Positions 1 through 64,000 of a stretch of 64,000 bases of DNA are shown in pieces. The translations under genes were made by a program, and so were the position numbers. Under the pieces are notes generated by a model. It saw only the letters and a program-made list of their open reading frames with translations. It searched no databases and was not told the origin of the DNA. The stretch spans positions 8,749,274 to 8,813,273 of the forward strand of contig NC_092647.1 in assembly GCF_039555335.1 (NCBI RefSeq). Direction: 5' to 3'. Within the stretch, counting starts at the first letter, position 1. The number at the start of each line of letters is the position of its first letter. The DNA comes from Amphiura filiformis (taxonomy: Eukaryota > Echinodermata > Ophiuroidea > Amphilepidida > Amphiuridae).

Positions 1-30
1 AATTTTGACTCCGTTCCGTTTTTGAAATAA

Positions 31-181
31 AAGAATTTTACGAAACTACCTCATTTTAAGCCCGTTCCACGGAGTCGAATATCTCGAATGCGCAGTGATT
101 AGCACTCCGAATACAAAATAATCAATTGATATTTGAATCCGTGGAAAGATTTGAAAATGAGGGAGTTTCGTAAAATTCTTA
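31..181. repeat. Short inverted repeat
   Basis: The arm at about 31-88 (AAGAATTTTACGAAACTACC onward) reappears inverted at about 129-181 with a few mismatches, leaving a loop of about 40 bp. No coding potential. It abuts the long-TIR element starting at 184 and may be a separate small foldback element or part of its target. Confidence 0.6.
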
Positions 182-183
182 TA

Positions 184-1538
184 CGAGGGGCAGTCAGTAT
201 GTTTTAAGAGTTGACTCGTGACGTCATATGTGGATTGTTTTCATGGCATTTCTCAATGATTACATAAACACTGTACCTTTGTCTTTCATACAACACATGT
301 AAAAATTATATCATACACATGATTACGTAACAGCATGAGCATAAAATCAACAGACTAGGGACACTGCCAAATCACGCAAAAAGGCGGGCCTTTTAAATTA
401 CAGAAAAAACACGTGTTTAAAATGTCCAAGAGCAGCAAAAGTACAAGGTGCATATGGCTAGTTTTAGGCAGAAATAAACACTAGGTCCTCAGTTTGCATT
501 TGGTAAAATATGAGACTTAGCATTAAACTTGGGTGAAAATGAGACGTCTGGAAACTTCAACAACTTTAGGGCTTGAATGGAAGCAAAATTATTCTGCAAA
601 AATGGCGAAAATGAAAAAGCAGTTATTACAAATGACATTAATTATCTCCAAAATGAAACAGACTAAAATTTAATGACTGGTCACGTGTGAGAGCTGGTAC
701 TCAGTGCAATGATAACTGGTGCAAATTAAACAATAATCTGCGCATGCGTAGGTAGGATGACCGATACAACATGGTGGAAATGCACGAAAATGGCAAAATT
801 CCATGTAAATAGGGCCTAAAATATTACAAAATGCTATGAAAATTTGAATTTAAATATTCATATGAATTTTTATGGATGATCTCAACCTGAAATGAACAGA
901 AAAGTTTTAAAATAAATTCCTCATTCAAACGATGGCCTCTCTCTCTGTACCACTACTTTTTGTATAAATGTAACAATGGTAGAATAACGGTTATATTTTA
1001 ATCACGGATTCAAATATTTTCTAGGGAGATTCCCGTTTTAATGTTTGGAGATTAGTCAACAGAACTGGCAAAAAAATTTAAATTTCCACGTTTGCTATTT
1101 TTGGCAATATCAAGATTTTTATAGAAAGAAAAACCTTGTTTTTGTCAAAAATAAGACACATTTGATTACGCATTTTTAATAAACTAAAACCTTTACAGCC
1201 CAACAAACATGGTTAAATAAACTGGTAGTTTGTGTTCTATTACTGTTCCAAAAGGCAGCATTCTCCATACTTTAATTCCCGAGAAAATATAGAAAATACA
1301 ACAATACCTCATTTCAGCCTCTTATTTCCCTTAACAAAATCGACTCAATTTCACCAGGTGACTCTAGACCATTGATTTTATGCTAATGCTGTTACGTAAT
1401 CGTGTGTGCGACATAATTTTTACACGTGTTGTTTGAAAGACAAAGGTACAGTGTTTATGTAACCATTGAGAAATGCCATGAAAACAATCCACAAATGACG
1501 TCACGAGTCAACTCTTAAAACATACTGACTGCCCCTCG
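184..1538. mobile_element. Non-autonomous TA-flanked DNA transposon with long TIRs
   Basis: Terminal inverted repeats of about 170 bp: 184-355 and 1371-1538, beginning CGAGGGGCAGTCAGTATG on both ends. A TA dinucleotide flanks each side (182-183 and 1539-1540), as expected for a Tc1/mariner-type target duplication. The roughly 1-kb interior is AT-rich and has no long open frame, so I call it non-autonomous. The superfamily is inferred from the TA flank only. Confidence 0.8.
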
Positions 1539-2193
1539 TATTTCTCGAACGGTGTGGTCAATTGTCAAAATTCAAAAAGTATATAATAGCTGATATATTT
1601 CTCAACCACACCAATTATTTAGTTATGTTTAGTTGTGGCGTTAAAATACCCAAACAATTAAGTTTCCAACGATACAGTTCTTTCAGGGACACCCTGTATA
1701 CCCGGACTTGGTTTCCGTCAAAACAGATCGATGTACATGTCTATTTTTAAATTCCCATTTTGACGTGTTTTTAAAACATTTCAAAATGACTATTATAAAA
1801 ACATAATATTATAGAAACTTTGTGCTAATCTTCCTGGAAGTATTTAATTTCAGGAATATCTTTAAGGTCTGCTTGCTGTACGTATAAGACACTGGGTTCG
1901 ATGTGATATGATGTGAATGTATTATCATGAATGCATCACAAAAAGGGAAATTATTTAAAGATTTGGAAAAGGTAACGAGATATTGCTCGTTTAGCTGATA
2001 CGAAACAGAAAAAGAACAGTTTTTGTATTTTCCTATATGTGGTGTGATCAAGCAAAATCAGTCTGAAGTTGGGCATATTCATTTTCATTTGTGTGTATAT
2101 AATGCATTTGCAAAGCTACATTTTGCAGAAAACCCCGTTGAAATTGAACAAATTGTTCCAAAGATATGAGCAGTTGAAGAGTTTCCAAAACTG

Positions 2194-2300
2194 GGGGGGG
2201 GGGGTCAAAAAAGTTTTGTCTGTCAAAAGCGGGGGGTCAAAAAAGTTTAGCGGTCCATCGAGGGGGGGGTCAAAAAAGTTTTCGAGCGAACAATTTGAGG
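2194..2300. repeat. G-run / TCAAAAAAGTTT short tandem repeat
   Basis: Three successive units of about 30-37 bp, each a run of six to eleven G followed by TCAAAAAAGTTT and a variable tail. The overlapping open frame (2069-2329) translates this low-complexity stretch and is not a credible gene. Confidence 0.7.
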
Positions 2301-2699
2301 AAGACCAGCCCCCCCTACCAAAGTATTAATGAACACTCCCTAATGAGCTCCTTTGAAATCTCTTTGATTACTTTATTCATTCCTTTTTTGTGTCAGTTCC
2401 TGCAGAACTGACACCTTTAGTACAGGTTTGACGATCACGTGACAATTCGAATCATCATATCGAAATATCACGTGCTCTGTAAAAATATCAATATCGATAA
2501 TATTCGTCAATTCAGCCCCAAACCAAATCGCCCACATGCCAATTCGAACCCTGTATATTGATGTACAAAAAAAGTTGGCCAAATTGAACTATTTCGTGAT
2601 TTTCTCCATAACCGTTGTTTTTACACCAAATCTGTATATTTAGATGAATTGATGTCTTGCATTCGGTCACAAACCAATTCGTTGTACTTTGTGCAATAA

Positions 2700-3600
2700 C
2701 CCTCTATCTTTTAAACCAAATATCCTAAAGAGTCGTGTGATATGTCGAACTTTTCCTCTGTATCATAAAGAACAAAACAAGTCAGCGTTCGCGTATCTGT
2801 ACGTAGCCGCGGTTTGTGGCCCTCACAACACGGGCTTCCGGTGAGCTGCCGGTCCTAAGAAATGGAATATTACTGATAAATATATAAAGATGGCAAAATC
2901 AGTAAACCAGTTTAAGTTACAAAAAGAAAAGTCTAATACAAAATTACATCTAATAGGCCTATTTAGGCATTATTTAATGACCTCACCCCCCCAATCTCCA
3001 CTCCAACTATCAATTTCTTGTGTCAACTGTGGAATGTCTATATGAAATGTTATAAATATTTATATTGGTTCTTTCTTTGCATGTTTTTCTCCTCTTTCTT
3101 TTTTCTTTTATTTGTTAACTTTGTGTAATTGTATGTTGTAACTTAAGGCAGTGTAAGGGGGTGCTTGCTTCAGGCCTTTGGGCCTTTTGAGCATCTCCTC
3201 ATTCAAATGTTGTGTCTTTTATGTTGATTTGAATGAAAATAAAATGATGATGTACGATGATGATGATGTACATCATTTCCTACAGAGTGTGAGATATGTC
3301 AAACTTTTCCCTTGGGTCATAAGGAACAAAAAAAAGTCAGTGGTCGCATATCTGTAGGATCATTGGTTAATAAGATATAAAGTCACTTTTTTTTAATTTT
3401 TAACCAAATGTCCTAGAGAGTCGTGCCATTATGTCAAATTTTTCCTCTGGGAACAGAAAAGTCAGTGGTCGCATATCTGTAGGATCATTGGTTAATGAGA
3501 TATAGTCACTTTTTAATTTTGTGCACTTAACCCTCTATCTTTTTAACCAAATATCTTCGAGTCGTGCCATATGTCGAACTTTTCCTCTGGTCATAAGGGA
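2700..3600 (+). repeat. Diverged tandem repeat, four units, interrupted by a LINE tail
   Basis: The motif series ACCAAATATCCTA, GAGTCGTG, ATATGTCGAACTTTTCCTCT, AAGTCAG, TCGCATATCTGTAGGATC recurs about four times (near 2710, 3280, 3415 and 3545) with substitutions and small deletions. Adjacent units are about 130 bp apart. The first and second copies are separated by the LINE 3' fragment at about 2804-3267. Confidence 0.65.
2804..3267 (+). mobile_element. LINE 3' end fragment with (ATG)n tail
   Basis: The segment ends in GAATGAAAATAAAATGATGATG and further ATG/GATG repeats, the usual form of a non-LTR retrotransposon 3' terminus with a microsatellite tail. It carries a stem-like GGCCTTTGGGCC shortly before the tail. 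No reverse-transcriptase frame remains. It sits inside the surrounding tandem repeat, which suggests insertion; the left border is approximate. Confidence 0.5.
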
Positions 3601-3639
3601 AAAAAGTCACTTTTTTGTACGTTGTGCACTTAACCCTCT

Positions 3640-3705
3640 TTTTTTTACTTCTGGATATCGTTTGGAGTCAAATGATTTTTCATTTTAAAGCTATGATATA
3701 TTTTC
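3640..3705 (+). repeat. Dispersed repeat shared with 32425-32500
   Basis: Both loci read CTTCTGG, a short variable part, ATCGTTTG(G/A)AGTCAAATGAT, then TATATTTTCTAAAC, in the same orientation. A short diverged interspersed repeat of unknown class. Confidence 0.55.
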
Positions 3706-3894
3706 TAAACAAAAATAATATTCATTAACATAGTTTATCCCTTTTGGTCAATATCGAATTGTTTTGTGGCTGACTTAGCTTGGGGCCAAATGCATGAATT
3801 GGATATGGCCAAGTCAACTGTGGACGAATTGGTTTGGCCGAATCAATCTGCTTCCAGGAAGTGGCGAAAAATTACGTACTTTTACAAGGCAAAA

Positions 3895-3967
3895 AGCAAC
3901 TTTTCTAGGCATTGTTGACATGGTGCCTTCGCCCAAGAAAGTTTCCTGCTATAAAGACCTAACTTTT
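3895..3967 (+). repeat. Fragment of the 44 kb / 47 kb MITE family
   Basis: GACATGGTG, CGCC(C/A)A, GAAAGTTTCCTGCTAT and ACCTAACTTT occur here in the same order as at 47388-47447 and inverted at 44216-44275. Only the central part of that element is present. Confidence 0.5.
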
Positions 3968-4401
3968 GAGATGGTTTGTATGTTAGAAGGTGCAAAATTA
4001 ACAATAAGCTTAAAATAATTTACCGCCGGGTTTAGCAAGTCATCATCAACGACTTTGACAGATGACGTCAGACACAATCTCTGTCTTGATAATATCGGCA
4101 TGGACTATATAGAGCACGTACATGTAGTGTGAGGACAGCTTTCAAACATAAGTCTTGATAGTAATACGCTGTTTTACTTAGCCTATATCTGGTGGCAGCA
4201 GCATTTTTCTACAGTCACGTGATAATGGCACCGGCGGATAATACACGGGGGGAACCGCCGGTGTCCACATTTTTTTTTTCCTTTTTCAGTTTTTTGTATT
4301 TTATCAGTACTTGAGCTGGTGGGGGAGAGAAAGCATTAAACTACATTCAGGAAAAAATATAACTCGAAGCAAAGATGAAGGCTCCATTTCAAAATCAAAA
4401 T

Positions 4402-4449
4402 TACAAAAACAAAAAAAAAAAAAAAAAAAAAAACCCAAAAAAAAACACA

Positions 4450-4484
<35 letters not shown>
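4402..4484 (+). repeat. Poly-A / A-rich low-complexity tract
   Basis: Two long A runs separated by a short C-containing linker. Open frames on both strands here (lysine or phenylalanine homopolymers) are artefacts of the tract. Confidence 0.9.
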
Positions 4485-4499
4485 ACCAGACAATGAGCA

Positions 4500-5518
4500 G
4501 GTTCAAAGACCCACAGAAGGAAGATGACAAAACAGAGTCCTGACCCAATCCGAATCCTATTTTGACCTTTACACAAATAAACCACCAGCCCCTACTTCAT
4601 CACATACAGTGTTAATTAAACAAAAATATTTTTGTATTGCGCCGGTATAGGAGTTGCAAGGGCTTGATACTTTGCTGATATCGAATGATGAAATTCGCCA
4701 TCTTCCTCCTGTGAAAAAAAAATTGAAGAATAGAACGCTGACGTTGCGCCAAAACACGCAGGCCTATGTAAGTGTATAATTAGGCCTATTTAATGATAAA
4801 ATGAACTACCACTAAATGTTCTTGTCAGTGCTGCAGTGCAAAACTTCTCTTTAACATTACATTAAAATAATAGTTACATTGTAAATTGGAACTGACACCA
4901 ATTTTTTTCAGGAATTCTTGTTTAAATTCCGACAAGGTTTGTTTTTTTCAAATGGCGGGGGGCATTGTGCAAAGAATTGGCTACTGTCACATTTCAAATT
5001 AATCTGTTTTGAAGATGACTAATGCTACAAATGAGAGTTATTGAAGTTCCTGAGCTGTATTTCCGACTCCTGGACAAATTCCTATATCCCATAATGCAAA
5101 TCTCCCGAGCTTTTCCGGTGTCTGTATAATATGATACTTGCTGTTGAATTGATATAGCGTGACAACAGAGTAACAGGGAGAGATGGGAAGATGATGACGG
5201 TGTCCATTGGTATCTCCATGTAATGTTACCGCAAATGATTCATGGGATAGGACAACATGAACAGAACAGATAAGAATGAACAAATATTTCTATGAAATGA
5301 AATCTCAATGCAATGTCATTGGGTCCTGGCTGGAGCCTGGATGTGCTAATAGTCCTACATGGCCATATAGACGATATAAAACAGCTGCTTTGCGCCGCTG
5401 CTGGACTTCTTCATAGTCCACTAACCACTTACCCTTTGTGAATAATCCGGCTATTATATTTATAAAACAAAGATTTGTATTGACTTGTACACTATTGATA
5501 GATTTTCTTTCCATTATC
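4500..5518. other. No supportable gene
   Basis: Unique-looking AT-rich sequence with minus-strand open frames of 81 and 69 codons (5038-5283, 5305-5514) that match no family I recognise and have no clear splice context. Confidence 0.4.
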
Positions 5519-6785
5519 TAATCTTTTCAGTCACTGCATTCGCTCTGTTTGCTAGCGCCTCAAGTGATTTTTCGAAATTTTACGATCAATAACTAAAATT
5601 AGTAAATCTTTTAAAAATCAGGATTGTTCAATAAGTGAGCCCTCAATATAATCATAGCAAGATATGTTGCATTCGATCTCCGGGCATTCGATAACATACA
5701 TGGTCCTGTGTCACAACCTGGGGTACCTTTGTGTTACATAGTAATAAAATGAAATGTTTCAAACATTTTACCTACACGTCTCATTTGAAGTGCATTTTGA
5801 CACCTTTTTTTATGGAGATCGGTAAAACAATGAGCCTAGTGCGGGCAAAAACAATCACAAAAAACAGAAAAAGAAAAGAGGATAAGATTTTTTTTTTTTA
5901 ACGTTTTATCGCAAAATATAGGTGCAAATACCCATAGACCCTGTATTTAGCGTATAAAAATGCCTGAAAGAAGGAGGAGGCTTTTTCTTAAATTCTATTC
6001 TTCTGGTAGATATAACTTGGTAGGTGTATTAATACCCTCTATGATCAATGATCACAGAACCTTCAAGAAATGTTTTCAAAATTAAAAAAAAATAGAAATT
6101 AATAAAGTTATGACTTAATTAAAAAATAATACAAATTAATTAATAGAAAATATCTCAGCTTCCTCGACATCTTTTTTCAAAATTTTAATAAATAGAAATA
6201 AAGTTGTAACTGAATTTTATAAATAAAAATTAATTTGAAGCGGCCTCAAAATAGGAAGCGGAAGGGGACGAGTAACATGGGTTTTTTTTTATTCGGCCTT
6301 ATCATATCAACTAATGTTTTTACAATAACAAACTCGTGTCATGACTGATGTAAGTGACCTTATTATGAAAGTGCGGTATGCAGGTAATGCACCAACTTTG
6401 GACAGGAAAATTCCAGATTTGGGCTAATTGTACGCAATTGTGTGCAGTGCCGAATTTTTTTTTTTCGGCGTTTTTCTCATTAAATTAGGGTCCCGTTCAA
6501 AAAATAAAATAAACTGGTGTCTAGATGTAAGCACAGTTAACACACCAGGAAAATTATAAAATATACAACCAGCTAGTTAGGCCGGTTCAGCGCGAACAAA
6601 CATGCACCTGGTCGGATCCCTTATGTGATTTCCTACGGATACTCCTACGAATCACACAACAAAACCACCTTTTTGGGTACCCCAGTATATAACACAGGAT
6701 CACATATACTTTACTTTTACTGTCGCTTGTGATAAACACCTGTTCAATTTCGAGTTCAACTGAATGCGCCGATTTCGTAAAAATG
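5519..6785. repeat. Dispersed repeat, copy 1, interrupted by a TIR element
   Basis: Matches 42134-42410 in the same orientation: ATCTTTTCAGTCAC near the left border, ATATGTTGCATTC in the middle, CTTTACTTTTA(C/T)TG and TTTCGAGTTCAACTGAATGCG at the right border. Here about 1 kb of extra sequence separates the middle and right parts; see the element at about 5700-6700. Confidence 0.65.
5700..6700. mobile_element. Non-autonomous TIR element inserted in a dispersed repeat
   Basis: Ends carry TCCTGTGTCA then CTGGGGTACC on the left (5704-5726) and the inverse GGTACCCCAG then TAACACAGGA on the right (6676-6699). The related copy at 42.1-42.4 kb lacks the segment. No transposase frame is visible. Exact borders and target duplication are uncertain. 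Confidence 0.6.
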
Positions 6786-6854
6786 GATGCAAACTGTTCC
6801 TCAAGTTGAAGGGATTCAGGAAAAGAATAGTCTTTACTATCTGCGATGTGAATG

Positions 6855-7049
6855 TCGGAAGATGATAATTAAATACGAATGCTATTGAATCCTATGGAAT
6901 CCAACATATCTTTTAACTAATTGCTGTGTAACATGCTATAGCAGAAAATGCAAACTATTCTTTTCTGAAACCTCTAAACTAGGCGAACAATTTGCCTCAA
7001 CTTTTACGAGTAACTTTTCGGAAGATGATAATTAAATACGAATGCTATT
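6855..7049 (+). repeat. 32-bp direct repeat pair
   Basis: The 32-bp word at 6855-6886 (TCGGAAGATGATAATTAAAT onward) is repeated without visible mismatch at 7018-7049. The first copy is followed by GAATCCTATGGA; the same 12-mer appears at about 7557, after the foldback sequence that follows the second copy. Confidence 0.8.
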
Positions 7050-7051
7050 TA

Positions 7052-7228
7052 GTGGTTAATAACTGCGCATCGGTTATTTGGAGGGCATTGTGAAAAATCT
7101 AAACATTTTGCCTTTGGAACCGAGGAATATCCTGAGGGCGTAGCCCCGAGGATATTCCGAGGTCCAAAGCAAAATGTTTAGATTTTTCACAATGCCCGAC
7201 ATATTACCGATGCAAAGTTATTAACCTC
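7052..7228. mobile_element. Foldback MITE (palindromic)
   Basis: A near-complete palindrome: GGGCATTGTGAAAAATCTAA at about 7083 pairs with its inverse ending at about 7198, around a centre reading GAGGGCGTAGCCCCGAGG. Outer ends GGTTAATAACTGCGCATCGG and its imperfect inverse at about 7206-7228 extend the arms. No coding capacity. Confidence 0.75.
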
Positions 7229-7229
7229 A

Positions 7230-10200
7230 TTCATAACCGTCACTTTGATCTTTTAACTTTACAAAATAACACAAAATGTTCCTAAAAAGTTTGTAAAATA
7301 AACTATTTTTACATCTTCCCTTTCCCAAAATCGATCAGGCTAAAACAAGACGACCAATAACAAAAGTGCGTATCAGAATATGTGCAAATATGGTAGCGTG
7401 CAATCCAAATACGGCAGCCAGCGCGCGCGCAGTTTGTTGGACGCACAATACGGCGCACGCAGAAGTCAATTGTGTGCGACATTGGAACAATTACGTTTTC
7501 GCAAATAATAAAATATGATTGGATCGCACGCATCGCGTTTATTAATGAGGTTATGAATGAATCCTATGGATTTACGAATATTTGAGTAACTTTTATTTTT
7601 GACCAACAAATCGATAGACTTTTTGAGCCCCGTAAGTTTCTGGGATTCGAGGCGCATAATTTATTTTTCAATGCCCTATACGATCGATCCTATGAGGTCA
7701 TTTGGGGGGTCTTTTGAGGATCATGGTCTCAAAATACTGCTTGGCAGACAACATTAACAGATTCAGATTAACAGTTCAGCATACCCAAATTAACAAAAAT
7801 AAGCTAGTTGCCAACTTTTACCCAAACTTGCCGGTGGGAACGCGATTTTTCTAAAATAGAATCGGTCTACTGTACATCAGTTTAAAGCAGATTGAGGCCA
7901 AGTTAAACTACAAATACCTTGATCGCCTGTCTTAAACGTAAACTACCTGTATTGATATTCGAAATACGTAGACTTATACGAATAATTACCAGAATCGGAG
8001 CAGTTGTTTCCTTTAATTGTTATTTCCCCACCGTCGGCACCATTGGAAAAAGGGATTGGTTTTGTCGTATTCCTGTAAGAACACGAAAATCAACAAATTA
8101 TTAAAATAGGCTAATAATGGGCAATAAATACAATATTAAAATGATTCATAATCAACTTTGGCAAAATATAATCGACATTCGTAAATGAAGGTAAAAACAT
8201 CAATTGCTCGATGCAAGATTTTCAACATTAATTTCGAAACATATTAAACAATCAGATAAGTTAAAGGCGCTATTTATTGACTTTGTTATTAGATAGATAC
8301 AAATCCCAACGAAACATTAACTGTCTTAATATTGAATGTTTTTTTCGTTGAATATCGTATTTCAGTCAAAAAACACACAAGTACGCTAATTCTTTTTTAA
8401 TGTCACCATTGTCATACAGGTAGAACGACTCAATGCCAATCAGTCATATATCCTGTCTATCACTTGTCTATCGTATGCATTACTTTAGGCTAAAAAAATA
8501 ATGCGATGTCTCAAAGCCCTTGGCAGTTTCAAAACCGAATGCGGAATGAGATTTTTTTTTTTTAATATTTTTTAAAATTGAATTTTGAATTTTTGAGTGT
8601 CATTTTTGAGTCATTTTTGAGTGTTCAAAAGTACACTGCATAAAATTGTGGTTGATTTGCACAAATGAAATACAAATATCAATTGTTTTATACCTAAACA
8701 AATGCGAGTAACTTTTCTTCCAAATTTGTCACAGAATTTCATGATTTTACGACAAAAAACTTTTAAAAAAATGGAAAATAAAAAATGAATTTGCTGTTTC
8801 AGCTGCCATGTACGCGCCAAGAAAAACGAACGCGCAGCGTGGCTTTGAGACATCTTTTTGTTAGCCTTATGCAAGTGTCAGGTGAGGCAAGTTTTGTTTT
8901 GTCGACCATTTTGTAATGAAATCACGGCCCGTGCAGTTTGATATCGTCTTCATCATTGTGTTCTTTCAAGTAGGGCCTATAAACTGCGCATAATGTTAAA
9001 GCAAAACAATAATTGAGTCAATTTATGTTTTCAGTACATGCAATATCTTATTCTGCAATTTTGACACCTCTTTGGATCTGCAGCCAAAGTCCAAAAGATC
9101 CAAAGCGGTGTGAAAATGTACAGAATTTTGCATCTATTGACAAATATAGATATATTCCAATTCTATTATTATTTAGATTCAATGTCTTTTCCAATTGTAA
9201 GATATACTTGAAATCTGAGCATGATGAACAAAGAATAATAATTGACGTATTATATTGATTATTAGAGAGGTTGCGATGTTGCATACGTTATGCGGTCCGT
9301 GCCTTCGTACGGCATTCATACGTGCATGCACATATATTGCTAATTGAGATTTTAAGACGAGACTATAAAATAATATACCGCTTAAAATTAATTGTTTTCC
9401 AGTGGATATCTCATGACTTTAACACTGATTCGCACAAATTGCAGTAATTATTTTTAAACCACCAGTGAATCAATAATATTGTTAGCTATGCCGTGACATA
9501 ACTCGCATCAATTGTTTAACACAAAAGAATAACAGTGGATTACCAAACTGTCCGATTTTCCTTTAGTGTATTATTTTGTCAATCATACCCCAATCTCAAC
9601 CAGTATTCTGCATGCAGCAGATGCAGCTTTATCGAATATACCTCTGCAGACATAATGACATGAATAAACGTCAAATTCTAATCCCCATAACCAAGTTTGA
9701 GCTGATCATATGTTGGTATTCTATATTATTATATGTATACATGGTATTGTTGTATGCCACGGGTGACAGTTACAAGTTGCATCTTACCTACGAGTATAAT
9801 TACACACTTGTGTTTTTGCAGACACAACGGCCTGAAACTTAACGAGTGGCAAGTCCATGTGTCAATCATAATTTCCGCTTATGCACTGCAGTAAACGGAT
9901 TCAGGAACTTCACTATTTTAAGTATAAGGTCATTCCCAGTTATGATTAGTAACCAACCGCCGCCAAATTATGGACGTTGTAAATATTGTATGAAAATATT
10001 ATATTTATTTATAAGCCATGCTTATAATGTTATATATATATAAATATATCCAAGCAGATGCTATGGGCAGTTGGTGGACTTGAGATATTTAGAGTTGAAA
10101 AAATAATATGTGATTTTTATTTTCACATGAATTCTTTTCAAGATAAATATAGTTAAAATATAGTTAAACCCAGGTTGGGATTTGTTAGAAATATATAGCA

Positions 10201-10277
10201 AATGTTTTGATTAATCTGCGCGCTAAAATACAAACTACAACTACATTGTTTTAGGAAAATTTAAAGACTATTTGTTA
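7230..10277. other. Gene-poor AT-rich stretch
   Basis: Short scattered open frames only (for example 8611-8874 minus and 9576-9842 plus) with no recognisable domains. The 9576-9842 frame has a hydrophobic run but no other support. No RNA gene or clear repeat was seen. Confidence 0.35.
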
Positions 10278-10281
10278 TTAA

Positions 10282-10640
10282 GGGGGTACTACACCCCTGT
10301 GGTAAATTTGTGACTATTTTTGAATTTTTTCAACAAATAATAACACACTGGTAACAAAAGTTATGTATATTATTGGGGCAAGGAATCCAATTATTACACT
10401 GAAATGTCAGTGACTCAAGACAAGCGGTTCAGTATATATGATAGGAAATGAGGTACATTCTAGCGGTACCTCTTTTCTTATCATAAATAACGAACCGCTT
10501 GGCTTGGGTCACTGAAATTCCAGTGTAATAATTGGATACCTTGCCCCTATAATATACATAACTTTTGTTACCACTGTGTTTTTAGTTTTTGAGAAAAATG
10601 CAAAAATAGACACAAATTTATCGAGGGGTGTAATACCCCC
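10282..10640. mobile_element. TTAA-flanked foldback MITE
   Basis: A 359-bp palindromic element with arms of about 170 bp: GGGGGTACTACACCCCTG at the left end and the inverse of a near-identical sequence at the right end. TTAA is present at 278-281 and 641-644 of this kb (10278-10281, 10641-10644), the target duplication of piggyBac-type elements. Superfamily is inferred from TTAA. No coding sequence. Confidence 0.8.
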
Positions 10641-11233
10641 TTAAAACATACGTCGGCATTATACAATAATTTATGTAAAGAGTCAAAAACGTCAAAAATT
10701 CCGTTTTGCATGATTTGGTGGCGACGTTTCGGGCAAAGACTGCGACATTAAAAACCTCATATGTCATTTTAGTATTGCACTTCACATCCACGTCCATATT
10801 TTGAATGTTGTTTTTCTGGTTATTTCATGATTAATTGCTTTATCTCATCTGCCCGTTAACATATTTTTTTTATTGTCAATAAACCATGGGAAACTGTTTT
10901 TTTTTATTAACATCCTGTTGTCAACCAACTTTTTAAAATGGATAGCAACGGCGTAACAAAATCAAGTTCCATGTTTACAGGTTGATTGGCGTGTTTCCTA
11001 CAGCATCCTTCTTCTGACAGCTTTTAAAAAGACACGTTTGAAGATTTGCACGTGTAGGTGGCATATATCCACGATAATGTCCTGTTGACAGATTGTCTTC
11101 TCCCTATGATAAAAGACTTTTAATTAAATTAGCTCGTGATGTTAAGGACAATCAATGATGTATTTATTCATGAAATATCGATGTTGAACATTAAGTTTCT
11201 ACATGTATTATAACCAAGCCAATTTTGATAGCA

Positions 11234-11505
11234 GTGGCTCCGGAAACGGGGGCATGGGGGCCGGCCCCTCAATAATTTTGGTGAGGGGGCCCAAGTACCC
11301 TAGAGCCCCCCCCCCCATAATCTGAGGTAATATTCGTAATTTTAGGGTAAAATTAATAGTTTTAGGATCAGATCCGTATTAAGGTACAATTCACAATTTT
11401 AGGGTATAATTCAAAATGTAAGGTAAAAATGTATGCATTTCAAAAGGGGATACCTCCTCCCGCACCCACCCCCTCACCTAATATTCAAAATCATCCGGAG
11501 CCTCT
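11234..11505. mobile_element. Small TIR element with G/C-rich edges
   Basis: CAGTGGCTCCGGA near the left end and TCCGGAGCCTCTG near the right end form a 13-bp inverted pair with one mismatch. The interior repeats phrases such as TTTTAGGGTA(T/A)AATT several times and contains poly-C and poly-G runs. No open frame. Confidence 0.5.
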
Positions 11506-11651
11506 GTATAGAGCTTCTTTTGTGCCTTCGTGGATAATTCTATACTTTTGTCCAGCTATTCAAAAACAGGTTCTTATTGCTTTTATGTAAGAAACACAAA
11601 CTTTCGGATGAAACAACTAGGTTAGGGCTTGGTTAGTTTTCACAACTAAAT

Positions 11652-11876
11652 TTAAGAGTTAACTCCCACAGTAAAGGATGTGGCGCATGTACTGGTTACA
11701 TATACATTGGCTGACCTTGAGGTTTCCTGGTCCAACATGTCCTTCATGTAGTCAGCCATCAGGCTCACCTCATATGAAGATAATGAGATTAACGGTGTGG
11801 ACATTGTCCAACTTACGCGATACTCATCATTGGCACTATCCAGTGGGCTGATTTTAGCCAATCGTTTTACGCCCAT
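11652..11876 (-). CDS. Uncharacterised open frame, possible exon or relic
   Basis: A 74-codon frame of normal amino-acid complexity, starting MGVKRLAKISPLDSANDEYR and ending in TAA. The pattern YRVSW followed about 14 residues later by SYEVSLM is loosely reminiscent of fibronectin type III strands, but it is too short for a domain and I could not find a convincing splice acceptor upstream. It may be coding debris of a transposon. Function unknown. Confidence 0.2.
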   Translation of the reverse strand: MGVKRLAKISPLDSANDEYRVSWTMSTPLISLSSYEVSLMADYMKDMLDQETSRSANVYVTSTCATSFTVGVNS

Positions 11877-13075
11877 TCAATATGATTTAGCATAATTATT
11901 CCATAGCATGGTTGTACAAACTAAACAATTATACAAGTTGGTGAGAATTGACACTGAATTGGCCTACATTGGTTTGTATTCGTCATGTGCCGGGTCATGT
12001 GTAGTATATGACATAGTGTAAATCTCAGTCCATATGGAGCAGATCAAGAAGATAATGTTTTCGTTCAAGAAATTCCCTTTTAAAAGTGTTTTTCATCAGT
12101 TTTTAGGTCTCAGAAAGTATTCGTCATTCAAACTAATCATGCCACAGATTGAGATTCAACAGCATGCGTAGATGACGCATGATGGGTGAAACAGGAGTCA
12201 GCGGACCTACCTTTACATGTACTCATATTGTTTCAGTGACGCTCTAGGATATATCCAACTTTTTAGTTTAAACAGTTGTAAATCTTAAAAGTATCGCAGT
12301 TATGTCCGAGAGTCATGTAAGGTCTTATGGTATTTTCATATGGATTGAAATGATGTAAAAATGTTTGTACAAAAACACTACTTATCTCCAGTGCGTTGTA
12401 ATATTTGGATTGCCAAACATAAAGCATATTTAGCAGACATCAACACAAAGTGATGAAGAGGTTGGAAAGAAAGTGTGAACTTCTACACCCCTACATACAC
12501 AAGTCTCAATCATCGGTTTCTTTAAAATAACAAGTATCTTGCAAATGAGACCAAATATTCCACTTTATTGCCAACATTATACATACTCTAAAGGTATAAT
12601 TATTATTATTTAACAATGTTTGAGCCGTTGCTGCGCCTTTCTATGCTAAGTCACCTTTCATGGTATGCCTAAACTTATTCTCTTAAACAATTCCCCGAAG
12701 AGATCTACGTGTCCAAATGGGGTCTTTATTTTTATGTGTTGATAGCAAGACCTAGTGGAAAAGCCGGAAAGTCATTACCCTACTATTATAGTGACGCACC
12801 TTATTAAAGGTTTGAACTTGCTTTGTCTTGATAAGATGACGCGTTGACAAAACAAACAGATGTGAACTCCTTAATGCCAACAGGCAATGCCAGCTATTAT
12901 ACGTTTCAGCCAAAATGTCACCTCTTTGAAGTGTATTAAAGTACGCTGATGAGACAGATGCCCTGTTCAATCCTTAGTAAAACTAAAAGCTGTATTGATT
13001 TTACATTCAGTTATTTGTTCATTGCATCTACATCCACCCGGGACATCCACGAACCTTCACAGCCAATGTGCTCGG

Positions 13076-13190
13076 TGTGTGTGATAGGTATGTAATCCCT
13101 CTCTGGAACAGCTTGTCAGAAGCTGTAGTTGGGGCTACCACAAGCTACCACACTGTCGGCATATAAGCAGAGCATCTCCAGTGTCTACTT
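13076..13190 (+). pseudogene. LINE C-terminus relic
   Basis: Plus-strand translation reads RYVIPLWNSLSEAVVGATT, then after a one-base shift QSISSVYFK and a stop. The VIPLWNSLPxxVVxA pattern is the conserved end of CR1/Jockey-type LINE proteins. No reverse-transcriptase domain is attached. It lies opposite a second relic on the minus strand (13350-13620), so the two form an inverted pair with matching 3' sequence. Confidence 0.6.
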
Positions 13191-13349
13191 CAAATAACTG
13201 CATCCATCGTACATCACTCTGAGGTGGTATCCTGATTGAAGCTTGTATTGTAGTTGATGAAGTGATTTGGTTCTGCTGCAGAGGCAGAAGCTATATCCCT
13301 CTGTTGGATTATTCTTGGTATTTTCGTACAAAAGAGTAATATACGATGG

Positions 13350-13620
13350 ATGCAGTTATTTGAAGTAGACACAGGGGATGCTCTGCTTGAATGCCTACAG
13401 TGTGGTAGCCCCAACTACAGCTGCTGGCAAGCTGTTCCAGAGAGGGATTGCAGCCTAAAATGCAGGTGTTGGTATCGAAGGATGTGTCTTCTAGTGATGG
13501 TAATAAGAGATATCAGCAGATTAGGGTATCGATGTGTAACAAGGGGCCTAGCACAGTTCCTTGGGGTATATCTAGTGCTACTACCATTTGAGGCGCTCTC
13601 GCTCGCCACCGCTCAACCAA
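13350..13620 (-). pseudogene. Internally deleted LINE relic
   Basis: The minus strand encodes DIPQGTVLGPLL, the reverse-transcriptase motif before the catalytic YADD block, and shortly after IPLWNSLPAAVVGATT in another frame. The catalytic part between them is missing, so this is an internally deleted, frameshifted copy of a CR1/Jockey-like LINE. The last 95 bp are the inverted counterpart of 13096-13215. Confidence 0.6.
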
Positions 13621-14204
13621 AGTCAATTTCTAGTAAGCGATTTTACACTCGTCATAGACCGTGACTAAATATCGCTCGCTGCCAATCACTCAAAATTTAA
13701 TCTAATTTGGTCTACATACAACATGTACAAGTTACAGCACTTCCAATGTATTCTTTAATAACAGACAATTCGTATAGCCATTAATATCCCTGAAAACGAA
13801 AAAAAGGGGTTTCAACAGTGCTTTACTTAGTGTTTCATATTGCTATGTATGATCTTAAATACCTATATAGATCACCCACTCCCCCATGTTGGTGCCTCTA
13901 CAGGCTGAGTCAAAAAGAAGTAAACTCATGTTTGAGGGGCTGTAACTAGAGATCTGTAAGGAATCTGCTAAAAATGAAAATGTCATTGGAAAGAGCAAAT
14001 TCTACACGTCTAAATAAAAAAAAGAATTGTTGCAATTGCTTACAGCAAACTCAAGTTATATTCATTTGAATACAACCACCCATTTTTGTAGCTGCACACG
14101 GTTTCACTTCCCAAGTACCTATTATATTGACTGGTAATGCGCGATATTCCAATGCAAATAAAGGTGTGGTTTCGATCAATAATTGTCACTTAAAGGGTTC
14201 TTTT

Positions 14205-16148
14205 CAATATGTATTTTTCCTCATTGCACTACATTCTATATTCGTGGACAGTAAGTATTATTGTTCCAATTTTTAAGAAGGGTGATGTGAATAGTCCCTC
14301 AAATTACAGGCCTATTTCTCTTCTCGATGTCATAAGAAAAATTTTTATGCATATTATAAACAGTCGTTTGTATTCTTGGTGTGAAAATAATAATATTTTG
14401 CCTGAAAATCAAGCCGGTTTTAGGAAAGGCTATATGACTGTTGATAACATTTTTACACTCCATGGTATTATTCAAAAATTTTTGGTCAGAAAACGTGGTA
14501 AATGTTATTGTCTTTATGTTGATTTCTCGAGGGCCTTTGACAGCATACCTCGGAATAAGTTACTTAAAAAATTAAGGATATTGGTGTTAATGGTAAATTG
14601 TATAATATTCTTTGTAATATAAACAATATTTTAAAATCGTGTATTAAAAGTGGCTCACATCTTTCAGATCTCTTTGATTGCCCCTTTGGTCTTCGTCAGG
14701 GCTGCCAAATTAGCCCTCTTTCCTTCTCAATTTTTATTAGTGAGCTTTCAAGACTTCTTGATGTTAATGGTGGTCGTGGAATTCAACTTGATAATAACAC
14801 TGAAGTCAAATCATTGTTCTATGCAGATGATATTATTTTAGTTGCAGATAGTGTTGGTAGTTTAAAAAAACACATCGATGTTCTTGAATTGTTTTGTAAT
14901 ACTTGGGGCATGTCAGTAAATGTAGATAAGACCAAGGTTATCATAAACCGAAAAGGAGGCAAATCAGGAAGGTATGAAAAGTGGTTTTTCAAGGTAAAGA
15001 GCTTGAAATTGTTAGCGCCTATAAATATCTTGGTGTAATGGTTTCAACTGGTAATACTTTTACTGAAGCAACCAAAACGCTTGCTATGCAAGCAACAAAA
15101 GCAATGTATGCTTTAGAAAGTGCAATGAAAAAGGTTGGTGGTTTGCCCTTCTCTGCATATTTCAAAATTTTTGATTCAGTCATTGCACCTATTTTGCTTT
15201 ATGGTTCTGAGATCTGGGGTGTAAAAAGATATGATGCGATTGAGAATGTACATATTAAGGCCTGTAAAAAGTTTTTAGGGTATCATACAATACATCAAAT
15301 AGTGCTTCTTTGGGTGAGTGCGGAAGACCCCCTATGTATACTTTTCAGGTTGTGCGTTGTATAAAATATTGGTTGAAATTAATTTTTATGTCAAATGATA
15401 GATACCCAAAGAAATGTTATCTGATGCTTTTTAATTTAGATCAACGTGGTATGACAAATTGGACTACAAATATAAAACACTTATTGCAGACGTCTGGTTT
15501 CGGTGTAGTGTGGCAAACTCAAGATGTTGGTGATTTAAAATTATTTTTGAATATTTTTGCCACCAGAATTAGAGATATTTCCTTTCAAAATTGGTTTTCT
15601 GATATGAGTTCAAGGAATAAATTAAGAACCTACATTCAGTTCAAATCACTCCTTGCTCCTGAAAGGTACTTATTATTGATTAGAAATTTTGGTAAAAGAA
15701 GGGCCATGGCAAAATTAAGATGTTCCGATCACCCTCTCAGAATTGAAACTGGCAGGTGGAATAAAATAAACGCCGAGGAGAGGTTTTGCGAATTGTGCAA
15801 TGATGGTAGTGTTGAAGATGAATATCACTTTGTTTTGGTATGTCCCTTTTTTCGGATTTTAAGAGATAAGTACATTCCTGTTTTTTTATAGAGTCAATCC
15901 ATCATTATATAAGTTTATCTCTTTGATGAAAAATGAAGATATTAATGTTATTCAAACACTTTCAGAGTTTATTTATATTGCTCTCAAACTCAGGTATAAT
16001 ATGCATTCTGATACATAATGTTTCTCTATTAATCTAAATTGTTGATTTTTCTTTCATATGCATGTAAATAATGTCTGTCACCGTGTAATTATTGTTTGCT
16101 TTGTACTATGGGCTGGAGGCCTACGTACTTAATAAAATACAATGAATG
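14205..16148 (+). mobile_element. 5'-truncated LINE with frameshifted reverse transcriptase
   Basis: Four overlapping plus-strand frames (14209-14622, 14598-15038, 14981-15364, 15310-15891) join into one reverse transcriptase: IVPIFKKGD and NYRPISLL fingers, NQAGFRKG, a VDFSRAFD block, GLRQGCQISP, catalytic FYADDIILVAD at about 14819, then a YLGVMVS thumb and a C-terminal zinc-knuckle-like CELCN-x7-DEYHFVLVCP. At least three frameshifts separate the pieces. The endonuclease half is absent. The 3' end is marked by AATAAAATACAATGAATGAA at about 16130. Clade not resolved by eye. It lies inside the mariner-like transposon. Confidence 0.85.
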
Positions 16149-16171
16149 AATAAAACGGGCCAAATGGCAAC

Positions 16172-16592
16172 ATGGCACCACAATTTACCGAACGGGAGCG
16201 CACATTTCTGTCGACGAAGTATCATGATACTAAGGGCCCCACTGAAGTTCAGCGTCTTTTTCTTCTCCAATTTCCCACAGCTAATCGGATTCCACGGAAG
16301 GGAGCAGTATATAAGAATAAGAACAAGCTCAATGTACATGGGACACTAAGGAACAGACAACCTGAAGCTTCAGGCAGACCAAGAACTGCTATATAGATCA
16401 CAAGTGGACACTGTTAGAGTTAGACATGCGTTTATACAGCAAGACCCAAAGATCAGCTCAATACGCAATCCTTTACCCAACATTCCCCAATCAAGCTTCT
16501 GCCGGATCGTTCGTAAAGACTCGAATTGGTATCCCTGCAAACTACAGTACCGTCATGGACTTCATCCTGGGTTTATATGCATCGTTTGTTAA
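16172..16592 (+). pseudogene. Mariner-type transposase N-terminus, broken
   Basis: The first frame begins MAPQFTERERTFLS and ends RQPEASGRPRTA, the usual shape of the N-terminal helix-turn-helix of mariner/IS630-related transposases ending in a GRPRT linker. After an in-frame stop, a second frame (16404-16592) reads VRVRHAFIQQDPK, IPQSSFCRIVRK and PCKLQ, matching the second helix-turn-helix region of the same proteins. The catalytic domain is missing: the sequence runs directly into the right TIR. Confidence 0.65.
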
Positions 16593-16869
16593 GATATGAA
16601 AATGAAAGTTGTCATTTCAACAACAAATCCTGTTAGTACTTTGTTGATTCGTTAAAATCAACCAGCCGTGTGCAGCTACAAAAATGGTTGGTTATATTCA
16701 AATGAGTATAACTTGAGTTTGCTGTAAGCAATTGCAACAATTCATTTTTTTATTTAGACATGTAGAATTTGATCTTTTCAATGCTCTTTTCATTTATAGC
16801 AGATTCCTTACAGATCTTTAGTTACAGCCCTTCAAACACGAGTTTACTTCTTTTTGACTCAACCTGTAT

Positions 16870-17526
16870 GTGGGCTTCTGAACCAATATAATGGCCTAAA
16901 GGGTGCCCATTTTTGAGTACTTCGCGCGAATTTATTCTACTTCGGCACCAAATTTCACCAGTGTAGCTTCAATATGGCAATCACAATATACATAGCTATA
17001 CATGATATACGACTGGGTTGGTAATTGCAATCAACAGGAGGACTGTCCAATGATCAGTAATGATCCACCAAAATGTGTGCCCTTGTCCATGTCCCAAAGC
17101 AAAATCTGATGGGTCACTTTTATTAACTACTCTGTAAACAGAAACCTCGTACATGATGCAGTCATGTCTACAGTAGAATTCATCTCGACCTTTGCAGGAC
17201 TTAACCCCAATTAAAAGCTATTAAACCAAGATAACACTCATTGAAACAGCTCAACTGATTAAATCGGATCTTCTCTGGTTGTGCACATGTGTCTGTTTTA
17301 TATGTGCGGTACCGCTATGAGGTGCTATAATACAGCTTCAGTTGGGTAACTGATTATAAAGGAAACGCGAGGTAACAATGGTATGTGGACCTTTGTTCAC
17401 GAAATGAGACAATGGCCTGCTTTTTGTTAACCAGCATTCTTGAAAATGAGCAACATAATGATGACTTAACACGGTTTGGAAATAATTTCTTCATATTTTT
17501 GGTGTTATCTGTCGTTTACATATCCT
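16870..17526. other. No supportable gene
   Basis: AT-rich sequence with no long frame, clear repeat or RNA gene. Confidence 0.35.
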
Positions 17527-17900
17527 TCCTAAAACACAAAAGTGCGACTATTTCCAAACACCTAAATTAGCTAAAAATTTAGGACATGTTACAAAACTAT
17601 ATTTTCTAGAATTTCATAGAATAGTTTAAATGTAGCTTGTACCGGTTTTTTGTGGCATCCTTCAGAACGGAGCGGTCCGTTACCAATATAGCTCAATATT
17701 TTCGGTCAAATCTCCATTCAATTAACACGGGGAGTTGGCTAGCTATGAGCTAGCTATGCTTTGCCCTCACTCATATTCTACGAAAGTGCGACTATTTCTG
17801 AACTTCTAACCTAGCTGTAATTTTAGGTCATGTTAGAGAAATATATTTGCTAGAAGTTTGGAGAATAGTTTAAATATTGGCCGGTTATTTTTCACACAGT
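17527..17900 (+). repeat. Diverged two-unit tandem duplication
   Basis: AAAGTGCGACTATTT, TTTTAGG(A/T)CATGTTA, ATTTTCTAGAA/ATTTGCTAGAA and GAATAGTTTAAAT recur in order at 17536-17630 and 17783-17875, about 248 bp apart. Non-coding. Confidence 0.65.
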
Positions 17901-19966
17901 GATGTTAACTAGGCAAACGCAATATACTTCTAACATACACTATTTGTAAAGGTCGCGCGTCAATGGTGAGAGCACTGTGTATGGTGTATAGGAAAACGGA
18001 CAGTAACTGCAGTATGAAGTTCGAAAAGGCAATCCCTGAAGAATTGGATCAAGATTGTGATTCGTTTAATAAGTTGACGGGAAACCCCAGAGGAAAATAT
18101 TGACAGTTCTTACCCTGAACGTAGCTGCCGCCCCTCATATCACACATGGAAATCGTTGGAAATAATCTGTTTTGTTATGTTGAAATGTGGCCACTACACT
18201 ACACTCATTTTAGTAAAGCTAGAATATATGTAAGCGGGATCAGATAATGTTATGAAAATATTATTAGAATTTTTGGATCTTTTTTTTCATGTGTATTTGT
18301 TTCTTTGACAGTTAATGGACATGATGAAATTAATTAAAGCAAAGAGTCATTATGCCTACTTTCAACCTTAATTCCAGTAACGTAATATCTAATGTTGTAG
18401 AGATTAAGTGTAATTCTATGAATTAAAAAATGAATTTATTCAGCCTAATACAGGTTCAAATCTAAATCTTCGTCACATATGGCTAGGTATATCATGTATA
18501 TTGCACCTAGAAACAAAATAATGACGCATAGCTAATCACATTAAACACGTTAAAGATGTTATAGCATGTCTCAAAAATAATACATTCCACATCTACGTGT
18601 GTGTGACCCTACCATGCTTACATTAATCTGGGCCTAGGTTATACAGGTTGTATCAAAATGATTGGTACCCAGCAGTTGCAGTTTAAACTGTAATATTGCA
18701 GAGGTTGTTATGGGTTGTTATTTATTCTATCATTTCATCTATCCAGGTGAAGCCGTATTCAATCTCTGTTCGTCTTTCTGTCCATGTGCCTATCAAAAAT
18801 ACCATGCACGTAAATGTATTGGCTTGTATGAACATGGAGTGCTGGTTAATTTAACAACTGAGATCTTGATCGGTCGACAACAAAAGCTATACAAATCATT
18901 GAGTATAATATTGCCCACGCCGCGGTTAAGCCACAAAATTGTGCTAGTTCAGTTTCCCGGTTCCAGTTTATAACATAAGATCGTTTACCGCGGCTTCACA
19001 TGACTATTTAAATTTAAGATCCCGGTTTTGGATATTGTTTGAAAGTACGTTTTCTTTAGGAGATGATGGAGCAACATACATCCGCAGGTATTGGATGGTT
19101 TATCAATGAAGTGTTCCTCCGTTGGCTAAACGTAACATTTTAATACACTGACCGAGATCAAGATGGGTTCAATTGAGGTTTTATTGCGAGGTCAAACAGA
19201 TATACAGGCATAACGCAAACAGACTGTTAAGTTGAAAATTATTTTCCCTGCGTACAATACAAAAATATTGGGTAACAGGCTTACAGAGAATGACAAGTCA
19301 TTGGTTAGTAAGAAGAATACATTGACGGTGGTGCACGTTCGTAAAACTATACATAAACGACTAACAATCACCTTTGATTGATTGATTCACATGTTTTCAA
19401 AAACGCCTATGATTGAATATCCTGACCAAAATATGACCTTGACCAGATTTCTGACCAACCCTTTCGTCTACTACCCTGTTGCATTGCGGGATTTCCTAAT
19501 CATAGCGTTGCTTTTAACAGTTTCAAGCATCCAAGTCACGTCGTGCTCATTTTATTTTTATGTGTCATTTTCCGCTGCTTTAAAAGAAAAATGAAAAGTT
19601 GACTGGATGATGACTGCTGAATTTTGTAGGTATTATCCTTAGATATATACGCTATTTTATATTGCCTCCTGAAAATTATATAAATTCAATTACTATCATT
19701 AAGCTATAAGACCAATTAAAATGGTTGTATTAAAAGATAATCACATTCCATGTAATCTGTTTTAAAAATATGGTGTCCTTTTATAAAAGCCCTTTTACAT
19801 TAGCTGTTTCGACAGTAGTAGAAAACATTATAAGGCGACAATACTGACCCAGATTTTGTGTTGGGGGATTTAATCCTAATAATAAGAGGAATACAATTAG
19901 ATGTCCGTCAGCCCGTTGAACAAGGTTGTTATTGCGTTACCTGAAGTATTTAATGAAACCAATATA
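17901..19966. other. No supportable gene
   Basis: AT-rich intergenic-looking sequence. The largest frame (18662-18973, plus, 103 codons) starts beside a transposon end and matches no family I know. Apart from the TIR end at 18640 I see nothing definite. Confidence 0.35.
18640..18672 (+). repeat. Solo transposon end related to 59614-59822
   Basis: TATACAGGTTGTATCAAAAT then GATTGGTACC resembles both ends of the small element at 59.6 kb. I found no matching inverted end nearby, so this is a partial copy. Confidence 0.5.
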
Positions 19967-20505
19967 GACTAGTCAATTTACGTTTGAGCTAGAACAAATT
20001 GGAACACAAATAATTTTACTTGCTAATGACTCCAAACACCCTCCTGAACAACATATCCAAAAAGGAAAAATAGGGGAAATGGTAATTTGCGTATCGGCTC
20101 CAATTTTATATCAAAGTGGTCTCAAATTTTGAACAAAGAATAGTTTGCTATATCTCAGGTGTTTTGTGACCTGCGTAAAATCACGAAATAGTCAAGGTTA
20201 ACATGACCGATTTAACGGGCTTAGAATTTTTGCCCTGTTACCCAGGTATCGAAACACCGGAGATATGGCAAACTATTCTAAATGTAACATTTGATCTTTA
20301 TGTCCATAACTCAAGAACTGTACAATTTGGAAATTTGAGCCCTGCATTCGGGGGGTCATTTTGGATATAATTATATATAAATTACCGCCCCCCCCTTCCT
20401 TTTTCTCCTTTTTAGATATGTTGTTCAGGATGGTGCTTAGAGTTTAGAGTAACCAGCAAGTCAACTTAACATTGGTGTTCAATTTTGAACTTAAATTGAC
20501 TAGTC
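19967..20505. mobile_element. Foldback element, about 540 bp
   Basis: GACTAGTCAATTTA starts the left arm and its inverse ends the right arm at 20505. Within the arms, CCTCCTGAACAACATATC (about 20041) pairs with GATATGTTGTTCAGGATG (about 20416), and AATAGTTTGC(T)ATATCTC pairs with its inverse nearer the centre. Arm length is well over 100 bp. No coding sequence. Confidence 0.7.
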
Positions 20506-21393
20506 AGGCTAATATACTGGTTTGATATACGACTTTGAGGAACGTTAATGTCCCATTTGTGATTCTTTCGGTTAAGGACACTTAGTGATTCGCTAAATCC
20601 AAAAATATAAAAAAATACAAACTTCAGATTTTGTACAAGGAAGGATAATATTATGTTAACCATGTAAACATACTTTGCAAGTTTAGGTCATTTCAATAAA
20701 ATCTGTTGATGGAATGTGAACACTCCGGTTGCTTTAATTAAGAACTTGACAAATAGGTATACAAAGGGAAATTGACCTGAAACTGTGAATGTATATTTCA
20801 CTGAGACTTTTTATTCCTCAAAAGTTCAAGAGTTTATTCAAACGAAGTTCGTTTTCCTATTTTGATCCATATCTAGAAACCGCAAGGTTTGTCATCCATG
20901 CAGTCTGCTTTCCTCAGAATGTGAATTGTTACTTGTAATAATATTTTTATGATGGTCGCAACTGTAAAAACTGTGCTTGCGAAAAAATGAAAACTTTCAA
21001 AGAGTTATCAAAGTATCACTTTTGTTAACAACTGTAAAAACGCTGCAAGTTGACACCCGGAGTTGACAATCATAATCATTAGAAAATGATGCGATGGGCT
21101 TTGGGAATGGTCTTTTAAAAATCTGCCAAACCATGCAGGTGTCTACCCATTGTTTTCGAGGTAAATCATTTCCTTTGTCTAGAAATAAAACGAAATTCTT
21201 CTTACTGCAGTTTCCGTGAATGATTCAGTACGATTAGAATAAAATAAGTCATGAGTTCAAAGCACTCGTTATGGAATTAATTTTCAAAGGGAAGCAGGTC
21301 ACATTTTTTGAAAACAAATTATAAACAAGCATAATTTAAGTTGCCCATTCGTATTGAAAATGTCATTGACCAACCAAACGAACCAAACGTTCC
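20506..21393. other. No supportable gene
   Basis: AT-rich sequence. If the candidate gene at 21394-25694 is real, this would be its 3' flank. No other signal. Confidence 0.3.
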
Positions 21394-21612
21394 CTAAGAA
21401 GCCGTTTGACTGAGAGGTGAATCAATATTAGGATATGTGCCGGCATTCAGTGGAGACATTGTCATATCCAAGGATGCCAGATTGATAGAAAGGATCGGTG
21501 TTGGCTGATATTTGTTGTGATGGGTAATTTCAGATGGCACATGTTGGTAACGTTGATTGGGGTTTAAAGTTTTGATAGAATGACTCAAAAATAATTCACG
21601 GGTACTTTAATA
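21394..21612 (-). CDS. Candidate terminal exon, tail-like, unknown gene
   Basis: A minus-strand frame of normal complexity ends in TAG at 21394. It opens after an upstream stop, and possible acceptors lie at TTAAAG (exon from about 21612) or TTTTTGAG (from about 21594), both leaving one base before the first full codon. The peptide includes NQRYQHVPSE, KYQPTPIL and TYPNIDSPL: serine, proline and tyrosine rich, like a cytoplasmic tail. That entry phase would suit the signal-peptide exon at 25606-25694 (which ends with two bases), but no intervening exons were established. Function unknown. Confidence 0.35.
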
Positions 21613-21867
21613 TCTGAATCTGTTCGATAACAGATATTATTGGTTTTTAATCAATTAGGCTAATTACGATAATAATTACAGAAATTCCTTACGGAAGTGT
21701 TTTCTTATAGGTTCTGATCCGAAAGAATAAACAATCCTATCCAACTGACCAATGCCACGGTGACCGGGATGATGACGTTTTGAGATATCGATGCAAGAAT
21801 ATCCATAGAAGTGTCCCGGCTGTCGAATTTGGCGCTGTAGGCCTAATTTTTACGTTTTTAGATTTTT

Positions 21868-22083
21868 GTGACCAAAACATACGGGTGCGAGTCATGGGTA
21901 ATCACCAAGGACATGGAAAACAAGATCAATGCCTTTGCAACATCGTGCTACATGTTAAACATCAAGCGTGTGGATCGGATTCCAAATGAAACCATCTACA
22001 ATCTGGCCAACACCACTCCACTGGTGGCCAGAGTCAAGATTAATTCATCAACTCAAATTTCTCGGCCATATACTGCGTCTTGA
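21868..22083 (+). pseudogene. LINE C-terminal fragment
   Basis: The translation GCESWVITKDMENKINAFAT followed by CYMLNIKRVDRIPNETIY is the typical post-reverse-transcriptase region of RTE/CR1-type LINEs (YGCESWTLTK, then a NAF-x-C-R motif). It is truncated on both sides. Related in kind to the fragment at 50593-51006. Confidence 0.6.
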
Positions 22084-22249
22084 AGACGACGAGCTGTGAA
22101 AGATATGCCCTTTATATTCAAGTATATGCAAATACTCAAGAATTTTCATATTGAAAGCTGTATTGAAAAATGTGTGCTAAATTGGTCTACATTTCATTCT
22201 TACTTGTAACAAACGGCTCTATGGAAATCACATCCAACTATATATTCAG

Positions 22250-22560
22250 ACGACCAATGGTGATCATATCAACCAAGTTTCATGACAATCCAACTATATT
22301 ATTATCAGTAACTGTTAGTCTTGATTTGACCTTGATGGTTTTGACGCTTAATTGTGATTACATGCGCCACGTTTTATGACAATCAATACTCAGTTACCAT
22401 GAAATGACCTTGACCTTGAACATTATGACAATACAACAATATATACTTAGTCGACCTCAAATGACCTTTAACAAGTTTGGCGCAGAATTATGATCTACAA
22501 ATCTGACAATCTAAACTCACCTTGGATGACCTTGACCTAACCGTCAACATTTTCGCGCTT
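22250..22560 (+). repeat. ATGACCTTGACCTT-rich sequence
   Basis: Phrases such as TGACCTTGACCTT, GACCTTGATGG and CATGACAATC recur irregularly at 22280-22560, giving a degenerate repeat. The open frame across it (22170-22379) is not credible as a gene. Confidence 0.4.
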
Positions 22561-24499
22561 CCTGTCAACTCTCATTTATAACTCCAAACTTCTGTCTTTT
22601 TGCCTTTCCGATCATTTACCAATATTTAGTACAGTACAGTTTTTGGAGCAGCGCCCCCCCCCCAGGCCCGCTCCCTATTTAATTTCACCAAAACAACCTA
22701 CAGACGAATGGTGCTTCTCCGTGACTTTCATTGATACACCATTGAACAAACACGCGATAAATGAGCTTAAAATGAATAAATTAATAACTTAAGGGTGCTG
22801 TGAGTGGTCTGTATCATGATGTGATTGTTTCCTCATTAAGCAAACGCCTGTTCAGTAGATTCGACATTCGGGTCATGCTGTGTATAGCATAATTGGGTCA
22901 ATTAAGATAAAATTCGTTTCATGCACATGATTATGGCTAGTAGGGTAATGTAGGCCTATATGTTGAATTGCACCACAACTAAGGGTATGCATGATTGCTA
23001 TAATATTAGCCTACTATTCCTTAGCCATATTGCCAAAAGGGAACACTAAGTCTGTTTTGTCTATTAAACATAGCAAGAAAGTCTTGGTGAAAACTATGCG
23101 TCTTTCTGCACAGTGTACTGTTAGTTACAAGCACATTATCATGGATGTATAGATTGCTAGAGGTATAGTACTTCTGCCAAGTTATTGTGGATAAGTAGAA
23201 TTTAATGTCAAATACTATATAGATCATAAAAACTTCATTTTGTGAACGGATTGTCAATAATCACTATGCACATCTATTCTAACAAGTAGAGTCTTTCAAA
23301 AAGACACATTTCACGGATCAGGTGTATAGAAATTGTTCTTCCATTTTCATATCTAACCTACTCTGCACTGATCTTACAATAAATTAGTGATTTGAGGCAT
23401 AATGACTCCTACATCCTCTCTCCATCCAGCCAGCAAGAAACTCATTATCACTATCATAGGCTTATTGAAATTCAATTAATATACCATGCAGATAATAACC
23501 TTGGCCCAATAATTATTTGGGATTCAATTAAGATATGCAAACATTTATACTGGGTAGATAACAGGAATTAAGTTTTGTCAGTTGGAAGGAATTGAGTAAA
23601 TCGCCTGTATCAAAATAGCAGTGTATTTTTCATATATGCAGTAATATGCTCAGCCTTATCACAAAATAAACAATAGCATTGACCTTACCCACCAATCAGT
23701 AAAGCCTATTATAATCATGTGATGGCTCAATCCAATAGTAAACATGCTTAGAAAAAAGGCAAAAAAATAGTCCTGGCTGCCATTGTCTCAATACAAGATA
23801 AGATGTGCTAAAAAGTCCTTGTCATATGGGGCCGGATTTATAAAGGGATACAAACCTGGGTATGAGGCATTAGGAATTATTTCCTAGCCTCATAATCACA
23901 AGGTTGATGGGCTACAATAGTTATTCAAGACACAGTGTATGTAAAGGATAAACTGTGCATATGAGATATGGGTTCAAGTCGGGGTTCAAGTGGGGGAACT
24001 GCCGTGAACAAAAATACTTTTGTCAAGTAGGCTTTGGGGTGTTAATTAATATCTCGGCGCGTTTAGAAAAGTTAGACCGGTCTAATTGGACTAGACAATG
24101 TAAGATCATGCGCTAAGAGGTCATAAGCGTTTATATTTTTTTTATCATGTTAATATACGGGGGAAATTAAAAGTAAATGGCAAAGTCGCCTAAGTCTGTA
24201 TAAGATTGTTTCATTTTAGTATGGTGTCAATTAAAAATGAACTTTAGATTAAACTATAAAACTATATAATTGCTATAACCCCACAATCCAACTACAGTAT
24301 TGGAACGAGGAGAGTTGCTGTTTGGGCTTTGATTTCCACACAATATAAAGTAAGATAGGTAGATCCCCAGAGTATTAAGGGTACACGTCACAAACATTTC
24401 AATGTATCAGTAAAAATGTTGCAATTGTGTGGGGCAACTTATGTAACTCTCCCATTCCATGTAACCGTGGTAACCATAAGCTGGTAGATTCCAGATGGA
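22561..24499. other. No supportable gene; possible intron of the 21.4-25.7 kb candidate
   Basis: AT-rich. One weak minus-strand exon-like stretch (about 23689-23746) has a strong pyrimidine tract before its AG and a GTAAGG donor, and is open in one frame, but nothing else supports it. Confidence 0.3.
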
Positions 24500-24790
24500 T
24501 GTTGTTTTAAAAGGAACATCAGAAATGTTCTTAAGATGTTTTTTCAAACGTTTTAATATTAACATTTAAATGTCGAGTTATATAAAGGTCATGAAAGCGT
24601 TTTTAAAACGTTATTGCAAATATTTTGGGCAAACATTTATCGCAAAATATTTTTTCAATCTCAAAATAACATTCTATTTAGAATGTTTTGTATCAAGTTT
24701 TCAAAAATGTTTTTGGAATGTTATTAAAACGTTTTTATACCCTTTATATAACCCGACATTTAAACGTTTTCTGTAAAACATTTTGTGTTT
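24500..24790. mobile_element. AT-rich foldback repeat
   Basis: CATTTAAATGTCGAGTTATA at about 24564 pairs with TATAACCCGACATTTAAACG at about 24744, and AAACGTT words are mirrored across the element. The plus-strand frame through it is an artefact of the repeat. Confidence 0.5.
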
Positions 24791-25605
24791 GCTTGGTATA
24801 CCTAATATTACAGATTTGATTTAATACTGAATCTTTTTAAGTATTTATAATTGGGTTTTCCTATTTTGTGTCACTTAATTGGCAATATTAAGGGTTATGA
24901 TGAGTAACAAGTGTACGGATAAATGCTGTCTCTTCTTGCATACATCATTGTACATTGGCTTGGTGCCACAATGATTGCAAGCAGGGTGTTTTAAATATCA
25001 GAATATTCAAGTTTTGCTTGACTTGAAGACGTGTGCTAGACGCCATAGTAGTGTCTAAATTTAGGTATTTTAAGCAAAAGTTTAACGTACATGAACATTT
25101 GATAGATATTTTATCACAGACCAGAGTGAATTATGCTACTGATGTCATGACTCGGTTTGTTCACCTCGTGATTGTAACCTGTTATCAAGTTACAGAATTC
25201 AATTATGCAAAACTAGGAAAAAAATATCTGATATTGTGATAAATATGGATTTGTCATCTGAGATTTCACTTTAAGTAATAAACAGTATTGTTGAGATTGA
25301 ACATTGTGTTAACTAATTACTTATTCTTACCAGAATAGAACACTCAATATAACGTGTTTATCTGACCGTTTTAGTTCGACAGTGTCACTCGAACAACTTT
25401 TCCAGAGTAAGATAAACGATTCATTAAACATGAACCCACCCGTGGTTCATTTACAAAGATATCGGAGAAAATAAGTTAAACTTAATTTTATCTTGAAAGT
25501 GGAGAAGAAAAACCCACCATAAACTTAGAGTGTGATACACACAAATAAATATAAACATTGCATAATAAAAACAAATAAACAAGACGTAATGATTGCAATA
25601 CTTAC

Positions 25606-25694
25606 TTGCATCCAGAAGCCTTTACTTGAAGTCCCGAAGCATTGACTAAAAGAATGAACAGCATCAATAAAATCACCAATATTCCGTTTTCCAT
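25606..25694 (-). CDS. Candidate first exon encoding a signal peptide
   Basis: ATG at 25694 (context GGAATCATGG) opens MENGILVILLMLFILLV and continues NASGLQVKASGC before a strong donor, GCAA|GTAAGTATT. The exon is 89 nt and ends with two extra bases. The peptide has a long hydrophobic core and a plausible cleavage site after the NAS region, so the product would be secreted or a type I membrane protein. The next exon was not found with confidence; a tail-like frame at 21394-21612 has a compatible entry phase. No similarity recognised. Confidence 0.5.
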
Positions 25695-25699
25695 GATTC

Positions 25700-27448
25700 C
25701 AAAAATAAAGTATTAGTGGGCAACTCAGAATTCAAAATATTAGTGTCTAATTTTAGAAGTCCGGGGTTGGTGTTCTAAAAAAAATAGAAATCCGGGTACT
25801 GGGTCCAAAGAAGGCCGTCAATGCGGACCCATTGTGCATGTTGTGTGTCGAGAACTGAGTACCGTTTGGTAAATAGGCTTATCCTAATCACAGCATGGCA
25901 ACTCCCAAATCACCATGTACTTCGCTAACTTTTTAGCTGGTTTCATTATCATATCCTGGATCATTTTGCATTTGGGAATATTGTCTGTGACGAAGCTTTG
26001 TTTTCGACAAGGAACCTGGAGGATATGATAATCATACTGATGTTTGGCAATCGCCCCTATAGGAGAATGATGTCATGCCCCCACGAGGTTAACTATTATT
26101 AAGAGACTATTTTCTTTGATAGGGGTCTCATGTAACCTTTTTATTCACGAGTGAATTATAATTTCTCTTGAACCCACATTAAGATACTATTTTCTTTGAT
26201 ATTAAGGGGTCTCATAGTGACCTTTTTCAGGTTAGCCTCATCCTAGTTGTAAAGTAAACGTGACAAATACCAACCATCATGTGATTTGTTTACTTTTGAA
26301 TCTGCTAAGAGCCACCGATGTTTGTCATCCTGCAAGTGACAAATTGCAGCTTAAAGAAAACGATATTTGTTGTTTATTTGTTTGTTTGTTTGTTTGACCA
26401 GTCGTTCCGGGTGGACACACACTTGGGTCCTGATGGGACCTAATAAGCATGCTGGCATGTATGAAGAGAAATCAAGAAAGAAACAGAACGAAGAAAACAG
26501 CAAGGAAAAGAAATGCCACTCCCAACAAATTGTTACATGTACACACTGTATTTATTAAATGCATAGGACCAAAATACACGGGAAGAACGAAATGCGGATC
26601 TAATCTGCATATTCTTGGGAATTATTGCCGACCATTAAACATATACCGTAGTCATGGCATCGATAGAAAACATTAATAGGGGGAACCATGTCAAAGTGTG
26701 AACTCGCTGGTAGTAAAACCATACGGGTATGTAGGCCTATAAACACTCGGTATATCGAATGTCTAACCGCGATTGCTTCTGACATTTCTTTTTAATGAAA
26801 AATTTGCAAAATTCCGGTGGTTTTTTCCACTCATTTTGCCCCTACAGATATCCTACAGATTGTCAATTGAAAAGCGTATGAAATCGGCCGTATAAAAAGA
26901 GATCAAGATCTGCATCTTTAATACACACGCACAGAGTAACGCACGGAGGACTTTGACAGTTTTGTACGGCGTCACGCGGTTCATGCCCAGGGCCTACTTA
27001 TTTTGCATAAATTGCGTTATGCATTTTTTTAGCAATTCAAGATCATGTTTGTGTCTCAAACTTTTATTTAAGTCCACAGAAAGGCCCAAAATATCTCAAA
27101 AAATATTTTGATTTTCCCGGAACTCATCCACATTACTCGCGCGCGGAGTGATTTGGTGATGTGCGTCCTTCGTGAAAAGGGAGCACAATCCAGATTGGAA
27201 CCAAAACTAGCGATATGTACGCACGTATTTATAAACGCCGTACAAGACGCATGGAACATCGCAATTAAAAAGACCAGTTTGCGACTGACGTCACCTGTCA
27301 ATCAAACTCAGAAACGATTTGTTTACCAGTTGTCGTGATATTTGAGTTTCTAACCACAAAACAGCGTGCATTGTGGTTAGTTTTCCAACTCTCGCAGAAG
27401 GTAAGTCCCATATCATCAATGCCTAAAGGAAAGTAGTATTTTGCCTTG
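25700..27448. other. Gene-poor stretch with minor repeats
   Basis: Holds a short duplicated phrase, GACTATTTTCTTTGAT / GATACTATTTTCTTTGAT with AGGGGTCTCAT (about 26104-26140 and 26182-26222), and a (TTTG)n microsatellite near 26371-26396. The open frames here are short and unrecognised. Confidence 0.4.
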
Positions 27449-28132
27449 TACACTCATAGAAATTGTTCGTTGGCATTACTCAGTAAGTTGATGTAAGTCG
27501 TTGCGTCAACTTTCCGAGCAATGCCAACGCGTACAATTTTGAGTAACGCTGACTCGATATCATTATGTTGGTCGCACTCATTTGCACTTACTTTATTGAG
27601 TTGTTACAACTCAGAAAATGAATCTAGGTTAGCATAATTTTCTAGAGGTGTGCTATAATAGTATACACAATTTTGCACTGATTACAAAAATAAATATTTG
27701 AATACTGCTAATTGTGCAGAAAATGATCCAATTACGTGAATTAAGTAACAAAGTACCAAATTGGAATAACTCAAAACAATATAAGTACCAGTAACTTAAT
27801 ATGAACGAGTAACATCAACTTACATGTTGAGTTACAATAACTCAACGAATTGGTTCTTTGAACCTTGTTTATTTTTCTAAGTTCCTTGAACTTGAATTCA
27901 GAAATTGGCATTACTTAAAAAGTTGACGCAACGACTTACATCAAGTTTTTAAGTAATGCCAACAAAGTTGATTAGTTGACGGAACTTTTTGTGCTTTTTC
28001 AGCATTTTTTAAGTTCGGATAACTAAAATGAATTTTGTTTTGGCAACTTTTACACTATTTTTGAGTTGTCCAAACTTACTCCTTTTGAATTGCGCCAACA
28101 AGGCGAACAAGTCATTTCTATGAGTGTAAAGG
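27449..28132. mobile_element. TIR element with internal palindromes
   Basis: TACACTCATAGAAATTGTTC at the left end is mirrored by GAACAAGTCATTTCTATGAG then TGTA at the right end. Inside, TTGGCATTACT(C/T)A and GACGCAACGACTTACATCAA phrases occur in both orientations, so most of the element is foldback. No transposase frame. Confidence 0.7.
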
Positions 28133-28561
28133 CACCGTCATTTTTGCCAGTTCTGCAATACCTTTTCTCTGCTGAAGGCATCAGATATATCAGCCTTTCC
28201 TTTATTAAGCACTACTTACCAAACAACATGAACAAGGGGCGTTTGATTAACAGTGACGTCAGGCGCGATTTAGTCTTTTAAATTCTGTCTCAGATTATAG
28301 TACGCATTGTATTAATTTGACGTCACTCAAATGCACACATATACGGATGGAAACATTGTCTCCGTTGTAACAAGCATATTGGGTTTCTCAGAATAATCAA
28401 CATCTTACACAAATAAGAATATTGTAATCGTGAAATGAATACGTTTGTTTTCGTATTGTATTTTCAAAAATATTACAGCAAAATGCAATTCTTTAGATAT
28501 GTACATCACTTTATTTTATTTCATGGAACATTACGATTTAAATTAAAATCTGGTCCACAGG

Positions 28562-28705
28562 ACATAAACTATTTGACGAACGAATCGATGTTGGTCCTGA
28601 AAGCTTCAGTTTTTAACCTGTGATCCGGTAGAGATGGCATTTCATCACAACCAGCTGAAGGTTTCAGTTGTAACGTCGATTCGTCCGTCAAATAAGTATG
28701 TCAGG
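28562..28705. repeat. Inverted repeat (hairpin)
   Basis: TATTTGACGAACGAATCGAT near the left pairs with ATCGATTCGTCCGTCAAATA-type sequence near 28677-28695, and CTGAAAGCTTCAG pairs with CTGAAGGTTTCAG. Small foldback element or relic. Confidence 0.55.
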
Positions 28706-28746
28706 GCATTAGTTTCAACATTTAGGGATTAGATTGATGAATGTTT

Positions 28747-28856
28747 CATGTTTCACCGTTGTTCATCACCAATTAACAACGATGCGGCCGCGTCGTCTGT
28801 GTGGTTTACCACGCAGACACGCCGGACGCGAGTTGTTAATCAGTGATGGAAACATG
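28747..28856. repeat. GC-rich hairpin of about 110 bp
   Basis: CATGTTTCACCGTTGTTCAT near the left pairs with the right end ATCAGTGATGGAAACATG; internal AATTAACAAC pairs with GTTGTTAATC, and CGTCTGTGTGG pairs with CCACGCAGACACG. The middle contains GCGGCCGC, unusual in this AT-rich DNA. Confidence 0.6.
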
Positions 28857-29002
28857 ATTGAATCCTTTCAACAACGAAACAAGCTAAAGATGTATAATTC
28901 ACATGATTCTTTCATTCGGAATGTCCGTTTGTCATTGCCACTCAACCTTACAAGAAGATTGCGGTATTTCTCTGTTGATATCAGCAATAAAACTAAAGAA
29001 TA

Positions 29003-29480
29003 AAGCTGAATTTTTTATACTCGATCGTTTTGCAGAAAAGCGATTTTCACGCATGCTCAATGTTTACTTACATTTTCAGAGCGTCAAGCCGATCAATCGA
29101 TTCCAATCGCGGAGGCAAAAACGATGTCGCTTTTGCAAGTTGAAGAAATCTCAACTTCCCAGCGATATCGCTTGACACGTGAATGCGTCAACCAATCATA
29201 TACAACCATCTGGATCTATTGTTTTGCTAATTAATTTACCTTTCTCGATTTTTAACTTTTGGTGATGAATTAATTCAAAGCAATAATTATTGACAGCAAC
29301 TGATGTTTTAAAAATGTATTTTGTGGCATTTAGAATATTTTAATTGTCGTCTGCAATCGCTATCGCCGTGATAATAAATGCAAAAGCGACGGGCGATGCA
29401 TCGCAAAATTCGGCGATTGCAAATCGCTTTTTCAAAAGCGATTAATCGCATCGCTCGGCGATCGAGTATAAATTCAGCTT
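29003..29480 (+). mobile_element. 478-bp TIR element, copy 1 (intact)
   Basis: Both ends carry the same inverted sequence: AAGCTGAATTT...ATACTCGATCG on the left and CGATCGAGTATAAATTCAGC then TT on the right. The interior is rich in GCGAT/ATCGC words. It faces a second copy across a 15-bp spacer. Non-coding; class unknown. Confidence 0.75.
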
Positions 29481-29806
29481 AATGCGGTAACATTTAAGCC
29501 GAATTTATACTCGATCGCCGAGCGATGCGATTAATCGCTTTTGAAAAAGCGATTTGCAATCGCCGAATTTTGCGATGCATCGCCCGTCGCATTTGCATTT
29601 ATACTTATCATGGCGATAGCGATTGCAGACGACAATTAAAATATTCTAAATGCCACAAAATACATTTTTAAAACATCAGTTGCTGTCAATAATTATTGCT
29701 TTGAATTAATTCATCATCAAAAGTTAAAAATCGAGAAAGGTAAATTAATTAGCAAAATAAAGATCCAGTTGGTTGTATATGATTGGTTGACGCATTCACG
29801 TGTCAA

Positions 29807-30276
29807 GGGGGCGCAACACTAAATCACTACGCATTTTATGTAAGAACGAAATTCGGCTAATATAGTCCATTGTGAGTATGAGATTGTAGCGACCATATCT
29901 ACCGACATGTTCACTTTAAATCACTCAATATCAGCTCATATGAATTCGACAAGTGTCTTCAATGATAACATGCAGAAAAAACCGGACATTTTATCTCAAA
30001 AGCAATTCTCTGTGGCGGATGAAGACAACTTCCGATTTTGAAATGTGAGTGGTGAATTTAGTATATTTTTAGGCCATATTTTTTGCACCGCGAAATAGCG
30101 AAAAAAGTCAACGGTCATCGATATATGCCGACAAAAGTTTTGGAATCTACAGAAACAGAGCTTTAATTTGATACCAAATTTATTTTGCCAAGTATTGCAG
30201 GGACACCAGGAATGGCGCTCGAAGTAGGCCAAAATCACACGTTATCCTATGGGACGCTTATTTAGTGTTGCGCCCC
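29807..30276. mobile_element. A element, copy 1
   Basis: A 470-bp unit with inverted ends GGGGGCGCAACACTAAAT and ATTTAGTGTTGCGCCCC. Nearly identical to 35520-35987. The minus-strand frame inside (29996-30238) has no known similarity. Confidence 0.7.
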
Positions 30277-30916
30277 TTGTAACGGCCGTCATTATGAACG
30301 CGTTCTTTTTACATTCTTCGCGTAAAATAAGAAATGCGCGTCATGAAATGTGTTCTATTTCAATCATGATGATAAACAAGAATTACGAAAAGTCACCCTG
30401 ATGAATTATAATTGGGAAAAATGCTTTATTGGCCGAGCAGGCGCCTGCAAAGTCTAGAAATTGTATCAAAATAACTACAAAAAGGCTCAAAAATGGGTTT
30501 TAAAGTTAATAGGCATTGTTAATCTGCATGAAGCCGTTTTGCTGCATATTCAGTAGGCCTATACAAAAGATCATAATTGTTACTACTGAAACAGGGGGTG
30601 TTTGTACTTCACACTCATTAACAAGTGCTTTCCAAAACAAAATGGCAAGACAGATAATCTAGAAAAGAAATTAAACTTGGTTCAAAGACGTGCTTAAATT
30701 GTTGTCTGTATATAGTTTTAGTGAGTTTTGTGCAAACTCTCGCATATTGGAGGAAAAGTCGAAATATTCGATTTTCCGCGTTTCGGCACTGATCTTTAAA
30801 ACAACATATCTCTTGAACGAAATGTCGCAGAGACATGAAATTTTCGGTGTTGAGCTACAAATTTTCTCTAATTTAATTAATAAGTGACAAATGTGGATTT
30901 TGAAAACTTTTAAATC
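30277..30916 (+). repeat. CB tandem unit 1 (uninterrupted)
   Basis: A unit of about 640 bp: part C from TTGTAACGGCCGTC to AAAGTTAA (30509), then part B from TAGGCATTGTTAATC to AAATCC. Repeated directly as unit 2 with over 95 percent apparent identity. The minus-strand 72-codon frame (30618-30836) is duplicated at 35214-35432 simply because B is duplicated; it is not recognised. Confidence 0.7.
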
Positions 30917-31867
30917 CTTGTAACGGCCGTCATTATGAACGCGTTCTTTTTACATTCTTCGCGTAAAATAAGAAATGCGCGTCATGAAATGTGTTCTATT
31001 TCAATCATGATGATAAACAAGAATTACGAAAAGTCACCCTGATGAATTATAATTGGGAAAAATGCTTTATTGGCCGAGCAGGCGCCTGCAAAGTCTAGAA
31101 ATTGTATCCAAATAAAAAAAAAAAGGCTCAAAAATGGGTTTTAAAGTTAAGGATGCACACAGGATCACTGAAGTGTTACATGGCCAAAATTGAGTTTTCA
31201 TCACTAATGTCATCTTCAAACCGTATTTTATCTTGTCATTAATAGATTTTAAAGAAATCTTAAAATTTGAACCATAAGAAAAGCTATTTTAAAGACCCTT
31301 TTTCTTTCAAAATTCGTCAAAATGCAAAAGCAAATAAATCATTGTTTTCCCGCAATAGATCGCGTTCTCGTAACGCGTACTGCGGCGTACAGCTAGCAAA
31401 GACACGCACACATGGTAAAGATGGGCGAGGTGATTACTGATTGAGGCGCTGGAGTCGCCAATCGCGATCACTACCGTATTTTATCGTATTGATCTCTTCC
31501 AAGGTATGTAAAGCTTGCACCATTGCATTGCGAAACTGCGGGCCGACAGACCACCACCGTCCCCGTCCCCGTCCCAGAATCAGTAGGCCTACTCGATAAA
31601 TTTCGCCAAAAAAGTGCTGATATAGTGGTATAAATTTTAGGTTTTTTTTTTATATGAACATAATAGTGAATTTTGTTTTTGTTTTGAAAAGTGAAAAGAT
31701 GAAATTTATCTGTAAGAAGTAGTTACCCGTAAGAAGCCCTGTAATGATGACGCAATCTGGTAGATACGATAGAAAACGTAGGCCCTAAATATTTTGCTAG
31801 TAGGCTAGACTTAGCCCGTATAGTACATCATTAGGCTTATTATTTTATGTTTAAAAATTTGTTTTGT

Positions 31868-31934
31868 TATTTCATTCATTCATTCATTCATTCATTCATT
31901 CATTCATTCATTCATTCATTCATTCATTCATTTC
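31868..31934 (+). repeat. (ATTC)n microsatellite
   Basis: About fifteen copies of the tetranucleotide CATT followed by a TTTCATTTCATT transition. Confidence 0.95.
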
Positions 31935-32424
31935 ATTTCATTGTTATTATTTGATTTACCAATTAGTTGGTGTAGTTGGACAAGAATATAGGCCTATTAT
32001 ATTAGCTTATATGTGACCATCTATCTCAAACCGCTCGTAAAGTCGGCAAATTGTATTTCGAGTTACAGTCCAAAATGGGCATAAAGCTTGTATTCAAAAT
32101 GTACCTAATAATTGTCCTACAAGTTTCTCATTTCAGTCCAGTCAAAAACGAATCTTTAATCCTATTGTTGAAGAGGATAATAAGCTTATACTTATAGTAA
32201 ATAGCTTTGGTCTTTGTTTGCTTTGGCTAAATCCTGTTCAAGTGGTGGATTAACCAACATTTAACAATGAGACGACATTCCTGAACCTCGTTGACTTGGG
32301 GATGATTTGAAGTGACCGCCAATTATGACCATTTGATATTTAATACCAGCAATATAGAAAAAGAGATATATTGAAGCACCAAAATAATGTACATTTTTAC
32401 TGAAGGAGCAAAGTTTAACAAGCC

Positions 32425-32500
32425 ATAACTCCGCTTCTGGCAATCGTTTGAAGTCAAATGATATATCATTGTAAAGCTTATGATATATATTTTCTAAACA
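32425..32500 (+). repeat. Dispersed repeat shared with 3640-3705
   Basis: CGCTTCTGGCAATCGTTTGA then AGTCAAATGATATATCATT and TATATTTTCTAAAC parallel the left-hand copy. Confidence 0.55.
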
Positions 32501-34591
32501 CGGAAGAAAACAAAATTGACCAGGGGCCGACTTTACGAGCGTTTCGATGTGGATGGTCACATATTTAATGCAGTCCCAGCCTTGGTTCGGGAGCCTCTGC
32601 GGTCGTTCAGTCTCGTCTTCATTTTGAAGTCCATAAAAAATAGGCAAGCAGTTAGCCTACTACCGGTAGGCCTATAATTTAAAAAAAATAATATTAGATA
32701 CCTAAGGCCCTGAATAATGTTTCAAAGTGTTATTAAAACACGGATTTAAGGTTCGTTTTCAAACGTTCTCTACTCCTGATTGACCGTTGACAATTCAATA
32801 CATCATATCGACCATCTAGGCATAGGCCTACAACTCTAAGTCAAAAATGTCGATATTTGAAATCGGCATAGCGAGCACGCGTTTATGAAAGCATTTTCAT
32901 GAATGTTTTAATGCTAAATAGGCCTAATAATTTCAAACGAGAAATATAATCGAAAACGCAAATTCGTGCTTTTTTCATAACCCATTTTAACTACATTCCC
33001 ATTAGTAGGCCTATTAGGTCTACCATATACCATGATTGCGATCAAAGCCTTTGGTTTTACAACACTTTTTGCGAATGTTTTGGCCGAATGCCTTTTTATT
33101 TGCAATGTTTGTCTGGCTTTCAACTTTCACGTTTATAATGTTTTCTGCATACTTTAAAAGGTAAACTGCTTTAAAGCATTTTTCGTGAATGTTTTCATGC
33201 AGTGTTTTAAAACGCTCTTTATAGCATGATGCCTATATACGGTATATAGGCCTACTGCATAAACCACAATCTATAATTCAAAGCCATAAGTGTTCCGTTT
33301 TCTACTTTTGAAATTCGGTTTTGTTAGGCTATGTAAATGTCCGTGTTTTTTTTTAGTTTTCTTGTGACCTCTCCGTGTTTTGCCCGTTTAACTATAAAGG
33401 CCTACTTTTTGTCCGTTTTACAAGAAGTTAATTCAAGACATATTACAACTTTTACCCCACTTTTTACACGTTTATTTGATTGAAAACAACAACAGTTTTT
33501 TTATATTTTTGTTGTTGTAGTTTTATTCACTTTTTATGCGGTACAAAATATTTTACAACCTATAATAGGCCTATGACTTTAGTACGTGTTTGATATTCCG
33601 TAAAAAGTTAAAAAAATAAAATATGATAACAACAAACAATTAGGCTACAATAACAAAAACCCAATAGGCCTATTGAGTATAAATGCGACACATCAGAATC
33701 CTTTAAAATTTTACTTGGGATTCCTGTGGTGTAGGCCTAGCTATATTCAAACGGGTGTTAAAATGCCTATCTTTGGCCCGGACGGGCCGCTGTGGTGCCT
33801 CTCAAGCACCAACTAAAAAGAAAAAGCAACGAGTAGTAGGGCCTAACAACATCATGTTTGCGGTTCAGAAAAGGACAATGAACATAAAAATGCAATAGGC
33901 CTATTTGTCAACACCAAAAAAAAAAAAAAGAAAGAAAATCACCAAAAACGATAAATTAAAAACATTGCATTTTAAAGCAATATTATGAAAATTAGTACAA
34001 AACAGAAATCGCAATTATCATAATCATGTCTCAATTTATTCATAAAACTTCCTGATTAATATCTGCTAAAATAATTGCTTGTCAGTTATTCTATGCTAAT
34101 TTTAATGTTCTGGTGTCCGCAAATTTTGATACAGAGCATGATCTTTTTTTTATACGGAACAGGACAAAATTGTGCTTAAATAATCATGGTTTCGTTCGCG
34201 GCAACACGACCATGCACTGTGCAACTTATTCGCGTAACCTGTCTGTCTGTCCGCGCGCCCTGTCGCTCCTCAAACGCCGACGCGACGCCGCGACCTAGCC
34301 GGAAGCTCTGCTGCACCATGGAAACAAGACTGCAGTAAATAAAATGGCTGCACCATGTGGATAAACATCTGCCGAATGTGCACGGATAATTTTGTCATAT
34401 TGTATTTTTACCTTCTAAATCACCAAAAAATGCCAATCTGCTGCAGTTGGACGCCCTTCTCATTTTCTAACTTGACCAAACGTCACAAGTCACCGGATTA
34501 TATCTTTATGGAATAATCTTCAAAATGGACCTAAAATCCGCTGTATTTTTCTAAATCGCGATTTTCGGCAAGTTCACTTTTGACCACTTTT

Positions 34592-34910
34592 AACCATTTT
34601 TGGTCCGCCATAGCGTCTAAATGAAGCATCACTGAGGTAAGTTTTTAAGTCAAACGTTTAGATATGGCTAAAATCTAGATAGTGTTTTTTAATTTTTTTA
34701 AATTAGGTCCTAGAACTTTTTTTATCACCCATGATTCAAAAATTTGAACACGGGTCACACGTTTTTACTGATTTTTTGCCTATATTTTAAAAACTAAGCA
34801 AAATTGCGAAAAAATAAAAAAACACTTTCTAGATTTATTTGTCTAAATTAATAAAATTCATGTTTTACAGTTTTTGATTTTCAAATAATTTTTTTATGGC
34901 GGACCAAACA
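34592..34910. repeat. Inverted motif pair around GGTCCGCCATA
   Basis: CATTTTTGGTCCGCCATA at about 34593 is mirrored by TATGGCGGACCAAACATTTT at about 34888, within the 3.95-kb element. AT-rich loop; no coding. Confidence 0.45.
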
Positions 34911-35519
34911 TTTTTGGTCCAAAAATCTGTTTTTTTGGATTTTTTCGAAAATTGTAGTTTTTGACCCAAAACTGACATTTTAAATGGATTCATGAGCTCA
35001 TTTCCATTCAAAAAATGTATACTTTTATATACTTTACATAAATAGTTTTCGAGTTATGAGGTGAATAATAATGGATAATTAGTGACCCTGTGTGCCTCCT
35101 TAATAGGCATTGTTAATCTGCATGAAGCCGTTTTGCTGCATATTCAGTAGGCCTATACAAAAAGATCATAATTGTTACTACTGAAACAGGGGGGTGTTTG
35201 TACTTCACACTCATTAACAAGTGCTTTCCAAAACAAAATGGCAAGACAGATAATCTAGAAAAGAAATTAAACTTGGTTCAAAGACGTGCTTAAATTGTTG
35301 TCTGTCACTAGTTTTAGTGAGTTTTGTGCAAACTCTCGCATATTGGAGGAAAAGTCGAAATATTCGATTTTCCGCGTTTCGGCACTGATCTTTAAAACAA
35401 CATATCTCTTGAACGAAATGTCGCAGAGACATGAAATTTTCGGTGTTGAGCTACAAATTTTCTCTAATTTAATTAATAAGTGACAAATGTGGATTTTGAA
35501 AACTTTTAAATCCTTATAA

Positions 35520-35987
35520 GGGGGCGCAACACTAAATCACTACGCATTTTATGTAAGAACGAAATTCCGCTAATATAGTCCATAGTGATATGAGATTGTA
35601 GCGACCATATCTACCGACATGTTCACTTTAAATCACTCAATATCAGCTCATATGAATTCGACAAGTGTCTTCAATGATAACATGCAGAAAAAACCGGACA
35701 TTTTATCTCAAAAGCAATTCTCTGTGGCGGATGAAGACAACTTCCGATTTTGAAATGTGAGTGGTGAATTTAGTATATTTTTAGGCCATATTTTTTGCAC
35801 CGCGAAATAGCGAAAAAGTCAACGGTCATCGATATATGCCGACAAAAGTTTTGGAATCTACAGAAACAGAGCTTTAATTTGATACCAAATTTATTTTGCC
35901 AAGTATTGCAGGGACGCCAGGAATGGCGCTCGAAGTAGGCCAAAATCACACGTTATCCTATGGGACGCTTATTTAGTGTTGCGCCCC
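35520..35987. mobile_element. A element, copy 2
   Basis: Same orientation as copy 1, 468 bp, same inverted ends, only scattered single-base differences seen. Preceded by ...AAATCCTTATAA, matching the TTGTAA that follows copy 1 except for one base, which hints at a TTRTAA target duplication. Confidence 0.7.
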
Positions 35988-36229
35988 TCAAGCGATATCG
36001 CTGGGAAGTTGAGATTTCTTCAACTTGCAAAAGCGACGTCATTTTTGCCTCCGCGATTGGAATCGATTGATCGGCTTGACGCTCTGGAAATGTAAGTAAA
36101 CATTGAGCATGCGTGAAAATCGCTTTTCTGCAAAAGCGATTGAGTATAAATTCAGCTTTAGCTGCTACCGCCAACATAAGAGAGTTTATGTTTATGCATA
36201 TGTTCCAGGCATGGCGAATTTTACGCGCT

Positions 36230-36302
36230 CGGCGATTGCAAATCGCTTTTTCAAAAGCGATTAATCGCATCGCTCGGCGATCGAGTATAAATTCAGCTTA
36301 AC
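36230..36302 (+). mobile_element. End fragment of the 478-bp element family
   Basis: Last 70 bp match the right end of copy 1: GGCGATTGCAAATCGCTTTT through CGATCGAGTATAAATTCAGC. Solo terminal fragment 70 bp right of copy 2. Confidence 0.6.
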
Positions 36303-36382
36303 GCGTACGAGTAACCTTGCGTTCGCGCATACGCTACTGAACTGTGGATTCATCACGGATTAACAACGCGGTTGGCTCCTGT

Positions 36383-36525
36383 ACAAAGGTATAGACGAAT
36401 TCAACGAGCCAAGTCATGGTCAGGATTTGGTCGGCCATTTTCGGGTCCCCGCTAGCACCAACCTGGTGTTTTGAGCGCCCCATTGTGCAAATAAAAGCCG
36501 CCTAACACCAGGTCTATAGACGAAT
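36383..36525 (+). repeat. Repeat with inverted partner at 39006-39165
   Basis: GAGCCAAGTCATGGTCAGGA, TTTGGTCGGCCAT, GCTAGCACCAACCTGG and GTGCAAATAAAAGCCGCC occur in order here and inverted near 39.1 kb. TATAGACGAAT occurs at both borders (about 36391 and 36515), which could be a target duplication. Confidence 0.6.
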
Positions 36526-36704
36526 CCAAATACACGCATTCCTACACCTGACTAGCAGCCTTTAGTTGGGTCCCCGTCGGCTGCAATGCATCCAAAATGT
36601 GAAATGATTCGGCCTTGGCGGAAATTTTAAACTGCATTCCATCACCCGTTTTACCCCTTCCGCGAAAACACAGGTAGACAAGGGTTTACCGTCGTAACTA
36701 AACC

Positions 36705-37010
36705 ATTCGATCAAATTTTTTTAAATTGACATATTTTGTACATTAATATGTGTAGATAATAAATCAGTAAAAATAACTGGGGGTGCCGGACCTCACTTTT
36801 GAGCTACAGCCGTTTTAAAAGAGGTGTACATTTCCAAAAATGTCTGTACACTTCAATGGCAAAATCAGCAATTTTCTCAAAATAGAGAACCTTTTGCGTT
36901 GTAGAAAAAAATTGTATCGATCAAATTTTTTTAATTTTATATATGTTATGAAAAATAAAAAGCTCTGTAAATCGCGCAAAAAAAAATTGGGGGTACCGGA
37001 CCTTGTTTTC
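36705..37010 (+). repeat. Two diverged tandem units
   Basis: TCGATCAAATTTTTTTAA and GGGGGT(G/A)CCGGACCT each occur twice about 205 bp apart. Part of a non-coding A/T-rich repeat. Confidence 0.5.
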
Positions 37011-37194
37011 GCGTAAATTGACCAAAATAGGTAAAAATGCATTTTTCTGCGACACCATGTGTACGTACATGGATATTTTGGTGCGTACCAACGCGCTGGT
37101 ATACACGCGCGATCTGATGCCGGATAAGCGTTCGTTTACGCATATGGCCACAAAAAAGGAATTGTCTGTTTACGCAGGAAAGTTTTCACTGTAA

Positions 37195-38381
37195 AAAAAG
37201 GTACCTAAGAAGTTACCATAATAGGAACAATTATTCTAATGATGTCGATTATTAAGATTTCATGCCTTAATATTCTTACTAATTTGGTGTATTTTGGTCA
37301 TAAACGGGTGTAAGAAAGACTCCCATTCTGCAATCTGCAAAGATATTGGACCAAAGAGTTATCAAGTTAGTAAGTTACACAAAAGTGAGGAATTTTCAGC
37401 TGTGACCATGTTCACCTGACTCGATCGACCAAAAAGAGGATTTATTAAACGTTTGACACCATGGCCGGAAGTGTTTGACTATAATAGGCCTACAATTATT
37501 ATAGGCATAGGCCTACTTAGCATGCTTAGTGCCGTTTACCGAGAGGAAAACTTTTTGGTCACAAAAACTATATAATACGGAATTATCTCGAGGTGGATTC
37601 ATATCACAAAGCAGTTCAATTAAAGCAAAGTTAAACACTGGGTTGCCTATAGCTGTATAAAAAAACGTTTGGCCTATTCGGCTATGATATTATTTTTGTA
37701 AATGTATGACACATTTTTTTGAAATTGAATAGTTTTGATGGTGTTGTCTATATCGCATGCATTATGAATTCAGTGCACGAAGTAGGCCTAGGTCTTTACC
37801 CAATAACACAAAATGCTTTAAAGATTTAAATGTTGGATTATAAACTTGCCGTGTGGTGCGTTTCATTATGAAATCTACAAACGTATAACCTTTAATAATA
37901 GGCCTATACCGGTAGTGGTTACCCAACATTTAGGCCACAATATTATTAAAACGGATTAACCAATTTATCCAACACTCGTTTAGGCCTAATGTTTAAAAAA
38001 ACCACTTGATTCTGTGTTTGTTGGGTAGGCCTATAACTTCATACCATTGGACCCTACTGTCGTAAGCCTATTTTGAGGGAGGGGTCCAGGTCCGTTATCA
38101 GTGGAAGCACGCTGGCAAAATTTGGTTTGTAGGCCTACATGTTATATTTAAGCGGCCACTTTTCTTGCGCTCAGTAAACATTGTTTTCTTTATTTTGTGG
38201 CCCTGGTTATCGCCGGTGCGCGAAATTAGCATTGACACGCACAACACGCATCGTTCTCTGCGATGTCTGCAACGCAACGCCGAGCACGACGCGGAGTACG
38301 CACGCGTTGAAAAGAGGCGCAATAGTCGAGTCGAATCGGGTGACGACGGAAAACCCTTACAACACAATACAGTTCCAACAG
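37195..38381. other. No supportable gene; several TAGGCCTA octamers
   Basis: AT-rich sequence with about eight TAGGCCTA copies. Overlapping frames on both strands at 38165-38498 lie in a short GC-rich patch and are not recognised. Confidence 0.35.
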
Positions 38382-39063
38382 TTGTGCAAATAAAAGCCGC
38401 CTTACACCTAGATAAGGTCGAGGAGGGTTAATAGAATAATACAATAGAGATAATTCCGCAGGTAATCCCGTCGCATAGATGTACAAATGGATGAACAAAA
38501 GGACTATGTATGAATAGATGCGACAGGATTACCTCTATTGTATATAGTATTTTATATACCTCATCTAAAGATTCCCGTCATCTGATTGGTTAAAAGAGCG
38601 GGCATAGTTTTGACTATGCCCACTAAAGTAACTATTCCCCGGGCATAGTTCTGCGTGTGCTTTGTTCCTAGCGTAAAATGCTATTACGCACGCGTTAATG
38701 TTTTTGCGCGCTATAATTACGCGGAAATCGCAGATTGTAATCTGTGCCGTTCGCATTGAAACTTTTAATTTCTCTTCCCAAAACCGATGCTTTTAACCAA
38801 ACAGATGACAAGAATCTTAAGATTCGGTATATAAAACAAATATTGACTGCTTAATATTCGGGACACAGTTTAAAATTATAGGCCCTCGGTGATGTCAAAA
38901 CCATGACTATGCCCTCAGCTTCGCTTCGGGCATAGTCATGGTTTTTTACATCACCTCGGCCTATAATTTTAACTGTGCCCCTCATAGCAGTCAATATTTG
39001 TATACTATTAACCCTCCTCGTCTTTGCATCTTCTCCAGGTGTTAGGCGGCTTTTATTTGCACA
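38382..39063. mobile_element. Foldback element with further palindromes nested inside
   Basis: GTGCAAATAAAAGCCGCC starts the left end and GGCGGCTTTTATTTGCAC ends the right; GACGAGGAGGGTTAATAG-type sequence extends both arms. Inside, 38545-38840 has its own inverted ends (TAAAGATTCCCGTCATCTGA against CAGATGACAAGAATCTTAAG), and 38826-39004 is a third palindrome around GCCCTCAGCTTCGCTTCGGGC. Confidence 0.65.
38826..39004. mobile_element. Nested palindromic MITE
   Basis: AAATATTGACTGC and AAAATTATAGGCC on the left pair with GGCCTATAATTTT and GCAGTCAATATTT on the right; the centre GGTGATGTCAAAACCATGAC pairs with GTCATGGTTTTTTACATCAC. Similar in style to the 7.1-kb palindrome. Confidence 0.7.
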
Positions 39064-39165
39064 ATCGGGCGCTCAAAACCCCAGGTTGGTGCTAGCGGGA
39101 AACTAAAGATGGCCGACCAAATCCTGACCATGACTTGGCTTGTTGGATTCGTCTATAGGAAGAGT
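39006..39165 (-). repeat. Inverted partner of 36383-36525
   Basis: Carries the same ordered words as the 36.4-kb copy in reverse complement, ending in GGATTCGTCTATAGG. Confidence 0.6.
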
Positions 39166-39302
39166 TGTTGAAACCCAGATGAATGAGAGCCTACAAGTTG
39201 AAAAACATTAATAATACAATATATACATTTTAAGGTATAAGTATGTTTTTTCAGGTGACTAACTTTGGAATTAAAAGTGCTCAAACCCATTACAGGTGAG
39301 CG

Positions 39303-39379
39303 TAGAAACAAATTCAAAGTATAGACCTCTAGTAGTAACGGTTGCCTTTTCCAGAGGTCTATACTTTGAATTTGTTTAC
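39303..39379. repeat. Perfect-stem hairpin, about 77 bp
   Basis: AACAAATTCAAAGTATAGAC then CTCT pairs with AGAGGTCTATACTTTGAATT then TGTT around a loop of about 21 bp. The phrase ACATTTTAAGGTA flanks it on both sides (about 39226 and 39379). Confidence 0.7.
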
Positions 39380-39389
39380 ATTTTAAGGT

Positions 39390-40317
39390 AGGTATAGAAG
39401 TGAGCATAACCTAGTAATGTTTTCACTCAAATATTTAGACAAATAAAGCCGATAAACAAGAGAAATGATATGAGTTCTAAGTATATCCAGGGCTTGATAT
39501 AATGGGTGCCCGAATGGGTGTCATGTCATTTCCACCATGGAGGAGGAAAACACCCCAAACTTTCATTTAGATATAATTATTGGCATTTACTCAAGAATCA
39601 TGACCTAAATAAATATATCAATGTATTCATACTAATAAGTGCGCTGCAGTTTTTAGTTAAATTGCTAAAACTTTGAAAACATTTTGTTGTATATGTAAAT
39701 CTTTCACATCTGGGTAAAATCATAATTTTTTCAATTAGTACACTTGAGTAATTGTATAGGCCTACGTTTTACAATAATCTTCAAAAGCAGATAATATGAA
39801 TCCTCACAATGCTCATGAAAAGAAAACACAAGGACATGCCCATCATAATTGCTTCAGGATTGTAAACTTGACTATTTAAAGCGATGATGGCGCCATGACA
39901 AAGTATTTTCAGGCAACAGCCCTATGTTGCTAATAAAATACCACGACAAAATGAAGCAATGACCACTTTGATATTATTGAGATATAGGACAAAAGACTGA
40001 TTTTGTTTCATGAGACAATACTCATTTTATGTTTGTGTATGTTCATTAGTTGTAATTTATTCAAACATTGATTAATATTACATTATCTCATGAACAGATA
40101 TGCATATTTAAAACGAGTCACAAAAAGTTCATGTTAGGTTGCTTAATTTTGTTTCAGTTTAAGTTTAACATGTTTAAGTCTAATCGAGACGCTGTATGAT
40201 AAATTCATCATCGTTGACTCAAGTTAAAATGACCAGTCATATTACTTAACCTCGAGTTAAATAAGTTGATACAACTTTAATATCCTAGAGACAAATTAAA
40301 AATTAAATTGATAATAA
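39390..40317. other. No supportable gene
   Basis: AT-rich sequence without long frames or obvious repeats. Confidence 0.35.
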
Positions 40318-40637
40318 TTAAGGGATGGGGTATGAACGTTTGGACAGTATTTATTGTGGGACATTAGAGTACATCAGACATATCGAATTGCATTCTGAAT
40401 ATGAAGAATGTCCTTCTGATATCAAATAAGTTTGATTTTTTGAAATTCGCAATGTAGGCCTAATACACATTTTATGGCAAATGATTAAAATTGATATTTT
40501 GATATTTAACAGTACTCGAAGTAAACTTTATAAATCTGATGATTTATACTTAAAGTGTATGTAGGTGGGATGAAAAGCCGACGATCAATTGAAAATTTTG
40601 ACCTTTCGTATTGAAGATATGGATTGGGAAAAAAAAA
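40318..40637 (+). repeat. Interspersed repeat starting TTAAGGGATGGGGTATGAAC
   Basis: Starts TTAAGGGATGGGGTATGAAC and runs through TTTGGACAGTATTTATTGTG and GAAGAATGTCCTTCTGATAT. The wording is familiar to me as a high-copy repeat of marine invertebrate genomes; that is memory, not a search. Truncated after the AAAAAAAAACC tract at 40629. Confidence 0.45.
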
Positions 40638-40929
40638 CCTAATTGGAAATGCTTAGTCCCCATTCGAGCCCCGCACAATGTTGGCATGCCCAATATGCTC
40701 ATCTTCATATCATCTCCCAAACATTATTTGGCGGGAAAAGTCTATGCGTAAGATGAACAGGAACATATTTGAGACACTATAATTCTTAGTTTCCAGTAGA
40801 CTTCTCCGTAGTCCACTTGTCCATTGTGCATACTGACACACTCTGTATATTGCATTGAAGCTTAAAACTCTGATTTGTATAATTTGTGCACAATTCAGTC
40901 TGCCGCCTGGACAACCAATTCTTTAGAAA

Positions 40930-42060
40930 TGCTTAGTCGCGCTAAAAGTCGATCGATACATGTAAAAATCAGCACAATTCAGAGATACACCTTTTTGCTA
41001 TGAAATTAATTTTCTCGGTCAAATATAAAGCAATATTTTTTTTTTCTTCAGTAATGTCAGTTAAAAACTTGGTGCTTGGATATACATTTTTTTAAATCCT
41101 GGTGTTAAAATTAAGCATCAAATTGTGTCGTCTTTTAGTGTGATATTTTTGATTTTTATAGGCCTTGAATTCGCCTGCGAGCTTTTTACGGAATTCATGT
41201 TTTAGCGTCTCAAACTAACATAGTTTGCTAAAGAAAGATATTTCCCACCTCTGTAAAGCACATCGTGTGGGTCTATATGTTATAGTTTTGTCAGAATTTC
41301 CGTTTTTGTTTTACCCTTTTTCCATTCATGATCCGAAAATGTCAAACTAAGTAAAAGTAGGCAATGGTGAGTACTTTTATCTCGAGAGCAACCAGCAGAA
41401 ATAGTCGATATTTCCTTTGTTGTTATCCAGGTCAATTTTTCATTGAAAGCAAATTGCCCGACCAGCGATTAAATCCCCAATTGGGTGTTCTGGTTAAACA
41501 TGATCAGTAGGAGCGCTATAGGTCTGGGAATTTCTTTGCTATATTGAAGTTCTGGCAACACTATAGCCATGCCGGTATTCCTATTAAACCCAGGGATATC
41601 GATCCACAATGCTAGTACTAGCCTTTAGATTTCACGTGTTGATTTAGAAATTTTTTCAGCCGACAGTGAAAGATGGTGAAATCAAAACGGAAATTCTGAC
41701 AAAACTATGATATATAGCTCACGGTGATGTGCTTTAGAAAGTTGGGGAAAATCCTTCATTAGCGAACTATATTACTTTGAAAAGCTAAAAGGTTGATCCA
41801 AGAAAAAGCTCGCGGGCCGAGCTGAAGCCTATAAAAATCGAATATCTTACACTAAATGACTGAATTTCAGGCCTAAGTTTAACACCAGGATTTAAAAAAA
41901 TCAGTATCAAGCATTATAGTTTTTCCAGCCATTTACTGAAAAAATGAAAATTATTGCTTTTCATTTGGCTGAGAAAAAATTTTACACTGAAAAGGTGTAA
42001 CTCAAAATTTTGCTCATTTCAACACCAATTTCGATCGTTTGTATTGCCTCATTAAATGAC
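40930..42060. mobile_element. Large, old foldback element
   Basis: Arms of about 350 bp, diverged. CAGAATTTCCGTTTTTGTTT (41290) pairs with AAATCAAAACGGAAATTCTG (41680); AAATCCTGGTGTTAAAATTA (41094) pairs with TTTAACACCAGGATTT (41878); TTTTTATAGGCCTTGAATTC pairs imperfectly with AAGCCTATAAAAATCGAATA. The outermost limits are approximate. Confidence 0.6.
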
Positions 42061-42133
42061 TGAGTGAGCCTTGCAGAACAAAAGAATCGGTTGTGCAGGT
42101 AGCTGACTGAATTGATGTATTTTACACCTGATC

Positions 42134-42410
42134 TTTTCAGTCACCGTACTCCCTCTGTCCATGTTGTTTGTTAGCTTCCCAAGGGATTCCTCGGGCTTTC
42201 GCGATTAATAAACTGGTAAATCCTAAAATCAGAATTGTTCAGTATTGAAGTGAGCATTATAATTATGCCATTATAATATGTTGCATTCAACAATATAAGC
42301 CAACGTAAGCTTTACTTTTATTGTTACTAATATAATTATTATACCATTGATCATGTTGATGTAATAAATATCAGTATAATTTCGAGTTCAACTGAATGCG
42401 TTCATCATGC
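42134..42410. repeat. Dispersed repeat, copy 2 (uninterrupted)
   Basis: Same order of matches as 5519-6785 but without the 1-kb insertion. It lies just past the stop codon of gene 1, so it probably forms part of that gene's 3' UTR or flank. Confidence 0.6.
42317..42322 (-). promoter_or_regulatory. Possible polyadenylation signal of gene 1
   Basis: AATAAA on the minus strand about 240 nt downstream of the gene 1 stop codon. Only the hexamer supports it. Confidence 0.35.
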
Positions 42411-42557
42411 TTAATAACATATTTCTATTTATCAAAAATCGACTATGGCATAGTATAAGTTTCCAGTGACTATAAAAGAACATGGGAATTAGTGTAGGTG
42501 TTCGAACACATTTTTTCCGGGATTGTAGGTATTACCAAAATTAACACACACAATTAA

Positions 42558-43642
42558 TCATACCATCATTCCCGTGGCATTATTCTCAGGCCCAGATTGG
42601 TACTCTGAGCCTCCAACACTCAACTGTTGATAACCGGGCAACTGTAACTTTCCGCCACCTCCAGCAAGACCTTCTTCTAAAGAACGACTGAGTAAGGAGT
42701 AGGACCCGGGAATTTCTGCAGCTTTAACTTCACTGTCCTTAGGCTGGGGTGCCACACCATCGGCGCAATCATTGACAATATCTTCGTAAAGTTCACTTGA
42801 ACGGCGGCGTTCCGACTTTGCCGATAGTTCCCGCTGTTGTTGAAGCATTATTTTGTTTTTCACAAGTTCCCGCGCATTCCAGGTACTGCTATTTACCACT
42901 TGTCTTTTTGAATCTTTATTCAATTTGCTGGTAGTAGACACAATTTTGAACGATGGCTTCTTTTTCTTCTTTTCAAATGCATCGCTCATACTTCTTGATA
43001 AAATTGGTAATTCATCAAGTCCATGCGAGCCAGGCACAGATAACGATACGACTCCTTTACCACTATGCTTTGAAATACCCGGCTTGCTTGCATTAGCATC
43101 AGATGAATCGTCATCGTCATTAATAGTCGCCTCCAAAGTATAGTACACTGGGTTTCCGTTCGTACCGGAAGCTTTTGATGGCTGAGCGTCATCGTCATCT
43201 GGCGATGTCGGTTCCTCTCCAGAAGAGATCACCAGACGGCGTTCGTCTGACTCGTAGTTATTGCATTTCTTGTCCTTTGGTGGTGGTTGAAAATCGCCTT
43301 TCCCCGTCAACTCATAGGTTATGTCATGCATATTTTGTAGAAGGTTTGAAGGCGTAGCACTTCCTTTCAATATCCTACTCTTGTTGTTTTTCGTTTCGGT
43401 CGGTGTTTGATCTTGCTGGCCACTTTTGTTAGTGAATCGAATCCCCGGCCATTTTTTGACGAGCCGACGCTGGGGAAGACTATTGGATCGTCGTGGTTTC
43501 TTAGGACTCTCTCGACCAATTACATTTTCGTAGTCGACTCTGGTTTCCTGCGGTGATTTCTTAAGAGGTAAGACGATGTTTGGAGAGGAAGCTGAACGAT
43601 TGCGACTTTCAGCAAAATCCATCTGTGTACGGTTTGCCAAAC
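42558..43642 (-). CDS. Gene 1 exon 6: cytoplasmic tail
   Basis: Longest exon, with acceptor TTTATTTTTAG before GTTTGGC; the first two bases complete a glycine codon. It encodes residues 180-539, ending GMMV and TAA. Serine-rich with acidic runs (DDDD twice), basic runs (KKKKK, KKPRR) and prolines, no globular domain, hence probably disordered. Possible signalling sites: YENV, YELT, YYTL, YEDI, YSLL, YQQL. A proline segment FQPPPKDKK might bind SH3 or WW domains. The last-exon position, entry phase 1 and size resemble gene 2. Confidence 0.85.
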
Positions 43643-46600
43643 CTAAAAATAAACGGGAAAAATAACAAAACTAACTTGATAATCCTTTGAAACAATATTA
43701 ACACCTACTGCAGAAATATTTCAACAACAGTCACATGGCTTGATTATATAAACTAAGAACATAGGAATATCAATCAAATTGGCCGGGTGAAGCAAGGACT
43801 TCAACCGTTTGTTAGTGTGGAGTTTCCGCGCGACTATTTAATATTATTGGAAAACCTCCCTCATGTCTCACTACAGCCTCGCTACACCTGCTACAGCAGC
43901 TTTTTCCTTCTATCCCACAATGCACTATTCCAGGGGGTATGACGTAGTTCATCAACCTCATAGATCGTGTGCATCTGATGGTCTTTGCCAGGCCTTTGCA
44001 ATTAGTTTGTCTTAATATGGGCATACTGATTCCATATATGCGGATTATCATAAAGGCCATCGATGTTACTAATTATGCAATTATTGAATACACGAGTAAT
44101 GCAGTTACGGAGCGACGCAGAACATCTGTGTAAGAGATTCTGAAACGGACGCCGACAAAATATCACTGCGTGTCCCGTCATTAGTTTTTCACCATTAGGT
44201 CTATATATAAAATGTATAGAAAGTTAGGTTTCAATAGCAGGAAACTTTTTTTGGCGACGACACCATGTCCATAAGGCATCTAGAAATGTTGATTTTTGCC
44301 CCCGAAAGGTGTTCGTGATAGCGCGCCATTATCGTGATGATCGGGGATTCCTTTTTTGTGATGAAGGCACCAGCCGAAATGTCCGTATTCCAGAATGTAA
44401 TGAACATAACTCTGTACTCCCCCGGGGAGATGATGTATTTTGCGACACTCATACCCCCCTGGAATAGTGCATGATGGGAATGAGGGAAAAAGGTCTATAA
44501 ACATAAACACGCCTTAAACCCGGCAGGGCTGAGGCGGCCGACTTCCATTCTAAAGTAATTGTCCCGCGCGCAGGGTATCAAAGCAAGGGTTAATATAACA
44601 ATTTGTGACATCACAATATAAATGGCAGTTCAAACAACCCGAGGCGTGTCGGAGGGGGAGGTTGGATGTCATGGATCAATATATCCATTATTCTTGTCCC
44701 GGAGAGTGGAGCGAGGCTGTAGCTGGGATGTAGTGGAGCTGTAGTGAGGCTGTAGCGAGAGTGGAGCGAGGCTGTAGCTGGGATGTAGTGGAGCTGTAGT
44801 GAGGCTGAAGCGAGAGTGGAGCGAGGCTGTAGCTGGAATGTAGTGAGGTTGTAGCGAGAGTGGGGCGAGGCTGTAGCTGGGATGTAGTGGAGCTGTAGTG
44901 AGGTTGGAGCGAGGCTGTAGCTGGGATGTAGTGGAGCTGTAGTGAGGCTGTAGCGAGAGTGGGGCGAGGCTGTAGCTGGGATGTTGTGGAGCTGGGGCGA
45001 GGCTGTAGCTGGGATGTGGTGGAGCTGTGGTGAGGTTGTAGCGTGAGTGGAGCGAGGCTGTAGCTGGGATGTAGTGGAGCTGTAGTGTGGTTGTAGCGAG
45101 TGGAGCTAGGCTGTAGCTGGGATGTAGTGGAGCTATAGTGAGGCTGTCGCGAGAGTGGGGCGAGGCTGTAGCTGGGATGTAGTGGAGCTGTAGTGAGGCT
45201 GTAGCGAGAGTGGGGCGAGGCTGTAGCTGGGATGTTGTGGAGCTGGGGCGAGGCTGTAGCTGGGATGTAGTGGAGCTGTAGTGAGGTTGTAGCGAGAGTG
45301 GGGCGAGGCTGTCACCTAGGTTTCATTATCATTGAGGTATAGGACTTTTTATTTTTTTGGAGGAGAGCAGATAGGGCAACTACTTGATTATATTTCTACA
45401 TGTTCATACTACATACTCTGAAAATTTTAGAAAATTCGCACGAGTCCGTTTTTTTAAATCACATTTTGTTCCTAAAATGGGGTTATAGCGCCCTCAACGG
45501 GCACTCTCTCCATAGGGCTACATGTAAAGACCAGTTATAGACAAATGGCCCTAAAATAAAACGGACTCGTGCGAATTTCCTCAAATTTTGCATATGATGT
45601 AGATTTAACATCTGGAATGTAATGCAAGTGATGCCGTTGCTGCTCTCCTAAATTCATTTTTAAAATGTCCGCCCCAGACCAAGGTGAGCTGTAGCTGGGA
45701 TGTAGTGGAGCTGTAGTGAGGTTGTAGCGAGTGGAGCTAGGCTGTAGCTGGGATGTAGTGGAGCTGTAGTGAGGCTGTCGCGAGAGTGGGGCGAGGCTGT
45801 AGCTGGGATGTAGTGGAGCTGTAGTGAGGCTGTCGCGAGAGTGGGGCGAGGCTGTAGCTGGGATGTAGTGGAGCTGTAGTGAGGTTGAAGCGAGAGTGGG
45901 GCGAGGCTGTAGCTGGGATGTAGTGGAGCTGTAGTGAGGCTGTCGCGAGAGTGGGGCGAGGCTGTAGCTGGGATGTTGGAGCGGTAGTGGGGGAGCGAGG
46001 GGGGCGAGGCTGTAGCTGGGATGTAGTGGAGCTGTAGTGAGGTTGTAGCGAGTGTGGCGAGGCTGTAGCTGGGATGTGGTGGAGCTGTAGTGAGGCTGGA
46101 GCGAGAGTTGAGCGTGGCTGTAGCTGGGATGTAGTGGAGCTGTGGTGAGGTTGTAGCGAGAGTGGAGCGAGGCTGTAGCTGGGATGTTGTGGAGCTGGGG
46201 CGAGGCTGTAGCTGGGATGTAGTGGAGCTGTAGTGAGGCTGTAGCGAGAGTGGAGCGAGGCTGTAGCTGGGATGTTGTGGAGCTGGGGCGAGGCTGTAGC
46301 TGGGATGTAGTGGAGCTGTAGTGAGGCTGTCGCGAGAGTGGAGCGAGGCTGTAGCTGGGATGTTGTGGAGCTGTAGTGAGGTTGTAGCGAGAGTGGAGCG
46401 AGGCTGTAGCTGGGCTGTAGCGGAGCTGTAACGAGCCATGACCGAGGTCCGAGGAATTAAACCTACTGTGTCTGACAACATGGTCTGAGGACTTCCTATA
46501 CCTAAATTTGAATGCACATCAAAAATTGGTTTATATTTTACTAAATAACTAAATAATGCATGTGTAGTCCCAACTGCTTAAAATCACTACAATAATGTCA

Positions 46601-49600
46601 GTGAACGATGATCAGACACACATCTGGAATATATATCTCGTGTAGGCCTATTTGGGATATATTTCATCTCATTTCCCGATTACAAGAAATCTATAGGCTT
46701 AACCTAATAGGCATAAGCCATTCAAAAGTTAAATTGTAGTTCAAAATTTGAAATCACAATCTCACATTATATTAATTTGATTGTATTTTCATGATAAATG
46801 AACATTTCGATTTCAGTTGTGAGCAGTGATAAGCTTATTGCTTTCCTTATACTACTCATTGTTGGGGATTGCACTAGCTTTCCGGAAGAGTTCACTGTTT
46901 CGATTCGGATAATACTCTCTGTACTCTGTGCCGGGGATATGTACTAATGTAACCTTAAGGCGAGTCGGACAGGACCGTCACTTAGGGGCTGTGCAATAAT
47001 TATGAGCCCGGGAAGGTCAAATTTCTGAACGGCCCGCCAAAAATCGCTTGCCCCCCTCTCGGCCTGCCAAAAGTCGCTTGCCCCTTCTCGGCCGGCCAAA
47101 AAATATCCCCCCCCCTTGCACATGCCAAATTTTTGGATCCCAATTTGCAAACCTATTATGGTCTATAGACCTTTTTCCCTCTTTCCCATCATGCACTATT
47201 CCAGGGGGGTATGAGTGTCACAAAATACATCATCTCCCCGGGGGAGTACAGAGTTATGTTCATTACATTCTGGAATACGGACATTTCGGCTGGTGCCTTC
47301 ATTACAAAAAAGGAATCCCCGATCATCACGATAATGGCGCGCAATCACTAATACCTTTCGGGGTCAAAAAACAACATTTCTATGCCTTATGGACATGGTG
47401 TCGTCGCCAAAAAAAGTTTCCTGCTATTGAAACCTAACTTTCTATACATTTTTATAGACCTAATGTGAAAAACTGACGGGACACGCAGTGATATTTTGTC
47501 GGCTTCCGTTTCACTTTTTTTCCGGAGATGAAAATAAGACGTCAACAGAATCACAGATGTTCTGCATCGCTCCGTAACTGCATCACTCAATAATCATGAT
47601 AATTGCATAATTAGTAACATCGATGGCCTTTACGATAATCCGCATATATGGAATCAGTATGCCCATATTAAGACAAAATAATTGCAAAGGCCTGGCAAAG
47701 ACCATCGGATGCACACGATTTATGAGGTTGATGAACTACGTCATGCCCCCCTGGAATAGTGCATTGTGGGATAGAGGGAAAAGGGTCAATATATAAATGT
47801 TGCGAGCGCAGCGAGCATGAAAATAAGCATATTAAAGCGTTTCCGTACTGTTTTCCGAAGCCTTTTTAGAGCGTTTTATTTAAAACGCGCCCCATGAATG
47901 TGTGCCAAAATCGCTTGCCCCCACCTCTCGGCTCGCCAAAGATTGTTTGCCCACCCCCCCATTTTCGGCTCGCAAAAATTTCTTCCCCCCCATTTTACCC
48001 TCCCCAGGGCTCATAATTATTGCCCAGCTCCTTAGGGGTTCCAATAATTTTGCACGGGGCGCAAACTTTCGGATGCTGACTTTCTCTATAAAATTTGATA
48101 AAATTGGGTGCTTTACGCCCAATGTTTGTTGGTATCACTATGAGTTTAAAATATTAGATTCTCGTTCAATATTTTAAATCTAGCTCGACCAATAAATATA
48201 GGCTCAATCGATCCAATTTTATATATATCGTAAAACACTCAAAGAGTACCCATATTTGCCCAAATTGGGTGCTTTTAAGGGCACTTTTGCCCAAGTGCGC
48301 TAAATTGGGCGCATTGTTTCCACTGAAAGCATCGATAAACCAAAATCGCTGAAAAGATACCGCAAAATCGTGGTACACCTTCAACTAAGAAGAACCCCTT
48401 CTCCCATCTCCCGAAACCTAGAAGTGTTTGCACTGTTTTACTTTGGTAAATTTACTATTTATATTAAAAAGAACATGTAATAATTTTGTGTGACCATTTA
48501 CGTCGAGCTTCGATGATATACAGCACTAATTTGTGTGTGATTATAATAAAAAAATATTATCAAGTTCTGCAAAATGAAACATAGCTCAATCCTAATCATT
48601 ACTTCAGTACTAACTGGAGATAAAAGAAAAAATTCACTAGTTTACTAATTTCTTGAAAAAAAACCCCACAAAAATGCATTTTTGGTATGTTTTCTCACAA
48701 TCGAGTCACAATAATCAAAGACTAGGAACAAGTCTAAGTATTCAAAATCTTGAATATATAGCAAAATTTTCACTTTTTTGTGGTTCTTTAATTAAATTAT
48801 TGGTTATAAAAATGAAACATGTCTTTTCCAAAAATTAGAATGCATAAATTGAAATTAGACTTCGTACAAGTCTTTAGACTTGATTGTCACAGCATGTGAA
48901 AAACAAACTAAAAATGCATGTTTTGGCCATGAATTCATACATTTGGCCAAATCGGAAATTTTACTTTTATTGCCAGTTAGAACTAAATGAAAGATTAAGA
49001 TTTAGCTACGTTTTATATCACTTTCATTTGGCAAAACAGGATAATACTTTTTCATTCAAAAAATGAGTGCTGTATTTTTTTTGGAATAGACCCCGATTGA
49101 AGTGAGAAGAAATTTGTATTATATCTTGAGTTTAATAGCGGTAGAGTTTTTAAAATTCCCATATAAGTTTCACCAATTTTTCTAAAGATTTTGGGACAAC
49201 CTGTACTCTACGTATATTAATTATGTACCGGTTTATACAAGTCACTTTACCTGGCAAAGGTAATTGTTGTGTAGTTCCCATGTCATACTGTTCGGGTTTA
49301 ACTTTCCTGTAATATAGAAAATAGAACAGAGAATTATTATCGTATAAAATTGTTGATAAATTAAATTGACTAGTTTATTATTATTCCATCGACCGTCTGT
49401 CGGTCTGGGGTTGCAAGTGCAATTTCTCGGAACTGTTAAGGTGTAAAGTATTGTGATTAGGTGGAGGGGTGGCAATTGGCGGTCTTCAAATTCCACTAGG
49501 ATTTCATCGCAAAATAATTATGCTAATTTGGTAGTTCATATGCATAATTTTGCATACATTATTTTTTTATTATTGGTGTGTGAGGTGTGTGTGGTGGGGG

Positions 49601-52600
49601 GGGCGCCTGAAAATGATCACTTCCGGGGACATTTTCGTGTGTTTAATCACACAACCGGGGACATCTGCCAACCGGGGACGTCCCCGGTTGTAGAGACTAT
49701 ACCACCTGCATCCCCTATGGCTAAAAAGCTTTAAAATGCAATAAAAAAACCGGGGACACTACACAGGTGTGGGGTCATGACCCCAAATGGTCAATTATTC
49801 CATCAAAAAATGTTTTTGAAATCGGCCATTTTGTCCCCGGTGTGTCGATTAAAAACACACAATGTACGTGAGTGTCCCCGCTTAATACACAAGTCGGGAA
49901 GGGGTGTGTGTGTGTGTGTGGATTTTTTCCCCCCAGCTCCGAGTAAAATCGTCCGGTTAAAATGATGCATGTCAAGGTAGTGGTATTGCGGCCCGACGCT
50001 TTGCGTCGAGAACCGCGCAACCCGAGAACCGCGAAATCCTAGTTTGAGTGTAGATTTATTGATCCATCTAGATCGGTACATGTTTGGACTGATGCACTCT
50101 ACATAATAATTCAGGGTGTATCAGTACAGTGGTATTTTAGGCTATGGACCTAGAGAATTTTGTCGGCAAAAATTGACTGTTGTCGTCAAAACCATGTGAT
50201 TGTCGGCAAATGTAGTTAAAGCTAGGTGTGATTGTCGGCAAATTGCAAGAGTAATATAAAAGGTGAATGTGTCACGACATTGCGCCGTTGTTACGTAATA
50301 GACCTATTTCCATTGTCAATATTGTAGTATAGTTACTAATTTAAAAAATCGGTCAAAATCGAATTGAATCGAATCCCCCACTTTTTAGATTCTTGAGCGC
50401 CGTCTTGGCTAAAAAAAAATTTGGGTCTACAATTCACAAAATATTTCCGTCGGCAAAACATGCTGAACACACCCCGAATCATATTGGTCTAGCGACGCCC
50501 CTGGTTCAGTGTCGGAAGGCTAAAATATAAACTGAATATGCCTACGGTAACCAAATTATTGGATCGTTGTCACTCGACATTAATGATTAGGTTTGGTGTG
50601 CTTCTTCACTAAAGAAGGACTTTCAACATTTGAAATGATGTGCCTTCGCAAAATAATGGGAGTGTCACGTCTCGACAGGATCCGAAACACCGCCCTTCGC
50701 AAAACCCTCGAAATGGAATTTACCATCCTGGACAGAATCTCAACAAAAAGACTCCGGTACTTCGGCCATATACAGAGAATGCCATCATCACGTTTTCCTA
50801 AACTAGCATTTGAGGCACATATCCATGGCAAACGCCCAAGAGGGAGACCACCAAAAAGATGGAGTGACTGCCTGAAAGCCGACTGTAATAAAGTAAACAT
50901 CAGCTCTTTGGTCAGCGCTAGCAGGCTAGCTCAAGATAGAAGGAAGTGGCAGGAGATCATGAAGCAGATCACCCCAAGTTGGAGTGAACGCCATAGGTCA
51001 AGGTAGGTCAAGATCAAGGTCTTCGGTAAACTACCACGAATGTATAAGTGTAATAAACAAATAAACAATTCAGAAATGAATTGTTATTTATATTAATTGG
51101 ATTAGTAAACAAAATGCAAATTGTCATGTGACAGTGTGGTTTTTGACTTTTTGCGGGAGTTAGGGGGTTAACCCCATGATTCAAACCAAAAAAAATTGCA
51201 GCTCCTACACCCCCCCCATTCCAATGAACGTACCTGTGAGAACAATGGCAATCATCTGCCTTTTGTTCCTTGCCTTGTCGCATTTGTCGAATCAAATAAC
51301 ATGAAGCCACGACACTCCCCATTGCTAGAAAGAGCGATATCCCTACTATCACTAGTATTGCGATTACCACAGGAGTAACAATACTTCCCACCACTGTTGG
51401 CATAAAAAAAATAATAAATATGTACTTGTAAGCCTACAAAAGTAAAACTATAAAAAAACTTAACATGTAGTGAAATTCATAGAAGAAATGTAAAATATAT
51501 ATAAACAACTTAAAACATGTAATGAAATACATAGACGTAATTTGCTCATTTTTTTTTAAAAAAAGAGCAAAAACATATTGCGTTTTGTGAAATTGTAAAT
51601 CAGGAAGGAAAACAACAGATAAGACATATTCAATATTGTTTCCACAGCAATTAACAACCCTCAATAGTAGATTATTATTATTATTTTTTTTTATTATTTA
51701 TTATCTTTACCCAGGGTATACCCGAATCAGCTTAAAGCTGTTCTAACCGGGGCCCTGCAATATACAATTAAGTTACAACAATATTAAAAGACACTCTTAT
51801 AAAATATAGTAATTATACATAAAAACACATGATTTAGATACAATATACAAACAATTATGGCACGTAATTTCATATAATCATAGGTATATACAACTTTTAA
51901 AAAACATCAAATCAAGCGAATATGCAATCTACTTTAGATGGCTACTTTTATACATTGTCTTAAACGACTGAACATTGACAGCATTTCTAGTAGGCGGGTC
52001 AATATTATTCCACAACTTAACGCCACTATAGCTGAACGAAAATTTAAAAGACTCGATGTCAGTACCATGAACAATGGGTGGAAGAGCTAGCAAATCAGCT
52101 GCAGCTTGCCTCGTAACACGAGATATCCCACCTTATGATCGGATTCACCATAAGAGGAAGATAGTGCTGGGTCACTCCATATCAAATCAAGGAGGCGCCC
52201 CACCTGACCCCCCCAGATTTGCTTTATATTTTAGTCATATGTTGTACCTGTAAAAATATTAAAACCTGCAAATTTGAGGTCTGTAGCTCTTACGGATTTT
52301 CTGTGGCAGCCATTTAAAGTTGGAGTAGGGGGTCTAAATTTGGACCCAAAAGTTGCCCTTTAAATAAATTTCATCTTTGGGCGTTTGTGCCTTCTTTATA
52401 AAAAGAAAGAGAGGTCTGAAACTTTGCATACACACTAACTGCATGCCCATTTTGTCAAAAAATAAAAAATAAAAAAATTCTGTAATTGCGCGTTGTGTCA
52501 CGGGCTCATTAAATATGCAAGAAAAAATGTAATGTTTTGTAAACTGGCAAGTTTAGCCCCCCTAAATTCACATTTTTTGTCAGATTAATTATTTTTGTTG

Positions 52601-55600
52601 TCACCGATGCTATATATAGGATAAATACAATGCATACCCAAAAATTGGGGTCACAACTCATTTACATTTCGAACAGCGCCCTCACGAAGATGGAATTTAT
52701 TGCACATTCAACATTTTCAGGGGCCCAAAGTCGATGTGGTCCACCTTCAAAGTTTATAAAACATCACTTTTATATAACTACAAGTCTTAAATTACAACTT
52801 TGCTAAGTCCCAGTAATTGTATAGGTTGACTTCATATAAAATGACAAGCCCAAAGTTAACCATTTTCTTATGATTGCATGTAGTGCAAAAGGGTGCAAAT
52901 GTGCCGAATTCGGAAGGTTGAAAGTCAAATTGACCCCAATATTGAAAATAAAATGGAAATAAAAGTAAATAGGGCCAATAACTATGCATCTAGTCATTTA
53001 TTTTCAATATTGTGGCCATTTTGACTTTTAAACCTTCCGAATTCGGCACATTTGCAGTACATGCAATCATAAGAAAACGGTCAACTTTAGGCTTGTCGTT
53101 TTATATGAAGTCAATCTATAAAATTAATGGGATTGAGCAAAGTTGCAATTTAAGACTAGTTGTCATATAAAAGTGATGTTTTATAAATTTTGAAGGTTGA
53201 CCACATCGACTTTGGGCCCCATGAAAATGTTGAATTTGCAATAAATTTCATCTTCGTGAGGGCGCTGTTCGAAATGTAAATGAGTTGTGACCCCAATTTT
53301 CTGGGTATGCATTGTATTTATCCTATATATAGCATCGGTGACAAAAAACAATTAATCTGACAAAAATGTGAATTTAAGGGGCTAAACTTGCCAGTTTACA
53401 AAACATCTTCGTGAGGGCGCTGCACTCCAACTTTAAATGGCTACCATAGAAAATCTGTATATATTGAAAACGAAATGGAAATACAAGTAAATAGGGCCAA
53501 TAACTACTCATCTAATCATTTATTTTTAATATTGTGGCCAATTTGACTTTCAAGCCTTCCGAATTCGGCACATTTGCACTACATGCAATCATAAGAAAAT
53601 GGTCAACTTTGGGCTTGTCATTTTATATGAAGTCAACCTATACAATTACTGGGACTTAGCAAAGTTGTAATTTAAGACTAGTAGTTATATAAAAGTGATG
53701 TTTTATAAATTTTGAAGGTGGACCACATCGACTTTGGGCCCCCTGAAAATGTTGAATTTGCAATAAATTTCATCTTCGTGAGGGCGCTGTTCGAAATATA
53801 AATGAGTTGTGACCCCAATTTTTTGGGTAGGCATTGTATTTATCCTATATATAGCATCGGTGACAACAAAAAATAATTAATCTGACAAAAAATGTGAATT
53901 AGGGGGGCTAAACTTGCCAGTTTACAAAACATTATATTTTTTCTTGCATATTTAATGACCCCGTGACACAACGCGCAATTACAGATTTTTTATATTTTTT
54001 ATTTTTTGACAAATTGGGCATGCAGTTAGTGTGTATGCAAAGTTTCAGACCTCTCTTTCTTTTTTAAAGAAGGCACAGACTCCCAAAGATGAAATTTTTT
54101 TAAGGGGTAACTTTTGGGTCCAAATTTAGACCTCCCTACTCCAACTTTAAATGCCTGCCAAAGAAAATCCGTAAGAGCTACAGACTCAAATTTGCAGGTT
54201 TTTAATATTTGTACAGGTACAACATATGACTAAAATATAAAGCAAATCTGAGGGGGTCAGGTGGGGCGCCTCCTTGATTTGATATGGAGTGACCCTGCTT
54301 CATAATTGGTAAAGTAGGTAATGGGGCTACGCATCATGAATATGAACAAATTAATAAACACAATGGGAAACGATTGCTCGCTACAAGAGGAAACTGAATA
54401 TAATTAATATTCAGTTTATCCAAAGTGTTAGAATTAAATACGACAACAAATAAAAACAAATAGGCTACCAGCTCCCACTCATAAACGGCGGTTAAAACTG
54501 GTTCTAATGTGAGCATGATATACAATTATTACATAAGTAGACAAGTGAAGGAGATCATTACTGATGCTTAATCGTTTCCCCAATACAATATAAGTAATAG
54601 GTAATGAGGCTACATCCTGCACAAATACAAAATAATAAACACAATGGGGAACGATTGCTCGCTACAAGAGGGAACTGGCAAGGAGGCTCTCCACACTATT
54701 TGGTTCTTTATCGCTACAAGAGGGAACTGGCAAGGAGGCTCTCCACACTATTTGGTTCTTTATCGCTACAAGAGGGAACTGGCAAGGAGGCTCTCCACAC
54801 TATTTGGTTCTTTATCGCTACAAGAGGGAACTGGCAAGGAGGCCCTCCACACTATTTGGTTCTTTATCGCTACAAGAGGGAACTGGCAAGGAGGCTCTCC
54901 ACACTATTTGGTTCTTTATCGCTACAAGAGGGAACTGGCAAGGAGGCTCTCCACACTATTTGGTTCTTTATCGCTACAAGAGGGAACTGGCAAGGAGGCT
55001 CTCCACACTATTTGGTTCTTTTAAAAGAACCATAAGAAGATGTTCAGGCGATCTGTAGCAAGATTCTAAATGCTCATTAAACCACTTGCCCTCTTCGCCC
55101 CTGGGGAGTGCAGGGGCTCGCAACATCTTCCTGTGGAATCATGCTGATTTTGATTTGATCCTTCAGTAGACCAAGGAATGGGCATACAAGTTTGTCTCTC
55201 GCAACACAACATCTACTCCAGTGGAACTGTTATCCAGGGAGATTGAACAATATCTTCAGAAAACACCCCATGAAAGAGTACCCTCCAAGCTCAGTTCCAC
55301 CAGATTCAACCAGCCATGGTTTAACACCTCGATCTACCAAACGGATCTGTCGAAGGAAAGCAAGGGCTTTCAAGAAAGCTAGAAAGACCAACAGAGACCG
55401 TGATTGGAGGAGATTTAGGCGATTGAAGAAGCAGAGCCAAATTACCTGTCGTCAGGCCTACAACAAGTACCTTCCTGACATAATACGCAGTGAACCTGGT
55501 GCAAGTAAAAGACTGGGGCCATTATCAAAGACAAGCGTTGTGATCAAGTTGGTATTGCTCCTCTAAAGGAAGGTAATCATCTTTGCAGTGACCCAAAGAC

Positions 55601-58600
55601 CAAAGCCAATCTGCTGAATAGCCAATTTGCACCAGTTTTTACCAAGGATGATTCGTCAACTCTATCTGATCTTAGACACAGCACTCATCCACCAATATCC
55701 AGATCACCAATCAAGGCATTGTCAAGTTGCTGAAGAATCTTAACCCATACAAGGCTTCTGGTCGATCCTGACGGTGTGCCTGCCAGACTTCTGAAGGAAA
55801 CTGCGGAAGAGATCGCTCCAGCCATCTGCCTCCTCTACCAAGCATCCCTCGACCAAGGATCTCTCCCATCTTCGTGGAAGTAAGCAGTAGTTCCCATATT
55901 TAAGAAGGGCAGCCGATCGTCATCAGCAAATTATAGACCTATATCTCTCACCACCATTCTGTGTAAGCTATGCGAGCATGTGGTCCATAGGGCAATAATC
56001 AACCATCTGTCTGAACAGAAGATCCTGTCCGATGCACAGCATGGCTTCAGAAAGAGAAGATCATGCGACACACAGCTAATCCTGACCATCAACAACCTGG
56101 CCAAGGGGATCGAAGAAAAAGGACAAACAGACATGATATTGCTGAACTTTGCTTAAGCCTTTGGTAAGGTTTCACATATGCTTCTTCTGCACAAGCTCCA
56201 GCACTACGACATACGTGGACCTACTCTTCAACCCGGAGGGGGTTCTCCCTGGACCTGGTTGAAGGTATACGGGGATGTGCCACGGTTTTGGGGTACCTTT
56301 TGAGCAATTTTGGTATATCAATGGGTGGGTTTTCAGTGGAGACCAATGCGCACAATTGGGCGCATTTGGGCAAAAGTGCCCCTAAAAGAGCCCAATTAGG
56401 GCAAATTTGGGTGCTTTTGGGTGTTTTTTGTGAAAAATTGGTATACTGATGGGTGGCAAAACCAGCAAAAAGTAGGTATAGAGAAAATCAGCATCCGAAA
56501 GTCTGCGTGGCACATCCCCGTAAATTTTTTTTCGAAGACCCCCCCCGGGCTCTTCAATGGGTTACGGACATCCTCAGCCACCGAACACAGCAAGTCCTGG
56601 TTGATGGCCAAATCAGCACTCAAGCCAATGTGTCTTTACACGTACCACAAGGCAGCGTTCTGGGACCGTTGTTCTTCTTGGCATTCATCAACGACCTACC
56701 GGACTGCGTAAATAGCTCGAAAACCCGCCTGTTTGCTGATGATACTGCACTTTACAAGACGATATCGTCCCATCATGATGCTTCCTTACTGCAAGAAGAT
56801 CTCAATGGCTTATGTAATTTCACCCAGCCAAATGCCAGGTGGTGCGTGTTACCAAGAAGTGGAAACCAAACACCTTCTCCTACAGCATTCATGGTATCAC
56901 TCTTGAAAACTTGCAATGGTAATACATACTCCCGGACATATTCAAAAATGATTCATATTCTTTGAATGTGCATGAGTCCTGACACTGGGGCACGTTGGTG
57001 CAGCGGTCTAAGACTTCCACTCATACTCACGAGATAGCTCGAGGTCGTGGATTCGAATCCCCGCGACATCGACGTGTTGTGCACTTAGATCGTAGGCCCT
57101 TGACCATGTGGCCTTTCCCCATCCAGGTGTACAAATGGGTAACGGCTTTATTCAATTTTAACAGTCATGCTGCGGACACTATACCCCGGGGCCCCGCATC
57201 AACATTACATGGTGGAGTCTGGTCCAATCGCTTCCAGCCTATGCACTAGAGGTTCGTTCCCTTACTCTTTATACCTTTATCTGACAGATTATTGTGATCC
57301 CATTATTTGGTTCTCTAAAAAGCCTGTAGAACCATGGACAGTAGAATTCTCTCTACTCTCTATGGTAGAACACGACATGTTTCTAAGGGTTTTCCATTTT
57401 CAAGAAACATTGAGAGTTCAATTGCAAGGGTTACAACGACAGTAGTTCCCCTAGTTCCCCCTGGAATTGCGAGCTCTCTAATAAGGCTATATGCCTACTG
57501 GATGACAAAGTGTTTCTTACCTATGTTACCTGCGAGATATTCCAGACATGTACCGCTCTCATTCCTGTTAGGATAAAAACAAAAGGAAACGTTAACAACC
57601 ATGGTGAAGAGGACAAAAAGATTATACTTTATCGAAATCGACTTACCTACTTGTAGAACATGTACGATTTCATTCGACTATTTTCCTATTGGATTTTCTA
57701 AATTTTGCAATCGATTGAGGGCACGTGCCCTTATGACGCTACGCCACAGTTTGACGCCTATCACTACCAGATGAAAATATCAGATTTTTCTGTAGATATC
57801 AAATCATTGAATATATGAACGCGTACCTTTACAAGATTTTGTACTTATTGGAGTTTGGACATTGTATGCCTATTTGAAGGGGTACGGAAAGTGCGCGAAA
57901 GCGTAAGTACTCGTCATTTGTGCGTTAAAGTAAACCCTAGCCCTAACCCGTAGGCCTACCACAAACCAAATATTCGGAATAGCTCCTGTTCTTTTCAATT
58001 CAAAATACCGCTCCTTCTTTTCTCCTAACGGGTTGGCCCGGATTAATGCTCAATTTCCAGGATTTCCAGGCTCTGTGACAAGCTTGCCTAAACAGCATCG
58101 CCCGTATAAATTGCGACGTAACGTATGAGGGTATAAAGTCACAACTTGTCGTATTTCACATGTGTGCTTCCTAATTATCTTATCTAGGCCTATATATCAT
58201 TAGTATTTCCTCATATTTAGAAATCAAGAGACACTTACCATTTCGAACACTCCAATGTCACTTTCAAAGTTATATTGGCCATGGTAATACCAGATTGCCA
58301 ACAACCAGATAACACTGTTGAAACCAAGCGACAATAGTCTATTGTCTTTAAAAGCCAAATCAATGGGCTTGGTATAAAGCTTGCTATACATATATAAGTC
58401 GAAACAGTTCTGTTTTCTCGACAATACGCGGCTGATATGCCCAATTTGTATTCAATTATCAGGTTCACTTTCGTCAAGATACGACGTTATCAAATATTTA
58501 TATGATATAGTCAGATAGTGAAACAATGTCGTGTCACGCTATGCGAGAGTCACAACTCTCACTTGTGTGTCCAGCAATATCGAGTACTTGGTACAACGCT

Positions 58601-58730
58601 TGTTATTTATCAGGGTGTAGATACCGTCCTTTATTTTATACTCCAACGAAATGTTTCTTCCGCATATAATAACAGCACATTGTGGTGATATTAATAATTC
58701 CAATAATAGTATACAGTGTGTCACTATCAT
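42558..58730 (-). CDS. Gene 1: six-exon type I membrane protein with tyrosine-motif tail
   Basis: Joining exons 58563-58730, 58239-58345, 57521-57564, 51234-51393, 49251-49306 and 42558-43642 gives 1620 nt, an exact 539-residue frame. Every intron has GT..AG borders; phases are 0, 2, 1, 2, 1. Layout: signal peptide 1-19; ectodomain about 20-107 with six cysteines (23, 46, 61, 71, 89, 98) and three N-glycosylation sequons (26, 80, 93); membrane segment about 111-138; tail to 539. The tail has YENV (216), YYTL (345), YEDI (464), YSLL (493) and YQQL (516), the kind of sites read by SH2 domains once phosphorylated; YENV fits the Grb2 pYxN pattern. A receptor role is inferred. I do not recognise the family. 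Introns 3, 4 and 5 are full of mobile DNA. The weakest join is exon 1 to exon 2. Confidence 0.65.
43897..44500 (+). mobile_element. MITE family M, copy 1 (in gene 1 intron 5)
   Basis: TIRs of about 40 bp: CACAATGCACTATTCCAGGG at the left and CCCTGGAATAGTGCATGATG at the right. Central phrases (GACACCATGTCCATAAGGCA, AAATGTCCGTATTCCAGAAT) recur inverted in copy 2. Confidence 0.7.
44700..45313 (+). repeat. 55-bp minisatellite, left block
   Basis: Imperfect tandem copies of a 55-bp unit, GCGAGGCTGTAGCTGGGATG then TAGTGGAGCTGTAGTGAGGC then a variable end, about eleven copies. Lies in intron 5 of gene 1. Confidence 0.9.
45340..45685. mobile_element. Foldback MITE splitting the 55-bp minisatellite
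   Basis: AAATTCGCACGAGTCCGTTT (45433) pairs with AAACGGACTCGTGCGAATTT (45560), and GGAGAGCAG near 45363 pairs with CTGCTCTCC near 45642. No minisatellite units occur inside, so the element inserted into the array. Confidence 0.7.
45688..46432 (+). repeat. 55-bp minisatellite, right block
   Basis: Continuation of the same array, about fourteen imperfect units with some deletions. The 285-codon minus-strand frame (45660-46517) is a low-complexity translation of the repeat (SLATAPxxPSY style) and is not treated as a gene. Confidence 0.9.
46983..48032. mobile_element. TIR element rich in CTCGGCxxGCCAAAA repeats, hosting MITE M copy 2
   Basis: TTAGGGGCTGTGCAATAATT on the left is mirrored by ATAATTATTGCCCAGCTCCT then TAG on the right. 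Near each end lie units of about 28-30 bp such as GCCAAAAATCGCTTGCCCCC with CTCGGC. Copy 2 of MITE M occupies the middle. Confidence 0.6.
47161..47796 (-). mobile_element. MITE family M, copy 2 (inverted relative to copy 1)
   Basis: Same TIRs and central phrases as 43897-44500 in opposite orientation. With copy 1 it forms an inverted pair of about 600 bp within a single intron. Confidence 0.7.
48033..48400 (-). mobile_element. Element related to the 56.2-kb MITE
   Basis: On the minus strand: GGTTCTTC, ATGCGCCCAATTTAGCGCAC, TTGGGCAAAAGTGCCCTTAA and CAGCATCCGAAAGTTTGCG parallel 56232-56549. More diverged and with extra interior sequence. Confidence 0.55.
48401..49250. other. Intron 5 of gene 1, no further features
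   Basis: AT-rich sequence; short plus-strand frames only. Confidence 0.4.
49251..49306 (-). CDS. Gene 1 exon 5: small juxtamembrane exon
   Basis: 56 nt between acceptor CTATATTACAG and donor CCAG|GTAAAGT. Enters in phase 2, exits in phase 1, and is open in the only frame that joins exons 4 and 6, giving KVKPEQYDMGTTQQLPLP. The YDMGT motif parallels FDIGT in the equivalent exon of gene 2. Confidence 0.7.
49617..49884. repeat. Foldback with repeated CCGGGGAC motif
   Basis: CCGGGGAC or its inverse occurs about seven times, including the palindrome CCGGGGACGTCCCCGG at 49672-49687. GTGTGTTTAATCACACAACC on the left pairs with an inverse near 49836-49860. A (GT)n run follows at about 49905. Lies in gene 1 intron 4. 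Confidence 0.5.
50593..51006 (+). pseudogene. LINE C-terminal fragment in gene 1 intron 4
   Basis: The 137-codon frame contains CLRKIMGVSRLDRIRN, RLRYFGHIQRM and GKRPRGRPPKRWSD, the characteristic C-terminal region after the reverse transcriptase of RTE/CR1-like LINEs. The catalytic domain is absent. Opposite strand to gene 1. Confidence 0.7.
51234..51393 (-). CDS. Gene 1 exon 4: transmembrane exon
   Basis: 160 nt, acceptor TTTATGCCAACAG, donor CACAG|GTACGT. Encodes a start VGSIVTPVVIAILVIVGISL, then a further hydrophobic stretch to SCYLI, followed by the basic stop-transfer RQMRQGK and a cysteine pair CHC. The membrane helix and flanking arginines give the type I orientation. Confidence 0.75.
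51668..52135 (-). mobile_element. LINE 3' fragment with C-terminus and (TAA)n tail
   Basis: The minus strand reads RVTRQAAADLLALP, then FSYSGVKLWNNID and VQSFKTMYKSSHLK and a stop, the end of a CR1-like LINE protein, followed by about 280 bp of 3' UTR and an AATAATAATAAT tail at 51668. Confidence 0.6.
52169..54295. mobile_element. 2.1-kb foldback element with duplicated right arm
   Basis: GGGTCACTCCATATCAAATC opens the left end and its inverse closes the right; TGCT flanks both sides (52165-52168, 54296-54299). The left arm (52169-about 52990) pairs with a right arm that is present one and a half times: about 53000-53400 and again about 53480-54295. No coding sequence. Lies in gene 1 intron 3. 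Confidence 0.7.
54312..54673 (+). repeat. Duplicated segment flanking the 52-bp array
   Basis: TAGGTAATG, GGCTAC, AATAAACACAATGGG, AACGATTGCTCGCTACAAGA occur at 54312-54390 and again at 54598-54673, 286 bp apart. The second copy leads directly into the minisatellite, which probably grew from it. Confidence 0.6.
54660..55023 (+). repeat. 52-bp minisatellite, seven copies
   Basis: Unit CGCTACAAGAGGGAACTGGC then AAGGAGGCTCTCCACACTAT then TTGGTTCTTTAT, starting at 54660, 54712, 54764, 54816, 54868, 54920 and 54972, with only one internal difference seen. The three overlapping frames across it arise because the unit carries no stop in any frame and 52 is not a multiple of three. Confidence 0.95.
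55090..56950 (+). mobile_element. CR1/Jockey-like LINE, decayed, with MITE insertion
   Basis: Pieces in order: VPSKLSSTRFNQPWFNT linker, RRKARAFKKARKTNRDRDW, PIFKKGSR and SANYRPISLTTILCKL, HGFRKRRSCDTQLI, a degraded LLNFAxAFGKVSH palm block, WVTDILSHRTQQVLVDG, VPQGSVLGPLFFLAFINDLP and catalytic LFADDTALY at about 56731. Stops and frameshifts throughout. Inserted in gene 1 intron 3 on the opposite strand. The MITE at 56232-56549 splits it between GPTL and QWVTD. Confidence 0.8.
56232..56549. mobile_element. 318-bp MITE with 8-bp target duplication
   Basis: CTCTTCAA occurs immediately before (56224-56231) and after (56550-56557). Ends CCCGGAGGGGGTTCTCC and, inverted, CCCGGGGGGGGTCTTCG. Removing the element and one duplication copy restores continuous LINE coding. 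An 8-bp duplication is typical of hAT elements; that assignment is inferred. Confidence 0.8.
56987..57180 (+). mobile_element. tRNA-derived SINE
   Basis: A tRNA-like head contains an A box TTGGTGCAGCGG (56996-57007) and a B box GGATTCGAATCC (57049-57060) at normal spacing, followed by a non-tRNA body (GTGTACAAATGGGTAACGGC) and a T-rich stretch. The head does not close as a convincing acceptor stem, so I call it a SINE rather than a tRNA gene. Confidence 0.6.
57521..57564 (-). CDS. Gene 1 exon 3: ectodomain, juxtamembrane side
   Basis: 44 nt, acceptor TTTTATCCTAACAG, donor ATAG|GTAAGAAAC. In the joining frame it reads NESGTCLEYLAGNI, with one sequon (completed NES) and one cysteine. An alternative internal donor (GCAG|GTAACA) exists but would break the phase with exon 4. 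Confidence 0.65.
57565..58238. other. Gene 1 intron 2
   Basis: No repeat or RNA gene recognised; two TAGGCCTA octamers. Confidence 0.4.
58239..58345 (-). CDS. Gene 1 exon 2: ectodomain
   Basis: Donor AAATG|GTAAGTGTC is strong. Encodes TIDYCRLVSTVLSGC, then WQSGITMANITLKV and TLECSK, with three cysteines and one NIT sequon. I chose acceptor GGCTTTTAAAG (exon from 58345) because exon 1 ends in phase 0. A stronger-looking acceptor, GGTTTCAACAG (exon from 58314), would need a phase-1 partner that I did not find. Confidence 0.6.
58563..58730 (-). CDS. Gene 1 exon 1: signal peptide and start of ectodomain
   Basis: ATG at 58730 opens MIVTHCILLLELLISPQCA, a signal peptide with likely cleavage after QCA, then VIICGRNISLEYKIKDGIYT and cysteine 46. 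Ends at CACACAA|GTGAGAG in phase 0. An upstream non-coding exon is possible: CCAAACAG lies just before TTGGATG. Confidence 0.55.
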
Positions 58731-58929
58731 CCAACTGTTTGGTGTATCTTAGAAACAATTGGTGATGATTTTGATGACACTGGTTTTCAGTTCATTTATT
58801 GTTTTCCTGTTTCCTGATTACAAACTAGGCTGGGTTTGGTTTTCTGCCATACGGTGGGTCGATCTATTATACTCCTACATGATGGACTTGGGTTCAACGG
58901 ATACACGATTTTTCATCATGATATGTTAC

Positions 58930-58962
58930 CATGGTATCCTGATTTATCAGAATCACATGCTT
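58930..58962 (-). other. Weak exon-like microexon upstream of gene 1
   Basis: 33 nt between a good acceptor (CAACCTTCTGTCCAG) and donor CATG|GTAACAT; open as ACDSDKSGYH with phase 2 in, 1 out. It lies upstream of the chosen start codon and would only be used if the gene had a different 5' end. Confidence 0.2.
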
Positions 58963-59613
58963 CTGGACAGAAGGTTGATAAATTGCAAAATAAAACATGC
59001 AAACAGAGTCAAAAAAGCATGATGTTGGTGATTTTATTCCAATGGAAATATCAACATATCTCTTTGACCAATGACTTGTTGCCCTTCCTCATTATGTTGG
59101 GTTCTTTCATCATCAGCGAACATCGTTTGTGTAAACGAAATGGTAAAATAATACCTTACGAAAAATATCTTAAATGAATTTTTCCATAAACATTGTGTGC
59201 ATTTTAACGGTTCTGTTTAGAAATGTTTTCCAAGTACATCAAATAGATTGTGCAAAATTTGTTTCAATTATGAACTATTTGACAGTACATACTTAAACCA
59301 AGCAAAGTACCCATAACATACATCTGCTGCCTTCGAGGGATGTTTTACTTTCAATTTATTGTCTAATTTTATTCTGTTTCCAGGTTTTCAAAAGCCTTGT
59401 TTGTTATTTTAATATTTCCATGCCGTGTCATCATTGTTTCCATTAAAGTAAAAAGCAGATGTAAAACCTTTACATGTATACATGGATCCAATTCAACCAG
59501 GTTTCAGTTCATTTCACTATCAACAAGGAAGTCGTAGACCGATACACAGGAAATCTAACACACAATACAGCCGAGTTTACTTTTACACCGAAAGTTCCTA
59601 TTATGTAGTACTA

Positions 59614-59822
59614 TACAGGCTGTGCCAAAATGATTGTTACACATTGGTTTTGGTGTTTTTTGAAAAGTCAGCTTCCTCCAAATGCAACATCGAATCTTAG
59701 TTTATAACCTTTTATCACATTAATGGTGGATCTATGTTGAATTTTGACAAGACAGAAGCTGGCAGACTTGACCATAACCACTGAAAACTGAATAGGTACC
59801 AATAATTTTGATACAGCTTGTA
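59614..59822. mobile_element. Small TA-flanked MITE
   Basis: TACAGGCTGTGCCAAAATGA at the left is mirrored by AATTTTGATACAGCTTGTA at the right, with TA at 612-613 and 823-824 of 59 kb. About 209 bp, no coding. Tc1/mariner-type by its TA target. Confidence 0.65.
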
Positions 59823-60997
59823 TACTTAGTTCTATAAACCATATTGCAAGTATTTGTATTGTGTCGAACAGTTATTGTTTCTCATTTCAGTGCTTATTAT
59901 TTAAATGTTTTATATTTGTTTTTATAATTTGTTCATCCCAAAAGTCGTATATATATGACTATATACCTGCAACTGCATGGAAGTTGATACGTAGTTACAG
60001 CAGGAATGCACAACAATAACCCTCTGTTTGATTAAGTTAACAAAATCTGAATCTTTAATCATGTTAATGAAGCGTTTAATTGATTGACAAGGATTCTGCA
60101 CATTCTGTCGCTCAATATTCCGGATGACTGATGTATATCCTGATCCAAACTTTTCCTGCGAAGATCACTGTTCAGCGAAGTCCACTGCAAACTTGAATTT
60201 ATATATCTTTTGCTTATAAAATCCTCGCACAGATGACAATTTCCAAAATTATACTGCTTTTACCAATCACTCACTTTCTCCAGGAAACAGGTTTTTTCTG
60301 CACTTATCCGCTTTATTGACAGATGTGTTGTTTCATAGACAGAAGAATATTGTTCCCTTGAGGAGGACGATCTTCTTCGTCATTGCTGTCAAATGACTGG
60401 TCCCTTCATCTGCCATGAGAAACACTTGCTTCTGTCTTTTATACCAAAGTAGTAAAACTGGAAATTCCCAGATATGATTTTCCCATCATGATGCAATACA
60501 ATGGTCACATTAAGACATATCAGGATTTCCAAGATCAAAAACAGATATGACTGAATTTGTTTTTCTGATCAAAACGGGTCTTTACTTGAAAGGGGTTTCC
60601 ATCTTACATATCTCTTACGAAATAGCTTCGCATGTAAACAAGCATAAATGATCAAATTAAATTACCCAGAGCACATCACAATATGGGGTGAATGCATGGA
60701 AAGTAATGAAATACAGGGCACAAAGTTAAACAGCAAAATAAATATTTTAGTTTCTTTTTGTTTATGCTACACATTTGTCATTCTGAGTAGACTAACTATA
60801 TTATAACCAATAAACAGATGATGATGAATAGCCAACATCTACCCAGCATCCATCATGTCTATAGAGACACAAACAAATTACAAGAACAAAATCATCATTT
60901 TATTTAATATGAATGCGACCTTTTAGATTCCCACAGAACAATTGTATAACCATACATGTACATTTTCATTAATCAAAGTACGAGCTAAAAAGGCGTT
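59823..60997. other. Intergenic / 3' flank of gene 2
   Basis: AT-rich, no clear frame. Contains a further AATAAA (minus) near 60900, about 100 nt past the gene 2 stop codon. Minus-strand exon-like stretches were too weak to call. Confidence 0.35.
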
Positions 60998-61003
60998 TTT
61001 ATT
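60998..61003 (-). promoter_or_regulatory. AATAAA overlapping the gene 2 stop codon
   Basis: The final codons GAA TAA AAA create the polyadenylation hexamer AATAAA across the stop. Whether it is used is unknown. Confidence 0.35.
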
Positions 61004-62812
61004 CAGTGTGTGGGGGTTTCATTAGCTCATTCATTGGAGTTGCACAATCATCCAATTGTTCATGCTGTGATGACGCTGTTGTTTTGAATTGATCTTTATT
61101 CATATCTACTTCTCTCCTGGCTTTGCTTTCAACTTCATCGTCGCCAATTCCTGCCAGATCAGGGCGTCGCTCTGTTTCTTTCCTCAGAAATTCCATCGGC
61201 GTTTCATAATCATCCACTCGAGGTCTCGCCTCCTCATTCTTTGTCAAATATCCTTTATCTTGTAACATCGGAGTTCTTTGATCCATTGTTTCCCCTTCGC
61301 TATTTGAAGCACTGTCATTTTTGGAAACTGCAGGCGGCTTTGGAAGTTCTACCATTTGTTGTTCATACTCATCTGGTTCTTTTTCTCTTTTCAAATATTC
61401 TATCGGTGTTTCATAATCATCAACCCGAGGTCTTGCATGCCCATTCTTGGTTGAATGTTCTTTATGATCTTGCAATATTGGAATTCTCTGATCCAACGTT
61501 CCTTCCTCTTCGCTTGAAGCACTTTCATCTTTGGAAACTTGAGATGGTTTTTGAAGTTCTACCATAGGTTTTTCATAATCATCTGTACGGTTTCTTAAAG
61601 TTTCTTCTTTACTCGCCACCTCTTTATCATTTGAATCATCCTCACTGGTCTCACTACTATCATTTTTTATAGAAAGAACAAAATAATCATGATTTAAGGG
61701 TTTTTTCGCTTCATCTCTTTTGTGTTTCTCTACGGGTTTTGCATACCCAACATCCTCAAACTTCCGATTCATACCACCATTGTTTCCATCATTTGACGGT
61801 TTGCAATCTTTCAAAGATGTCACCATGTACGGGTGTGCTTTTTCGGCATCATCAGTGGCTGGAAAGGACAACGGAGGCTTGATTGGAGAGCCTTTGTGAG
61901 CCATACTTTGTTGGTCACTACTTCCGGGACTACTTCCTGACGATGATCCTAAGTTTTTCCCCAGCGGTATACGCGCAAAATTCCTCAGGGGCTTGGAAGG
62001 CATAGGAGGGGTTTGATCTGATTCAGTGTCGGTTTCTTCAGTACGAGATTTCACCGCCAACTTATCTAAACTGTGTCGCTTTCTCTTAAGGCTACTTTTC
62101 TTCATTTTCCGATGCTGTTTGGTACGCAGTTTATCGTAGCTGTTTTCGGATCCTGATTCACAAGCAGAACTCGCTCCACTGGTGAAAGAAGTCTTCCGAA
62201 GAGTACGATCTAGTTGATCGTAATCGGCGTTGTTAGTTTTGTAAAATACAGAGCCAGGACTTGACATACTTCTAAAAGGTCGCCTTACAGGTAACGTATT
62301 GGAAGAAGATAAGTGATGATCACCAGCATGACTAGAATGAATTGATAACGATGACCCTGATGGACTCGACACAGGGGTTTCATGATTAGAGCCTGCTTCG
62401 TGTGAATAGTTGATTACTATATAAGGTGCCGTAATTTGATTGTTGATGGTAGTAGGTGCTGGTGTTATCTTATTTGTGGTACCTGATTGCAGAGGAGCAT
62501 CTTGAGGTGGTGCTTCGACTGCCCAATCACAAGATTGGTGAATATCAGAGTCGGGGATATCAAACGATGGTCCGCTTGTTAAAGTTGGACTAATAGGCTC
62601 TACCACAGGTTGTCTCGTTCCGTCGGATGCTAGGAATATAGATTCAGAAGTGTCTGCTTCGGGGATGTTGGGGAGTTCCCTATTGCCCATGCTGCTTGTT
62701 TGGCGGACATAACCTTCTTGGGCCTGTCCTCTGTCGTTAAGGTATTTCATTAGACCAGTTAGGTTACGTGGAGCCTGGAGTGGGGACTCTACAAGGTCCA
62801 CACTATCTCGAC
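60999..62812 (-). CDS. Gene 2 last exon: 600-residue tail with DDYExP repeats
   Basis: Acceptor CTTCTCCAG before GTCGAGATAG; the first two bases complete a glycine codon, then RDSVDLVESP and 600 residues counted from 62801 to the TAA. Low complexity, serine/acid rich, no globular domain. Five related motifs: DDYEKPMVEL (407), DDYETPIEYL (461), DEYEQQMVEL (477), DDYETPMEFL (530) and DDCATPMNEL (584, tyrosine lost). With YAKP (353) this gives four YxxP sites, the pattern bound by Crk-type SH2 domains. Residues 405-540 hold two copies of a 70-residue repeat (also TxDQRxPxLQD and ARPRVDDYETP). YDQL (194) and YDKL (222) are further sites; RKMKKSSLKRKRH (231-243) resembles a nuclear localisation signal. 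Confidence 0.85.
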
Positions 62813-63118
62813 CTGGAGAAGTAACAAAAGAGAGATTTGTTATTTGTAGACAAATCGAGATAAATAGTAGATCTCAACTATGTCAACATGCACGTGAAAT
62901 GTCTCTGCCAGACAGTGATTTTTGAAACGTTACTTTTAAGTACGGCAATTATGAAATAGCGTCCACGGATCCAATATTCCGATGCACATAAATAGTTTGC
63001 ATTGAACAGTATAGTTTAGTATGTAGATACCTAATAGTGAGAGTGATAGAGGAATATAATGTCAAATCTAGTCTTACCTGTCCCAATATCGAATGGTATG
63101 TCTCCTGAAGAGGTCAAA
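60999..63118 (-). CDS. Gene 2 (partial): cytoplasmic tail of a receptor-like protein
   Basis: Two exons, 63078-63118 and 60999-62812, join in frame across GT..AG borders; the gene continues beyond the right edge. Intron phases (2 into the small exon, 1 into the last) equal those of gene 1 introns 4 and 5, and FDIGT in the small exon matches YDMGT there, so the genes look like tandem paralogs. The signal peptide, ectodomain and membrane segment, if the parallel holds, are outside the window. Tail role inferred: a tyrosine-phosphorylatable scaffold. Confidence 0.7.
63078..63118 (-). CDS. Gene 2 small juxtamembrane exon
   Basis: 41 nt, acceptor CTATTTCAG, donor ACAG|GTAAGAC. Only one frame joins to the last exon: LTSSGDIPFDIGT then a split glycine. 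Entry phase 2, exit phase 1, same as gene 1 exon 5. Confidence 0.7.
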
Positions 63119-63911
63119 CTGAAATAGAATCATGCAAAAACCATTTCAATACGGAATGTATCTGAAGAATCCGCATTTTTTTAACGGCGCCTTAAAAAAA
63201 TTACATTTTCCTCGTATTCGCGTGCTGAAAATAGCAGATGGTCGATCTCAAGCGACATGGCACTTTAGTTGTGAATTTGCCAAATTTGTCACTAGCTGTC
63301 GTGATATTTGCTTACATTATAACATACATTAATATGAAATAGAAAACGTGGTTCATGAACGTAAGGAAGCTCTTTCGCGATGATCCGCTGGTTAATTAAT
63401 ATTCCTCGCCGGGCCCAAATTCTGCGCATAACATTTTCATTTTCTGCGATCGCGAAGTATCCCGGGCCCTACTTTTTTTTTATCAATAAACGTGCGCCAG
63501 AATCTGGTTGTATTGGGTCCTAGTAGCGCACGCTAGAGAGCTAGAGAATACTTTTCTACATTTCCACATTCATGGCAAATGATGGCATTATAAATGACAC
63601 AAGTCTGTCAAGGTCTTGATTTCAATAGTCGTACATGTACTTTTATATATTGTTTTAAAGTGCCCAAACACCATTAATAAATGCTTCATGACGCGGGCCT
63701 AGAGAAGTAGATCATTTGCGAATACCACCAGAGTCCTTAACCTTCAAAGCTACCCCTTCCCCGTCTTAGAATGTGGTCTCCTGGTATATGGTGTAGTTCT
63801 CTTGAAAGACAACTGGATTGGATGTCAATACATTTCTTTGTGCTTGATAACCAATTCCAGATTGAAGAAGTTATTTACAGTTAATTTATCAAGACCAAGT
63901 GAAAAACTTAC
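63119..63911. other. Gene 2 intron
   Basis: No repeat or RNA gene recognised. The 66-codon plus frame at 63132-63332 has no support. Confidence 0.4.
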
Positions 63912-63951
63912 GTTTTTCTGCTGACAGTTTCGCTAGAAACCTTCTGGCTTT
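63912..63951 (-). CDS. Weak candidate upstream exon of gene 2
   Basis: A strong donor AAAAAC|GTAAGTTTTT follows a frame reading SQKVSSETVSRK that is open for only 40 nt and ends in phase 2, compatible with the small exon. The acceptor (TGCTTTGAG) has a poor pyrimidine tract. It does not look like a membrane exon. Confidence 0.25.
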
Positions 63952-64000
63952 CTCAAAGCATTGATGATGTTATTGATCCCTATCTGCCTTGACCGGATGT

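Follow-up and report, generated by a model that had tools for sequence, protein, structure and literature searches.

The last coding exon of an uncharacterized gene from the brittle star Amphiura filiformis encodes most of the cytoplasmic tail of a single-pass protein, and carries an array of tyrosine motifs that was enlarged by an old tandem duplication of about 70 residues. The duplicated segment has been under purifying selection since it arose. Judged from its sequence, the array is a plausible multivalent docking strip for Crk-type SH2 adaptors, an arrangement for which other receptors offer precedents.

The exon was examined within a 64,000-nucleotide stretch of genomic DNA (the ‘window’; the A. 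filiformis genome paper is PMC11310086). It occupies window positions 60999..62812 on the minus strand, reading from 62812 to 60999, as an open frame bounded by a splice acceptor AG at 62814-62813 and a TAA stop codon at 61001-60999, and codes for 604 residues, the first codon being split by an intron. A protein-database search returned a protein of 865 residues, recorded as ‘uncharacterized protein [Amphiura filiformis]’ and called P0001 below, to which the exon product is 100% identical; a residue number in the exon frame plus 261 gives the corresponding residue of P0001. A tblastn search with P0001 also located a juxtamembrane exon of 41 bases at 63078..63118 on the minus strand (LTSSGDIPFDIGT...; E 6e-5), flanked by AG and GT borders. 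That search found no further upstream exons of the gene within the 64,000 nucleotides, and the remainder of the gene therefore presumably lies past position 64000.

Elsewhere in the window, what looks like a neighbouring gene, or pieces of it, extends over 42558-51393 on the minus strand. A membrane-helix exon starts there at about 51393, and a tyrosine-rich exon at ∼43642-42558 (minus strand) contains the sequences VDYENV, NPVYYTLE, LYEDI and GYQQL; assigning these two exons to a single gene is a guess. The tyrosine-rich exon matches nothing in Pfam and is not similar to P0001 (best BLASTP E 1.5), and paralogy between the two tails is unsupported. Two arrays of a ∼55-base satellite (44702-45312 and 45688-46430) are open in several frames and produce long spurious open reading frames. 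Seven copies of a 52-base satellite are present at 54659-55021 with 99% matches, and are therefore probably recent. Open reading frames at 14194-15891 and 56450-56965 resemble, by eye, fragments of a LINE-type reverse transcriptase.

The sequence of P0001 and a structure model of it support a single-pass protein comprising a short, cysteine-rich EGF-like ectodomain, one membrane helix and a tail of ∼630 residues. The N-terminus contains a hydrophobic stretch that by eye would suit a signal peptide (modelled as a helix at residues 13-42). Between residues 70 and 197 there are 24 cysteines, within which a pattern search recognised two complete EGF-like cores (at 101 and 144) and a third, partial module. 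The sole match of P0001 in the PDB is 6u11, an ‘EGF-like domain-containing protein’ (E 1e-5, residues 97-162). A Pfam scan of P0001 at E values up to 10 gave no EGF match and returned only FRD2 (E 0.15, below its cut-off), and the exon alone matched nothing in Pfam or among PDB sequences. Hydropathy places the membrane helix at about residues 208-238, a block with a pLDDT of 82-88 in the model. Because this helix is encoded upstream of the exon, the exon product is cytoplasmic, as the initial annotation had proposed; its further claim that the protein is a receptor agrees with the topology (EGF-like ectodomain, membrane helix, long tail), from which receptor status itself is deduced. The model was made from the single sequence of P0001 with no alignment and is too weak for a fold search (mean pLDDT 40.4, with 725 of 865 residues below 50). 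Its clearest features are the membrane helix and a few EGF-like hairpins, and confidence is low along nearly the whole tail. The tail is thus probably disordered, a prediction that is only likely because the model rests on one sequence.

Five serial DDYExP motifs had been reported in this tail. A pattern search does find five sites, each four residues further along than the positions originally given (407, 461, 477, 530 and 584), and three of the five are intact: DDYEKP at residues 411-416 (61566..61583), DDYETP at 465-470 (61404..61421) and DDYETP at 534-539 (61197..61214; all features of the tail are on the minus strand). The third site in order, DEYEQQ at 481-486 (61356..61373), has lost its proline, as copy alignment also indicates, and the fifth, DDCATP at 588-593 (61035..61052), is the copy correctly described as having cysteine in place of tyrosine, with an additional change of glutamate to alanine. 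Neither the proline loss at 481 nor an isolated YAKP upstream of the array (residues 357-360, within GYAKP 356-360; 61734..61745) had been noticed earlier. The 16 tyrosines of the exon thus include four in YxxP (the three DDYExP sites and GYAKP); the tail also has tyrosines in YDQL, YDKL and YIVI. When the exon was shuffled with its composition preserved, YxxP proved mildly enriched (4 observed, 1.3 on average after shuffling, with 177 of 5000 shuffles reaching 4) and [DE][DE]YxxP strongly so (3 observed, 0.03 on average, reached by 0 of 5000), counts that do not represent independent events, since the motif copies are related by duplication. No further degenerate copies were detected upstream by a profile scan (best score 11.0, at residue 8, against 14.4 for the 95% level of shuffled maxima). 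GYAKP itself scored 7.6, under the mean of shuffled maxima (9.9), and its kinship to the array motif is not supported. Also upstream of the tyrosine array, at 61983-62009 (residues 269-277), lies PPMPSKPLR, a proline-rich PxxPxR pattern that we take to be of the SH3-ligand type.

The five 13-residue windows around the motif sites align gap-free. Aspartate at −2, [DE] at −1, [MI] at +4 and leucine at +7 are kept in all five, and the tyrosine, the glutamate at +1 and the proline at +3 in four of five each. Loss of the tyrosines in orthologues amid conserved surroundings had been named as the observation that would count against the phosphotyrosine reading; between the copies within this tail such a pattern is seen in part, the tyrosine being gone at 588 and the proline at 481 while D(−2), [MI](+4) and L(+7) persist throughout. 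By eye, the sites fall into two types that alternate in the order a-b-a-b-a. The a-type sites (411, 481 and 588) are each followed by M.EL.KP, and the b-type sites (465 and 534) read VDDYETP[IM]E[YF]L.

The tandem duplication of ∼210 bp, or 70 residues, that the initial annotation described is real. Tandem Repeats Finder (TRF) reported one array in the exon region, at 61190-61585 (period 210, 1.9 copies, 78% matches), and protein alignment defines copy 1 as residues 410-479 (61377..61586) and copy 2 as residues 480-548 (61170..61376), with 43 of 68 aligned residues identical and a score of 215, whereas none of 500 shuffles scored above 50. A purpose-written count of the Nei-Gojobori type gave a dN of 0.204, a dS of 0.741 and a dN/dS of 0.275 between the copies; by codon bootstrap the 95% interval is 0.11-0.60 and the 99.9th percentile, 0.89, is still below 1. 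The duplicated segment has therefore been under purifying selection since duplication. Given a dS of 0.74 the duplication is old, and gene conversion could only make it look younger than its true age. The suggestion that repeat number evolves accordingly holds for at least one change in the past, which was not recent.

Across the 11 codons of the b-type block ARPRVDDYETP (residues 460-470, 61404..61436, in copy 1 and residues 529-539, 61197..61229, in copy 2), the copies differ at four synonymous sites and at no nonsynonymous one. Elsewhere the nonsynonymous counts are 4.5 over 32.3 sites in the a-type stretch (411-423), 17.8 over 82 sites in the linker and 5 over 22.7 sites in the nine codons that follow the b motif. 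The longest identical run between the copies is 11 residues (permutation p 0.096, not significant), and the ARPRVDDYETP block was picked after seeing the data, so that its conservation is only suggestive.

Counted from the tyrosine of GYAKP, successive sites are spaced by 56, 54, 16, 53 and 54 residues, and removing one 70-residue copy would leave a near-regular spacing. An older repeat of ∼54 residues underlying the whole array is not established, since the linkers outside the 70-residue duplicate lack convincing homology. With the motifs excluded, the linker cores L1 and L3, which belong to the duplicate, are alike (0 of 1000 shuffles reach their score) and L0 and L3 weakly so (5 of 1000); the scores of L0-L1, L0-L4, L1-L4 and L3-L4 were reached by 125, 858, 676 and 681 of 1000 shuffles, respectively. 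Adding the motifs back makes L0-L1 (1 of 1000), L0-L3 (0), L1-L4 (0) and L3-L4 (25) look alike, though not L0-L4 (227), a likeness that the motifs themselves drive.

Searches of the protein database, which require shared five-residue words, returned only P0001 and hence no orthologue, whether the query was the exon (7990 candidates sharing most words scored, E up to 1), P0001 residues 600-865 (1031 candidates, E up to 10) or P0001 residues 66-300 (1022 candidates, E up to 0.001); the strict cut-off in the last of these may leave out distant EGF relatives. Comparison of the repeat DNA with phage records gave 31 records with partial matches, which we attribute to chance (E 2 to 6 among the five listed, none covering 80% of the query). 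P0001 is not named in the titles or abstracts of the listed literature on YxxP/Crk/SH2, DCBLD2, MEGF10/Draper/CED-1 or repeated phosphotyrosine motifs, and ‘brittle star’ is absent among the listed matches on MEGF10 or EGF-like receptors.

Several known proteins offer partial parallels. DCBLD1 and DCBLD2 (ESDN), like P0001, span the membrane and have YxxP in series on the intracellular side (8 and 7, respectively); they bind the CRKL SH2 domain, and Src-family kinases and Abl promote this binding (PMC6029619). Their ectodomains consist of CUB, LCCL and FV/FVIII domains, unlike the EGF-like modules of P0001, with which we found no sequence relation, and their motif sites are conserved across vertebrates, whereas those of P0001 are known from one species. 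The substrate domain of p130Cas/BCAR1 likewise contains serial YxxP (15 in a protein with SH3 and FAT-like domains; PMC2689226 and PMC5043372), but this is not a membrane protein, and neither the N-terminal SH3 domain nor the FAT-like C-terminus of the Cas family has a Pfam match in P0001. By its domain content in Pfam, P0001 is neither a DCBLD nor a Cas protein; it may nonetheless work like DCBLD. Choanoflagellate membrane proteins (PTSG_05573 and others) resemble P0001 in bearing YxxP repeats in their cytosolic part, and two phosphopeptides covering 5 of the 10 YxxP of PTSG_05573 bound the SH2 domain of M. brevicollis crka1 (PMC5043372); the peptides tested were EM/DM-YDVP, the ectodomains differ from that of P0001, and SH2-like domains occur in 3 of 5 of these proteins. 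MEGF10/Draper/CED-1 and SREC (SCARF) resemble P0001 in layout, with a cysteine-rich ectodomain that in P0001 is apparently EGF-like, a single membrane helix and a tyrosine-bearing tail. The former group is characterised by an EMI domain and cytoplasmic NPxY and/or ITAM sequences (PMC8092387), and Megf10 has 17 EGF-type modules (PMC8487046) compared with about three in P0001. Because P0001 has no EMI match (Pfam, E up to 10) and a pattern search found neither NP.Y nor an ITAM (Y..[LI]x6-12Y..[LI]) in it, we do not file it under CED-1/Draper/MEGF10.

The explanation that we consider best, with a confidence somewhat short of even, is that P0001 is a single-pass surface protein whose duplicated DDYE[T/K]P array, once phosphorylated, docks Crk-type SH2 adaptors multivalently. 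Clustering of the ectodomain would lead Src- or Abl-type kinases to phosphorylate the array tyrosines in the long, probably disordered tail enlarged by intragenic duplication; the resulting pYxxP sites would recruit Crk-type adaptors multivalently, and this recruitment would couple the receptor to small-GTPase control in adhesion, migration or engulfment. What we infer here is that the ectodomain clusters, that the tyrosines are phosphorylated and by which kinase, that Crk reads them, and what the biological role is. The intact DDYExP sites and GYAKP, the purifying selection, the unchanged ARPRVDDYETP block and the topology favour this explanation, and the YxxP feature of the Crk SH2 ligand class is present in the four sequences noted above. 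YxxP is the Crk/CRKL SH2 consensus, bound as pYxxP (PMC6029619 and PMC5043372), and the preference is older than animals (PMC5043372).

Against a plain pYxxP signal, only three of the five array sites keep both tyrosine and proline, and either residue is less well conserved than D(−2) and L(+7), which suggests that selection may act on more than pYxxP; the reader may be mixed or different, or the motif may act independently of phosphorylation. The merely mild enrichment of plain YxxP, the non-significant longest identical run and the lack of orthologues in the database searches also weigh against the Crk explanation. We think it unlikely that the phosphotyrosines are read mainly by a non-Crk SH2 protein (such as RasGAP or an Abl-, Nck- or PLC-gamma-type protein) or by a mixture. 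On this view the acidic DDYE context would suit Syk-, EGFR- or Src-like kinases. The glutamate at +1 and the invariant [MI](+4) and L(+7) exceed a minimal Crk ligand, and the tail also has the YDQL, YDKL and YIVI tyrosines, whereas the proline at +3 in four of five sites is what Crk/CRKL would prefer. More improbable is that selection acts on D[DE]xxxx[MI]xxL, acidic then hydrophobic, as an endocytic, adaptor or cytoskeletal site for which tyrosine and proline are dispensable: its four positions are indeed the invariant ones and the a-type sites all retain M.EL.KP, yet the unchanged b-type block contains both residues. We also doubt, slightly more than we doubt a non-Crk reader, that this is a fast-evolving disordered tail with no specific motif function, its repeat produced by slippage or unequal exchange and its motif descended from a chance ancestor. 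The absence of relatives in the protein database, the low model confidence from a single sequence and the degenerate sites all fit such a tail, but a dN/dS of 0.275, with even the upper bootstrap bound below 1, argues against it.

Returning to multivalent Crk docking, a bolder extension, which we hold to be unlikely, is that a brittle-star-specific EGF-type receptor evolved its own Cas-like strip, whose sites lie mostly ∼54 residues apart and which the 70-residue duplication extended; receptor and Crk scaffold, normally separate proteins, would then be combined in one. If true, a membrane receptor with serial YxxP would have originated independently once more, beside DCBLD and the choanoflagellate proteins, and multivalent Crk docking would have arisen anew by duplication within a receptor that is known to date only from a single species. 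If the duplication alone is real, P0001 would be an ordinary receptor with a fast-evolving tail. A. filiformis is an animal studied for arm regeneration, and comparing the number of sites across brittle stars could reveal how the valency of such a signalling tail rises and falls in evolution.
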